Shown: piece by piece, positions 1 through 39,971 of the stretch
Layout of the letters: each line of letters starts with the position of its first letter
Numbering within the stretch: position 1 is the first letter of the stretch
Virus record (IMG/VR): IMGVR_UViG_3300050821_009242
Location: 1 to 39,971 of that record
Origin: a virus
Strand: one strand, 5' to 3'
Length of the DNA stretch: 39,971 bases
Made by a program: the position numbers and the translations under genes
Notes under the pieces: model-generated
The model's database searches: none
Seen by the model: only the letters and a program-made list of their open reading frames with translations
What the model was told of the DNA's origin: nothing

Positions 1-97
1 GAGGGTCAACACGGTTTTTTCGTACTCGGTCATAGGACAGTCAGGGTGCTCAAGAGATTTCTCAAGATCATCCATGCTCGGCTCCTGAAGTAGATTG
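1..97. repeat. Terminal direct repeat, left copy (circular overlap)
   Basis: The first 97 bases are identical to 39875-39971. A gene reads intact across the join (39824-39949, minus strand), so the repeat most likely marks closure of a circular or circularly permuted molecule. It could instead be a short physical terminal redundancy. Bases 1-75 carry the 5' part of that gene on the minus strand, with its ATG at 75-73. Confidence 0.95.
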
Positions 98-355
98 AGA
101 CGCGCCATAATTCGCTTCGCCGCACCAGCAGCGTGGCGACTTGTGATCGTGAGGCCGCTCAGCCTCAATCGGTGGCAATTGCTTGCCGGCCTTCTTGAAC
201 ATGGCGACACGGAAATCCTCGCACATGCCGTCAAGTGTTGCCGAATCCAACACGGAGATCGGGAAGCTGCGATCCTTGCCATCACCATCATCTACAGCCA
301 CAACATAATTTGGCAGCGAGAACGGCTTTAGATCAATTTCAACTTTAACTTTCAC
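68..355 (-). CDS. Hypothetical phage protein, 95 residues
   Basis: The GTG start at 355 overlaps the stop of the upstream gene as GTGA, which argues for translational coupling and fixes the start. The N-terminal half alternates charged and hydrophobic residues like a small beta-rich fold (MKVKVEIDLKPFSLPNYVVA). The C-terminal third is polar and contains a CWCG pair near residues 76-79. I do not recognise a family. The gene belongs to the leftward operon of small accessory genes. Confidence 0.75.
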   Translation of the reverse strand: MKVKVEIDLKPFSLPNYVVAVDDGDGKDRSFPISVLDSATLDGMCEDFRVAMFKKAGKQLPPIEAERPHDHKSPRCWCGEANYGASQSTSGAEHG

Positions 356-762
356 TTAGACTCTCCTGCGTCACTCGCTTGTGGCAACTCCGCGTAAGTC
401 GCGATCCCTTTTTTCTCAGTGATTTTTCCGACTTCCTTAAGCCGAATGAACGCGCAACCCCACGGTGTTTTGAAGTGGTTCGCGACCATCGACACCTGGA
501 ACAGCGTTGCTGGCATCATCACATCGCCGTACTTCTCCGCGAACTCTTCACCGGCGAAGTTGCCCTTGGTCTCCTGGACGTAGCCCTTGCGAAATTCAAG
601 GAACTGCTCGCCGCTCATCTTGGAGACAACCTGCCAAGCGTCGTCGGCCACGCGACGGTAAATCTCGACATGCGTTACCAGGTCGTCGAGAGACTTGGCG
701 GCCTTCAGACCCTTGGCGTAGTCCTCGTCGCACGCGCTGAGATAGTTGATCGGCAAACTCAC
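352..762 (-). CDS. Hypothetical phage protein, 136 residues
   Basis: I place the start at GTG 762, preceded by a strong GGGGAGGTG site, rather than at the longer in-frame ATG at 930. The extension is Arg-rich and antisense-like, and it would overlap the better-supported gene at 779-970. The protein (MSLPINYLSACDEDYAKGL...) is predicted helical with a conserved-looking centre (KMSGEQFLEFRKGYV) and a polar tail ending ASDAGESK. The tail is encoded by one copy of the linker sequence that recurs at several gene junctions (353-385). No family recognised. Confidence 0.75.
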   Translation of the reverse strand: MSLPINYLSACDEDYAKGLKAAKSLDDLVTHVEIYRRVADDAWQVVSKMSGEQFLEFRKGYVQETKGNFAGEEFAEKYGDVMMPATLFQVSMVANHFKTPWGCAFIRLKEVGKITEKKGIATYAELPQASDAGESK

Positions 763-778
763 TTGACACCTCCCCGGT

Positions 779-970
779 TCATAGTGAACGTAGCCGCAAG
801 CCGAACGCTTCGGCGTGCGCGACCTTGGAGCGATGCGCGGTCCAATGCTTCGCGTAAGCCTTGTGCTTTTCGCGATGCGCCGCAGCCATCGGATTACCCT
901 TCGGCGTGTAGCCTTGATCGGGCAACACACGGCTCGCGACCTTGGTCATCGAGCGCAAATACTTCTTCAA
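779..970 (-). CDS. Small basic hypothetical protein, 63 residues
   Basis: The TTG start at 970 is preceded by AAAGGAG at good spacing and overlaps the upstream stop as TTGA, so coupling supports a non-ATG start. The product is very basic and His-rich (AHREKHKAYAKHWTAHRSK around residues 31-49), which would suit nucleic-acid binding, but no named fold is visible. A longer in-frame reading back to 1072 has no ribosome site and runs antiparallel to nothing real, so I prefer the short form. Confidence 0.65.
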   Translation of the reverse strand: MKKYLRSMTKVASRVLPDQGYTPKGNPMAAAHREKHKAYAKHWTAHRSKVAHAEAFGLRLRSL

Positions 971-1308
971 GTCTGTTCTCCTTTCGTTTCCATACCTGTC
1001 AGTAGTGGGCCCATACCCGCCAGTAGGGCCCTGGCTCTCGCTCGAGCATCCCATTCGCTCACGTTGCGCCAATCCTCTGCGACGAGTTCGCGCAGCCCCG
1101 CCTCAAGCTTGTGGATGCGGTCCTCAGCCTTCTTTGCCCGCAGCCACAATGCCTCGTAGCCTTCTCCTAATGCTGGTAGACGCGACTTTTCAGCGGCGAG
1201 CTCGGCGGCGAGGGCGTCGTAGTCGGCCTTAGACATCCAACGTCCGTCCTCATGCTCTGACATGTGGGCGCGATGGTCGGTGCTTTCGATGGTGTAGGTT
1301 TTAACCAT
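967..1308 (-). CDS. Hypothetical coiled-coil protein, 113 residues
   Basis: The ATG at 1308 overlaps the end of the DUF5131 gene by 8 bp. The middle and C-terminal parts are Ala/Glu/Lys/Arg-rich helix (LAAELAAEKSRLPALGEGY, then AKKAEDRIHKLEAGLRELV), suggesting a coiled coil. A motif DWRNVSEWDARARARALL follows, of a type seen in many uncharacterised phage proteins. Internal ATG codons at residues 16 and 25 are alternative starts. Function unknown. Confidence 0.7.
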   Translation of the reverse strand: MVKTYTIESTDHRAHMSEHEDGRWMSKADYDALAAELAAEKSRLPALGEGYEALWLRAKKAEDRIHKLEAGLRELVAEDWRNVSEWDARARARALLAGMGPLLTGMETKGEQT

Positions 1309-2083
1309 GCTTGGAGTCTCTTTGCAGTGCTGTCATAGGCCACTGGCGAACCTGTAAATAGCTAGGGAAGCTGTCGAAATCCTTAAACGTCGGCCAGTTA
1401 GCCTGCGATCCCTGCTTCATGAAAAAGGCCGTTTCAGTCACAGCGCATTGCGCGCGAATGAAGTCAGCCCACTCGCGCTCCATTGGCCTTGCGCCGTGGC
1501 CGCTCTCGCCGCCGACGATCACCCAATCGAGATGGTCAAATCGGTCTACGAATCTGATCGGCCCTAACAGGGGCTCGCATGACAGAAACCGAACACGCGC
1601 TGGTTGCATCAGTAGCTTCGGGATATCGCGGTCGGCCTCTTCCTGGTTGACCACGCTGATTCCAAGCCACACGTTCGGAGGCCATATCGTTCCGAACGGC
1701 ACCATCTTTGCGACATTGCCGATTCGCTTCGTCAGGATCAGCCAGTCAAGGTTTGGCGTCTTACGGATCAGATCCCATAGCATCTCGCGAACTGGCGGCA
1801 GATCGTCGGCGTTGTCGAATACATCGGCCATTGAGGCGCAGAACACCCGCAGCCGTTTACCCGCTTTCCTGGCCTTACGCTCCCACCGGAGCGGCGCAGA
1901 CCAATGTTCCTCACCGAAGAACCGGCGCTCGCCGTTAGGCTCCCAGAGCGTCGTATGGTGCGGCAGAAGACGCGCAGCAAAGGATTTGGCGTAGCAGTTC
2001 TTGCAGCCCGGCGAGACTTCGGCGCAGCCCCACCACGGGTTAAACGTCGCGTCAGTCCACTCGATTGCGCTGTTTTCAGCCAC
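1301..2083 (-). CDS. Gp37/Gp68-like DUF5131 family protein
   Basis: The product of 260 residues begins MAENSAIEWTDATFNPWWGC. The GTG start at 2083 has an AGGGAGGTG site; a longer ATG reading to 2158 overlaps the upstream gene and lacks a site. Three cysteines (C20, C27, C30; CX6CX2C) in the WWGC...SPGCKNCYA segment are typical of the phage Gp37/Gp68 family (Pfam DUF5131), which resembles radical-SAM proteins in its cysteine cluster. Other family-like segments are RVFCASMADVFD, LDWLILTKR, VWLGISVVNQEEAD and WVIVGGESGHGARP. The reaction is not established, so a metal-cluster enzyme acting on nucleic acid is only an inference. Confidence 0.9.
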   Translation of the reverse strand: MAENSAIEWTDATFNPWWGCAEVSPGCKNCYAKSFAARLLPHHTTLWEPNGERRFFGEEHWSAPLRWERKARKAGKRLRVFCASMADVFDNADDLPPVREMLWDLIRKTPNLDWLILTKRIGNVAKMVPFGTIWPPNVWLGISVVNQEEADRDIPKLLMQPARVRFLSCEPLLGPIRFVDRFDHLDWVIVGGESGHGARPMEREWADFIRAQCAVTETAFFMKQGSQANWPTFKDFDSFPSYLQVRQWPMTALQRDSKHG

Positions 2084-2648
2084 TGACACCTCCCTTTGCA
2101 GACTGTTTCGGTTTGCGTGCGGAAATCTCGACGAGTCGTTTCTCAATAAGTTCCACATCGCGCCGCTTCCTATTCAGTTCGCTGCGCCAGTAGTGGACAG
2201 ACCACGCGTAATCCTTTCGCTTGTGCATCAGGTTACGCAATTCCTGGTCAGCCTTCTCCTTGTCGAGCCGTTTATTTTCCTCGTCGCAGCGGGCCGCGCA
2301 TGCGCCTTTATCCACAAATAAATCGTGAGCTGGCGTGTTGCTATAACTGTTGGCGTCCGGCGAAGATTCGGAGTACCAGATTTCCTCGCCTTCGATCCTG
2401 AAACGATTTGGCGTAAACAAGGTCGGAGTAAACCGATGTTCGTACTTCTTGACCTTGCCGCGCGCCGGTTCATATCCGTCCTGACAGGCGCGGCACTCAA
2501 GCTCGTATTCCTCGCCCGTGGCAATGCTGACCCGCAGCTTGCGAGTTCCAAGGCACTCAGGACAATCGACCCACCAGCTTTCGCAGCCGTAGGCCGCGTG
2601 CCAGACAGTAACGCCGAGTGCAAAAGGCAATTCTATTGTTGTAGTCAC
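2076..2648 (-). CDS. Zinc-finger hypothetical protein, 190 residues
   Basis: The N-terminal part carries two CXXC pairs (CPECLGTRKL near residue 29 and CRACQDGY near residue 52), a zinc-ribbon arrangement like the cysteine repeats of DnaJ. A helical, strongly charged C-terminal half follows (CDEENKRLDKEKADQELRNL, then a Lys/Arg-rich stretch). The start follows the integrase stop by 11 bp and the end overlaps the DUF5131 start by 8 bp. Probably nucleic-acid- or protein-binding; no specific function can be read. Confidence 0.8.
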   Translation of the reverse strand: MTTTIELPFALGVTVWHAAYGCESWWVDCPECLGTRKLRVSIATGEEYELECRACQDGYEPARGKVKKYEHRFTPTLFTPNRFRIEGEEIWYSESSPDANSYSNTPAHDLFVDKGACAARCDEENKRLDKEKADQELRNLMHKRKDYAWSVHYWRSELNRKRRDVELIEKRLVEISARKPKQSAKGGVSG

Positions 2649-2659
2649 AGTCTTTTCCC

Positions 2660-3508
2660 TTATCTGTCGCTCATCACAGCGACCTTCACGAAGCGCCGGT
2701 TGCGGTCATAGATGCGCCGGGTAATCGCGCTGTTTTGGTGACCGGCAAGCAGCGACGCTGCCATCATGTCCGGATTGTCAGACACCGCTTTGGCGCGAAG
2801 ATCATGAAAGTGAAACCGCTCATGCCCAGCGGCTTCCCAGGCTCGACATCGGCGCTGCCATTCGGCACGAAACCCGTCCTCGGTGTAGCGCAGGCCGTGC
2901 TTCGTCCGCAGCACGTACTCGCGCGGCCAATGAGGTTCCATGAGCCATGCGCGGTCCAGAATCTTTTCAACTTGTTCCGAAAGCTCTACCGCCAGCTTCT
3001 TGCGGCCGCTAGACTTCCCCTGGTCGATCTCGATGTGCCACTGATCGCGCGGCAGGTTTTCGGTCTTTATCTGAGACCACTTAAGTCCAAGGAGATCGCC
3101 CTGGCGCTGGCTGGTTACGCGCGCGAGATCCATTGCGATCTGAAACTGCGGCCGACACGTCGCTCGGAATGCCAAAAACTCTTTTGTGCTCACGTATCGC
3201 TCACGCGGACTCGTCGGCCAGCGCTCGATCACCGTGCAAGGATTCGTGAGATTCAAGTCCAAGCACCAGCGGCCCATGGCCTTCTTGAAGACCGTCGACA
3301 GGATGGTGACCATGCGATTGCGATGAACACGCCCGGTTGGCACGTTGATGAACTCGGCAACGTCCTTGGGGCGCATGTCGACGACATCCTTGTGGCCAAA
3401 CGCGCGGCGCAGGATGATGATGATCGACCTATAGTCGCGCTGCGAACGCCACTGCAGACGCGGAATGCACTCGGCCTCGTAGAGGTCGAATAGATCGTTC
3501 ATGGTCAC
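2660..3508 (-). CDS. int: Tyrosine recombinase (phage integrase)
   Basis: The protein has 282 residues. The N-terminal ~100 residues look like a core-binding domain. The catalytic domain shows R135 in TSQRQGDLLGLKW, a basic strand (SSGRKKLAVEL), H235-x-x-R238 in HFHDLRAKA, H257 in LAGHQNSAIT and the nucleophile Y267 in RRIYDR, so the R-K-H-R-H-Y set appears complete. The GTG start overlaps the ATPase stop as GTGA. The short length suggests a reduced arm-binding domain. The gene is buried in an operon, with only 11 bp on its 3' side, so attP is not in an obvious intergenic space beside it. Confidence 0.93.
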   Translation of the reverse strand: MTMNDLFDLYEAECIPRLQWRSQRDYRSIIIILRRAFGHKDVVDMRPKDVAEFINVPTGRVHRNRMVTILSTVFKKAMGRWCLDLNLTNPCTVIERWPTSPRERYVSTKEFLAFRATCRPQFQIAMDLARVTSQRQGDLLGLKWSQIKTENLPRDQWHIEIDQGKSSGRKKLAVELSEQVEKILDRAWLMEPHWPREYVLRTKHGLRYTEDGFRAEWQRRCRAWEAAGHERFHFHDLRAKAVSDNPDMMAASLLAGHQNSAITRRIYDRNRRFVKVAVMSDR

Positions 3509-4440
3509 GTGCGCAGCGCCTCTTTCTGACCGTCGTACACGGCCTTGAGTTTCTTCATCGCCTTCTCGTCGCGAATGGCCTTGGCCTTGGTGTATGCGGT
3601 ACCGAACGCCGTCTCAAGAGCCTTCAAGGTGGTGACATCCATCGTCATGCACAGCGCGTCCAGTTCATCCTCGGTGAGCGGCACAGGTGGCGCGCCGGCG
3701 GCCCACAGAGCCACACCGCGCCCGGACTCCTCGCTGATGGGCTTATCGAGTGAGAACATGGCGCGGTGCTGCTCCTGCAGCTTTATGGGCTTTGGCATCC
3801 CTGGGGCATCGGCGGTGAGTAGGAACGATGTTGTCAGCTCGAAGGGCAAGTTCTTCTCGCACACCGGAATCCAGCCATCCAGGCCCGTGACCGACTTCTT
3901 CGGCACGATCAGCATCTTGCCGGTTTTATCGTCTCGCACCATGTCGACCTTCTCCTCGGCGCGAAAGCATAAGATCAGGTGCGCGCGGATCTGCAGGAGG
4001 CGCTGCACCATTTTCTTGTGGTCCATTTTTGGACTAATCCACGCGGACATCTTCACCCGCTCGCGCTTCTCCCAGTCCTGGCCGGCCATGCGCTCGAGCT
4101 CCGCCTCGTGCATCTCGAGCACACCGCCCTCTCCAGCCCATTCGTGGCTCATGGAGTCGACCACGATGCATGGATACTTGGCATCGTCGGCGGCAAAGAT
4201 CGCCTCGGCGTAGGCTTGGGGGCTGAACGGCGGCTTTAAGTCCCCGTGATCGAACTTGAACTGATCCGCGTAGTGCTTCGCGCGGCCGGCCTCCGTGTCA
4301 ATCACCGCGAAGGGCTTGCCGCCTGAGATGCCGGATGCTAGGCGCATCGCGGAGAACGTCTTGCCGCTCCCCGTGCCGCCGGCCAGGCCGATTAAGAGGC
4401 CCACCTGTTCGCGGATTGCCGGTTTGAATTGAAAGCTCAC
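3505..4440 (-). CDS. P-loop ATPase, possible Sak4-type annealing protein
   Basis: The protein has 311 residues. GTG 4440 overlaps the nuclease stop as GTGA; a longer reading to 4542 would run inside that gene and is unlikely. A Walker A motif GGTGSGKT lies at residues 21-28 and a Walker B-like segment YPCIVVDS near residue 100, followed by SHEWAGEGGV. This is the layout of phage AAA_24/RecA-core ATPases. Such proteins next to a RecE-like nuclease can act as single-strand annealing recombinases (Sak4 group). That role is inferred from the neighbour; a general recombination or replication ATPase remains possible. The C-terminal ~70 residues are helical and Lys-rich. Confidence 0.85.
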   Translation of the reverse strand: MSFQFKPAIREQVGLLIGLAGGTGSGKTFSAMRLASGISGGKPFAVIDTEAGRAKHYADQFKFDHGDLKPPFSPQAYAEAIFAADDAKYPCIVVDSMSHEWAGEGGVLEMHEAELERMAGQDWEKRERVKMSAWISPKMDHKKMVQRLLQIRAHLILCFRAEEKVDMVRDDKTGKMLIVPKKSVTGLDGWIPVCEKNLPFELTTSFLLTADAPGMPKPIKLQEQHRAMFSLDKPISEESGRGVALWAAGAPPVPLTEDELDALCMTMDVTTLKALETAFGTAYTKAKAIRDEKAMKKLKAVYDGQKEALRT

Positions 4441-5267
4441 GCGAACTCCTCGGCCTGGGTCAAGTCCCAGGGCGCAGGCTCGGCCCAGTGGATGCGCGTG
4501 TTGTACGCGGGCCAGGAATCGGTTTTTAGGCACTTGCTCCACAGCTCCTGCGCCTTTGACACCTTGGTTTGACCCACGAAGCGGTAGGAATTGGACAAGG
4601 ACACCAGAGAGCAGGCGTAGGGCGGGGTGATCTCTTGGGCTAAAAAGACGAAGGCCGGAAGCGCGCCGGTAAGCACCTCGATGCCTCGGGAGTAAAACTC
4701 AGCTTGGCAATCGTACCCCATGCGGCCGATCTGGCGCGAGAAGACGCCTGGAGCGGCACTGGCGGTTGATTTGTAGTCCAGCAGGATTTTACGATCCTTT
4801 GACATGATGTCGGGTCGTGCCCGGCACCACACCTCGCCATCCTGCCAAACCAGCGTGTGCTCTGGATCGCCGTCGTCCAAAATACCGGCAAGCTCCGTGG
4901 TGGCGATGAACTTTCGAGCCGCATCGCACATCTCCTTGATGTCGGCGTATTGGCGCTCCAAGACCGCGTACTTGCCGGCGGCTTGCGCGGCATCCCGCGC
5001 CTCTTTCGCCGCCTTAGTGCGCCAGTCTTCGGCCTCGACACGCACGATACGCTCCTCGGATTTTTCGAGCAGCATCATGTGCGCGGCCGATCCTAAGTCA
5101 AAGCGGCTATCCTGCTCTGGCTTATAGTTCGGGTTCAACCGCGGGTGTGCAAGCCAGGCGTGCAGCGGGGACTGCTCTAGGAGGATGTTCGCGATCGATG
5201 AGGACAGTGAGGCGCTCGGGGCCGGGTCCGCATGATACTCCTCAGCGGATAAGGCCTCGATGCTCAT
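4437..5267 (-). CDS. RecE/RecB-like PDDEXK exonuclease
   Basis: The protein has 276 residues. Motifs of the RecB/RecE exonuclease fold are in order: GSAAH (59-63), ARPDIM with D153, LLDYK with D164 and K166, and QAEFY (Q188 to Y192, the QxxxY motif). The Ala/Lys/Glu-rich 85-120 segment is helical. The family (DUF3799/PDDEXK_1-like) degrades double-stranded ends 5' to 3' to expose single strands for annealing. It is coupled by overlaps to the ATPase downstream (GTGA) and a small gene upstream (ATGA), giving a two-component recombination cassette beside the integrase. Confidence 0.9.
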   Translation of the reverse strand: MSIEALSAEEYHADPAPSASLSSSIANILLEQSPLHAWLAHPRLNPNYKPEQDSRFDLGSAAHMMLLEKSEERIVRVEAEDWRTKAAKEARDAAQAAGKYAVLERQYADIKEMCDAARKFIATTELAGILDDGDPEHTLVWQDGEVWCRARPDIMSKDRKILLDYKSTASAAPGVFSRQIGRMGYDCQAEFYSRGIEVLTGALPAFVFLAQEITPPYACSLVSLSNSYRFVGQTKVSKAQELWSKCLKTDSWPAYNTRIHWAEPAPWDLTQAEEFA

Positions 5268-5464
5268 ACTTCACGCTCATCGAGCACGGTGATTTCCGGC
5301 CGCGTGCTTTTCGCCTTGGCCATGCTCTCTAGGCGTTCGCGCATTTTGGCTTGGTCGGAGCCGCTGTGCACGCAGTACCAAGTGTCGGTGGCGGCTAGAT
5401 ACTGCTCCACTCGAAACCACGGCTGCAGCTCGGCGTCGTGGTCCTGGACGAGGCGCAGCTTCAT
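5264..5464 (-). CDS. Small hypothetical protein, 66 residues
   Basis: The ATG at 5464 has an AAGGAG site five bases upstream and overlaps the 38-residue gene upstream as ATGA; its own stop overlaps the exonuclease start as ATGA. The sequence (MKLRLVQDHDAELQPWFRVEQY) looks like a small alpha/beta domain with aromatic residues (W33-equivalent TWYCVHSG) followed by a Lys/Glu-rich helix. No family recognised. Confidence 0.8.
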   Translation of the reverse strand: MKLRLVQDHDAELQPWFRVEQYLAATDTWYCVHSGSDQAKMRERLESMAKAKSTRPEITVLDEREV

Positions 5465-5577
5465 GCGAGCTCCTTGATCAACTCGTAGGCGCGCTCGAAG
5501 CTTGCGCACGAGATGATGGCCTGACCGTCGGCGTTATAGACCGACCAGAAGCCGTTGTTGTGTAGTCGGATGCTCAT
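5461..5577 (-). CDS. Tiny hypothetical protein, 38 residues
   Basis: The reading MSIRLHNNGFWSVYNADGQ...ELIKELA is flanked by ATGA overlaps at both ends: its ATG with the membrane-protein stop upstream, and its TGA with the 66-residue gene downstream. This coupling, the lack of any other gene in the interval and a sensible fold (two short strands and an amphipathic helix) support a real gene. Its function is unknown. Confidence 0.75.
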   Translation of the reverse strand: MSIRLHNNGFWSVYNADGQAIISCASFERAYELIKELA

Positions 5578-5777
5578 GAGTTTAGATCCTTCAAGTCCTG
5601 CATGATGGCGAATCGGCCACGCTCCTCGGCGGGCAGCGTCGCCAGAAGCTTGCGCATGTCGCGCTTGTGGGCTCGGTCGCGCTTGGCGATCGCGAGCAGC
5701 AGCGCCACGATGCCGCCCACCGCAAATGTGATGCCGAGGGTGAAAATGACGGCCAATGCCCAGCCGAAGCTATTCAT
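5574..5777 (-). CDS. Single-pass small membrane protein, 67 residues
   Basis: One long hydrophobic segment spans roughly residues 6-31 (GWALAVIFTLGITFAVGGIV then ALLLAIA). It is followed by a basic, then acidic, cytoplasmic-type tail (KRDRAHKRDMRKLL...). This topology suggests an inner-membrane anchor with the C-terminus inside. Start and stop overlap neighbours. As an early gene it could modify the host envelope, but no family is recognised. Confidence 0.8.
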   Translation of the reverse strand: MNSFGWALAVIFTLGITFAVGGIVALLLAIAKRDRAHKRDMRKLLATLPAEERGRFAIMQDLKDLNS

Positions 5778-5995
5778 TTCCTACCCCCCCCCAGGTTCAA
5801 CTGTTCGGGCGCCACCGTGTCGAGCACATCGAAGGCCTTCGCCTGCACGGCCTGGAACACGTCTTCCGTAGAGGAAGCGGTCGCGTCGAATATTTCGTTC
5901 GCATGCGCGCGGATGGCGCCGGCCAGCGTATTGGCGCGAACGTAGCGCTGGATCTCGCCGGTTTTCTTGTTGGTGACGGTGTAGATGCGGGACAC
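5774..5995 (-). CDS. First gene of the leftward operon, 73 residues, unknown
   Basis: The GTG start at 5995 has an AGGAG site and lies about 30 bp from the -10 box of the leftward promoter, so this is the promoter-proximal gene. The sequence MSRIYTVTNKKTGEIQRYVR resembles a short beta-hairpin, then a helix (ANTLAGAIRAHANEIF). Its 3' end includes a run of nine C on the plus strand (5784-5792), encoding GGG. That tract could be prone to slippage, which would change only the last few residues or the overlap with the next gene. Confidence 0.8.
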   Translation of the reverse strand: MSRIYTVTNKKTGEIQRYVRANTLAGAIRAHANEIFDATASSTEDVFQAVQAKAFDVLDTVAPEQLNLGGGRK

Positions 5996-6008
5996 GGTTG
6001 AACTCCTG

Positions 6009-6037
6009 TTGCGTTTTTCGACCTTGAAGCGTATGTT
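6009..6037 (+). promoter_or_regulatory. Weak candidate rightward promoter for the HTH gene
   Basis: TTGCGT (6009-6014), 17 bp, then TATGTT (6032-6037). Match to consensus is only moderate, but spacing is ideal and it faces the HTH gene, overlapping the leftward promoter. A start near 6044 would leave almost no leader before the ATG at 6055. Confidence 0.35.
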
Positions 6038-6046
6038 AAGCGCATG
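6027..6046 (+). promoter_or_regulatory. Candidate operator: two direct repeats AAGCGYATG
   Basis: AAGCGTATG (6027-6035) and AAGCGCATG (6038-6046) repeat with an 11-bp period, placing them on one face of the helix. They sit across the -10 region of the leftward promoter and between the two divergent genes, where a phage repressor would bind. A related AAGCGTAT occurs at 6792-6799 over another putative promoter. Confidence 0.45.
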
Positions 6047-6061
6047 AAGTCAGTATGTCAA
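6033..6061 (-). promoter_or_regulatory. Strong leftward sigma70-type promoter
   Basis: On the minus strand TTGACA (6061-6056) is separated by exactly 17 bp from TAACAT (6038-6033). It should start the leftward operon with the 73-residue gene at 5995. The -35 box overlaps the first codons of the divergent HTH gene, so repressor expression and leftward transcription are physically interlocked. Confidence 0.75.
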
Positions 6062-6249
6062 CAGCGTCGATGAGCAAAATCCGTGAACTGCGTCTCAAGC
6101 AGAATTTGACGCAGCAGCAGTTCGCCTCGCTGCTGCGCACCGATCAGTCCTTGGTGTCGAAGTGGGAGACCGGCCGGCATAAGCCCGTGCAGAGCACCAA
6201 AGCGAAGATCGCGCAGGTCTTAAAAGTCGAAGTGAGCGAGCTGCTGTGA
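6055..6249 (+). CDS. Cro/CI-type helix-turn-helix regulator, 64 residues
   Basis: A single XRE-type DNA-binding domain fills the protein: KIRELRLKQNLTQQQFASLL, then the recognition part TDQSLVSKWETGRHKP, then KIAQVLKVEVSELL. There is no C-terminal dimerisation or peptidase domain, so it resembles Cro or a minimal repressor rather than lambda CI. An internal ATG at 6070 (MSKIREL) is an equally plausible start; neither has a strong ribosome site. It is divergent from the leftward operon, whose promoter overlaps its start, so it probably controls the early switch. Confidence 0.88.
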   Translation: MSTASMSKIRELRLKQNLTQQQFASLLRTDQSLVSKWETGRHKPVQSTKAKIAQVLKVEVSELL

Positions 6250-6626
6250 CGGCGCACATGTCCGTAGAGGAATTCAAGGCGCTGGCGGTCCCGCCGAAGC
6301 GCTTGAAGTACGGCAACAAGCGCACCGAAGTCGACGGCTTCATGTTCGATTCCAAGCTCGAGGTGCAGCGCTACGAGGAGTTGAAACTCGCGCGCCGCAT
6401 GGGGTTCGTTGAATGGTTCATTTGCCAAGCGCCTTTTAGACTGGTTGGCGGCATCATCTACCGCGCGGATTTTTTGGTGGTGTGGTCGGCTAAGTCGAAT
6501 ATCGGCCACACGGTCACGGTTGAGGATTGTAAGGGGTGCCGAACGCGGCTATCAATAACTAAAATCAAACAAGTCGAGGAACTTTATGGACTCAAAGTTA
6601 CCATCATCACGCGCCGTCGACGCTGA
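6246..6626 (+). CDS. DUF1064 family nuclease, resolvase-like
   Basis: The protein has 126 residues; its GTG start overlaps the regulator stop as GTGA. The pattern KYGNKRTEVDGFMFDSKLE near residues 21-39, RADFLV with D75, and VEDCKG (E93, K96) followed by KIKQVEELYG matches DUF1064, a phage family related to T7 endonuclease I type PDDEXK enzymes. A role in resolving branched replication or recombination DNA is inferred. The 3' end overlaps the next gene by 41 bp in another frame. Confidence 0.88.
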   Translation: MTAHMSVEEFKALAVPPKRLKYGNKRTEVDGFMFDSKLEVQRYEELKLARRMGFVEWFICQAPFRLVGGIIYRADFLVVWSAKSNIGHTVTVEDCKGCRTRLSITKIKQVEELYGLKVTIITRRRR

Positions 6627-6771
6627 CTATCCGCTCGCGCCAAGCTTGAAGATGTCAATAGTCGAGCGCGTCTTTCTCGCGATCATCGGCGGCATCTTTA
6701 CGGCGGTTTTCTTTACGTTATTCGCGATAATCGCGGTCATTGCCCGCTTTATCTGGGCGCTTGCTTCTTAA
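6586..6771 (+). CDS. Small membrane protein overlapping the DUF1064 gene
   Basis: The protein has 61 residues. A GAGGA site four bases before the ATG lies inside the DUF1064 coding region. The N-terminal third is polar; residues ~25-58 form one long hydrophobic stretch (VERVFLAIIGGIFTAVFFTL then FAIIAVIARFIWALA), possibly a helical hairpin. Function unknown; membrane location is the only firm inference. Confidence 0.75.
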   Translation: MDSKLPSSRAVDADYPLAPSLKMSIVERVFLAIIGGIFTAVFFTLFAIIAVIARFIWALAS

Positions 6772-6773
6772 GA

Positions 6774-6802
6774 TTGTAAGAATCCGCTGACAAGCGTATA
6801 TG
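6774..6802 (+). promoter_or_regulatory. Candidate promoter for a small structured RNA
   Basis: TTGTAA (6774-6779), 17-bp spacer, TATATG (6797-6802). It begins three bases after the preceding stop codon. The spacer/-10 region contains AAGCGTAT, similar to the repeats in the main control region at 6027-6046, so the same regulator might act here. Confidence 0.45.
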
Positions 6803-6809
6803 TTTCTAC

Positions 6810-6899
6810 GGTGGCGCCCACGGTGAGGGTTGATCTCCTTGCTGCCAAGCGGTCCAAAGCGCAACTCCCTTCGTTTCCCGCGCGGGCGCCACGTTTTTT
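6810..6899 (+). ncRNA. Candidate ~90-nt structured RNA ending in a terminator-like stem
   Basis: The 152-bp gap between genes (6772-6923) starts with a promoter-like sequence and, about 8 bp after its -10 box, a perfect 9-bp arm GTGGCGCCC (6811-6819). This arm pairs with GGGCGCCAC (6884-6892), followed directly by six T (6894-6899). Inside, GAGGGTTG (6825-6832) can pair with CAACTCCC allowing a bulge, and CTTG/CAAG can form an apical hairpin. The RNA would thus be closed by its own ends and stop at a U-tract. Alternatives are an attenuator or put-like antitermination element ahead of the replication genes. Confidence 0.5.
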
Positions 6900-6923
6900 G
6901 AAGTCCAGGGAGAGGAGTTGAGC

Positions 6924-7115
6924 ATGTATCGGTACATCCCGCCCCCTCGGCCGCCCCACAAAAGCCACTTGCGGTATTTCAATTTGCTGACATTCGCCGA
7001 GCAGGCCGCGCAGGTGAAGAAGATGATTACCGCGCACCAGAACGAGCAGCACGTCGCGGAGCTCACCGGCCTATCGGTCGAGCAGGTGCGGCGCATAGTG
7101 GGGGCGGCGCCATGA
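6924..7115 (+). CDS. Small HTH-like protein, 63 residues
   Basis: The ATG at 6924 is preceded by AGAGGAG at six-base spacing; a TTG two codons upstream is less likely. The Pro-rich N-terminus (YIPPPRPPHKSH) is followed by helices and a possible helix-turn-helix near the end (QHVAELTGLSVEQVRRIVG). Its stop overlaps the primase zinc-finger start as ATGA. It may be a DNA-binding accessory of replication; no family assigned. Confidence 0.7.
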   Translation: MYRYIPPPRPPHKSHLRYFNLLTFAEQAAQVKKMITAHQNEQHVAELTGLSVEQVRRIVGAAP

Positions 7116-7534
7116 GCGCACTCGAGGCACTGCTGCCGCGACTCGAGAGAGTCAAACAAACCGGTAAAAATAAGTGGATGGCGTGCTGCCCTGCGCACGA
7201 GGATTCGACCCCATCACTGTCAATTCGCTCGACCGATGATGGCCGGGTGCTAATTCACGATTTTGGCGGCTGCAGCACAGAAAGCGTGCTGGATGCCTTA
7301 AATCTCACGATGTCCGACCTTTTCGAAGGGCCGCTTGGGCATCACTTCGCGCCCATCTACGGTGGGCGCTTCACCGCGAACGAGCTGCTAGCATCCATCG
7401 CGCACGAGACCTTTGTCGCGCGCCTGATCCTGGAGGATGCCAAGGACAGCGTGTTGAGTACGGAGGCGATGGCGAGACTTGACCGGGCGCTAGTACTGAT
7501 CGGTAAAGCCGAGTCGCTCGTCAATGCCCGGTAA
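7112..7534 (+). CDS. Stand-alone primase-type CHC2 zinc-finger protein
   Basis: Residues 1-75 have the CHC2 pattern of DNA primases: KWMACCPAHEDSTPSLSI (C26, H29) and LIHDFGGCSTESVLDAL with C54. The rest (residues 76-140) is helical and lacks a TOPRIM or primase-polymerase domain, so this is only the template-recognition part of a primase. It overlaps the helicase gene by 11 bp. It may combine with the helicase or a host primase to prime replication; a separate catalytic subunit is not visible in the window. Confidence 0.8.
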   Translation: MSALEALLPRLERVKQTGKNKWMACCPAHEDSTPSLSIRSTDDGRVLIHDFGGCSTESVLDALNLTMSDLFEGPLGHHFAPIYGGRFTANELLASIAHETFVARLILEDAKDSVLSTEAMARLDRALVLIGKAESLVNAR

Positions 7535-8711
7535 AATTGACCCGCAAAAGATCGGCGATGCTCTGCTGAGTTTCGATCAGTTTCCGCCGGTGTCATCGTA
7601 CAACGAGGACGAAGTAGCTTCGAACGGACACGACGCTTCGAAAGCACTGAAGCCACCTGAACCGCCCATAGAATGGCCGAGCCTTGATGGCGATCCACCG
7701 CCGCGTATGTGGTGGATTCAGGACTGGCTTGGGCCGTGGCCGACTCTCACGAGCGGCGCAGGAGGAGCCGGCAAGACGCGGCTGTGGCAGGCGGTGGCTA
7801 CCTCCCTTGCCACCGGTCGGCCATACCTTGAGGCCCAAGTGAAGCCGCTTCGCGTGCTCTCGTGGCTGTGCGAGGAAACTCGTGACGAGGTATGGCGCAA
7901 CCAAGTCGCCATAAACCGCCATTTCACCTTGAGCATGGAAAACCTATCTAATTTATCTATAGTTCCTCGTCAGGGACTTGAGAACACGCTGATGGCAGTC
8001 GTTTATGGTCAGCCGATGTTCACTCCGCTGCTTGAGCAGTTGCGTCAGCAGGTCAACGATCTGAAGGTTGATGTGCTCGTGCTCGATAACTTGGCGCAAC
8101 TGTTCGGCGGCAACGAAAACGATCGGCACCAAGCGACGTTTTTCGTCAATGCCATCGCCGGAATCGTGCGCGACCGGCCTTTCGCACCGGTGTTCGTCGG
8201 ACACACGGCCAGAGCGCAAGGGAGCGAGTTTTCAGGATCAGCGGCGTGGGAGAACGCTTGCCGCATGCGCTGGTACGTGGGATCGACGCTGCCTGACCAA
8301 AAACCGCAAAACGAGGATGATCCGGCGGACACCGATGTGGTGTATCTGGCGCGCCGCAAAGCCAACTACGCGCCCAAGGACTGGATGAGATTGAAGTACG
8401 AAAGCGGAGTTCTGGTGCCTGAGGGCAGCAGCGACGCGCCGGCGGACCACACTTTCCGCGACGGAGTGGCCGACGATTTGATCATCGCGGCTATTGTGAA
8501 ACTCAAGGCCGCCGGCGTTCACCCAACCGATGGCATCACCTCGAGCGACTATCTACCTAAGCAGATCGTGGCAAAGCGCTTGGCAGAGGGGCATTCAAAG
8601 CGAGAACTGGCCGCTGCCATGAATCGCCTGATGGGCATCGGCAGGTTGCGCCGGGATATCGTCGGAAAGTACTCAAATCGCAGCCCGCGTTACGGATTGG
8701 TGATCGTATGA
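7524..8711 (+). CDS. RepA-type hexameric replicative helicase (AAA_25)
   Basis: The protein has 395 residues. Walker A is GAGGAGKT at residues 78-85, then LSWLCEETRDEVWRNQ, Walker B VDVLVLDNLAQLFGG, and the conserved FVGHTARAQGSEFSGSAAWE region with its sensor-like residues. This is the RecA-like core of the RSF1010 RepA family used by phages and plasmids. The C-terminal ~90 residues resemble a winged-helix tail (KQIVAKRLAEGHSKRELAAA). It lies directly upstream of the candidate origin, consistent with a role in unwinding there. Confidence 0.9.
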   Translation: MPGKIDPQKIGDALLSFDQFPPVSSYNEDEVASNGHDASKALKPPEPPIEWPSLDGDPPPRMWWIQDWLGPWPTLTSGAGGAGKTRLWQAVATSLATGRPYLEAQVKPLRVLSWLCEETRDEVWRNQVAINRHFTLSMENLSNLSIVPRQGLENTLMAVVYGQPMFTPLLEQLRQQVNDLKVDVLVLDNLAQLFGGNENDRHQATFFVNAIAGIVRDRPFAPVFVGHTARAQGSEFSGSAAWENACRMRWYVGSTLPDQKPQNEDDPADTDVVYLARRKANYAPKDWMRLKYESGVLVPEGSSDAPADHTFRDGVADDLIIAAIVKLKAAGVHPTDGITSSDYLPKQIVAKRLAEGHSKRELAAAMNRLMGIGRLRRDIVGKYSNRSPRYGLVIV

Positions 8712-8890
8712 TCGATTTAGAGCAATTGGCCGATGAGGTTATGATGGAGCACGAATATCGCCTTGATAGGCCAGAAGATGTGCCCATTCGACGAAACACA
8801 TTCAGGCACCGGCAGAGGCCGAAGACCTCCATCATCAGCGAGGCCTGCGAACTTACCAGGATCCGGCGAACTGCGCGCGAGACTCAATAG
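8708..8890 (+). CDS. Doubtful 60-residue ORF coupled to the helicase stop
   Basis: ATG 8708 overlaps the helicase TGA as ATGA, so translation could start here. The first ~24 residues (MIDLEQLADEVMMEHEYRLD) look natural and acidic-amphipathic; the rest is Arg/Thr-rich and overlaps the stronger HTH reading at 8778-9119 in another frame. Either a short overlapping gene, or the N-terminus of the HTH protein separated from it by a frameshift. Confidence 0.4.
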   Translation: MIDLEQLADEVMMEHEYRLDRPEDVPIRRNTFRHRQRPKTSIISEACELTRIRRTARETQ

Positions 8891-9119
8891 ACTGCTCTAT
8901 CGGCTACCCATCGGATCAAAGGCGTCCCTAGCTCGCGCCTGCGGTTTTGCCAACCATCGGCAGTTGAAAGCGGTGGCTCGATTCAATGCCTACCTAATGC
9001 CAACCTGTGCCGATCGCATCAAGCGGACCCTCAATGACATAGAAACCGGCCGACTGATCATGATCGACTCAGGAAGGGTGCACGCTGGCACTCGGCTACT
9101 GCTCTGGCAGTACAGATAA
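8778..9119 (+). CDS. Putative HTH DNA-binding protein, 113 residues
   Basis: The start at ATG 8778 (MCPFDETHSGTGRGRRP) is preceded by a weak AGG; a TTG at 8763 is in frame. The polar N-terminus is followed by a compact helical domain (GSKASLARACGFANHRQLKA) with a helix-turn-helix look, and by RIKRTLNDIETGRL, which matches the end of many XRE-like domains. It is the last gene before the origin-like region, so it may bind there or regulate late genes. Confidence in the fold is moderate. Confidence 0.65.
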   Translation: MCPFDETHSGTGRGRRPPSSARPANLPGSGELRARLNRLLYRLPIGSKASLARACGFANHRQLKAVARFNAYLMPTCADRIKRTLNDIETGRLIMIDSGRVHAGTRLLLWQYR

Positions 9120-9132
9120 CCGTCTACGCACG

Positions 9133-9150
9133 TGCACACACTGCACACAC
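9133..9150 (+). repeat. Tandem repeat TGCACACAC x2
   Basis: Two perfect 9-bp units lie head to tail. The segment CTGCACA within them is the reverse complement of the TGTGCAG core of the iterons at 9194-9224, so it may be an inverted binding site for the same initiator. Confidence 0.7.
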
Positions 9151-9172
9151 TCTCCCCCTAAGAAGGGGAGAG
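9150..9172 (+). other. GC-rich hairpin between helicase operon and iterons
   Basis: CTCTCCCC (9150-9157) pairs perfectly with GGGGAGAG (9165-9172) around a 7-nt loop. No T-run follows on either strand, so it is not a typical intrinsic terminator. It could be a structural part of the origin or an RNA-processing stem at the end of the replication transcript. Confidence 0.6.
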
Positions 9173-9193
9173 AGAGTATGTGCGCACCAGCTA

Positions 9194-9235
9194 GTGCAGA
9201 TTGTGCGTAAGTTTGTGCAGATTGCGCACATAGAT
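9194..9235 (+). repeat. Two iteron-like direct repeats, 21-bp period
   Basis: GTGCAGATTG occurs at 9194-9203 and 9215-9224, and similarity continues into the next bases (TGCG versus CGCA). The 21-bp spacing is two helical turns, typical for initiator-binding iterons. Confidence 0.6.
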
Positions 9236-9349
9236 TGAGCAAGGGACTTAAATTTAGCGGGGACAATCCGAACCGATCCCATGTTTGGCTACTGTGGAAC
9301 AATCGAACGCGCCCCACCTTTGACCCATATGGAATTCGCTGCGGTGCAG

Positions 9350-9369
9350 TGGGGATAAGCTGTGGATAA
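9350..9369 (-). promoter_or_regulatory. Two adjacent DnaA boxes
   Basis: TGTGGATAA (9361-9369) is the exact complement of the consensus box TTATCCACA. TGGGGATAA (9350-9358) differs from it at one position. They are 2 bp apart in the same orientation, just before an AT-rich tract (about 9411-9475) that could serve as the unwinding element. Confidence 0.6.
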
Positions 9370-9612
9370 CCGTCGTCGGGACCATCTGGGACACCGCGTA
9401 TTCCAGGACGACATCTTGTATACTCAATGTAATCAATAGGTTACAACTATAATGTATGCTCACAATCTATGTCAGACTGTGACGTTACCGAGGATTCCCC
9501 AAGGAAATTACATTTATCGCGGTGAAATCGGGTATGGGCCTAGCCAGTGAGATGTCTTGGCCCCGCACCCTTGTCCCAATATTTCAAAAAAAGTTTGGGG
9601 TACTCTGACGGC

Positions 9613-10002
9613 ATGGCAAGGTTACGGCGCAAGGAGGGATTGCTGTGGGAGTGTTTAGGTGTGGCGCACGTCGGGCCTCGTATGCTGCCGCGCGGTAACT
9701 TTGCGAGGAACGGTGGCGGCGAGGAGCATCGGCACAGCCACTGCCGGGAGTGTCGGCGCGAGCACAAGAGTGCGAACGCGGCGCGCCGGCGGGGTGCGGG
9801 AGTGGCGAAGATACCGGCGGGGTGGATCCGCGCGTTATGGCGGCGGCAGGGAGGCCATTGCGCGCTCTGCGGCCTGATCATCCACAGCCGCTACCACGTC
9901 GATCATAAGGTACCTGTGTCGCGAGGCGGGCAGCACATCTTCTCGAATTTGCAATTGGCGCACCCTAAGTGCAATCTTCGTGCTTCCAACAAACTCAAAT
10001 AA
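9613..10002 (+). CDS. HNH endonuclease, 129 residues
   Basis: The C-terminal domain is a complete HNH module: zinc cysteines C83/C86 in CALCGL and C120 in HPKCN, with catalytic HVDHKVPVSRGG (H95, D97, H98) and N112. An additional HCRECRREH pair (C44, C47) lies in the N-terminal half. The ATG at 9613 lacks a strong site, and MLPRGNF farther in is an alternative start. HNH proteins encoded near the terminase can take part in DNA packaging, but a free-standing homing-type nuclease is also possible. It opens the block leading into the terminase. Confidence 0.88.
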   Translation: MARLRRKEGLLWECLGVAHVGPRMLPRGNFARNGGGEEHRHSHCRECRREHKSANAARRRGAGVAKIPAGWIRALWRRQGGHCALCGLIIHSRYHVDHKVPVSRGGQHIFSNLQLAHPKCNLRASNKLK

Positions 10003-10014
10003 GGCCACAAATCA

Positions 10015-10299
10015 ATGAGCGAGTCGAAAGTCAAAGAAGCGGTACGCGATATTGTCCGCACCGATCGCGTGTCTAGAACCACAGTGGCGATCGACCCCAA
10101 CGTACGCGCCTGCGCGAACTGTGTGCACGTTCACATGCGCATTGATTTGATGTGGGAGTGTTGGAAGAGCCCGCCGACTGCGGTGGCGGCGTGGGTGCAG
10201 GATCGCTCCGGTTCCATGAATTTGCAGGTGGGCGGGGCACGCGCGCCGGTGGAGCGTGACGCCTGGTGTGGGGAGTTTACGCGCAAGACCGACTCGTGA
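10015..10299 (+). CDS. Zinc-binding hypothetical protein, 94 residues
   Basis: Helical N-terminus (KVKEAVRDIVRTDRVSR), then four cysteines arranged as CANCVH, WECWKSPP and WCGEF. This spacing, including the CxxC...C.(P)...WCGEF pattern, occurs in many uncharacterised phage and bacterial zinc proteins. The stop is coupled to the J-domain gene as GTGA. Metal binding is inferred from the residues; its function is unknown. Confidence 0.78.
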   Translation: MSESKVKEAVRDIVRTDRVSRTTVAIDPNVRACANCVHVHMRIDLMWECWKSPPTAVAAWVQDRSGSMNLQVGGARAPVERDAWCGEFTRKTDS

Positions 10300-10937
10300 A
10301 GATCGATCCGTACAAGACTCTTGGCGTACCTAAGGACGCTGACGGTGCGACGATCAAGCGCGCATATCGCAAGGCCTCGAGTCGCGCGCATCCGGACCGC
10401 GGCGGCGATCCGATGGCCATGACGCGGGTGAATGTTGCCTATGACATTCTCTCCGACCCATTGCGGCGCGAACGCTTTGATTTGGGCGGCGATGATTTAC
10501 CGCCCACTCCGCCGCTAGAGTTGCGCGCGCGGGTGCAATTGGCGCAAGCCTTTCAGTCGGTGTTGCAGAAGCCGCAGCGCTTGAACATCGTGGCCGGTGC
10601 GAAGGCGTTTTTGCACGAGCAGAAGCGGTCCGCGCAGACCAATATTTCCGGCATGCGCAACATGCGCGAGCATTTCCAGAGGCGCGCCGCCGATGTCGAG
10701 TTCAAGGCCGTGGCCGGCGAGCCTAACGTATTCGCCGATCAGATAGCCTTGTCCATCGCGAACCTGGATGCTCAACTGGAAAACACCCAAGGCACAGTAG
10801 AGGCGATCGGCCGGGCCTTGGAAATGCTCGCCGCCTATGTCTATACTATGCAGGAGCGGCAGACATCGGGTTACGGGGGATCTTCGCTGTTTGACCTACT
10901 CGGCGGCGGCGCCGGAACATACCCTGGATTCCGGTGA
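10296..10937 (+). CDS. J-domain (DnaJ-like) co-chaperone
   Basis: The 213-residue protein uses GTG 10296, which overlaps the preceding stop as GTGA. A complete J-domain covers residues ~4-66 (DPYKTLGVPKDADGATIKRA), with the invariant HPD at 32-34 and the helix-IV segment NVAYDILSDPLRRERFD. There are no CxxCxGxG zinc repeats, so it is a class-III J-protein. The C-terminal half is helical with a Gly/Phe-containing end. J-domains stimulate host DnaK ATPase, so this protein should direct DnaK to a phage substrate, perhaps replication or capsid assembly. It sits between packaging-related genes. Confidence 0.92.
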   Translation: MKIDPYKTLGVPKDADGATIKRAYRKASSRAHPDRGGDPMAMTRVNVAYDILSDPLRRERFDLGGDDLPPTPPLELRARVQLAQAFQSVLQKPQRLNIVAGAKAFLHEQKRSAQTNISGMRNMREHFQRRAADVEFKAVAGEPNVFADQIALSIANLDAQLENTQGTVEAIGRALEMLAAYVYTMQERQTSGYGGSSLFDLLGGGAGTYPGFR

Positions 10938-11464
10938 GAGAGGACGTTATAGCCGCGACGCGCCGGTGGATCGAGTCGGCCGTGCTGGGCTTGAAATTAT
11001 GCCCCTTCGCGCCCGCGCCCTACATTGCCGACCGCGTACGTATCGTCGTGAGCGAGCACGCTCTGCTGTCCTCGTTGCTTGGAGAAGTGAAGCGCGAGGC
11101 GCGCGAGCTGCTCACCGGCGAGTCGGTCGAGACCACGCTTATCGTGTACGAGCATGCGCTCGGCGACTTTGGCGACTACGAGCGGTTTTTCAACGCCGCT
11201 GAGGCAGAACTACGCGAGAGGGGCCTTGGTTCTGACCTCGCGCTGGCTTCCTTTCACCCCGACTACGTGTTCGACGACTCTGACCCTGCCGACGTGGCCA
11301 ATGCCACCAACCGCTCGCCGTACCCGATTTTGCATCTGATTCGCGAGTCGAGCTTGGAGCGGGCCCGCGCGGCCGGCGACACGGACCTGATCTGGCAGCG
11401 CAACGTGCGCACCATGCGCGCTCTTGGAGCCGCCGGCTGGGACGCCTTACGTGATTCCGCCTGA
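10934..11464 (+). CDS. DUF1415 family protein
   Basis: The 176-residue protein aligns by eye along its length with bacterial DUF1415: TRRWIESAVLGLKLCPFA (C23), RIVVSE, ETTLIVYEHAL, ASFHPDY (105-111), TNRSPYPILHLIRE (125-138) and RNVRTMRALG. The family has no established biochemical function that I know of and is usually chromosomal in Proteobacteria. Here the GTG start overlaps the J-domain stop as GTGA and the end overlaps the terminase start, so it is an integrated phage operon gene, not a recent insertion. The single C23 and the conserved H/D/R/Y residues appear intact, suggesting activity. Confidence 0.92.
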   Translation: MREDVIAATRRWIESAVLGLKLCPFAPAPYIADRVRIVVSEHALLSSLLGEVKREARELLTGESVETTLIVYEHALGDFGDYERFFNAAEAELRERGLGSDLALASFHPDYVFDDSDPADVANATNRSPYPILHLIRESSLERARAAGDTDLIWQRNVRTMRALGAAGWDALRDSA

Positions 11465-13418
11465 CCTACCTGCGCCGGGCAAGAAGCGCCGCGGGAGACC
11501 GCGCTTGGCTCCCCCACCGCCCGCGCCACGCAGTGTCGATGAGCCGATAGAAGGCTTTGATTTCGCTCACTTTCGCGAATATTTAAATGCCTTGCGTATA
11601 TCGACCAAGGAGGAGGGGTTCATCCGTTTGGGCGAGCACTTGATGGGTACGCAGAAGCGCTGGCTGGCGGAGGTCGAGGAGGGCATGCGCCGCGGGATCC
11701 GCGAGTTCGTGACCTTGAAGGCCCGCCAGATCGGCATCAGCTCCATTTCCCTGGCCATGGACCTATACTTTGCGTCGCGCTATCCAGGCCTATCCGGCGC
11801 CCTGGTGCTGCACGAGGACGCGGCGCGCGCTAAGTTTCGCTCGATGCTCGAGACCTACTACGAGGGCTTGCCGGAGGACTGGCAGAAGGGCATCGTCGCG
11901 CACAACGTGAACCAGCTGGTGCTTGAGAACGGCGCGACGCTCGAGTACAAGGTGGCTGGCTTGAAGCAAACGAGCGCCAAGACCTTAGGCCGCTCATCCG
12001 CGCTCGTGTTCGGCCACATGACCGAGCCGGCATTCTGGGGCGACGGCAGCCAGATAGCCGCGCTGCGCGCGACCTTTGCCGAGCATAACCCGGTGCGCTT
12101 CTATCACTGGGAGTCGACCGCGAACGGCTTCAACCATTTCCAGCGCCTGTGGCAGGAAGCCAAGGCCTCTACCACCATAAAACCCATCTTCATCTCCTGG
12201 TGGGCGAATGACTACTATCTCTGCAAGGTAGGGAGCCCGCTGTACGAGCGCTATTGGGGCAAGAAGGGCAAGCCAACGGCTGAGGAGCGCGACTGGGCGC
12301 GCGAGGTTAAGGAGTTGTACGCAGTCGACATCGACGCCGAGCAATTCGCCTGGTATCGCTATATGGCGGCGGAGAAGATCACCGATGAGATGGAGTTGCT
12401 GCAGGAGTACCCGCACACCGAGAATCACGCCTTCATCGCGACCGGTTCCCAGTTTTTTACTGCGCAATCCTTGAACGATGCCTACCAGCGCTTGATCCAC
12501 GAGGACAGGCCAGACACCTACCGCATTCAGATCGGCCGCGAGTTCACCGAGACGCAAGTGATCATCGTGCCTCAGAAACAGGCGAACCTTACCGTGTGGG
12601 CGGAGCCTCAAAAATCCGCCTGCTATGTGCTAGGCGCGGACCCGGCCTACGGCAGCACCCACACCTCCGATCAATTCGCGCTCACGGTGTATCGCGCCTG
12701 GGCGAATCGTATCGAGCAGGTGGCGGAGTTCACCAGCAATTCCATGTCGACCTTCGCCTTCGCCTGGGTGATCTGCTACTTGGCAGGCGCCTACGAGCCG
12801 TGCCTCGTGAACCTGGAGATCGACGGGCCCGGCGAGGCGGTGTTGAATGAAATGCAGAACTTGAAGAAGAGCGCGAATATCAGCCAGCGCTTAGGCGGCG
12901 ATAACGTCAAAATCCTGCAGTCCGTGGTGCGCGCGATGTCCCAGTACCTATACCGGCGCATCGATTCCTTAGGCGGCGCGCCGCAGGCGCTACACACGCA
13001 GACCAACACGCGCATGAAGGAGCGCATGTTCAACGCCTTCAAAGACTGCTTCGAGCGCGGAATACTCGTGCCGCATAGCCGCGCGCTCATCGATGAGATG
13101 CAGAACATCCGCCGCTACGACGGGGACATTCAGCCGGCCGCGGATCACTCGGATCAGGACGATCGCTGTATCGCCACGGCTCTCGCGACGCTTGCGTGGA
13201 ATGACCAACTGCGCACGCGCCTCATCGGCCAGGGGATGATCTGGACCGAAGCGGTGGCGCCATCGGCACAGCTACCTGAGTACCGCGAACCGGTTGTAAA
13301 TCGCATGGTTCGCGACTATATGTATGGTTTGGGACTTACCCGCCCGGTCGACACGAGTAAGCGGCAGGTGAGTCTAGGCGGCAAGGAGCCGCCGCGAAAG
13401 TTTGGTCTTAGGGGTTAA
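11451..13418 (+). CDS. terL: Large terminase subunit (TerL)
   Basis: The protein has about 655 residues. I prefer GTG 11451, with a GGGA nearby, over a TTG 27 bases upstream that has no site. The N-terminus is Pro/Arg-rich with an AT-hook-like KKRRGRPR. The ATPase P-loop is the variant KARQIGISS (residues ~90-98). The RNase H-like nuclease has acidic residues in VLGADPAYG (~D397), LEIDGPG (~D458) and HSDQDDR (~568-571). It pumps DNA into the prohead with the portal. No small terminase gene is evident next to it. Confidence 0.93.
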   Translation: MIPPDLPAPGKKRRGRPRLAPPPPAPRSVDEPIEGFDFAHFREYLNALRISTKEEGFIRLGEHLMGTQKRWLAEVEEGMRRGIREFVTLKARQIGISSISLAMDLYFASRYPGLSGALVLHEDAARAKFRSMLETYYEGLPEDWQKGIVAHNVNQLVLENGATLEYKVAGLKQTSAKTLGRSSALVFGHMTEPAFWGDGSQIAALRATFAEHNPVRFYHWESTANGFNHFQRLWQEAKASTTIKPIFISWWANDYYLCKVGSPLYERYWGKKGKPTAEERDWAREVKELYAVDIDAEQFAWYRYMAAEKITDEMELLQEYPHTENHAFIATGSQFFTAQSLNDAYQRLIHEDRPDTYRIQIGREFTETQVIIVPQKQANLTVWAEPQKSACYVLGADPAYGSTHTSDQFALTVYRAWANRIEQVAEFTSNSMSTFAFAWVICYLAGAYEPCLVNLEIDGPGEAVLNEMQNLKKSANISQRLGGDNVKILQSVVRAMSQYLYRRIDSLGGAPQALHTQTNTRMKERMFNAFKDCFERGILVPHSRALIDEMQNIRRYDGDIQPAADHSDQDDRCIATALATLAWNDQLRTRLIGQGMIWTEAVAPSAQLPEYREPVVNRMVRDYMYGLGLTRPVDTSKRQVSLGGKEPPRKFGLRG

Positions 13419-13420
13419 TC

Positions 13421-13903
13421 ATGGCAGCGATACTAGAACTTAAATGCGCGGCTCACGGTGAGTTTGAATCGACCGAATTAGCCTGCCCGCACGGCTGCCC
13501 GAAACGATTTGTGGTGCAGGAGTTTCGCACCCCCAATGCGATTCACGACGGCAAGACCGCCTTCACCGACCGCACGTTGCGCGGCCTAGCGGATTCCGTG
13601 GGCCTGACCGATATGCGCAACGACAAGGACGGCTCCTCGGTGATGGCGAATCAGCGTTCCACCACGCCGAAGGGAATGGACTTTCGTCCAAAGTGGGTGG
13701 ATATCCCGCACGCCTCGCCAGGCTGGTCGCAACGTGAGGAGCGCTCCCCGGTAGTGACGCCTCAAGAGATCGGCGGCATGACGGGCGCGAATGTGATCGA
13801 TGAGTTCAAACGCCAAGGCATAAACTTACCCGGCCCCACGCTCGAGGCCTCGGCGAAAGCTGGGCTGCTGGTCGGTCGCGCCTCGCGTGAGTCCTTAGAG
13901 TGA
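13421..13903 (+). CDS. Zinc-ribbon hypothetical protein between TerL and portal
   Basis: The protein has 160 residues. The N-terminus has a compact C/H cluster (CAAHGEF and CPHGCPKRF, within residues ~9-30), a likely zinc ribbon. The rest is polar and probably extended, with RPKWVDIPHASPGWSQREE and a helical end. Its place between terminase and portal suggests a head or packaging accessory, but I cannot name it. The stop is coupled to the portal start as GTGA. Confidence 0.78.
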   Translation: MAAILELKCAAHGEFESTELACPHGCPKRFVVQEFRTPNAIHDGKTAFTDRTLRGLADSVGLTDMRNDKDGSSVMANQRSTTPKGMDFRPKWVDIPHASPGWSQREERSPVVTPQEIGGMTGANVIDEFKRQGINLPGPTLEASAKAGLLVGRASRESLE

Positions 13904-15555
13904 TCATCCCAAACTCTCCGCCCGAGGCCTATCAGTTCTACATGGACACCATGCGCAAGTGCATGCAGTCCAGAGCCGAGAGGCGCGCGCGCTATAACAC
14001 GCTGCGCATGTACTACGCCTATGGCGCGGACCCAGGAACCACGCAAGGGCCGGTGTACAACAAGATTTTCTCAAGCGTCGATCAAATAGCCTCCTTCATG
14101 TATTCCCAAGAGACCACGCGCTTCACCATCGAGTTAGGCGAATCGGTGTCGACCGATACTAAAGTCGGCGAGACGCGCAAGATTCCGGCGATTAAGCAAT
14201 CGCTGGCGAAGGAGTGGAACGCATCCAACACCGACATCGTGTTTGGGAGTTGCGTGCTGTGGTCCTTCGCGTTGGGCTCGATGTTCATCAAGACCATCCC
14301 AGGCACGCAAGGCGCGATCCTCCCCGGAGTCGTCGACCCGGAGGACCTCGCGGTGTTGCGCGAGGATGTCATGGGCCTGCACAACCAGGAAGCGTTCGTG
14401 CACTCCTACTACATCAGCCACAGCCAGCTCGCCAATGAGTTGACCTTAGGGGAGCATAAGCGCAAGGACGAAATACTATCGCTCGTGAAAGGGAGCCCAC
14501 GCGCGCAGCAGAACGGCGAGGGCAGCGTGTTCGATAAGATCGTGGTCTCCGCGGTTACTCCTAATATTGTGGGATCACTTCGCGGCGGCATGTGGGCCAA
14601 CATGACGCAGTACGCGCGCGCCAAGGTCGCAGAGCCTTTGGTGGAAATGTCGGAGCTTTATATCTTCGATGATTCGCTCGATGACTATCGCATCGTTACC
14701 TTGGCGCAGCCGAATGAGTTGATCTGGGATCGGCCGCTATCGCGCATGTTTTTGAAGAACGAGTTGCCGTTCGTGCAGATTTGCCCCTCGCCCAATCCGC
14801 ATTACTTCTTCGGAGACTCGGAGGTCGAGCGCTTGATACCGCTGCAGGAGAAGTTGAATCGTAGACTTGAGGAAATCGAGCACCTACTCGAATTGCAGGC
14901 CAAGCCGCCAAAGAGCGCGAGCGGCTATAACTCACCGATCGATGAAATCGCGCTCGCGATGGATACGCCCAATGGCTTGGTCAACACCGACATGCCGGGC
15001 GCGAAGATGGACGTGCACAGCCCGCAAATACCGGATGATCTGTACCGCGAGGTGCACGAGATAATTGCGATGTTCGAGGATGTCATCGGCTTAACAAGCG
15101 TGAATCAGGGCCGCGGCGAAGCCGGGGTGCGCTCCCAAGGCCACGCCGCGCAGCTATCGCGATTAGGTTCCGCCCGCATCAAGAAGCGCGCGCTCGTGAT
15201 CGAGGATTCCTTGGAAAAACTCGCGACGCTCTACGTGCAGATCAAGCGCCGCTACGATAAGCGCCGCATGCGCGCTACAGAAGGCGAGGAATTTATCGCA
15301 GCGCAGTTCACGGATGACTTCATTGCGAAGGTCGACGCGCACTCAAACTCCCCCATTTTCATGGAGGATCAGACGGCGCTAGCGTTCAAGTTATTCGAGG
15401 TCAAAGCCATCGACCGGGACGAGCTCTTGGATTTGGTCGAAGTGCCGATGCGCGAGTTGCTAAAGGAGCGCTTAAAGAGCAAAATCGAACCCGCCGAAGC
15501 GGCCAACGCGGCAGAGGAACGAAAGCTTCGCATGCTACACGGTGGAAAGAAGTGA
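13900..15555 (+). CDS. Portal protein
   Basis: The 551-residue protein follows TerL and precedes scaffold and capsid, the standard portal position. Features include an N-terminal helix, YNKIFSSVDQIASFMYSQE, a central wing with PNPHYFFGDSEVERLIPLQE, LNRRLEEIEHLLELQAKPP and a stem region IIAMFEDVIGLTSVNQGRGE leading to long C-terminal helices. It should form the dodecameric ring through which DNA is packaged and the short tail attaches. GTG 13900 overlaps the upstream stop as GTGA. Confidence 0.88.
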   Translation: MIIPNSPPEAYQFYMDTMRKCMQSRAERRARYNTLRMYYAYGADPGTTQGPVYNKIFSSVDQIASFMYSQETTRFTIELGESVSTDTKVGETRKIPAIKQSLAKEWNASNTDIVFGSCVLWSFALGSMFIKTIPGTQGAILPGVVDPEDLAVLREDVMGLHNQEAFVHSYYISHSQLANELTLGEHKRKDEILSLVKGSPRAQQNGEGSVFDKIVVSAVTPNIVGSLRGGMWANMTQYARAKVAEPLVEMSELYIFDDSLDDYRIVTLAQPNELIWDRPLSRMFLKNELPFVQICPSPNPHYFFGDSEVERLIPLQEKLNRRLEEIEHLLELQAKPPKSASGYNSPIDEIALAMDTPNGLVNTDMPGAKMDVHSPQIPDDLYREVHEIIAMFEDVIGLTSVNQGRGEAGVRSQGHAAQLSRLGSARIKKRALVIEDSLEKLATLYVQIKRRYDKRRMRATEGEEFIAAQFTDDFIAKVDAHSNSPIFMEDQTALAFKLFEVKAIDRDELLDLVEVPMRELLKERLKSKIEPAEAANAAEERKLRMLHGGKK

Positions 15556-15593
15556 CACATCGAAAAGGACATCGGCGCCGGATGCGTCGGTAA
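15552..15593 (+). CDS. Tiny basic peptide MTHRKGHRRRMRR (candidate)
   Basis: A 13-codon reading starts at GTG 15552 and overlaps the portal stop as GTGA, with GGTGG in the portal end as a possible ribosome site. Eight of 13 residues are Arg or Lys, plus two His. It parallels a second tiny basic peptide 94 bp downstream. It may be a protamine-like or regulatory peptide, or a chance reading in a Arg-codon-rich region; the coupling is the main support. Confidence 0.4.
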   Translation: MTHRKGHRRRMRR

Positions 15594-15595
15594 GG

Positions 15596-15639
15596 TTAGC
15601 GCTCCCTCAAGGAGCCTATCGCTAGGACGTAAGAGCGTC
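15596..15639 (+). promoter_or_regulatory. Hairpin-rich leader between portal and the 12-residue peptide
   Basis: TTAGCG (15596-15601) can pair with CGCTAG (15620-15625) around an inner CTCC-CTCAA-GGAG stem-loop (15602-15614). Next comes GACG (15626-15629) pairing with CGTC (15636-15639). The stems end ahead of the AAGGAG site of the next small reading frame. This could be a cis-regulatory RNA or an mRNA-processing structure. Confidence 0.45.
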
Positions 15640-15686
15640 TCGAGCGAGGTGATAAGGCCACGGTCTTTAACTTGAAGGAGATTCCC

Positions 15687-15725
15687 ATGGCCAAGCGTGG
15701 TCGGCGCGGCAAACACAAGCGCTAG
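15687..15725 (+). CDS. Tiny basic peptide MAKRGRRGKHKR
   Basis: A 12-codon gene with an excellent AAGGAG site six bases before its ATG, ending TAG six bases before an intrinsic terminator. Eight of 12 residues are Lys/Arg/His and three are Gly. The strong translation signal in otherwise noncoding DNA argues that it is translated. It may be a leader peptide coupling ribosome position to the terminator, or a DNA- or RNA-binding mini-protein packaged with the head. Confidence 0.65.
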   Translation: MAKRGRRGKHKR

Positions 15726-15731
15726 AAATGA

Positions 15732-15760
15732 CAGCCCCCACTTGCGGGGCTGTTTTCTTT
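15732..15760 (+). terminator. Intrinsic terminator after portal / tiny peptide
   Basis: Perfect 7-bp GC stem CAGCCCC (15732-15738) and GGGGCTG (15746-15752), a 7-nt loop, then TTTTCTTT. It would separate TerL/portal transcription from scaffold and capsid, unless read-through or attenuation occurs. Confidence 0.85.
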
Positions 15761-15779
15761 GGGGCAAACTCAAGCGCAA

Positions 15780-16205
15780 ATGGCAATCACCCCTCCGCCG
15801 CCAGGCGCGCCCCCCGTCCCCGGATCAGCTCCGGCCGGTGCGCCGCCGATGCCTGGAGCACCGGGGCCCGTCGAGAACGCGCCGCGCGGCGCGCCGATGA
15901 TGACCCCGCAAGTACCGGCCGGCGAGATGGAGGAAGCCAAGGTGCAAGTCACCATGGCCCTGAAAGTTCTCACCAAGGCACTCGCGGTTTTCGGCCCCTC
16001 GAACCCTAAAGGTCACGCGCTACTCTCGGCGATCAAGACGCTCGCCAAGACCTTCGGCAAGGACGAGGAATCCACGGAAGAGTTGCAACCGGCCGCGATA
16101 AAGCAGATGCTCGCAGGCCTAGGGGGACCTGGCACACCGCCGGGACCGCCAGGAGCGCCGCCGGGCGCGCCACCCGGACCACAAGCGCCGCCGATGGCGG
16201 CCTGA
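15780..16205 (+). CDS. Pro/Gly-rich low-complexity protein
   Basis: The protein has 141 residues. The ATG at 15780 is chosen because the longer TTG start at 15759 lies in the terminator T-run. The N- and C-terminal parts are Pro/Gly/Ala-rich, with collagen-like PPG repeats at the end (GAPPGAPPGP). The central ~65 residues form an ordinary helical domain (KVQVTMALKVLTKALAVFG). Between portal and scaffold it may be a minor head protein or assembly factor; I recognise no family. Confidence 0.75.
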   Translation: MAITPPPPGAPPVPGSAPAGAPPMPGAPGPVENAPRGAPMMTPQVPAGEMEEAKVQVTMALKVLTKALAVFGPSNPKGHALLSAIKTLAKTFGKDEESTEELQPAAIKQMLAGLGGPGTPPGPPGAPPGAPPGPQAPPMAA

Positions 16206-16219
16206 AAGAGGATCGACAC

Positions 16220-16447
16220 ATGCCAGGCACGCGACTTTTCAAACCGAACGAATCTTTGAGCGTTCCCGACCTTCAGAACAACACGAAGGATCGCGGCATG
16301 TTCGTGGTTCCGCCGACGTACGCGGAACTCGGCGGCCTGTCGAGTGCGGACAAGACCGGCATCTTCCAGAACGCCGCGAAGATCCGCACGCCCGAGGGCA
16401 CGCAGAACAAGGTGCCGGAGACGACCACGGCGAGTAAATCCGCTTGA
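16220..16447 (+). CDS. Small head-region protein, 75 residues
   Basis: An AGAGGA site precedes the ATG. The sequence (MPGTRLFKPNESLSVPDLQN) is polar with a short hydrophobic motif MFVVPPTYAELGGLS and a Thr/Ser-rich end. Its stop overlaps the scaffold start as TTGA. Likely a minor structural or assembly protein; function unknown. Confidence 0.75.
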   Translation: MPGTRLFKPNESLSVPDLQNNTKDRGMFVVPPTYAELGGLSSADKTGIFQNAAKIRTPEGTQNKVPETTTASKSA

Positions 16448-16944
16448 GCTTGGAAGATCTCACCTCCGAGCAACGCGCCTTCCTCGCGGCCGGTGAGCTG
16501 CTGCTGAAGAACCCCGAAGTCGCTATGGAGGCGAAGCGCCTGATCAAGAAGGTCAAGCCAGACGTGCGCTTCCAGGACTTGGAGACCCACGACTCCATCG
16601 AGGCCTCGACCAAGAAGCTTCGCGATGAGCAGGAGAAAATCCAGGAGGCCCTGAACAAAGACCGGCTGGAGCGGCAGTTCGAGTCGCAGCGCGCCAAGCT
16701 TCGCGCCGATGGCGTCGACGTCGAGGCGCTCGAAGCCTTCATGAAAGAGAACGAGCTGTACTCCTACGAGAAGGCGGCGAAGATTTTCAAGCAGGTCAAC
16801 GCCCTCGCGCCGCCCACCCCATCCTCACTGATGCAGGACATGGATCTGCCGGACGCCAAGGCGTTTTGGAAAGATCCGGTGAAGGCGGCACGTTCGGAAG
16901 CCGAGAAGTATTTCGCAGATCGCGGTATCCTACGCCGCAATTGA
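16444..16944 (+). CDS. Putative capsid scaffolding protein
   Basis: The protein has 166 residues; the TTG start is coupled to the upstream stop. It is almost entirely charged helix (KKLRDEQEKIQEALNKDRLE) with coiled-coil character, ending in a basic tail (KYFADRGILRRN). This composition, the size and the place directly before the capsid gene match podoviral scaffolding proteins, which guide prohead assembly and then leave. Assignment is by context and composition. Confidence 0.75.
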   Translation: MSLEDLTSEQRAFLAAGELLLKNPEVAMEAKRLIKKVKPDVRFQDLETHDSIEASTKKLRDEQEKIQEALNKDRLERQFESQRAKLRADGVDVEALEAFMKENELYSYEKAAKIFKQVNALAPPTPSSLMQDMDLPDAKAFWKDPVKAARSEAEKYFADRGILRRN

Positions 16945-16978
16945 TGGTTGATTTTTAAGGTTAGGCCACTGGTTTTCC

Positions 16979-17005
16979 GACACCTAGTTCGGGGATGTTG
17001 GTGTC
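16979..17005 (+). promoter_or_regulatory. Hairpin in the capsid gene leader
   Basis: GACACC (16979-16984) pairs with GGTGTC (17000-17005), ending three bases before the capsid ATG at 17009. No clear Shine-Dalgarno site is free. The stem could protect the mRNA 5' end or modulate initiation. Confidence 0.4.
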
Positions 17006-17008
17006 AAT

Positions 17009-18019
17009 ATGCCCGTCTATGGCAGTGGTATAGTCCCCGCCGCTGGTGCAGTTCAAGCAGAGCTCACAGCACTCACCCGTCGCGCGTTCATCCCGAAGAT
17101 GTACGTGCAGATCTACAACACGTGCCCGGCCTTGGCGGCCCTGTTCGCGCACAGCCAGACCGCTTACGGCGGCGTCTCAAGCGTGACGGCTCCGGTGCAG
17201 GGCGCACCGTACGTCAACACGAGCCAGACAGACTATTCCGGCACCTTCGCGCAGCCGGCGCAGCAGCAAGGCGCGTTCCCGGCCGAGTTCAACTTGAAGG
17301 CCTCGATCACGCCGATCCCCTTCTACGGCATGGAAGCGGCATTGCAGTTCAACCACGCGGTGATCCCGATCGTGGAAGCCCGCATGAATGACTCGGTGGC
17401 GAGTCAGCGCGACTTTTTAGGCAACGCGCTCTACAACAATTTCTCGAACAATCTGCAGATGATCGGCTTTCCAGGAGCGATCGATGACGGCACGAACTTG
17501 GTCACGTACGGCAACATCAACCGTACCGCGAATACGTGGTGGCAGTCGAAAGTCTACGCGGCAGGTTCTGTCGCTCCGACGCGCAAGCTGGTATTCCAGT
17601 ACACGGTCGGCGTCAATAAGAACGGCGCCGAGATGCCGACCTTCGGCCTGATGGGCTTCGGCACCTTTGCGAACCTCGCGAATGATTTCATCGGCAATGA
17701 GTCGTATCAGATTCAGCCCGGCATGGGGTTTGACTCGGACGCCGACCGGCCGCGCGCCGCTTTTCGCGCACTCGATGTCGGCGGCGTGCCAATCTACGGG
17801 GACCCGTACTGTCCGGAAGGCATCCTGTACCTGATCAACGCCAACTACATCAACCTGTACGTGCACGAGCAGGCGGCCTTCTCCTTCACCGGGTTCGAGT
17901 CGCTACTCTCCAACTACCAGTTGGGGTACATTGGCGCGGTGCTCACCCTGTGCGAACTCGTCAACGTCAAGCCTAGGGCGCACGGCCGCGTCTCCGGCTT
18001 CACCTTCCTGACCATCTAG
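17009..18019 (+). CDS. Major capsid protein
   Basis: The protein has 336 residues. Position after the scaffold and before head-completion genes, length, and many beta-type segments rich in Asn, Tyr, Phe and Gly (FNHAVIPIVEARMNDSVASQ, IPIYGDPYCPEGILYLINAN) fit an HK97-fold podoviral capsid protein. It should form the icosahedral shell. No N-terminal propeptide is evident. The start is the first ATG after the leader hairpin. Confidence 0.85.
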   Translation: MPVYGSGIVPAAGAVQAELTALTRRAFIPKMYVQIYNTCPALAALFAHSQTAYGGVSSVTAPVQGAPYVNTSQTDYSGTFAQPAQQQGAFPAEFNLKASITPIPFYGMEAALQFNHAVIPIVEARMNDSVASQRDFLGNALYNNFSNNLQMIGFPGAIDDGTNLVTYGNINRTANTWWQSKVYAAGSVAPTRKLVFQYTVGVNKNGAEMPTFGLMGFGTFANLANDFIGNESYQIQPGMGFDSDADRPRAAFRALDVGGVPIYGDPYCPEGILYLINANYINLYVHEQAAFSFTGFESLLSNYQLGYIGAVLTLCELVNVKPRAHGRVSGFTFLTI

Positions 18020-18031
18020 GAGCCTGCAGCA

Positions 18032-18712
18032 ATGTCAGACATTCGACTACCAGTTGCCGGCTCGGACTTCTTCCCTGAGCAGACCATCGCGCAGTTTGTG
18101 ATCCCAGCGGGCGTCGGGGCGACCTTCGCGGCGGCGAACAACATCGGCACGATCACGTTCAACGCCGCGCACGGGCTCACCTTGAATCCGGCCGCGAACG
18201 TGCCGCCGAATTACTACATCAGCTTCGGCGGATCGACCTCTGGACTCACCGGCACCGGCATCCTGGTCGGCAACGTGTTTAGGATTCTGACGATCCCCTC
18301 GACCACCGCGATCACGATCTACACCACGATCACGGCGGCTACAGTCACGTCCTTGACCGGCATTCCGGTGTTCTATCCCTGGCTACAGCCCTCGCAGCAG
18401 TCGGGATTCGCAGGCGGCCCCACGCAGACGATTGCTACCGTGGTCACGCCGTTCGCGCCTGGGTACCTGCAGGGTGCTGCCATGAATTTCTCACTTGGCG
18501 CCAACTGCGTCATTCAGTACTGCCCGGCGCAGAATGCGGTGATTTTGGATGCGGCCAGCACCACGGCCTTAGGGGGAACGCCGGCGGTGGCGCCCGTGTA
18601 TCGCACGATCGCGGCGGCCTCGACCGCGAATCAGATGTGGCTCGCGCCGCCCAACATGGGCATCTTCGCGAGCGGCACCACGGCGAACAGCTTCTTCTCG
18701 CAGATCCAGTAA
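18032..18712 (+). CDS. Putative head decoration or head-associated protein
   Basis: The protein has 226 residues and follows the capsid gene by 12 bp with a GGAG site. It is rich in Thr, Ala, Gly and Ile with alternating beta pattern (ITIYTTITAATVTSLTGIPV) and few charges, typical of exposed virion beta-domains. A decoration or cement role is inferred from position and composition; other minor head proteins are possible. Confidence 0.7.
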   Translation: MSDIRLPVAGSDFFPEQTIAQFVIPAGVGATFAAANNIGTITFNAAHGLTLNPAANVPPNYYISFGGSTSGLTGTGILVGNVFRILTIPSTTAITIYTTITAATVTSLTGIPVFYPWLQPSQQSGFAGGPTQTIATVVTPFAPGYLQGAAMNFSLGANCVIQYCPAQNAVILDAASTTALGGTPAVAPVYRTIAAASTANQMWLAPPNMGIFASGTTANSFFSQIQ

Positions 18713-18829
18713 ATGGCGGGACGCATCACACCCACGACTCGCCCGACTTTCAGGCCGCCGCCGCAGCGCACGGCGCCAAGTCCGGTGCGTCCGGTGGGGC
18801 GCCCCTTTTCCCGTCCATCCTCGAGGTAA
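18713..18829 (+). CDS. Tiny Pro/Arg-rich protein, 38 residues
   Basis: ATG 18713 directly follows the upstream TAA and the frame runs to TAA 18827. The product (MAGRITPTTRPTFRPPPQRT...) is almost only Pro, Arg, Ser and Thr, so intrinsically disordered and basic. It fills the only gap between two head genes, and the next gene's GAGG site lies at its end. Either a real basic virion peptide or a spacer read by re-initiation. Confidence 0.5.
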   Translation: MAGRITPTTRPTFRPPPQRTAPSPVRPVGRPFSRPSSR

Positions 18830-18832
18830 TCC

Positions 18833-19330
18833 ATGGCCACACTGTCTTTGAATCAACCGCAAGCTTCAGGCGAGCCAAAAGCGCCGGAGCCCAAGATCGT
18901 CCCCTTCGTCGGCGGCGATGTGTTCAACCCGGCCGACTGGGTGCGCGTCACCAACAACGACTGGCATTCGGTGTTGGGTAAGGGCGAGAAGCAGCGCAAG
19001 GAGATCCGCGGCCGCTTCGCGGGTAAGGAGTACGTGTTCCCGTACGGCGAGGCTGTTAATGTGCACCTGGAGGTCGCGAAGCACATCTTCGGCCTTGGGA
19101 GCGATGACAAGTCCGCCGCGCTCGCGCGCTTAGGGTGGGTGAAGACTTCCGATGAGTACGAGGAAGCCATCGAGCGCCTCAAGAATATTCAGTTTGACGA
19201 CTTGCCGGAGCTGATGGAAGCTGCGCGGTTCAAGTCAGCCGATGTTGCTCACGCGAGTGGCCTCGTGAAAGGCGACGGGACGGCGGGGGCGGTTTCGGCC
19301 GCCCCCAAAGACCCGCACGCGCGGGGCTGA
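18833..19330 (+). CDS. Head-tail region hypothetical protein, 165 residues
   Basis: A GAGG site precedes the ATG. After a disordered start (SLNQPQASGEPKAPEPK), a mixed domain with FNPADWVRVTNNDWHSVLGK and GKEYVFPYGEAVNVHLEVAK lies in the middle. A helical part and an Ala/Gly-rich tail follow. It precedes the adaptor gene, so head completion is plausible; no family recognised. Confidence 0.75.
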   Translation: MATLSLNQPQASGEPKAPEPKIVPFVGGDVFNPADWVRVTNNDWHSVLGKGEKQRKEIRGRFAGKEYVFPYGEAVNVHLEVAKHIFGLGSDDKSAALARLGWVKTSDEYEEAIERLKNIQFDDLPELMEAARFKSADVAHASGLVKGDGTAGAVSAAPKDPHARG

Positions 19331-19333
19331 TAT

Positions 19334-19975
19334 GTGGGCGCGCTCGTTACCTATCAGACGCAAGTGCAGCGGCTGCTGCACGACACGTCGGGGAACTTCT
19401 GGCCACTCCCTGAGCTGACCGACTACATCAACGAGGCGCGCAACCGTGTTGCGCAAGACACCAAGTGCCTGCGCCAGCTCGTCACCTCGATCACGCTGCC
19501 CAATGCGCAGGAGACCTACAACCCGCAAGTTCTGATCCCCGCTCCCTTAGGAGCCCTGGTGATCGATGTGATGGCGATCACGATTTATTGGGGCAACACG
19601 CGCCGAAAATTGTTCTATAACGCCTTCACCGAGTTCGACGCGCAGTATCGCTACTGGCAGCAGTTGCAGAGCATCCCGGAGGCCTATACGCGCATGAGCC
19701 CGACGCTCGTGTTCATAGGTCCCATTCCGGATCAGAACTATATCTCCGATTGGGAAGTCGCGGTAAATCCCACGGCACTCACCACCGATTCGATGGCCGA
19801 TCAGTTGCCGCTGCCCTTCACCGAGGCGGTGCAGTACTACGCCTGCTATAAGGCCAAATTCAAAGAGCAGGCGATGGGCGAAGCGGAGATGTTTTTGAAG
19901 CAGTACTCGCGCAACTTATCGTGGCTGTGCCGCTCGTGGATGACCCGCATCGTGCCGTCCGCGTACTCGAGATAA
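19334..19975 (+). CDS. Head-to-tail adaptor protein (gp4/gp11-like)
   Basis: The protein has 213 residues with a GTG start. The N-terminus (LVTYQTQVQRLLHDTSGNFW, then LPELTDYINEARNRVAQDT) is the typical opening of podoviral adaptor proteins that dock under the portal. A beta-rich middle and a helical end with YYACYKAKFKEQAMGEAEMF, characteristic of this group, follow. It should join the portal ring to the tail nozzle encoded next. Confidence 0.8.
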   Translation: MGALVTYQTQVQRLLHDTSGNFWPLPELTDYINEARNRVAQDTKCLRQLVTSITLPNAQETYNPQVLIPAPLGALVIDVMAITIYWGNTRRKLFYNAFTEFDAQYRYWQQLQSIPEAYTRMSPTLVFIGPIPDQNYISDWEVAVNPTALTTDSMADQLPLPFTEAVQYYACYKAKFKEQAMGEAEMFLKQYSRNLSWLCRSWMTRIVPSAYSR

Positions 19976-19979
19976 TCCC

Positions 19980-21527
19980 TTGAGCCAGCAGCCTACCTTA
20001 AAAGAGGAAGAGCCGCGGCGCACGAAGATATTCACCAAGTTCAAAGGTGTGGTGAATAACTCGGCACGCAATGCCTTGCCTGATGAGGCGTGGTTTTACC
20101 TTGAGAACTTGCACCCCATCGGCGATGCCAACGTGCAGACGGTGCAGAACATTTCCGCCGCGCTCTTTGACTACACGACGCATATCATCTACTGGGCGCA
20201 GTACGCGAACGTCAACGGCAGCGATTACCTAATTAGTTTTTCTACCGATGGTTTTGTGTACGCCTACAATATTGGATTAGGCACTAACACGCAGATCGGC
20301 TCCGGTCTTTCGGGTTCCGGCTCGCGCATGTCGCAGTGGAAGAACACGCAGGCTCTCATCATTGATTCCAGCGGCTACTATAACTGGCCAGGCAGCGGCA
20401 CCCTCACGCTGATCTCCGGCGCTGGCGTTCCTTCGAACGGCACTGACATCGCGGTGGCCTTCGGTCGCGTGTGGATTTTGCAAGGCCGCCTGCTCACCTT
20501 TTCAGGCGCGAATGACTTCACGGCGCCAGCGTTCACGGTAGCTAATGGTGCCGGTTCCGTGGCGCTCACCGACCCCACCTTGCGCACGTACGTCACGCGC
20601 CTGCAGGCGCAGAACGGGTATCTCTACTTGATCGGGCCCACCGGCATCAACGTGATCTCGGACCTCTACGTGCCGGCTGGGGCCTCACCGCCCACGCCGC
20701 TATTCACCAATTTGAATATTCAGGCGATCATTGGGAGCGATGAACCTGGGTCGGTGTTTGCGTATAACCAGGCACTCGTGTTCGCGAATCACTCCGGTAT
20801 CTGGATGCTCTACGGCACGAATGCGCAGAAGATATCGAGCGATATCGACGGTACATGGAAGTACGTGGACTTCACGCAGTTTATCTCCGGCGGGCAGTTC
20901 GTCGACAACAACATCCTGTCGCTAGGGATGCTGATCAAGCGGTTGAACGATCCATTTTTTGGGTCCAACACGGTGCTCGCCTGCTGGAATGACAACAAGT
21001 GGTGGTTCGCTAATTTCGGCGCACTTACCTTTGTGGCGCCCGCGATCGTGAACATCAATGCGCTCACCGCCAATGAGCCTGCGCTATTTGGCTTCATCGG
21101 CAATAAGCTATATCAGTTGTTCGCAACCTTCGCGAGCTCGCCAGCCACTATCGCGATGACCCCCTTGTGGCCGATGGAGGATCAGCTCGCCGATAAGCAG
21201 TGCATTCGCGCAGGGTTTGAAGTGATCATATCGGCTTTCTCCGGCACCTTCGGCATGACGGTCGATACCACGAATTCATCGAGTCAGGCGGTGACACTTT
21301 CGACTAGCGGCAACGTGACGTGGGTGAATAATTTCTCTAACCAAGTGCAATGGCAGAATAATTTCTTGGTGTTGGTGCAGTGGTTCACCGGTCAGTATTT
21401 GCTCTATAACGCGACCGCGCCGGCCGTGTACGGCAAGTACTTGGGAGCCACGATTGCGGCATCCGCATCGATCTATCAATTAAGCTCAGTGGCGATGGAC
21501 TATAAGCTACGGGCAAGGTGGAACTGA
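19980..21527 (+). CDS. Tail nozzle / stabilisation-type protein
   Basis: The protein has 515 residues with a TTG start. The sequence is beta-rich with regularly spaced Trp/Gly/Asp motifs (FAYNQALVFANHSGIWMLYG) like the propeller of P22 gp10 and other nozzle proteins. It follows the adaptor gene and ends with a conserved-looking YKLRARWN. It probably forms the hexameric nozzle through which DNA exits. Assigned from order, size and composition. Confidence 0.7.
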   Translation: MSQQPTLKEEEPRRTKIFTKFKGVVNNSARNALPDEAWFYLENLHPIGDANVQTVQNISAALFDYTTHIIYWAQYANVNGSDYLISFSTDGFVYAYNIGLGTNTQIGSGLSGSGSRMSQWKNTQALIIDSSGYYNWPGSGTLTLISGAGVPSNGTDIAVAFGRVWILQGRLLTFSGANDFTAPAFTVANGAGSVALTDPTLRTYVTRLQAQNGYLYLIGPTGINVISDLYVPAGASPPTPLFTNLNIQAIIGSDEPGSVFAYNQALVFANHSGIWMLYGTNAQKISSDIDGTWKYVDFTQFISGGQFVDNNILSLGMLIKRLNDPFFGSNTVLACWNDNKWWFANFGALTFVAPAIVNINALTANEPALFGFIGNKLYQLFATFASSPATIAMTPLWPMEDQLADKQCIRAGFEVIISAFSGTFGMTVDTTNSSSQAVTLSTSGNVTWVNNFSNQVQWQNNFLVLVQWFTGQYLLYNATAPAVYGKYLGATIAASASIYQLSSVAMDYKLRARWN

Positions 21528-21528
21528 A

Positions 21529-22395
21529 ATGTCTAAGCCGATCACGACACCGTTTACGTTCCAAACTCAGCCTGGGCCAATCCCGCTGTCTCAATTGGAC
21601 ACCGACTTTTTGACCGCGGCAAACGCTATCAACGATTTTGCGACGTATTCAAACTACCTGACCGATACATCGGGTGCTCCTAATCAGATTACGGTCACGA
21701 TTCCAGTTGGCGCCACGTTCTCGTATTCCGCTGGCGTGAAACTTGAGGTGCTACTCGCCAATACCAACACAGCCACCGCCGTGCAGATCAATGCGTCCGG
21801 CCTTGGCAATAAGGCCGTGCAAAACGTAGACGGCACTGCGCCTGCGGTAGGCCAGCTAATTGCCGGGATGATCTTGCAGTTGCAGTACAACGGCACGGTT
21901 TTTTTACTCACAGGAGCTGCGTCAAAGCCAGTACCGGTTCCGCCGGGAGTTGGATCAATCATTGCGGCAGTAAAAACTAGTTCGCAGAACGTCAATAATA
22001 GTACCGTTGTCGTTGCTGATACCGCGCTTGCGCTTGCGCTTCCTATAGGTACATACGCTGTGCAACTATGGGTGCAGCCGTTCGGTGTGGCTGGCGGAGG
22101 ATTTAAGTATCAACTAACGCAGACATCCGGAACGATAGCGATGGTCGGCGGTGGATTTGGAACCAACGGATCTATAAACGGCGCGAATAGCATAACCGGA
22201 TTAGTGACTCCTCTTGGGTTTAATAATGCGTTCGGCGGAATTTCCAGCACCAATGTAGATTGGATCATGGTTACTACTACGGTAGTCGTGAGCGTCGCGG
22301 GAACTCTGACATTTTCATGGGCGCAGCAGGTAGCAACTGTTGGTAACACGACGGTTGGCGCTGGAAGCTGGATGATGGCGACGAAGTTACTATAA
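21529..22395 (+). CDS. Tail fibre or receptor-binding protein, 288 residues
   Basis: The N-terminal ~130 residues (PFTFQTQPGPIPLSQLDTDF) resemble particle-attachment domains of phage fibres. After a Pro hinge (SKPVPVPPGVGS) comes a C-terminal beta-rich domain of ~150 residues. DNA of that C-terminal part (from about 21960) is visibly richer in A/T and uses different codons from the neighbours, as expected for an exchanged receptor-binding module. Confidence 0.7.
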   Translation: MSKPITTPFTFQTQPGPIPLSQLDTDFLTAANAINDFATYSNYLTDTSGAPNQITVTIPVGATFSYSAGVKLEVLLANTNTATAVQINASGLGNKAVQNVDGTAPAVGQLIAGMILQLQYNGTVFLLTGAASKPVPVPPGVGSIIAAVKTSSQNVNNSTVVVADTALALALPIGTYAVQLWVQPFGVAGGGFKYQLTQTSGTIAMVGGGFGTNGSINGANSITGLVTPLGFNNAFGGISSTNVDWIMVTTTVVVSVAGTLTFSWAQQVATVGNTTVGAGSWMMATKLL

Positions 22396-22745
22396 TGCCA
22401 TCCCTCGACGCATACGTGGGCCTTCAACTCAATGACGAGGACAGCATCTGGTCGTGGCTACTCGCGAACAAGTCGCGCCACGCCATCTATTCGCAGGCAG
22501 CCGCACTCCAAGGCGTGAATGCTCAGACCTATGACTTCGGCGCGACGAGCATGCCTAACGATGACTGGCATCAGCGGCACGCGAACGCCCACTATGCGCT
22601 ACAGCAGTTCATGGCGCCTGATCAGACGGTAAATTTGAACGTGCTCACGCAGTACACCTGGGATAACCAAAGCGACTTCGATACGTGGATGCAGATGCAC
22701 ACGTTGATTCATCAGCGCTTGGATGAAGGATTACTCATATTTTAA
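22395..22745 (+). CDS. Small virion-region protein, 116 residues
   Basis: The ATG overlaps the fibre stop by one base (TAATG). The protein is rich in Trp, His, Gln and Asp with helical segments (NDDWHQRHANAHYALQQFM, FDTWMQMHTLIHQRLDEGL). Proteins of this style occur next to tail genes in podoviruses. A structural or chaperone role is possible; no family named. Confidence 0.72.
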   Translation: MPSLDAYVGLQLNDEDSIWSWLLANKSRHAIYSQAAALQGVNAQTYDFGATSMPNDDWHQRHANAHYALQQFMAPDQTVNLNVLTQYTWDNQSDFDTWMQMHTLIHQRLDEGLLIF

Positions 22746-22759
22746 GGTAGGATACAACT

Positions 22760-25102
22760 ATGGCAGCCACAGCACCGCTACTCGAGACCAAGGACTTGGC
22801 GCCGCTATCTCAGACCAATTTTGGGTCAGCAGTGTCGCAGCCAGGGCCGCTGTCATCCACGAATCTCTCAGCGCTCAATGATCCTAGCTACGGCAATCTA
22901 GGAAATTCAGGGGCGCCCACCTCCGGCGATATCAGCGCGCTTACCGGGGGTGCCGGTGACATCAACGCTGGCGCGATTGATCCTGGATCGACGCCAAGCC
23001 TTAATTTTGCCACTGATCCCACCACCGGGTTAGGAGCGCCGCCCGCCACTTCGACGGGCGATCAGGGCTTACTAGGCTCCTTGGGTTCAACCTTGGGAGG
23101 TCTCGCCCCATCGTTGATTGCTGGCGGCATTGGGCTATCCCAAGCCAAGGGTGCGCAGAATCAAAGCGCGCAGTTTGCCGCGCAGCTCGCAGCCCTTGGC
23201 GGCCCGTACACGGCGGCCGGGCAGAAGTTACTCGCGCAGCAGCAGTCAGGGCAATTGACGCCGGACAAGCAGAACGTCGTCACGACCTTGAACAAGCAAG
23301 GCCAGACGTTGATTGATTCAGGCACCACGCTCTCTGCGATCGCGCAGACCGCGTACCAGAATTACCAGTCCGGCACCTTGCCGCCGGCCGATGAGCAGCG
23401 CCTCAAGGATCAGGTGGCCTCGCAAAAGCAGCAAGTCGCGCAGCAGTTGGCGAGCGCCGGGATCACAGATTCGACTATTCTTGCGGGCCAGTACGCGCAG
23501 ATCGATAACCAAGCGAGCATCACGCGCCAGCAGCTCCTGGACGCCCGCTTCGCCACCGGCAATCAGGCTTACGATCAGTGGCTCTCATCGACCACGCAAG
23601 GGCAGGCACTACAGGCGGAGGCCTCGAAGTTTGCGGCCTCATCGCTCGATCAGATGCTGCAGCAGTCGCTGCAATTGGGCTCCGAAGGGATGCAGCCCAT
23701 TGAGGCGGCGATACAGCTTCAGATCCAGTCCGATGCGGCCCTATCTGGCCAAGTGAATCAGCTCCTGGGAAACTTGGCGTCCGCATACGCCTACCAGACC
23801 ACTGGCGGTAAACCAGGCGCCGCGGGATCTAACCCGCTCGCGAGCCTTGGGGCAGCCGCTGGCAAGGCGTTAGGCGGATTTGGCGGCGCTAGTGGCGGCG
23901 GCGGTTCGACCTCTACAGCCATAGGCGATAGTCTCGCTGGACAAGATCCTGGATTGACTCAAGGGGCACTCGATGCGACCGCACCGGCCAGTGACCCCAA
24001 CACGATCTCAGGCCTCGCGTCCAATAACGATCCGTACGCCTTCTCAGGCCTTGACACGGGCTCTCCGCCGGGCCCTAGCTCCGCTGGCGGGGAAGCCGCC
24101 GTACCGGGTTCAACTGCCGCCCCATCATCTGGCATCGACTTAGGCGGCTTGGGAACCGCGGCAGGCTTCGCTGGCGGCGCCCTTGCCATCGGTAGCGGGT
24201 TGGCCAGCGGCAAGCCAATAGGCGAGGCGCGCGCGGCCGTAGGGGCTACGCAGTTGGCATCTAAGGCTGGCCTCGTGAGTCCGCAAGCCAACGCGATCGC
24301 CGGGGATTTGGGCAATGTGCTCGGTATCTACTCAGGACTCAAGCAAGGCGGCGTCGCCGGATACGGCGGGGCGGCGGTGAATGCCGCGCAGCTCGGAGCC
24401 AAGGCCGGCGCCTTTGGCGGCTCGAGCGCCGCGGTTAGCTCAGCGGCCGGGTACGTCGCGGCGCCGCTCGCGCTTTACAACGAAATCAGTACGTGGAAGT
24501 CAGGGGCAACCGCCTCAGATGCGCTCGCCGGGGCTGAAACCGGCGCCGCGATCGGTAGCATCATCCCAGGAATTGGCACCGTGATCGGCGGCGTGGTGGG
24601 CGGGGCCCTTGGGGCTATTTCGAGCATCTTCGGCGGCACCGATAAGACGCATCGCTCGTGGACCGAGTACTCGTACGGCCAGAATCGGGCGGAAACGTCC
24701 AAAAACCCAGCCGAGCTCATGAGCACGATCGGGGGACTGATGCGAAGTCCGGATAAGAAGTTCTCCGGCGACGTGGATTTCCAGGGAGATGGCAACAAAT
24801 TCACCACTTCGATCGCCTCTCAAGTCGCCTCCGCGGTCAAATCCGGCAAGGTGCCGCCGAACGCCACCCCACAGCAGATATTCTCTCAAGTGGTGCAGCC
24901 GTGGCTGCAAAGCCTGCCAGGCGGGTGGACGCAAACTGATTCTAAAGACCCGAACCGGGCGCGCGTCGCGAATGCCGAGCAGAATCTGGTGCTCGATGTG
25001 ATCAACAACTACCAGAAAGGCATGCCGATTACCTACGGGGAGACGGTTGGCCAGAAGCCGGAGTATGCTTACACCCCGTATTCGCAACTGTCGGGTGGCT
25101 AA
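22760..25102 (+). CDS. Internal virion (ejection) protein 1, 780 residues
   Basis: Very Ala/Gly/Ser/Gln-rich, with long helices in residues ~130-350 (QQVAQQLASAGITDSTILAG) and flexible Gly-rich linkers. A hydrophobic hairpin-like segment lies near residues 595-625 (SIIPGIGTVIGGVVGGALG), able to insert in a membrane. Three large proteins of this kind in a row are typical for podoviral ejection proteins, which leave the head first and build a channel across the envelope. The C-terminal ~150 residues form a more ordinary domain. Confidence 0.72.
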   Translation: MAATAPLLETKDLAPLSQTNFGSAVSQPGPLSSTNLSALNDPSYGNLGNSGAPTSGDISALTGGAGDINAGAIDPGSTPSLNFATDPTTGLGAPPATSTGDQGLLGSLGSTLGGLAPSLIAGGIGLSQAKGAQNQSAQFAAQLAALGGPYTAAGQKLLAQQQSGQLTPDKQNVVTTLNKQGQTLIDSGTTLSAIAQTAYQNYQSGTLPPADEQRLKDQVASQKQQVAQQLASAGITDSTILAGQYAQIDNQASITRQQLLDARFATGNQAYDQWLSSTTQGQALQAEASKFAASSLDQMLQQSLQLGSEGMQPIEAAIQLQIQSDAALSGQVNQLLGNLASAYAYQTTGGKPGAAGSNPLASLGAAAGKALGGFGGASGGGGSTSTAIGDSLAGQDPGLTQGALDATAPASDPNTISGLASNNDPYAFSGLDTGSPPGPSSAGGEAAVPGSTAAPSSGIDLGGLGTAAGFAGGALAIGSGLASGKPIGEARAAVGATQLASKAGLVSPQANAIAGDLGNVLGIYSGLKQGGVAGYGGAAVNAAQLGAKAGAFGGSSAAVSSAAGYVAAPLALYNEISTWKSGATASDALAGAETGAAIGSIIPGIGTVIGGVVGGALGAISSIFGGTDKTHRSWTEYSYGQNRAETSKNPAELMSTIGGLMRSPDKKFSGDVDFQGDGNKFTTSIASQVASAVKSGKVPPNATPQQIFSQVVQPWLQSLPGGWTQTDSKDPNRARVANAEQNLVLDVINNYQKGMPITYGETVGQKPEYAYTPYSQLSGG

Positions 25103-26524
25103 ATGTCAGCCGTTTTAGACCCTCAGGCCATGGCCTCACTTTCCGCAGCGCCACCCGACAGCGCGCCTCCGCCCGTGGCCGGCACCAACGTCGAGTCATC
25201 GCCCGTGTACCAGGGCGCGCTATCTGACTATCGCAGTGACACCCAGGCTCTCGCGGATTTGGCCAAGGATGAGCAGGCATCCGCACCTAAGCCGCCAGCA
25301 GAGGCGCCGCCGCAGCACCAGCCCGGCATCACGAGCACCGCGCCGTTTCTCATCGCCATGGCGGCCTTGGGCGGCAAGGCGCTTGGGCTTCATGCGACCA
25401 CGATGCTCGGCGCCACCAATGGCATGGTCTCAGGACTGATTCAGGGCAATGAGCAGAAGTACAAGGATCAGGTCGCCGCTTACAACGACTCGTACAAGCA
25501 ATATCGCGAGAAGTTCGATCAGCAGCAGAAAATCTTCAACGAGATGCGCCAGGTGTACAAGGGGCGTGTCGACGCGGACTTGAAAGCCTTGACGTTCGCG
25601 CGCCAAGTCACCGGCGATAACGCTAAAGTTGACGATAGGGCCGTGAAGAATTACCTACACGCGCAAGAGATAGACGCCAAGTGGCAGGACACGCAGTCGA
25701 AGATTGACTATCGAGCGGGCGAATTGGCGCTGCAGAAGCGAAAGCTACAAGAGCAGATCGACAACGAGGGCGCGACTCTTACTCCCGAGGCCGCCATGCT
25801 GATGGCATCGCGTCTCTTGAACGGCGAGAAGTCATCCGAGGTGTTTTCCAATATCGGCCGCGGTAAGCAGGGCGCGGCGAATATCACGGTCGTGCAGAAT
25901 CTCTTCGCGCAGCTCGCCGAAGGCAAGGGGATGGACCCTAAAATTCAGGAGACGGCTAAGTCCATCGCGACCAAGAAGATGCAACTGGCCGCAGAATCGC
26001 GCGTGCTCAGCACCGAGGGCGCAAAACTAGGCGCGCGCGAGGCATCCATCTCGCCTACCGAGAACTCAATCTTAGGACCCGGCGGCTTCGCCGAGCAGGC
26101 AGAGCAGGCTGTCAATGGCTTGAATCTACCGTCATTCAAGAAAGAGGCGGAGGCTAAGAAGTTCCTCGCCGAGCAACGCATGGACCCTAAGGTTACGGCA
26201 TATACCACGCGCATCGCGGAGCTTCGCGCCGAGTACGCGATCGTGCTCGCCAAGGGCGGCGTGTCTTCCGTGCACGCTCAAGAAGAGGCTGCCAAGGTGG
26301 TGCCCGAGATCATCACGCCGCAGACCTGGCCGGAAGTGAAAAAGGCCATGCAGCAGGGTATAGCTGCATCCAAGCGCGGCGTGAAGGAGAGTATTGCTGG
26401 CATCACCGGCAACACACCGGATGCGCCGCCAGTGCCCACGGAGCCAACCAAGTACGCATACGGACAAGACGGCAAGCCTATGTACCAGCTGATCAAGGGT
26501 CAGTGGGTGCCAATTGCCAACTGA
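25103..26524 (+). CDS. Internal virion (ejection) protein 2, 473 residues
   Basis: A disordered Pro-rich N-terminus (APPPVAGTNVESS) leads into one hydrophobic segment (FLIAMAALGGKALGLHATTM) and then long charged helices (QYREKFDQQQKIFNEMRQVY). The architecture, with a membrane-active start and coiled-coil body, fits ejection proteins such as those of P22 and T7. It starts immediately after the stop of ejection protein 1. Confidence 0.7.
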   Translation: MSAVLDPQAMASLSAAPPDSAPPPVAGTNVESSPVYQGALSDYRSDTQALADLAKDEQASAPKPPAEAPPQHQPGITSTAPFLIAMAALGGKALGLHATTMLGATNGMVSGLIQGNEQKYKDQVAAYNDSYKQYREKFDQQQKIFNEMRQVYKGRVDADLKALTFARQVTGDNAKVDDRAVKNYLHAQEIDAKWQDTQSKIDYRAGELALQKRKLQEQIDNEGATLTPEAAMLMASRLLNGEKSSEVFSNIGRGKQGAANITVVQNLFAQLAEGKGMDPKIQETAKSIATKKMQLAAESRVLSTEGAKLGAREASISPTENSILGPGGFAEQAEQAVNGLNLPSFKKEAEAKKFLAEQRMDPKVTAYTTRIAELRAEYAIVLAKGGVSSVHAQEEAAKVVPEIITPQTWPEVKKAMQQGIAASKRGVKESIAGITGNTPDAPPVPTEPTKYAYGQDGKPMYQLIKGQWVPIAN

Positions 26525-28127
26525 TCCGCCGCCGCCGATAGGGACTACTTTAGAGCCGCAGTCGAAGATTAGCGGCGCCGATCCTCCGCCACCGCCAGGC
26601 ACCAGCATCACGCCGCCGTCGGCGCAAGATCATGCTCCGGGCTTTGCGCCAGGCGTACCGGCGGATTATCGTGCGCCTGGAAAGCCGTCTGGAGATTACG
26701 ACTTCACCACGGCCGTCACGCGCTCGGTCGGCAAGGCCGCTATCGGCGTCATCGACTTCATCCCCGACATGCTGACCTACGCCTACAACGCCTCGCCCTT
26801 GGTGAGCGCCAAGGAGAAATTGAAACTTCCCTCGAGTTACGCCAATAAGTGGCTAGATTCGCAACTGACGCCGCCACCGACCAAGGGCGGAGCTATCAGC
26901 GAGGACATCAGCGGCGCCATGATGGGCGGCGGCGCGGCAGGCGCCGTGCAGTTGGGTAAAGCGGCCCTGCCGCTCGTGAAGCGCGGCGTACAGGCGGCGG
27001 TTGATGCGGCCAAGCCATTGACCCGCGTCGCCACCAAGGCGGCCGAAGAGGCGCACGTGGCTGGGATCGATCTGCCGCCATCGTACATTGGCGGACCGGT
27101 GCGCAAGAGCATGCAGGAGATGTCTGGCGGTCCAAAGCTGGACAAAGAATTCTCAAAAACAAACGCGCCGCGCGTTGATGCTTTGGCTAAACTATCGTTA
27201 GGGCTGCATCCGTCAGAGGAACTATCCGAGGCTACCTTTCAGACTTTGAAAGACGAAGCCTATAAGCCGTACGAGGCGGTGAGGCAGTTGGGGGAAGTGC
27301 CATCCGATGGGCAATTCATCAAGGATGTGATGGCGGCAGGCGGGCGCTTTGCCGACCGAGAGGCTAGTTTCGGCGGCGCGCGGTTCGCATCCATTGCTAA
27401 GGAAAAGCAGCCTTACTTTCAGGAAAAATTCGACGCAAGTCACGCGCTTGATGAGATCCGCCAGTTGCGGAAACTCTCGCGCGATAACTTGAAGCAGTAC
27501 AACCCGGAGGCCAATGCCTTAGGCATGACGCAGCGGGAGATCGCCAACGCACTAGAGAATCGCATCGACCGGCATGCCACCGAGATAGGCAAGGCGGATT
27601 TGGTTGAGAAACTACGCGCCGCGCGCACGCAGCTCGCGAAGATATCGGCTGTCGAGGACTCTATCGGCGCTGGCGGCCATGTGCGAGCGGCGGATTTTGC
27701 TCGCATGCTCGATAAGAACATGCCGCTTACTGATTCACTGCGCACGATAGGCGAGACAGCGCTGCACTTCCCGCGGGCGGTCCAAGAGTTGACGCATGGG
27801 GAGCAGGGGACATTTAGCGCGGTCGATTACTTGCTCGGCGGTAGCGGCATATTGAGCGGCAATCCGGCCGTTGCGGTGCCTGTGCTAGCCCGCCCGCTGT
27901 CGCGCTGGGCCTTGAAAACCGAAGGCGCGCAAAAGTCGATGATCTCTAACTTAAGTAAAACTCCCAGCAAGGCCGGGCAGGTCGCTGGACGCGCGGCCGG
28001 AGAAGTAGGTCGCACTTTGAAGGCAGGAGCGGGCGCGGCAGGGCGAGGTGGTGTTATCTTGGGGTCAGAAGGTATTGCCGAGCAGATGAACGGCGATGAC
28101 CCAGACTTACAGCAGCTCGCACAATAG
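26514..28127 (+). CDS. Internal virion (ejection) protein 3, 537 residues
   Basis: The TTG start overlaps the previous gene by 11 bp. The Pro-rich N-terminus (DPPPPIGTTLEP) is followed by an amphipathic region (KAAIGVIDFIPDMLTYAYNA), a Gly/Ala stretch (SGAMMGGGAAGAVQLGKAAL) and a helical body (RQLRKLSRDNLKQYNPEANA). It probably completes the ejection complex. The evidence is context and composition, not a recognised domain. Confidence 0.68.
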   Translation: MPTDPPPPIGTTLEPQSKISGADPPPPPGTSITPPSAQDHAPGFAPGVPADYRAPGKPSGDYDFTTAVTRSVGKAAIGVIDFIPDMLTYAYNASPLVSAKEKLKLPSSYANKWLDSQLTPPPTKGGAISEDISGAMMGGGAAGAVQLGKAALPLVKRGVQAAVDAAKPLTRVATKAAEEAHVAGIDLPPSYIGGPVRKSMQEMSGGPKLDKEFSKTNAPRVDALAKLSLGLHPSEELSEATFQTLKDEAYKPYEAVRQLGEVPSDGQFIKDVMAAGGRFADREASFGGARFASIAKEKQPYFQEKFDASHALDEIRQLRKLSRDNLKQYNPEANALGMTQREIANALENRIDRHATEIGKADLVEKLRAARTQLAKISAVEDSIGAGGHVRAADFARMLDKNMPLTDSLRTIGETALHFPRAVQELTHGEQGTFSAVDYLLGGSGILSGNPAVAVPVLARPLSRWALKTEGAQKSMISNLSKTPSKAGQVAGRAAGEVGRTLKAGAGAAGRGGVILGSEGIAEQMNGDDPDLQQLAQ

Positions 28128-28137
28128 GAGAAACATT

Positions 28138-28209
28138 ATGTGGACCGTGATAGGACTTGTGTTGATTGCCATCGGCGTGGCGAAGTTTTTGTATGAAGGG
28201 CACCTGTGA
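28138..28209 (+). CDS. Tiny single-pass membrane peptide, 23 residues
   Basis: MWTVIGLVLIAIGVAKFLYE plus GHL is a single transmembrane helix with a strong AGGAG site before the ATG, and its stop is coupled to the next gene as GTGA. Good translation signals make it credible despite its size. Role unknown. Confidence 0.7.
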   Translation: MWTVIGLVLIAIGVAKFLYEGHL

Positions 28210-28391
28210 CCGCCAAGCGCTCAGCCACCGATGTACTGCTAGACAAGATTATCGACGCCAACAGTGCGATACTCGATGACAAAGAGCAGGACGCGAAAAC
28301 TAAGTTCTCAGCTCAAGACCGCATCTTAAAAGCCCTAGCCATCAAAGAGAAGCAGGGCAAGAAGTCGGGACGAAAGTTCGATTTAACCTAG
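28206..28391 (+). CDS. Small charged helical protein, 61 residues
   Basis: The GTG start is coupled to the membrane peptide. Almost all residues are in charged helix (LLDKIIDANSAILDDKEQDA, KALAIKEKQGKKSGRKF), with a basic end. It could be a dimeric accessory or nucleic-acid-binding protein; no family recognised. Confidence 0.72.
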   Translation: MTAKRSATDVLLDKIIDANSAILDDKEQDAKTKFSAQDRILKALAIKEKQGKKSGRKFDLT

Positions 28392-28404
28392 AAGGCCACA
28401 CCGC

Positions 28405-28629
28405 ATGACAGAAAATCCTCCCGCCGCAGCCTTTGCCACCGCAATGAGCATAGCGCTTCGCATCCTGACCGCCCGCCTGCTAGCGTTTCTTTCGCTCGGC
28501 ATGACCTTTGGGCTATTTTGCTACGCCTTGAGCGCCGCAACGTGGATTTCCTACATCAGTGCGGGCAGTTTCGCTATTATCGTCTACCTACCAGCGCTAT
28601 TCAGCGCTCACCGAGGATCGCCGCAATGA
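28405..28629 (+). CDS. Two-helix membrane protein, 74 residues
   Basis: Two hydrophobic segments lie at about residues 20-45 (LTARLLAFLSLGMTFGLFCY) and 48-67 (WISYISAGSFAIIVYLPALF), with short polar ends. Size and topology would fit a holin or another small inner-membrane protein, but it is far from the lysis genes. The stop is coupled to the next ATG as ATGA. Confidence 0.72.
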   Translation: MTENPPAAAFATAMSIALRILTARLLAFLSLGMTFGLFCYALSAATWISYISAGSFAIIVYLPALFSAHRGSPQ

Positions 28630-28871
28630 AATCCACTACCTGGCGTGCCCCATTAGTCGTCCAGCGCTTCAAAACCCCTACCGGGCCATTGGCCGCTGTC
28701 GATTCGGGTATGGTCTACGACTTCAGCAAGCAGCGAAGGATCTTGCCGGAGCCGATAGGGTCTAAAAATCCTGAGGATAACTGCATGAACAGCAGTTGCA
28801 CGGCGTCCCACGCGATCGTTACGAGCCTCGACACCAACGGTCCAGAGAGTCCCTTCAGTTTCCCCAAGTGA
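28626..28871 (+). CDS. Small hypothetical protein, 81 residues
   Basis: ATG 28626 overlaps the upstream stop, which fixes the start; a longer in-frame reading to 28518 is antisense-like. The sequence (MKSTTWRAPLVVQRFKTPTG) is mixed, with two close cysteines (NCMNSSC) and a polar C-terminus. It lies among virion accessory genes. No function can be read. Confidence 0.68.
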   Translation: MKSTTWRAPLVVQRFKTPTGPLAAVDSGMVYDFSKQRRILPEPIGSKNPEDNCMNSSCTASHAIVTSLDTNGPESPFSFPK

Positions 28872-28939
28872 GCGGGTAGACTCGCGCTTTAGGCCACCGC
28901 TTCTGTAGCGCAGCGTATGCGCTTGAATGGAGCATTTAG

Positions 28940-29287
28940 GTGTCCAATATCTCACCGTTTCAAGCCACCGGACCAACGGTATTTTTAGGCGTCACTGCCT
29001 CAAGCCAACAGGTAGTTGTCGCGAACAGCGGCACGATCAAGGCGCCTAGCAGCGTACTAGTCTGCAATTTATCCACAAACACCGTGTATCTGGCATTCGG
29101 GTCTGTAACTGGCGTCGTCGCGGCGATCCCAGCAGGCGGCACCCCGGCGCTTGGAGTCCCGGTTCCGGCCGGCACAGTTGAGACGTTCAATCTCCCCGGG
29201 GGCGATTCCACCGGCACCTATATCGCGGCCATAGCGGCCGTCGCAGGGCCATCTAGCGTGACCTTCACGCCAGGCGAAGGGGCGTAA
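28940..29287 (+). CDS. Beta-rich virion accessory protein, 115 residues
   Basis: The GTG start has a GGAG site. The sequence is Val/Thr/Ala/Gly-rich with a regular beta pattern (VFLGVTASSQQVVVANSGT) and VPVPAGTVETFNLPGGDSTG, reminiscent of small Ig-like or head-decoration domains. The 68-bp gap upstream contains CAGCGTATGCGCTT (28911-28924), which resembles the inverted form of the control-region repeats; this could be chance. Confidence 0.68.
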   Translation: MSNISPFQATGPTVFLGVTASSQQVVVANSGTIKAPSSVLVCNLSTNTVYLAFGSVTGVVAAIPAGGTPALGVPVPAGTVETFNLPGGDSTGTYIAAIAAVAGPSSVTFTPGEGA

Positions 29288-29291
29288 AGGG

Positions 29292-29708
29292 ATGGCGCTC
29301 AGGTCTAGCCCAGGCCCTGCCGGTATCAGCGGCGGCGGACCTAACTCGCAGCAGCTCATCGCGGTGATCCGCGGCGCAAACTTCCAACTGACCACCGATC
29401 AGGTGATGACACGGGTTTTCGGCGGAACGAGCTACACGGTGACCGCTGTGATTGCGCGCCAGCGCACCGGCGGCGCGTCTGTGGCCTGCGCTGGCGGCAT
29501 TTACGACACCGCGGCCAAGGGCGGCAACGCCATGGTCTCCGCGGCGACTTCCTGGGTCACTCTCGCCTCTGGCGTTTTGGTTTCCGTCGCGGTGGCGAAC
29601 CTGTTGCAAACCGCCGTGCTTGCGAGCACGCCGATTCTGTCACTGACCACCGGCAGCACCGCGGCGATCACAGCCGATGTCTTGGTGTTCGGCATCGATG
29701 TGAGTTGA
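29292..29708 (+). CDS. Beta-rich virion protein, 138 residues
   Basis: After a Gly/Pro-rich start the protein is dominated by beta-type segments (TSYTVTAVIARQRTGGASVA) and Ala/Thr/Ser stretches, few charges. It lies between another beta-rich gene and the tailspike, so a fibre base, chaperone or decoration protein is plausible. No family recognised. Confidence 0.68.
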   Translation: MALRSSPGPAGISGGGPNSQQLIAVIRGANFQLTTDQVMTRVFGGTSYTVTAVIARQRTGGASVACAGGIYDTAAKGGNAMVSAATSWVTLASGVLVSVAVANLLQTAVLASTPILSLTTGSTAAITADVLVFGIDVS

Positions 29709-29714
29709 TACGCC

Positions 29715-31400
29715 GTGACGCTCGCCAGCCAATCCGCAGGGTCGGTCAATTTTTACGGCACACTGGCCGCGCTCAACGCCGCGTACCCGGCCGCCGTGTG
29801 GGACGGTTTCGATGCTGTCACGAGCGATGTTGGCCCTGTGTGGTCAATCGGTGGAGTTTGGTCAGTAGCGGCTGGTCTGCCAAGTTCATATACGCCGCCA
29901 TTCCCAGGATCAGTACCTACGACGGTAACAAAAAAGCTCGCGCAAACGGTGAGCGTGCTGGACTTCGGGGCAGATCCTACGGGCGTGGCGGATAGTACTA
30001 ATGCGTTCAATCTTGCTGTAGCCAATTGCAGTCCAGCCACACCATTCACTGGAAGCACTATTGCGGTTGGTGCTGCTGGAGATGTGTTTGTTGGTCCTGG
30101 TACGTGGCTGATTACGTCACAGATCAATACCAATGGCGCGACGATCACATGGACGCTTGCCGATGGCGCGATCATCACCCCATCTAGTAGCTACGCTCTT
30201 TTGAACGGTCGTATCCTTCGCTCAGGCAAGCAGGACACACAGTTCACCAACGGTATTTTCTATAACGCCACTGGTTTCTCGACGCGCAACAACGTGCCGA
30301 TAGATTCGCCGCCTGCGGTAATGGGTTTCTTGACGCCATCGCAGATCTCTGCTTATCCGACCTGCGACAGTGTTGCATGCTACGCGGACAACACGGCAGT
30401 TCCACCGCTCGCGATTATTGCGGCATCCGGCACCACCTACACAACTACGACTATTGCTTTCACGAGCGCGCTGTCCGCGACGATCTTAGGTCAATTGCGC
30501 GTCGGCATGATCGTGCAGACGACGAACAATCCGGTTTCGTTTTATTCAGGCTTCGTGACGGCATGGGACCCAGCAGGTTTATCGATCACGGTCTCAGGCT
30601 GGTTTCAGCAAGGGAACGCCGCCGCTGGACAGACACCGCCTAACGGTAACGGCGCATGGGTGAGCCCGATCACCAAGATTTTTGCCTACAACGGCAACGT
30701 CACGCTGCGTAATGGCACTGGATACGCGGCGCAGGCAGCCGGCTTTGAGATGGGCTGCTTAAACAATAATGCGGCTCAAGGATCACTCGGAACACTGCCT
30801 ACGGTGTGGGGGTACGACTGCGTTAACTTAGGGACATTTGGTTGCGATACAGCATATATAGCTCGCCACAATAGTGTTGGATTCTTCGCAGGATTTCAGC
30901 TTTCAGGCGTTAATAACGCTGGCGTGACAGTGCAGGGTTTTTTCGATCAGACCGTATACGGTAACGCTGTTACGAATGCAGGCATTGGATTTTTGAGCGC
31001 TGGCGCGACCGCTTCAGGAACAGCAATAACCAATGTTCGTCATTTTCAGGCTAGTAATACTACGCTTGGCGGTGGTGGATCGACGATAGGTACGCAAGTA
31101 GGTTTTCAGTGTCAGGCACTCTCTGGAGCCACAAATAACTACGGTTTCTTATCGGCAATGGCATCTGGCGCCAACAATGTGGCTTTTTATGCGCAAGGTA
31201 CGGCAGTTTCTATTTTCGGTGGAGTGGTCAACTTTCAAGGCGTAGCAGCGGCTGTTAGTTCAGGGTTAGGATTTAGCGGCCAACAGCAAACAACTGTAGG
31301 CGCTACCGGAGCTGCTAGTGTACTTCCGGCAAATCCATTGGGATACATAATCGCCTTTGTTGGTGCTACGAAGGTAGCTATTCCTTACTACAACGGATAA
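29715..31400 (+). CDS. Tailspike with pectate-lyase-like beta-helix
   Basis: The protein has 561 residues with a GTG start. After an N-terminal attachment region of ~75 residues, the segment VLDFGADPTGVADSTNAF is the classic opening of the Pectate_lyase_3 beta-helix in tailspikes. The body is Gly/Asn/Thr-rich with repeating short beta turns. It probably binds or cleaves surface polysaccharide. Its DNA, particularly from 30800 on, is richer in A/T than the head genes, suggesting an exchanged receptor module. Confidence 0.85.
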   Translation: MTLASQSAGSVNFYGTLAALNAAYPAAVWDGFDAVTSDVGPVWSIGGVWSVAAGLPSSYTPPFPGSVPTTVTKKLAQTVSVLDFGADPTGVADSTNAFNLAVANCSPATPFTGSTIAVGAAGDVFVGPGTWLITSQINTNGATITWTLADGAIITPSSSYALLNGRILRSGKQDTQFTNGIFYNATGFSTRNNVPIDSPPAVMGFLTPSQISAYPTCDSVACYADNTAVPPLAIIAASGTTYTTTTIAFTSALSATILGQLRVGMIVQTTNNPVSFYSGFVTAWDPAGLSITVSGWFQQGNAAAGQTPPNGNGAWVSPITKIFAYNGNVTLRNGTGYAAQAAGFEMGCLNNNAAQGSLGTLPTVWGYDCVNLGTFGCDTAYIARHNSVGFFAGFQLSGVNNAGVTVQGFFDQTVYGNAVTNAGIGFLSAGATASGTAITNVRHFQASNTTLGGGGSTIGTQVGFQCQALSGATNNYGFLSAMASGANNVAFYAQGTAVSIFGGVVNFQGVAAAVSSGLGFSGQQQTTVGATGAASVLPANPLGYIIAFVGATKVAIPYYNG

Positions 31401-31404
31401 CCAA

Positions 31405-31599
31405 ATGAACGTCATTGAAGTAGATGCCCGTATCAACATGCTCACTGAGCAACGCAACTCAGCCTTAAATCATGCTGTGTTGCTGGCGGGACAAGTAGCG
31501 ATGCTGCAGGCGGAACTTACAGGACTAAAATCGCAAAAGACAAATCCGCCGCCGACCGAAGGCAACGTGCCGCTGCACATCGTGCCGCCAGCAGCATGA
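31405..31599 (+). CDS. Small coiled-coil protein after the tailspike, 64 residues
   Basis: A heptad-like helix (EVDARINMLTEQRNSALNHA, then LLAGQVAMLQAELTGLK) is followed by a Pro-rich tail. Small coiled-coil proteins directly after fibre genes can act as assembly factors or trimerisation partners. The stop overlaps the next tiny ATG as ATGA. Confidence 0.72.
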   Translation: MNVIEVDARINMLTEQRNSALNHAVLLAGQVAMLQAELTGLKSQKTNPPPTEGNVPLHIVPPAA

Positions 31600-31685
31600 A
31601 TAAACCCACCGTAACGTGGCCCTATATCGCAGCGATAATCTGCTTCGTAGTAGTCGCAATATTTGGCCTATTGGTTGGGCCATGA
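31596..31685 (+). CDS. Tiny membrane protein, 29 residues
   Basis: MNKPTVTWPYIAAIICFVVV followed by AIFGLLVGP is a single transmembrane helix. The ATG overlaps the upstream stop as ATGA and its stop overlaps another ATG. It opens the membrane-protein-rich lysis region; function unknown. Confidence 0.62.
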   Translation: MNKPTVTWPYIAAIICFVVVAIFGLLVGP

Positions 31686-31723
31686 GCTTCCACTACCTCA
31701 CCGAAGACGGCAGCGGGGCGTGA
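31682..31723 (+). CDS. Tiny peptide MSFHYLTEDGSGA (doubtful)
   Basis: A 13-codon reading coupled as ATGA to the 29-residue membrane gene. The LTEDGSG core resembles short phage peptides of the EDGSG type found after tail genes, so it may be a shortened member. Nothing else supports translation. Confidence 0.35.
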   Translation: MSFHYLTEDGSGA

Positions 31724-31760
31724 TATTGTCTACCAGGATTGACTACATGGACGGATCAAA

Positions 31761-32036
31761 ATGTCAGACGCATCCAGACAAGTAAGCCATGACGGTAAGG
31801 CTGAGGAAATCGTCGCCTTGGTGAACTTCTACGAAAACCTGCAGGAGAAAATGCGCGGACTTGGCAATCACGCGGTGTTCAACGGCTCGACCAAGATTAT
31901 TACCTGGATGCTAGGTATCAACGCCGTCTTAGTCGCCGCCGCCATAACTGGCGGTATTGGATTCGCGATGGCCACGAGCGGGCGCTTGTCATCGCTTGAG
32001 GCAAAGGTGGAGATCGTAATGCTGAGGGGCAAGTGA
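31761..32036 (+). CDS. Single-pass membrane protein, 91 residues
   Basis: A polar, helical N-terminal half (GKAEEIVALVNFYENLQEKM) is followed by one transmembrane segment (TWMLGINAVLVAAAITGGIG) and a short helical tail. Together with several neighbours it forms a cluster of membrane proteins before and after the endolysin; any of them could be a holin or antiholin. The stop is coupled to the next gene as GTGA. Confidence 0.72.
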   Translation: MSDASRQVSHDGKAEEIVALVNFYENLQEKMRGLGNHAVFNGSTKIITWMLGINAVLVAAAITGGIGFAMATSGRLSSLEAKVEIVMLRGK

Positions 32037-32341
32037 TGGCGACGCAGGACATCAAGGACGAATCTATTTATAACCCCAGCGGCACGGTGAATACCGCGAA
32101 AGCCGAAATACACGATAAGTCTAAGGGCTGGATCATCGCGGCTTTCATATCGTTAAATCTATTGGGTACGGTTTTCATGTTCATCGAGTGGCGCGATGCT
32201 GCGATGGAGTCGCGCTTGAAACAGTACAACCTAGATTGGTTCAAGACTCACGAATTCTCGGACCTTAACGGTAAGGTACAGGTACAGGATCGAATGATCC
32301 TCGCGCTACAAGTCGGTCAAGTGTGCAAAAAGGAGAGATGA
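32033..32341 (+). CDS. Single-pass membrane protein, 102 residues
   Basis: GTG 32033 overlaps the upstream stop; ATG 32036 is the next codon. A transmembrane segment lies near residues 32-52 (GWIIAAFISLNLLGTVFMFI). A periplasmic-type tail follows (ESRLKQYNLDWFKTHEFSDL) with helix at the end. It precedes the endolysin genes by one short gene, so a lysis accessory role is possible. No family recognised. Confidence 0.72.
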   Translation: MMATQDIKDESIYNPSGTVNTAKAEIHDKSKGWIIAAFISLNLLGTVFMFIEWRDAAMESRLKQYNLDWFKTHEFSDLNGKVQVQDRMILALQVGQVCKKER

Positions 32342-32342
32342 T

Positions 32343-32540
32343 ATGGGCGGCACGGTAATCATCGTGGGCGATAAGCCACTAGTCGATACGATCGAAGCGA
32401 ACCTAAACAAAGTGGCCGTATTCAGGCGTCAGCGGGCGACGGCTATCATTGCAGAATACAAGGCCAACGAGAACAGCATCACGCGCGACGATCAGCAATT
32501 CCTGTTGCGCTGTGCGGCTGATATTGTCGATAACGGATGA
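32343..32540 (+). CDS. Small hypothetical protein, 65 residues
   Basis: A strong AAAGGAG site precedes the ATG. An N-terminal strand (GGTVIIVGDKPLVDTIE) is followed by helices (NKVAVFRRQRATAIIAEYKA). It overlaps the endolysin start by 4 bp (ATGA), so both are co-translated. No function assigned. Confidence 0.75.
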   Translation: MGGTVIIVGDKPLVDTIEANLNKVAVFRRQRATAIIAEYKANENSITRDDQQFLLRCAADIVDNG

Positions 32541-32947
32541 GCGCGACAGATCTAGCCAAGCAGTTCGAGGGCTGCCGGTTAGAGGCGTATCAGGATATCG
32601 CTGGCGTCTGGACGATCGGTTACGGCCATACAGGCAAGGACGTGCACGAAGGCTTGGTATGGACACAGGAGCAGGCTGATGACGCGCTGTTGCACGACGT
32701 GAATGCAGCTAGAGCACTCCTAGAGATGTATAGCCCAGGGCTCACCAATGGCCGTTTGGATGCGCTGACTGATTTTGTTTTCAACTTAGGCATAGGCAAC
32801 TACCGCACTAGCACGCTTTGCAAGATGGTCAACGCGGACGATTGGGAAGGCGTAAAGTCGCAGCTACTTTTGTGGGATCACTCAAACGGCAAGGTGATTC
32901 CAGGATTACTCGCTCGCAGGGAGGCTGAAGCCGCTCTGATGGGTTAA
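32537..32947 (+). CDS. GH24 endolysin (T4-type lysozyme)
   Basis: The protein has 136 residues. The catalytic triad of T4 lysozyme is present with the same numbering: E11 (KQFEGCRLEAY), D20 (QDIAGVW) and T26 (WTIGYGHTGK). The C-terminal half (ALTDFVFNLGIGNYRTSTL, IPGLLARREAEAALM) matches the family. It cleaves peptidoglycan glycan strands. There is no signal peptide or SAR segment, so it depends on a holin for release. The gene is coupled to its upstream neighbour by ATGA. Confidence 0.94.
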   Translation: MSATDLAKQFEGCRLEAYQDIAGVWTIGYGHTGKDVHEGLVWTQEQADDALLHDVNAARALLEMYSPGLTNGRLDALTDFVFNLGIGNYRTSTLCKMVNADDWEGVKSQLLLWDHSNGKVIPGLLARREAEAALMG

Positions 32948-32957
32948 GGAGACATCC

Positions 32958-33143
32958 ATGCATACCCTGATTGTATTATTTATCATTGTTGCAGCTTTCG
33001 CTCTTGTGTACTGGGGCATGACCAGCCTACCCCTGCCGCCTGTCGTGCGGACTGTCATCATCGTTGTTATGGGTCTGATTGCTCTCGTGTTCATTTACAA
33101 CATGTTTGCAGGCGGTGGAATGAACTTCAATTTCCCAAGATGA
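32958..33143 (+). CDS. Two-helix membrane protein, holin candidate
   Basis: The 61-residue protein follows the endolysin by 10 bp with an AAGGAG site. Two transmembrane helices (LIVLFIIVAAFALVYWGM and VVRTVIIVVMGLIALVFIYN) are joined by a short Pro-rich turn (SLPLPPV). Size, topology and position suit a class II holin or a pinholin-like protein. Other membrane proteins in this cluster are competing candidates. Confidence 0.68.
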   Translation: MHTLIVLFIIVAAFALVYWGMTSLPLPPVVRTVIIVVMGLIALVFIYNMFAGGGMNFNFPR

Positions 33144-33145
33144 AA

Positions 33146-33643
33146 CTACAGCGTTCCATATTTATGGAGGGTTCGTTTAGCTACGAGATAAGCTTCATGC
33201 GCCTCTTCTGCGGTTTCAAAAATACCGAGATATTTGCTCATAGAGTTGAAGCCTATTTGCGCAACATATTTCGATCTCAATTTAGTGACGCCGAGAAGAC
33301 CTGTGGAAATATTGTCACGCCTAGCTTTTTTGAGATTCTGAGATTGCGCTCCTTGCGGTATATCTCTCAGATTAACGAACCTATCGTTACCGCGATTACC
33401 GTCAATATGATCAATAGTGTATTTAGGATTTTTTCCGGTAACGTAGAGCCATGCAAGTCTGTGTCCGAAATGGTATACCCCCAACAGCATTATTTGCCGA
33501 TATCCATCAGGCCTAACACATCCAGCTACTTCTCCAACCTTTACTCTATTGCTAGTCTGAATTCGACGCAGGAATATTCCTGTTTTAGGATCATAGGAAA
33601 GTTCTTCCTTCAATCGTTCAAGAGTAAGATCTTGTTTAGCCAT
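33146..33643 (-). CDS. HNH homing endonuclease with AP2-like domain
   Basis: The protein has 165 residues. The start at 33643 (MAKQDLTLERLKEELSYDPK) has a GAGG site; longer readings lack one. The HNH part is NPKYTIDHIDGNRGNDRFVNLR, here split as KYTIDHIDG and NDRFVNLRD. The C-terminal half (GVTKLRSKYVAQI, YLGIFETAEEAHEAYLVAKR) is the AP2 DNA-binding pattern of phage homing enzymes. It is antisense to the whole lysis operon and its DNA is visibly A/T-rich, so it is probably a mobile insertion. Confidence 0.92.
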   Translation of the reverse strand: MAKQDLTLERLKEELSYDPKTGIFLRRIQTSNRVKVGEVAGCVRPDGYRQIMLLGVYHFGHRLAWLYVTGKNPKYTIDHIDGNRGNDRFVNLRDIPQGAQSQNLKKARRDNISTGLLGVTKLRSKYVAQIGFNSMSKYLGIFETAEEAHEAYLVAKRTLHKYGTL

Positions 33644-33672
33644 GACGCGGTAACCTCGCTGATTGGTGAGAG

Positions 33673-33701
33673 GCCCGCACGCGATTACAGTCGCTGCGGG
33701 C
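33673..33701 (+). terminator. Hairpin, possible terminator near the homing gene
   Basis: GCCCGCA (33673-33679) pairs with TGCGGGC (33695-33701). An inner GCGA/TCGC stem extends it, with a single bulged C. TTCGTTATT follows on the plus strand, a weak U-tract. On the minus strand it lies in the leader of the homing endonuclease gene. Confidence 0.5.
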
Positions 33702-33726
33702 TTCGTTATTCTAGCACGCATCTTAG

Positions 33727-34095
33727 ATGACAGATACCGCTATCAGTCTTCGCGAATACGTAGATACACGCTTTCACGATCAGGAGAAGGCAGTATCTAC
33801 CGCATTGGCGGCTCAGAAAGAGGCTGTGGCTGCTGCGTTGGCGGCTGCTGATCGTGCGGTAACCAAGGCTGAGATTGCGGCAACTGCTAAGTTTGAATCG
33901 GTGAATGAATTTAGGGGCACTTTGGACGATAACGCGCGCTTGCTTATGCCAAGGGCGGAAGTTGGGCAGATCGTCAAGGCACTAGAGGAGAAGATAGCGG
34001 AACTTCAAAAGATAGTCTGGATCGGCTTAGGGATCGTGCTTGCGTTCCAGTTCTTTATAGGGATGGCGGTGATGTTTCTAAAGGGCAAGTCGTGA
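33727..34095 (+). CDS. Coiled-coil protein with C-terminal membrane anchor, 122 residues
   Basis: A long Ala/Lys/Glu helix (KAVSTALAAQKEAVAAALAA) and the segment KFESVNEFRGTLDDNARLLM precede a second helix and one C-terminal transmembrane segment (IVWIGLGIVLAFQFFIGMAV). Proteins of this build are frequent in phage lysis cassettes and in some cases are annotated as holin-like. It is coupled to the next gene as GTGA. Confidence 0.75.
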   Translation: MTDTAISLREYVDTRFHDQEKAVSTALAAQKEAVAAALAAADRAVTKAEIAATAKFESVNEFRGTLDDNARLLMPRAEVGQIVKALEEKIAELQKIVWIGLGIVLAFQFFIGMAVMFLKGKS

Positions 34096-34451
34096 AACAC
34101 GAATGGGTGATGATGGCCATTCTGGCTTTCGCCATCCTAGCCATTCTGTGGGTCTTAGAGCGGCGTAACAAAAGCGCAACTAGCAAGATACATCTCGATG
34201 ATTTGCTCATAGGAACTGATGGTAAGGCCTCCAAAGCCGCGTTTGTCATGGGTGGAAGCTTCATCGTGACCAGTTGGATTGTGATCTTCCAGACCTTGAA
34301 TAAAACGCTGTCAGACTTGACATTCGCGGCGTATATTGGGGCGTGGGTAGTACCAGCGGTAACCGCATTAATCAAGGGACCATCGCCTAATGCCACTAGT
34401 GAAACGACAATTACCAGTCGGACAGTAACTCCACCAGAGGAAAAGCCATGA
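34092..34451 (+). CDS. Multi-pass membrane protein, holin candidate, 119 residues
   Basis: The GTG start overlaps the upstream stop. Three hydrophobic segments lie at about residues 6-24 (VMMAILAFAILAILWVL), 48-68 (KAAFVMGGSFIVTSWIVIF) and 74-94 (SDLTFAAYIGAWVVPAVTAL), followed by a polar Thr/Pro-rich tail. Topology with three helices fits class I holins; sequence around the second and third helices resembles small phage membrane proteins of unknown function. Along with 32958-33143 it is the best holin candidate. Confidence 0.7.
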   Translation: MKHEWVMMAILAFAILAILWVLERRNKSATSKIHLDDLLIGTDGKASKAAFVMGGSFIVTSWIVIFQTLNKTLSDLTFAAYIGAWVVPAVTALIKGPSPNATSETTITSRTVTPPEEKP

Positions 34452-34594
34452 CGGGATTCATCTGTTTTCTAGTCGGTCTCGCCGTAGGGGCAGGTGGTGT
34501 GTGGTATCTGACGCATAAGAAGCTCGCGCAGGACATCGCCTCGAAAGTTACCGCTGATGCATCCGCAGTCAAAGCCGACGTGAAGAAATTGTGA
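34448..34594 (+). CDS. Small membrane-anchored protein, 48 residues
   Basis: The ATG overlaps the upstream stop as ATGA. An N-terminal transmembrane helix (MTGFICFLVGLAVGAGGVWY) is followed by a Lys/Ala/Asp helix (HKKLAQDIASKVTADASAVK). It resembles a short membrane-tethered coiled coil and could be a lysis accessory. Function unknown. Confidence 0.7.
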   Translation: MTGFICFLVGLAVGAGGVWYLTHKKLAQDIASKVTADASAVKADVKKL

Positions 34595-34613
34595 CATCAC
34601 TATTGGAGACAAC

Positions 34614-34883
34614 ATGAGTTATTCATTTTCAGTGAAAGGCGCCACGAAGGCGGAAGTGATCGATTTGGCAAGCAAGCAATTCGATGATGTCGAGAAAAAT
34701 CAGCCTGCCCACAAAGCAGACATGCCAGCGGCCCGTACTGCGCTCGCAGCGTTCATCGACTTGCTGGTTGACGATTCGGCGCAAGACTGCGGCGCCTCCG
34801 TCAGCGGCTACCTTTCGTGGAACGATAAGGGTACCTATCAGTCCGCCGTCAACATCAGCACCGGCCTTCAACCGCGCAAGTGA
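34614..34883 (+). CDS. Hypothetical protein in lysis operon, 89 residues
   Basis: A GGAG site precedes the ATG. The alpha/beta sequence (MSYSFSVKGATKAEVIDLAS) has a helical middle (MPAARTALAAFIDLLVDD), then a beta end (CGASVSGYLSWNDKGTYQSA). Proteins of this pattern recur in phage accessory regions without a known role. The stop is coupled to the Rz gene as GTGA. Confidence 0.75.
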   Translation: MSYSFSVKGATKAEVIDLASKQFDDVEKNQPAHKADMPAARTALAAFIDLLVDDSAQDCGASVSGYLSWNDKGTYQSAVNISTGLQPRK

Positions 34884-35377
34884 CCGCAGAAATCAAAGCT
34901 ATCGCCATTGCCGCTGCGGTGCTCATCGTGGCACTTGGCGGCTATCTTGGGTTTCGACTCGCGTTCAATTCAGGCGTCACGGCTGGTAAGGCCGAAACCC
35001 AAATCCTATGGGACAACGACAAGGCCAAGATTCAATCGGTCGCTGATGCGGCGATAGCGGAAGCTACGAAGGAAAAAGAGGCGGCACTTGCCAACAATGA
35101 GGTCATTCAGAATGGATACCAAGCCCAACTATCTGCCGTCAACGCTAGCGCTGCTGAGTTTGCTAAGCGGCTGCGCGACGCAGAAACCCGTCTTGCAGCC
35201 AGTAGCCGTAACTTGCCCCAAGCCAATAGTGGACAGCCAGCTACTGCAACCAGCGCGCCGACAAGCGCTGACCAACTTGGAAAGTTGGCTCAACTCACTG
35301 CCGACCTACACGCCGAGTGTACTGCCAATGCCGACCAACTCGACAGTCTCAGCGGCCAAATAAAGCCGCAGTTGTGA
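34880..35377 (+). CDS. Rz: Rz-like inner-membrane spanin (i-spanin)
   Basis: The protein has 165 residues. One N-terminal transmembrane segment (IKAIAIAAAVLIVALGGYLG) is followed by a periplasmic coiled coil (AKIQSVADAAIAEATKEKEA, EFAKRLRDAETRLAASSRN) and a tail with one Cys. This is the Rz plan. The outer-membrane partner Rz1 is encoded entirely within this gene in another frame, as in lambda. The pair fuses inner and outer membranes in the last step of lysis of Gram-negative hosts. Confidence 0.88.
   Translation: MTAEIKAIAIAAAVLIVALGGYLGFRLAFNSGVTAGKAETQILWDNDKAKIQSVADAAIAEATKEKEAALANNEVIQNGYQAQLSAVNASAAEFAKRLRDAETRLAASSRNLPQANSGQPATATSAPTSADQLGKLAQLTADLHAECTANADQLDSLSGQIKPQL
35112..35363 (+). 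CDS. Rz1: Rz1-like outer-membrane lipoprotein spanin, nested in Rz
   Basis: The protein has 83 residues. ATG 35112 has a GAGG site. The short N-terminus leads into a signal-peptide core and a lipobox LSGC with C21 (TLALLSLLSGCATQ). The mature part is Pro/Gln-rich (PVLQPVAVTCPKPI). The gene lies wholly inside Rz in the +1 frame. A longer reading to 35088 would add residues before the signal peptide and is less likely. Confidence 0.88.
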   Translation: MDTKPNYLPSTLALLSLLSGCATQKPVLQPVAVTCPKPIVDSQLLQPARRQALTNLESWLNSLPTYTPSVLPMPTNSTVSAAK

Positions 35378-35628
35378 AGAAGACGTACATCTACAAGATT
35401 TTGCTGTTCATCGACATCTTCCTGTGCGCGATCGTATTCCGTGACCCGGACGTTACCATTAGCGCCGAGACCGGCCTTGCGATGCAGCGCGCTAACCCGC
35501 CGTGGTGGGCGAAGCGACTGAATCAGTTTTTGAACTTCTTCCACAAGGGCCACTGCGCGCAGGCGATCGACGATGATATCGTTCGCGCCGAAACCGCAAT
35601 TGCGTACCTAAAGACCAAACAGCCGTGA
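35374..35628 (+). CDS. Small membrane-associated protein, 84 residues
   Basis: GTG 35374 overlaps the Rz stop as GTGA, so the longer reading from 35317 is not used. An N-terminal hydrophobic segment (YKILLFIDIFLCAIVF) is followed by DPDVTISAETGLAMQ and an amphipathic half with KRLNQFLNFFHKGHCAQAID. It belongs to the end of the lysis operon. No family can be named. Confidence 0.72.
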   Translation: MKKTYIYKILLFIDIFLCAIVFRDPDVTISAETGLAMQRANPPWWAKRLNQFLNFFHKGHCAQAIDDDIVRAETAIAYLKTKQP

Positions 35629-35696
35629 AGTACCTCAAAGCCATTTATCTTATCCTGTTCAAGATGAAGGTCCAGGTACGTCGCGGCCCGCGCTGA
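35625..35696 (+). CDS. Tiny basic peptide, 23 residues
   Basis: The GTG start overlaps the upstream stop as GTGA. The product is MKYLKAIYLILFKMKVQVRR plus GPR: a short hydrophobic helix with a basic tail. Coupling is the only strong support; it could be a real membrane-active peptide or a fortuitous reading. Confidence 0.45.
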   Translation: MKYLKAIYLILFKMKVQVRRGPR

Positions 35697-35712
35697 TTGA
35701 ATTTGTCATCGG

Positions 35713-35731
35713 TTGGGAGTAATACTCTCAA
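35713..35731 (+). other. Hairpin in the gap after the lysis genes
   Basis: TTGGGAGT (35713-35720) pairs with ACTCTCAA (35724-35731), with one G-T pair and a 3-nt loop. No T-run follows on either strand. It may separate or stabilise transcripts; no convincing promoter is visible in this 72-bp gap. Confidence 0.4.
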
Positions 35732-35768
35732 CGCTCGAAACCACCGCACTTCCCAAAGGAATTTCGCA

Positions 35769-36095
35769 ATGTCCACCGCCACAGTCACACTGACCAAAAA
35801 CCCGACCGCGCCGCTGCCCGCGGCCAATGCCGCCTTTGCCAAAACCACGGTCACCGTGACCGACAGCGCAGGGACGGTGATCCCGCCGCAGGACTTGAAC
35901 GGCAAGGAAACCCCGCCGTGGACCGCTGTGTTCACGAACGTGGCCGCTGTGGCTGGCGCCACCGGTACGGTCACGGCGCAGGACTTCGATGTCAATGGGC
36001 TCGCGATCGGTGCTCCGGTGACCGCGACGTTTACCGAAATCGGCACGCCGCCCGTGTTCCCGCAGACAACGGCGATCACTGTCGCCATCAGCTGA
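35769..36095 (+). CDS. Ig-like beta-domain protein, 108 residues
   Basis: ATG 35769 has an AAAGGA site at good spacing, so the upstream extension to 35697 is dropped. The sequence is a regular beta-sandwich type (VTLTKNPTAPLPAANAAFAK, TVTVTDSAGTVIPPQDLNG, GTVTAQDFDVNGLAIGAPVT). Such domains decorate phage heads or tails and bind surface sugars weakly. It is followed at once by a coupled small gene and a glycoside hydrolase. Confidence 0.75.
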   Translation: MSTATVTLTKNPTAPLPAANAAFAKTTVTVTDSAGTVIPPQDLNGKETPPWTAVFTNVAAVAGATGTVTAQDFDVNGLAIGAPVTATFTEIGTPPVFPQTTAITVAIS

Positions 36096-36247
36096 TGGAC
36101 TGGGAGTCCGAGCGCGTCGAGGCGCTGCTGCGGCACATCAACCGGCAGCTTGAGCATGTAGTCGAGTTGCTCAAGTTGCTGGTGGCCAGCCAAGAGGCGC
36201 CCTCGTATCCGCAAACCACCGGCGTCGACGTGAAGATAGACCCTTGA
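36095..36247 (+). CDS. Small helical protein, 50 residues
   Basis: The ATG overlaps the upstream TGA by one base. One leucine-rich amphipathic helix (SERVEALLRHINRQLEHVVE, then LLKLLVASQ) is followed by a polar tail (TTGVDVKIDP). It overlaps the hydrolase start by 4 bp (TTGA). It may be a small coiled-coil linker or oligomerisation factor. Confidence 0.7.
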   Translation: MDWESERVEALLRHINRQLEHVVELLKLLVASQEAPSYPQTTGVDVKIDP

Positions 36248-37563
36248 GCCTACCTTTCGTCTTGCCAGCCACTGACGTGTTCTTTGGCAGCCAAAAGCGC
36301 GTACTGGCCCATTACGTTGAACTCTTTCAGCGCCAGATCGATAACGTCCCAGCCGCAACCGACTATTACTCGCGTAATTGGCTCATTCCTACAGGTGAGA
36401 ACAACAAGTTTCTAGCCCAAGGCGGGTTCATTCGCTCGAGGCCTGAAGCCGTAGCACCCGGCGCCATCAACTATCTGCTGACCAATAAGCAAAACGAGGT
36501 AAAAGCGGCAATTGCGGTAGGGATCACAGGCTTTACCTACGACCTGCAGAACTACGCCGACGACCTATTACCTACTGGTAAGTTCGGGACCATGCTCACC
36601 GCGGCTCAAAACGTTGATCCGCGATTCTGGGTCGTGCCCATGTTCGACATGGCGGTGGGCTTTAGCCAAGATCAGATCGTCAAAGTGATGACCACCTACG
36701 CCACCGGTTGGCCATCGATTGCACGCTGGTGTGATGGGAGGATCCTGTTCTCTGCTTTCAACGCCTCTCAGCCACCGCCATTCTGGTCAGGCATCATAGA
36801 GCGATTGAACGCCGCGAACATCAATGTGGCGTTTATACCGGTGCTTTTGGGAAATCCTGGGACCACAGGGCCGCTATCGCCTATTAGCCTAGGGTTAGGT
36901 GGCTGGGGTACCGCAAGGCCTGATGTAGCCGCTGCAGGACCTGCCAATTATATGCACCCGATCCTGGCGCAGCAGTTTCGGCCCTCATCGTCGGTGTTTT
37001 GGGAGGCCGGCAACAGTGCTACTTTGCGCAATAGCTGGCTGACGGCGATCAATGGCGGATCACAGCTTGTGCAGCTCGTGACATGGAACGACTTTTCAGA
37101 GGCCAGCCAGTTCCAGCCATACACTGACTCGAGTCTCACACCAAATATCGGCTCTTGGGCCTACGACCTGACGGCCTACTATGCGACGTGGTTCGCGACC
37201 GGCAAGCAGCCGGCTATAACCAAAGACGTGCTTTACCCGGTCTATCGCAAGATGAAATCGACGGATCCGCACCCTAACCAGCCTAAGCCGTGCGTCATTC
37301 AGCCGGGACAACCCACAGAGACCTTCAATATCGAGTGCTTGAGCTTCCTGGTGACCCAAGGAACGGTTTTGATCAACGGGGCGGCCACTGTAGCCCAAGC
37401 TGGGATAACGTCTGTAGTGACTCCTACGGCGCCTGGAACACCTAAATTTGCATTACAGCGCAATGGCTCGAACGTATTTAGCTTCAACGGACCGGTGGCG
37501 ATCGGGCCGAATTTGCAGGGGACAACTGACCTTTCGTATTATGGTTGTGGCTTTTCGGCCTAA
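36244..37563 (+). CDS. GH71-like glycoside hydrolase (alpha-1,3-glucanase type)
   Basis: The protein has 439 residues with a TTG start. The catalytic half has the signature of GH71/GH99-like barrels: VLAHYVELF near residue 20, VGITGFTYDLQNY, then QLVTWNDFSEASQFQP with W281, N282, D283 and E286 (the D-x-x-E pair of the family's WND segment), and DLTAYYATWFATGKQP. The last ~100 residues form a beta-rich accessory domain, perhaps for sugar binding or virion attachment. No signal peptide. It probably degrades surface or biofilm glucan; the exact linkage cannot be read. Confidence 0.8.
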   Translation: MSLPFVLPATDVFFGSQKRVLAHYVELFQRQIDNVPAATDYYSRNWLIPTGENNKFLAQGGFIRSRPEAVAPGAINYLLTNKQNEVKAAIAVGITGFTYDLQNYADDLLPTGKFGTMLTAAQNVDPRFWVVPMFDMAVGFSQDQIVKVMTTYATGWPSIARWCDGRILFSAFNASQPPPFWSGIIERLNAANINVAFIPVLLGNPGTTGPLSPISLGLGGWGTARPDVAAAGPANYMHPILAQQFRPSSSVFWEAGNSATLRNSWLTAINGGSQLVQLVTWNDFSEASQFQPYTDSSLTPNIGSWAYDLTAYYATWFATGKQPAITKDVLYPVYRKMKSTDPHPNQPKPCVIQPGQPTETFNIECLSFLVTQGTVLINGAATVAQAGITSVVTPTAPGTPKFALQRNGSNVFSFNGPVAIGPNLQGTTDLSYYGCGFSA

Positions 37564-37672
37564 TTTCGCCCCCACAGAAACAAGGTTTCGGCGGTTCAGG
37601 CCCACCCACCCATTGACGATATGTGGCTGGGCAACGCTCGCAGCCCCAGACGATTTTACCCGACGTGGACAC
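37484..37672 (-). CDS. Zinc-ribbon small protein, overlapping the hydrolase end
   Basis: About 62 residues from GTG 37672, or 68 from ATG 37690. A CX2C and a CXC pair (WGCERCPATYRQW and PCFCGGEI) form a likely zinc ribbon. Its 3' part runs 80 bp antisense into the end of the GH71-like gene. The cysteine pattern in the non-overlapped part supports it, but ribosome signals are weak. Last gene of the second leftward operon. Confidence 0.5.
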   Translation of the reverse strand: MSTSGKIVWGCERCPATYRQWVGGPEPPKPCFCGGEIRPKSHNHNTKGQLSPANSARSPPVR

Positions 37673-37823
37673 GGGCTTTGAGCATAGCATCGGCGTAGCG
37701 GTAGGCCTCGGCGCATAGTTCGTCGCGATCCATTGGGAATGTCCTGACGTGTTCGCGCCTAATCAGCGCCTGCATCGCGGCTTGAGCGAAGCTATCGCGT
37801 AGAATTGTTTCGTGTTTGTTCAT
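37656..37823 (-). CDS. Small helical protein, 55 residues
   Basis: The ATG at 37823 is coupled to the upstream stop as ATGA. The protein is one helical unit: MNKHETILRDSFAQAAMQAL followed by DELCAEAYRYADAMLKARVH. The AYRYADAMLKAR ending is a pattern I know from numerous small uncharacterised phage proteins. Function unknown. Confidence 0.78.
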   Translation of the reverse strand: MNKHETILRDSFAQAAMQALIRREHVRTFPMDRDELCAEAYRYADAMLKARVHVG

Positions 37824-38104
37824 GGCTTAGCTGCGGCATCAGACTGTGTCGTGTAGCGGCATTTCGCGTATTCGCCCTGAGCGCACATATCACAGATGCC
37901 GCGCCCGGCAATCGTTCGGCAGTCTTGTTTCACTGACCGCTGAGCAGGAGAGTCAGTCGATACCGTCACAGAAACCACGTCCGAAGCGGCAGAAAACAGG
38001 CCAACGGAATCCTGCGTCGCCTCTTTCAAACTGTAGGCTTCGTGGGGATAGCCGCCTTGCGTGCCGTCCGCGAAAGTCAGCGTAATGGTGAACCACTTTT
38101 TCAT
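37820..38104 (-). CDS. Hypothetical protein, 94 residues
   Basis: Starts MKKWFTITLTFADGTQGGYP, a beta-hairpin type N-terminus. A helical centre and a Cys-rich end (CRTIAGRGICDMCAQGEYAK, C) that could bind metal follow. The final QSDAAAKP is encoded by a copy of the shared junction sequence (37821-37850). Both ends are coupled by ATGA. No family recognised. Confidence 0.75.
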   Translation of the reverse strand: MKKWFTITLTFADGTQGGYPHEAYSLKEATQDSVGLFSAASDVVSVTVSTDSPAQRSVKQDCRTIAGRGICDMCAQGEYAKCRYTTQSDAAAKP

Positions 38105-38379
38105 GACTTAACCTCTCCGCTGGATTGTGGCGGAAGCTCCGGCACGAGCGCATTCAATTGAGCTATCCGCATAACGTCGCCAAATATAGCGGGCAAGTCG
38201 GCAGCATCCCATTCGGTCTTAAATCCGCATTCGCAGGGACGGCCGGGGCACGGGGGGATATGGCCACCGAAGCGGTAAAGAGCGAAACGCAGCCTGTTGA
38301 TGCGCGCCTGGTAATCGCGCTCCATGATCGGCAAAATTCGATCCGCGTTGTGGTGCTCGCCGGGGTTTTCCTTGCTCAT
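38101..38379 (-). CDS. Hypothetical protein, 92 residues
   Basis: A helical N-terminal half (RDYQARINRLRFALYRFGGH) precedes a CPGRPCECGF cluster, possibly metal-binding, then an amphipathic helix and QSSGEVKS. The end of the gene carries a copy of the operon's linker sequence (38102-38131), which also supplies the ribosome site GGAGAGG for the next gene. Coupled by ATGA at both ends. Confidence 0.75.
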   Translation of the reverse strand: MSKENPGEHHNADRILPIMERDYQARINRLRFALYRFGGHIPPCPGRPCECGFKTEWDAADLPAIFGDVMRIAQLNALVPELPPQSSGEVKS

Positions 38380-38630
38380 GGCTTAGCCTCTCCATCGGAC
38401 TGTGACCCTTTGAGCGCAGCTTCGCAGCGATTCCTGATCCAAGTGTAGGTTTGTAGCGTCGCATCGCCCGCCGTGGTCGCCACCTTGATTTCGTTTATCG
38501 CTATCTCAAGATCGCGACAGCGAGCGGCGTAGGTCCGCGCGGTGCGCTGCATGTACTCGACTTCCTCTTGAAGCGACTCGACAACCTCTTCGTCGGTCGC
38601 CCCGCAATCGCTGAATCTTTCACGCGCCAT
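38376..38630 (-). CDS. Helical hypothetical protein, 84 residues
   Basis: GGGGGAG precedes the ATG. The protein is a charged helical rod (DEEVVESLQEEVEYMQRTAR, RCRDLEIAINEIK), perhaps a short coiled coil, ending QSDGEAKP from another copy of the linker (38377-38405). Its stop overlaps the next ATG. Function unknown. Confidence 0.75.
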   Translation of the reverse strand: MARERFSDCGATDEEVVESLQEEVEYMQRTARTYAARCRDLEIAINEIKVATTAGDATLQTYTWIRNRCEAALKGSQSDGEAKP

Positions 38631-38853
38631 GTTCTCCCCCTGTATTACCAGTAGCCATTTCTTTCAGAGTCTCCTTGCGAGCCTGCAATTCAGCCAGCGA
38701 CCGCTTGGCGCTATCCCGCGCCTCGACGCCATGGTAGAGACCCGCATCGTAGGCATCAGCTACATCGAACCACGTTGCCGGCGCCTGCCCAACGCGCTCC
38801 CGTAGCGTGCGGATGTACGCGAGGCAAGAGATTGTGTGTTGCGGGTGGCTCAT
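38620..38853 (-). CDS. Hypothetical protein, 77 residues
   Basis: ATG 38853 (MSHPQHTISCLAYIRTLRER) overlaps the upstream stop as ATGA, so the longer reading to 38898 is not used. The middle (ATWFDVADAYDAGLYHGVEA) and following helix (LAELQARKETLKEMATG) look like a small helical domain. It overlaps the next gene by 11 bp. No family recognised. Confidence 0.75.
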   Translation of the reverse strand: MSHPQHTISCLAYIRTLRERVGQAPATWFDVADAYDAGLYHGVEARDSAKRSLAELQARKETLKEMATGNTGGEHGA

Positions 38854-39182
38854 GGCTTGGAATCTGGATTGGCTTGTGACACGCCGCACTTCATACACTT
38901 TACCTGCGTAACAAGGCGTGCTGGGTCGTGCGGACTGAGTGCGTTATTCATGTGGTATTCGGCCCACTCGTGTTCGCAAGCCAGTTCGCAAATTCGCACT
39001 TCTGGCGCGGCCTCTCGACGCATATCTTGGACGCTTAGGAACGTCCTCACGCCGATCCCGTAAATGCTGACGTTGTGCATACCAGCCATGTTTGCTTCGA
39101 CCCAGCGGGCCACTGTGCGAGCGGCGAGCACCACGTCTTGAGGGACTTTCAAGAGCGGATCGTAGGTTTCCAGGTTCCTCAT
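38850..39182 (-). CDS. Zinc-binding hypothetical protein, 110 residues
   Basis: ATG 39182 is coupled to the upstream stop as ATGA; a longer reading to 39368 lies over neighbouring genes. The N-terminal part is helical (DVVLAARTVARWVEANMAGM). The second half has CEHEWAEYHMNN and VKCMKCG, a C/H-CXXC set that could hold zinc. Ends NPDSKP from a linker copy (38851-38880). Function unknown. Confidence 0.75.
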   Translation of the reverse strand: MRNLETYDPLLKVPQDVVLAARTVARWVEANMAGMHNVSIYGIGVRTFLSVQDMRREAAPEVRICELACEHEWAEYHMNNALSPHDPARLVTQVKCMKCGVSQANPDSKP

Positions 39183-39349
39183 TCGCCACCTTTGGGCGCC
39201 GGCGCCGTATCTCGCTTCGCTTCCTGAACCGCAGCTTTTACAAGATCTACGACGTGCTGGATCTTGAAGCCAGCGTGATCGCCGCAGCGTAGGCAGACCC
39301 AGTTGTACGCGTATCTGTGGCCAAGCACTTTGCATAGCACCGGGATCAT
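39179..39349 (-). CDS. Small zinc-finger protein, 56 residues
   Basis: ATG 39349 has an AAGGAG site. The pattern LCKVLGHRY...WVCLRCG places C6, H11, C20 and C23 as a compact zinc knuckle, followed by an amphipathic helix (KIQHVVDLVKAAVQEAKRD). Small zinc proteins of this type (C..GH..W.C..CG) are common in phage early operons. The reading upstream to 39472 covers the next gene and is rejected. Confidence 0.78.
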   Translation of the reverse strand: MIPVLCKVLGHRYAYNWVCLRCGDHAGFKIQHVVDLVKAAVQEAKRDTAPAPKGGE

Positions 39350-39383
39350 TTCTGCTCCTTGACAGCACTGGATTGAAGAGATG

Positions 39384-39530
39384 TCACTTTGCTCTCCGCT
39401 TGTTGACCCGTCGCAGATAGGTCTGCACGCGGTCCCAGTCTTTGGGGTGAACCCAGAACTGGCGGAGTACATAGCCCTCCGCCCGCATCCGGTCCCGCAG
39501 CTCGCGCATGCGCTCTGCGGAGTTCTTCAC
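39384..39530 (-). CDS. Small basic helical protein, possible DNA-binding regulator
   Basis: The 48-residue gene starts at GTG 39530, overlapping the upstream stop as GTGA. The pattern NSAERMRELRDRMRAEGYVL, then RQFWVHPKDWDRVQTYLRR, recalls small helix-strand-helix proteins of the ribbon-helix-helix/MazE-like kind. As second gene behind a promoter with palindromic sites it might autoregulate the operon. The fold assignment is tentative. Confidence 0.65.
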   Translation of the reverse strand: MKNSAERMRELRDRMRAEGYVLRQFWVHPKDWDRVQTYLRRVNKRRAK

Positions 39531-39742
39531 TTGATCTGCGCCAACTGTCCAATGCTGAGAGGAAGCGCCAAAGACTTGTCAGTTGTTTGGACCGACGCTT
39601 GTACGCCCATTGCTTCCATTGAGTGATCAGTGACTCCGAGCCGGAACCCTGGACCAACTTCAGCGACCCGGAATACTGCCGCATCCAAGTTATGGTTAAA
39701 CACCACCAGATCGCCGACTTTTGCGTTGAACTTCTTAGCCAT
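39527..39742 (-). CDS. Small SH3/KOW-like hypothetical protein, 71 residues
   Basis: First gene of the second leftward operon. ATG 39742 has a GGAG site; the longer reading to 39784 would begin inside the promoter. The sequence starts MAKKFNAKVGDLVVFNHNLD and continues VFRVAEVGPGFRLGVTD, a small beta-barrel pattern similar to KOW/SH3-like folds. It may bind nucleic acid or protein; no family named. Confidence 0.75.
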   Translation of the reverse strand: MAKKFNAKVGDLVVFNHNLDAAVFRVAEVGPGFRLGVTDHSMEAMGVQASVQTTDKSLALPLSIGQLAQIK

Positions 39743-39774
39743 TTTCGTACTCCGTTTTGTGACTTGACGGAAGT

Positions 39775-39803
39775 AGTATAGCACGTCACATGTGACAAGT
39801 CAA
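39775..39803 (-). promoter_or_regulatory. Strong leftward promoter of the second operon
   Basis: On the minus strand TTGACT (39803-39798), exactly 17 bp, then TATACT (39780-39775). Transcription would start near 39768 and read the ten-gene operon down to 37484. A perfect palindrome fills much of the spacer, so the promoter is likely repressible. Confidence 0.78.
39785..39796. promoter_or_regulatory. Palindromic operator GTCACATGTGAC
   Basis: This perfect 12-bp palindrome lies between the -35 and -10 boxes of the promoter at 39775-39803. A protein bound here would block RNA polymerase. A near-copy lies 24 bp upstream. Confidence 0.65.
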
Positions 39804-39808
39804 GTACC

Positions 39809-39820
39809 GTGACATGTGAC
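39809..39820. promoter_or_regulatory. Second operator-like site GTGACATGTGAC
   Basis: Differs from the first site by one base and starts 24 bp away, just upstream of the -35 box. The ~2.3-turn spacing would allow cooperative binding of two dimers. It ends three bases before the stop of the 41-residue gene. Confidence 0.6.
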
Positions 39821-39823
39821 ATA

Positions 39824-39949
39824 TTAGTGTTGCCCTATTCTGACTTGCTCTAGTTTGTCGAGAATTGCCTTGAGGAGGGTCAACACGGTTTTTTCGTACT
39901 CGGTCATAGGACAGTCAGGGTGCTCAAGAGATTTCTCAAGATCATCCAT
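39824..39949 (-). CDS. Small acidic hypothetical protein spanning the circular join
   Basis: This 41-residue protein starts MDDLEKSLEHPD and ends in a leucine/lysine-rich amphipathic helix (LTLLKAILDKLEQV). The ATG follows an AGGAG Shine-Dalgarno site six bases upstream. The gene is complete here only because of the terminal repeat; a 5' fragment is also present at 1-75. On the circle its start overlaps the stop of the 68-355 gene by 8 bp, so it is the last gene of the leftward early operon, ending just before the next promoter/operator region at 39775-39820. It is too short to assign to a family. Confidence 0.75.
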   Translation of the reverse strand: MDDLEKSLEHPDCPMTEYEKTVLTLLKAILDKLEQVRIGQH

Positions 39950-39971
39950 GCTCGGCTCCTGAAGTAGATTG
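39875..39971. repeat. Terminal direct repeat, right copy (circular overlap)
   Basis: This is an exact copy of bases 1-97. Removing one copy gives a circular genome of 39,874 bp. The copy contains the start region of the 41-residue gene at 39824-39949. Confidence 0.95.

Follow-up and report, generated by a model that had tools for sequence, protein, structure and literature searches.

What are two minute, strongly basic reading frames doing between the portal and scaffold genes of a tailed phage? The preliminary description of this locus saw in them either leader peptides that attenuate the late head genes or protamine-like mini-proteins that enter the head with the DNA. We followed both frames through related phages. 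As far as comparison of sequences can tell, both are genuine microgenes. We give roughly an even chance to the explanation that their peptides act in head assembly, where they would neutralise DNA during packaging and end up in the virion.

Two microgenes behind a portal gene

The window (the whole stretch of DNA analysed, 39,971 nt) is a record classed as a linear virus, and carries genes for an integrase, a terminase (Terminase_6C), a portal, a Pro/Gly-rich protein, a putative scaffold and a major capsid protein. The integrase is of the tyrosine type (2660–3508, minus strand; phrog_1, E 1.2e-39), so the phage is probably temperate and a prophage-bearing host may exist. A DNA-level similarity search of a phage collection with the window gave no match.

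Both basic frames lie where the preliminary description had placed them, with their start and stop coordinates confirmed in the sequence (Table 1). The GTG of microgene 1 shares bases with the portal TGA (15553–15555). The frame has no Shine–Dalgarno (SD) site of its own, either in the window or in a relative with 83% portal identity (L001), and contains several CGG codons, which are non-optimal for Arg; it is probably translated by termination–reinitiation after the portal. A −1 frameshift from the portal into microgene 1 at GGA AAG AAG TGA was considered and rejected: L001 has GGT ahead of AAG and thus lacks the A_AAG slip site. Microgene 2 has an SD that ends 6 nt upstream of the ATG. No other ATG or GTG frame of 8–20 codons anywhere in the 40 kb combines at least 45% Lys plus Arg with an SD match.

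Table 1. Features in and around the microgene interval (window positions)
Feature	Position	Strand	Evidence and remarks
Portal protein gene (SU10_portal)	13900..15555	+	PF23899, E 2.5e-7; constant upstream neighbour; relatives found by tblastn
Microgene 1	15552..15593	+	GTG start, 13 aa, MTHRKGHRRRMRR, read from sequence; MTHRKGHRRKMRR in L001; MRRHKRKTRR in L002 and L003; MYKKxKRGRKTRR type in the wider group
Spacer RNA	15594..15686	+	Possible hairpins 15601–15615 and 15619–15647; fold z −1.20
SD AAGGAG of microgene 2	15675..15680	+	Read from sequence; SD at every pattern-found homologue
Microgene 2	15687..15725	+	ATG start, 12 aa, MAKRGRRGKHKR, read from sequence; L001 has MARRGRRGKHKRK and the wider group the MARKxRKGRKxRK type; under purifying selection
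Intrinsic terminator	15731..15759	+	Perfect 8-bp stem (ACAGCCCC 15731–15738, GGGGCTGT 15746–15753), 7-nt loop, T-rich tail
Pro/Gly-rich protein gene, next downstream	15780..16205	+	ORF opens upstream at TTG 15759; matches no family

The preliminary description also reported a hairpin-rich segment between the frames and a perfect 7-bp terminator after microgene 2. The terminator is real, but its stem has 8 bp; in L001 one of its A–T pairs has become G–C, a compensatory pair change. Hairpins can indeed form in the spacer, and the one at 15601–15615 is identical in L001. Nevertheless, the RNA between the frames in the window does not fold beyond chance when compared with shuffled sequences (z −0.86 and −1.20), and no RNA structure could be demonstrated for its own clade; the RNA structure that is real in most relatives is a pseudoknot, described below. 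Rfam covariance models found no match in the window and, in five relatives, only a tRNA at E ≤ 1.

Occurrence in related phages

A profile search of IMG/VR with the portal yielded at least 565 relatives, 80 of which were kept, and nine more came from binned genome contigs. All relatives are metagenomic, and host assignment from the bins is weak. Only two phage relatives were found in GenBank, likewise metagenomic, from Manatee Spring and with 45–47% portal identity (L005 and L006). Both peptides are kept in L001, in both GenBank phages, and in L002 and L003 (51% portal identity), which encode the same microgene 1 peptide with synonymous differences only. In the GenBank records the microgenes are overlain by hypothetical proteins on the antisense strand (UOF82412.1 at 5779–6039, minus strand, in L005; UOF81572.1 and UOF81573.1 at 4740–4877 and 4874–5038, minus strand, in L006), which are probably annotation artefacts.

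At least one ATG micro-ORF with an SD lies within 620 nt 3′ of the portal gene in 86 of 91 loci. This set holds 156 such frames; dinucleotide shuffles yield 0.7 on average, and the reverse strand none. The preliminary description counted relatives without any basic micro-frame as evidence against its reading, and the relatives do not bear this out. Counting as a microgene an ATG frame of 8–20 codons with at least 45% Lys/Arg and an SD site just 3′ of the portal, we find that 196 of 200 distinct portal loci in an enlarged set have one or more (157 have two, 31 one and 8 three). Grouped at 60% portal identity, the loci form 12 clusters; the microgenes are canonical in nine and displaced in two. 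Among the four loci without canonical microgenes are L213 and L215, in which the gene lies further away. After the portal stop of L091 (7378) a different 20-residue basic peptide with an SD, MYGKMPKPMKKPPMRDGKRS, replaces the microgenes, and after that of L095 (7656) no basic micro-frame was found; the function can therefore be lost or replaced. The portal–scaffold interval of phiEco32, a representative of the phages that gave related portals their name, has no basic peptide and encodes an ordinary 78-residue protein (gp9) instead. Most main-group loci, for example L006 (4573–4737, plus strand), carry a conserved gene for about 54 residues (MAQNVQPKADQPRVTT...) between the portal and microgene 1; it is missing from the window's clade.

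We also scanned all IMG/VR contigs for the peptide pattern alone, leaving both SD and portal out of the pattern. The microgene 1 pattern occurs in 99 stretches in total, all 99 with an SD and 98 with a portal gene at most 1 kb upstream; the remaining one lies 185 nt from its contig start. With the microgene 2 pattern, all 80 loci examined among the matches listed have an SD, and 72 of these 80 have a portal upstream. Of the eight without a portal among the matches listed, seven have at most 470 nt of contig before them; L166, with 1576 nt, is an unexplained exception. With nothing but the window to go by, a pair of short frames in a structured, untranslated stretch might have been coincidence. 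The preliminary description had already thought this unlikely, and the frame, peptide and SD conserved across relatives make chance untenable; we put its probability close to nil.

Selection, composition and codon use

Differences between relatives follow the reading frame. Across 94 disjoint sequence pairs, pN is 0.041 and pS 0.255 in frame (pN/pS 0.16), whereas the same DNA gives a pN/pS of 2.96 when read in frame 1 and of 3.23 in frame 2; preselection of basic frames lowers pN somewhat and does not explain this contrast between frames. The differences fall at codon positions 1, 2 and 3 in 62, 34 and 213 cases, respectively (213 of 309 at the third). This pattern indicates purifying selection that acts on the peptide and is specific to the reading frame.

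The conserved property is charge rather than sequence: Lys and Arg swap freely, and 297 of 369 frames encode a peptide with a net charge of +8 and 49 one with +7. Arg (35.5%) and Lys (30.3%) are followed by Ala, Gly, Ser, Thr, Tyr, Met and His, with a little Cys, and acidic and bulky hydrophobic residues are practically absent. Two forms recur, one for each microgene (Table 1). The preliminary description had assigned the two peptides to unrelated frames; they belong instead to one recurrent type, with basic pairs at about every third residue and small residues in between. Some peptides have a penultimate Cys (..GRKSCK, ..GRKSCR and ..RKVCK, in L030, L034, L040, L051, L058 and others), which recalls the cysteine in protamines. 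A membrane-active cationic peptide was rejected as a candidate, as the 122 distinct frames contain no Leu, Phe or Trp and almost no Ile or Val.

CGT and CGC account for 91% of Arg codons in the microgenes, compared with 60% in the portal and 77% in the major capsid genes of the same loci. This preference suggests that the group produces the peptides in abundance. In the window, microgene 1 is the exception, and its lack of an SD and its non-optimal Arg codons do not suggest abundance.

Displaced copies

The microgenes are not always found directly behind the portal. In L213 (31% portal identity), MARRHRRGRRARR is encoded about 1.4 kb 3′ of the portal; an inverted gene precedes it, and immediately after it comes a Pro-rich gene, the same neighbour that follows the microgenes in the window. 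In L215 (34% portal identity), MARRHRRGRRGRR is encoded 2 kb 3′ of the portal behind another ORF, and a terminator-like hairpin follows. The portal–scaffold gap of L210–L212 is 38 nt and empty (seen in L288, from the same contig as L211), and these loci have similar frames (MARRRRRHRRGRR, MARRRRRGRRGRR or a longer form, MARRGRRRGRH) in tandem behind a 585-residue tail-region gene. Between its displaced microgenes, L210 (4987–5163 and 5465–5500) also has a basic frame of 26–28 residues (MARKRSKALKMTRRAKRIRARKHKRH), which shows that basic paralogues can be longer.

All displaced copies stay among structural genes. The frames are too short to prove common descent, but location is clearly not the conserved trait. 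A product that keeps its character at such different positions would be diffusible and act in trans, which argues against a leader acting in cis.

A conserved pseudoknot in the wider group

In most relatives the sequence before microgene 2 takes the form GGG-UGU-GGCUGCCU-U-CCC...AGGUGGCC, an H-type pseudoknot. Its partners pair in 94.2% of cells, against 84.6% when shuffled (36 sequences); both sides have changed in 40 cells, against 10.5, and covariation is.290, against.100. The signal is destroyed when the partners are slid. A mechanical search finds the pseudoknot in 106 of 129 intervals, compared with 16–24 in shuffles. It lies 18–24 nt (rarely 26 nt) upstream of the microgene 2 ATG, even where microgene 1 is missing, and is also present in L093 and L094, which have about 40% portal identity. 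A covariance model of the pseudoknot (R1) has at most one match per locus, at the expected place, and none in the window, L001, L002 or L003; the pseudoknot therefore belongs to the wider group and not to the window.

This element probably controls translation. A pseudoknot that stimulates frameshifting was rejected, because microgene 1 has already stopped and there is no slippery site upstream. In stem 2 (A2 columns 13–14 with 36–37), a tandem U-G/G-U wobble occurs in 29 of 36 sequences and mismatches in seven, so this part may serve as a recognition site and not simply as a paired stem.

What the peptides may do

In the explanation that we favour, the two microgenes at the 3′ end of the terminase–portal transcript encode peptides of 10–15 residues and a charge of about +7 to +8 that would be made late and in quantity. 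They would bind DNA (or some other polyanion) regardless of its sequence, neutralise or condense the genome as it enters the procapsid, and probably be packaged along with it. In most relatives, although not in the window's clade, the pseudoknot before the ribosome site of the second gene would tune translation, possibly through peptides binding to their own mRNA. The protamine-like mini-proteins of the preliminary description thus fit the charge, composition, SD, codon bias and place among the head genes, and their entry into the head stands as a proposal.

Basic composition by itself cannot tell DNA from RNA or acidic protein partners, and two alternatives start from this point. The peptides could bind RNA or ribosomes, as late RNA or translation factors in the style of arginine-rich motifs, with the pseudoknot, rRNA or a host RNA as target and no part in the virion. 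Short Arg/Lys-rich peptides are classical RNA binders, and the transcript also contains a conserved pseudoknot; however, charge is kept rather than sequence, the window's clade as well as L213 and L215 have the peptides without the pseudoknot, and the microgenes remain among structural genes. We regard this role as a real possibility, albeit an unlikely one. Alternatively, the peptides could bind an acidic surface of the scaffold, portal or capsid, nucleate or order the procapsid, and then leave or stay. The constant place between the portal and scaffold genes would suit such an assembly factor, as would the electrostatic scaffold–capsid contacts of other phages, but the low sequence specificity, the one to three redundant copies and the displacement away from the scaffold in L210–L212 lead us to think it quite improbable.

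Leader-peptide attenuation, the other proposal of the preliminary description, supposes that the pace of ribosomes across the basic frames governs the terminator, and through it the downstream head genes. A terminator does follow microgene 2 in the window and its close relatives, and terminator-like sites lie 3′ of the last microgene at 31 of 194 loci by a strict rule, compared with 3.7 in shuffled sequence. The same count rules out a universal terminator after the last microgene, as the strict form is missing at most loci. Moreover, the peptide is kept even as synonymous codons change, an alternative antiterminator fold is not evident, and the displaced genes of L210–L212, L213 and L215, 1.4–2 kb from the portal or behind a tail gene, point to a product that acts in trans. 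Attenuation is not supported by these observations, and we consider it very unlikely.

Comparison with known systems

Packaging peptides of the kind that we favour would have parallels elsewhere. Sperm protamines and histone tails share the composition, the charge pattern and the replaceable Lys and Arg; the phage peptides are much shorter and phage-encoded, and their protamine-like function is a proposal. The adenovirus core peptide Mu (protein X) has 19 residues and 100–300 copies per virion (PMC7998265). It too is very short and Arg-rich, and it is late and DNA-condensing (PMC7998265), properties that are only proposed for the phage peptides. Unlike Mu, which a protease cuts from a 79-residue precursor, the phage peptides have their own genes of 10–15 codons in tailed phages. 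Membership of the Mu family was rejected, given that the frames code for no more than 10–15 residues and come with separate starts, SD sites and stops. The J protein of phiX174 (VP8 of gokushoviruses) is also small and basic; this virion peptide is required to package the DNA and has its own gene in the capsid module (PMC11945456). J is longer, however, and is present as 60 ordered copies in an ssDNA T=1 phage, whereas here one to three paralogues occur in dsDNA tailed phages. Membership of the J family was likewise rejected: the microgenes adjoin the terminase and portal genes of tailed phages, not the capsid module of an ssDNA microvirus.

The pseudoknot invites comparison with the T4 gene 32 operator, which a review calls possibly the only viral case of translational autoregulation by a pseudoknot (PMC3014915). 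Both are H-type pseudoknots upstream of a ribosome site, in T4 that of a gene for a nucleic-acid-binding protein (PMC3014915). The element described here lies 18–24 nt before the start rather than 67 nt, differs in sequence, belongs to unrelated phages and is absent from the window's clade. We consider it a candidate for a second viral autoregulatory pseudoknot, with autoregulation as its presumed mode. In a wider and more tentative picture, which we think rather unlikely to hold in full, these tailed dsDNA phages would have a chromatin-like system built on virion peptides that condense DNA and are the shortest of their kind known to be encoded independently (10–15 codons, one to three paralogues); their supply would be balanced against DNA through autoregulation at a pseudoknot operator.

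Implications

Our literature searches, which did not extend to catalogues of small phage genes, returned no earlier description of the microgenes and no experiment or isolate. One such catalogue, by Fremin et al. in 2022, is said to contain conserved short phage genes missed by annotation. Ordinary gene finders have a length cut-off of about 30 codons. The microgenes lie far below it, yet nearly every member of a large group of uncultured phages has them, and they would rank among the shortest conserved protein genes known. Neither of the two GenBank records that exist for the group annotates them, and both place antisense ORFs over the same DNA. The microgenes argue for a systematic hunt for genes of 10–15 codons in phage head modules. 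The loci also offer a conserved RNA pseudoknot with a testable ligand. Tailed phages are generally thought to compress their DNA with metal ions and polyamines; if the microgene peptides are packaged, tailed phages would be able to use protamine-like peptides for DNA compression.
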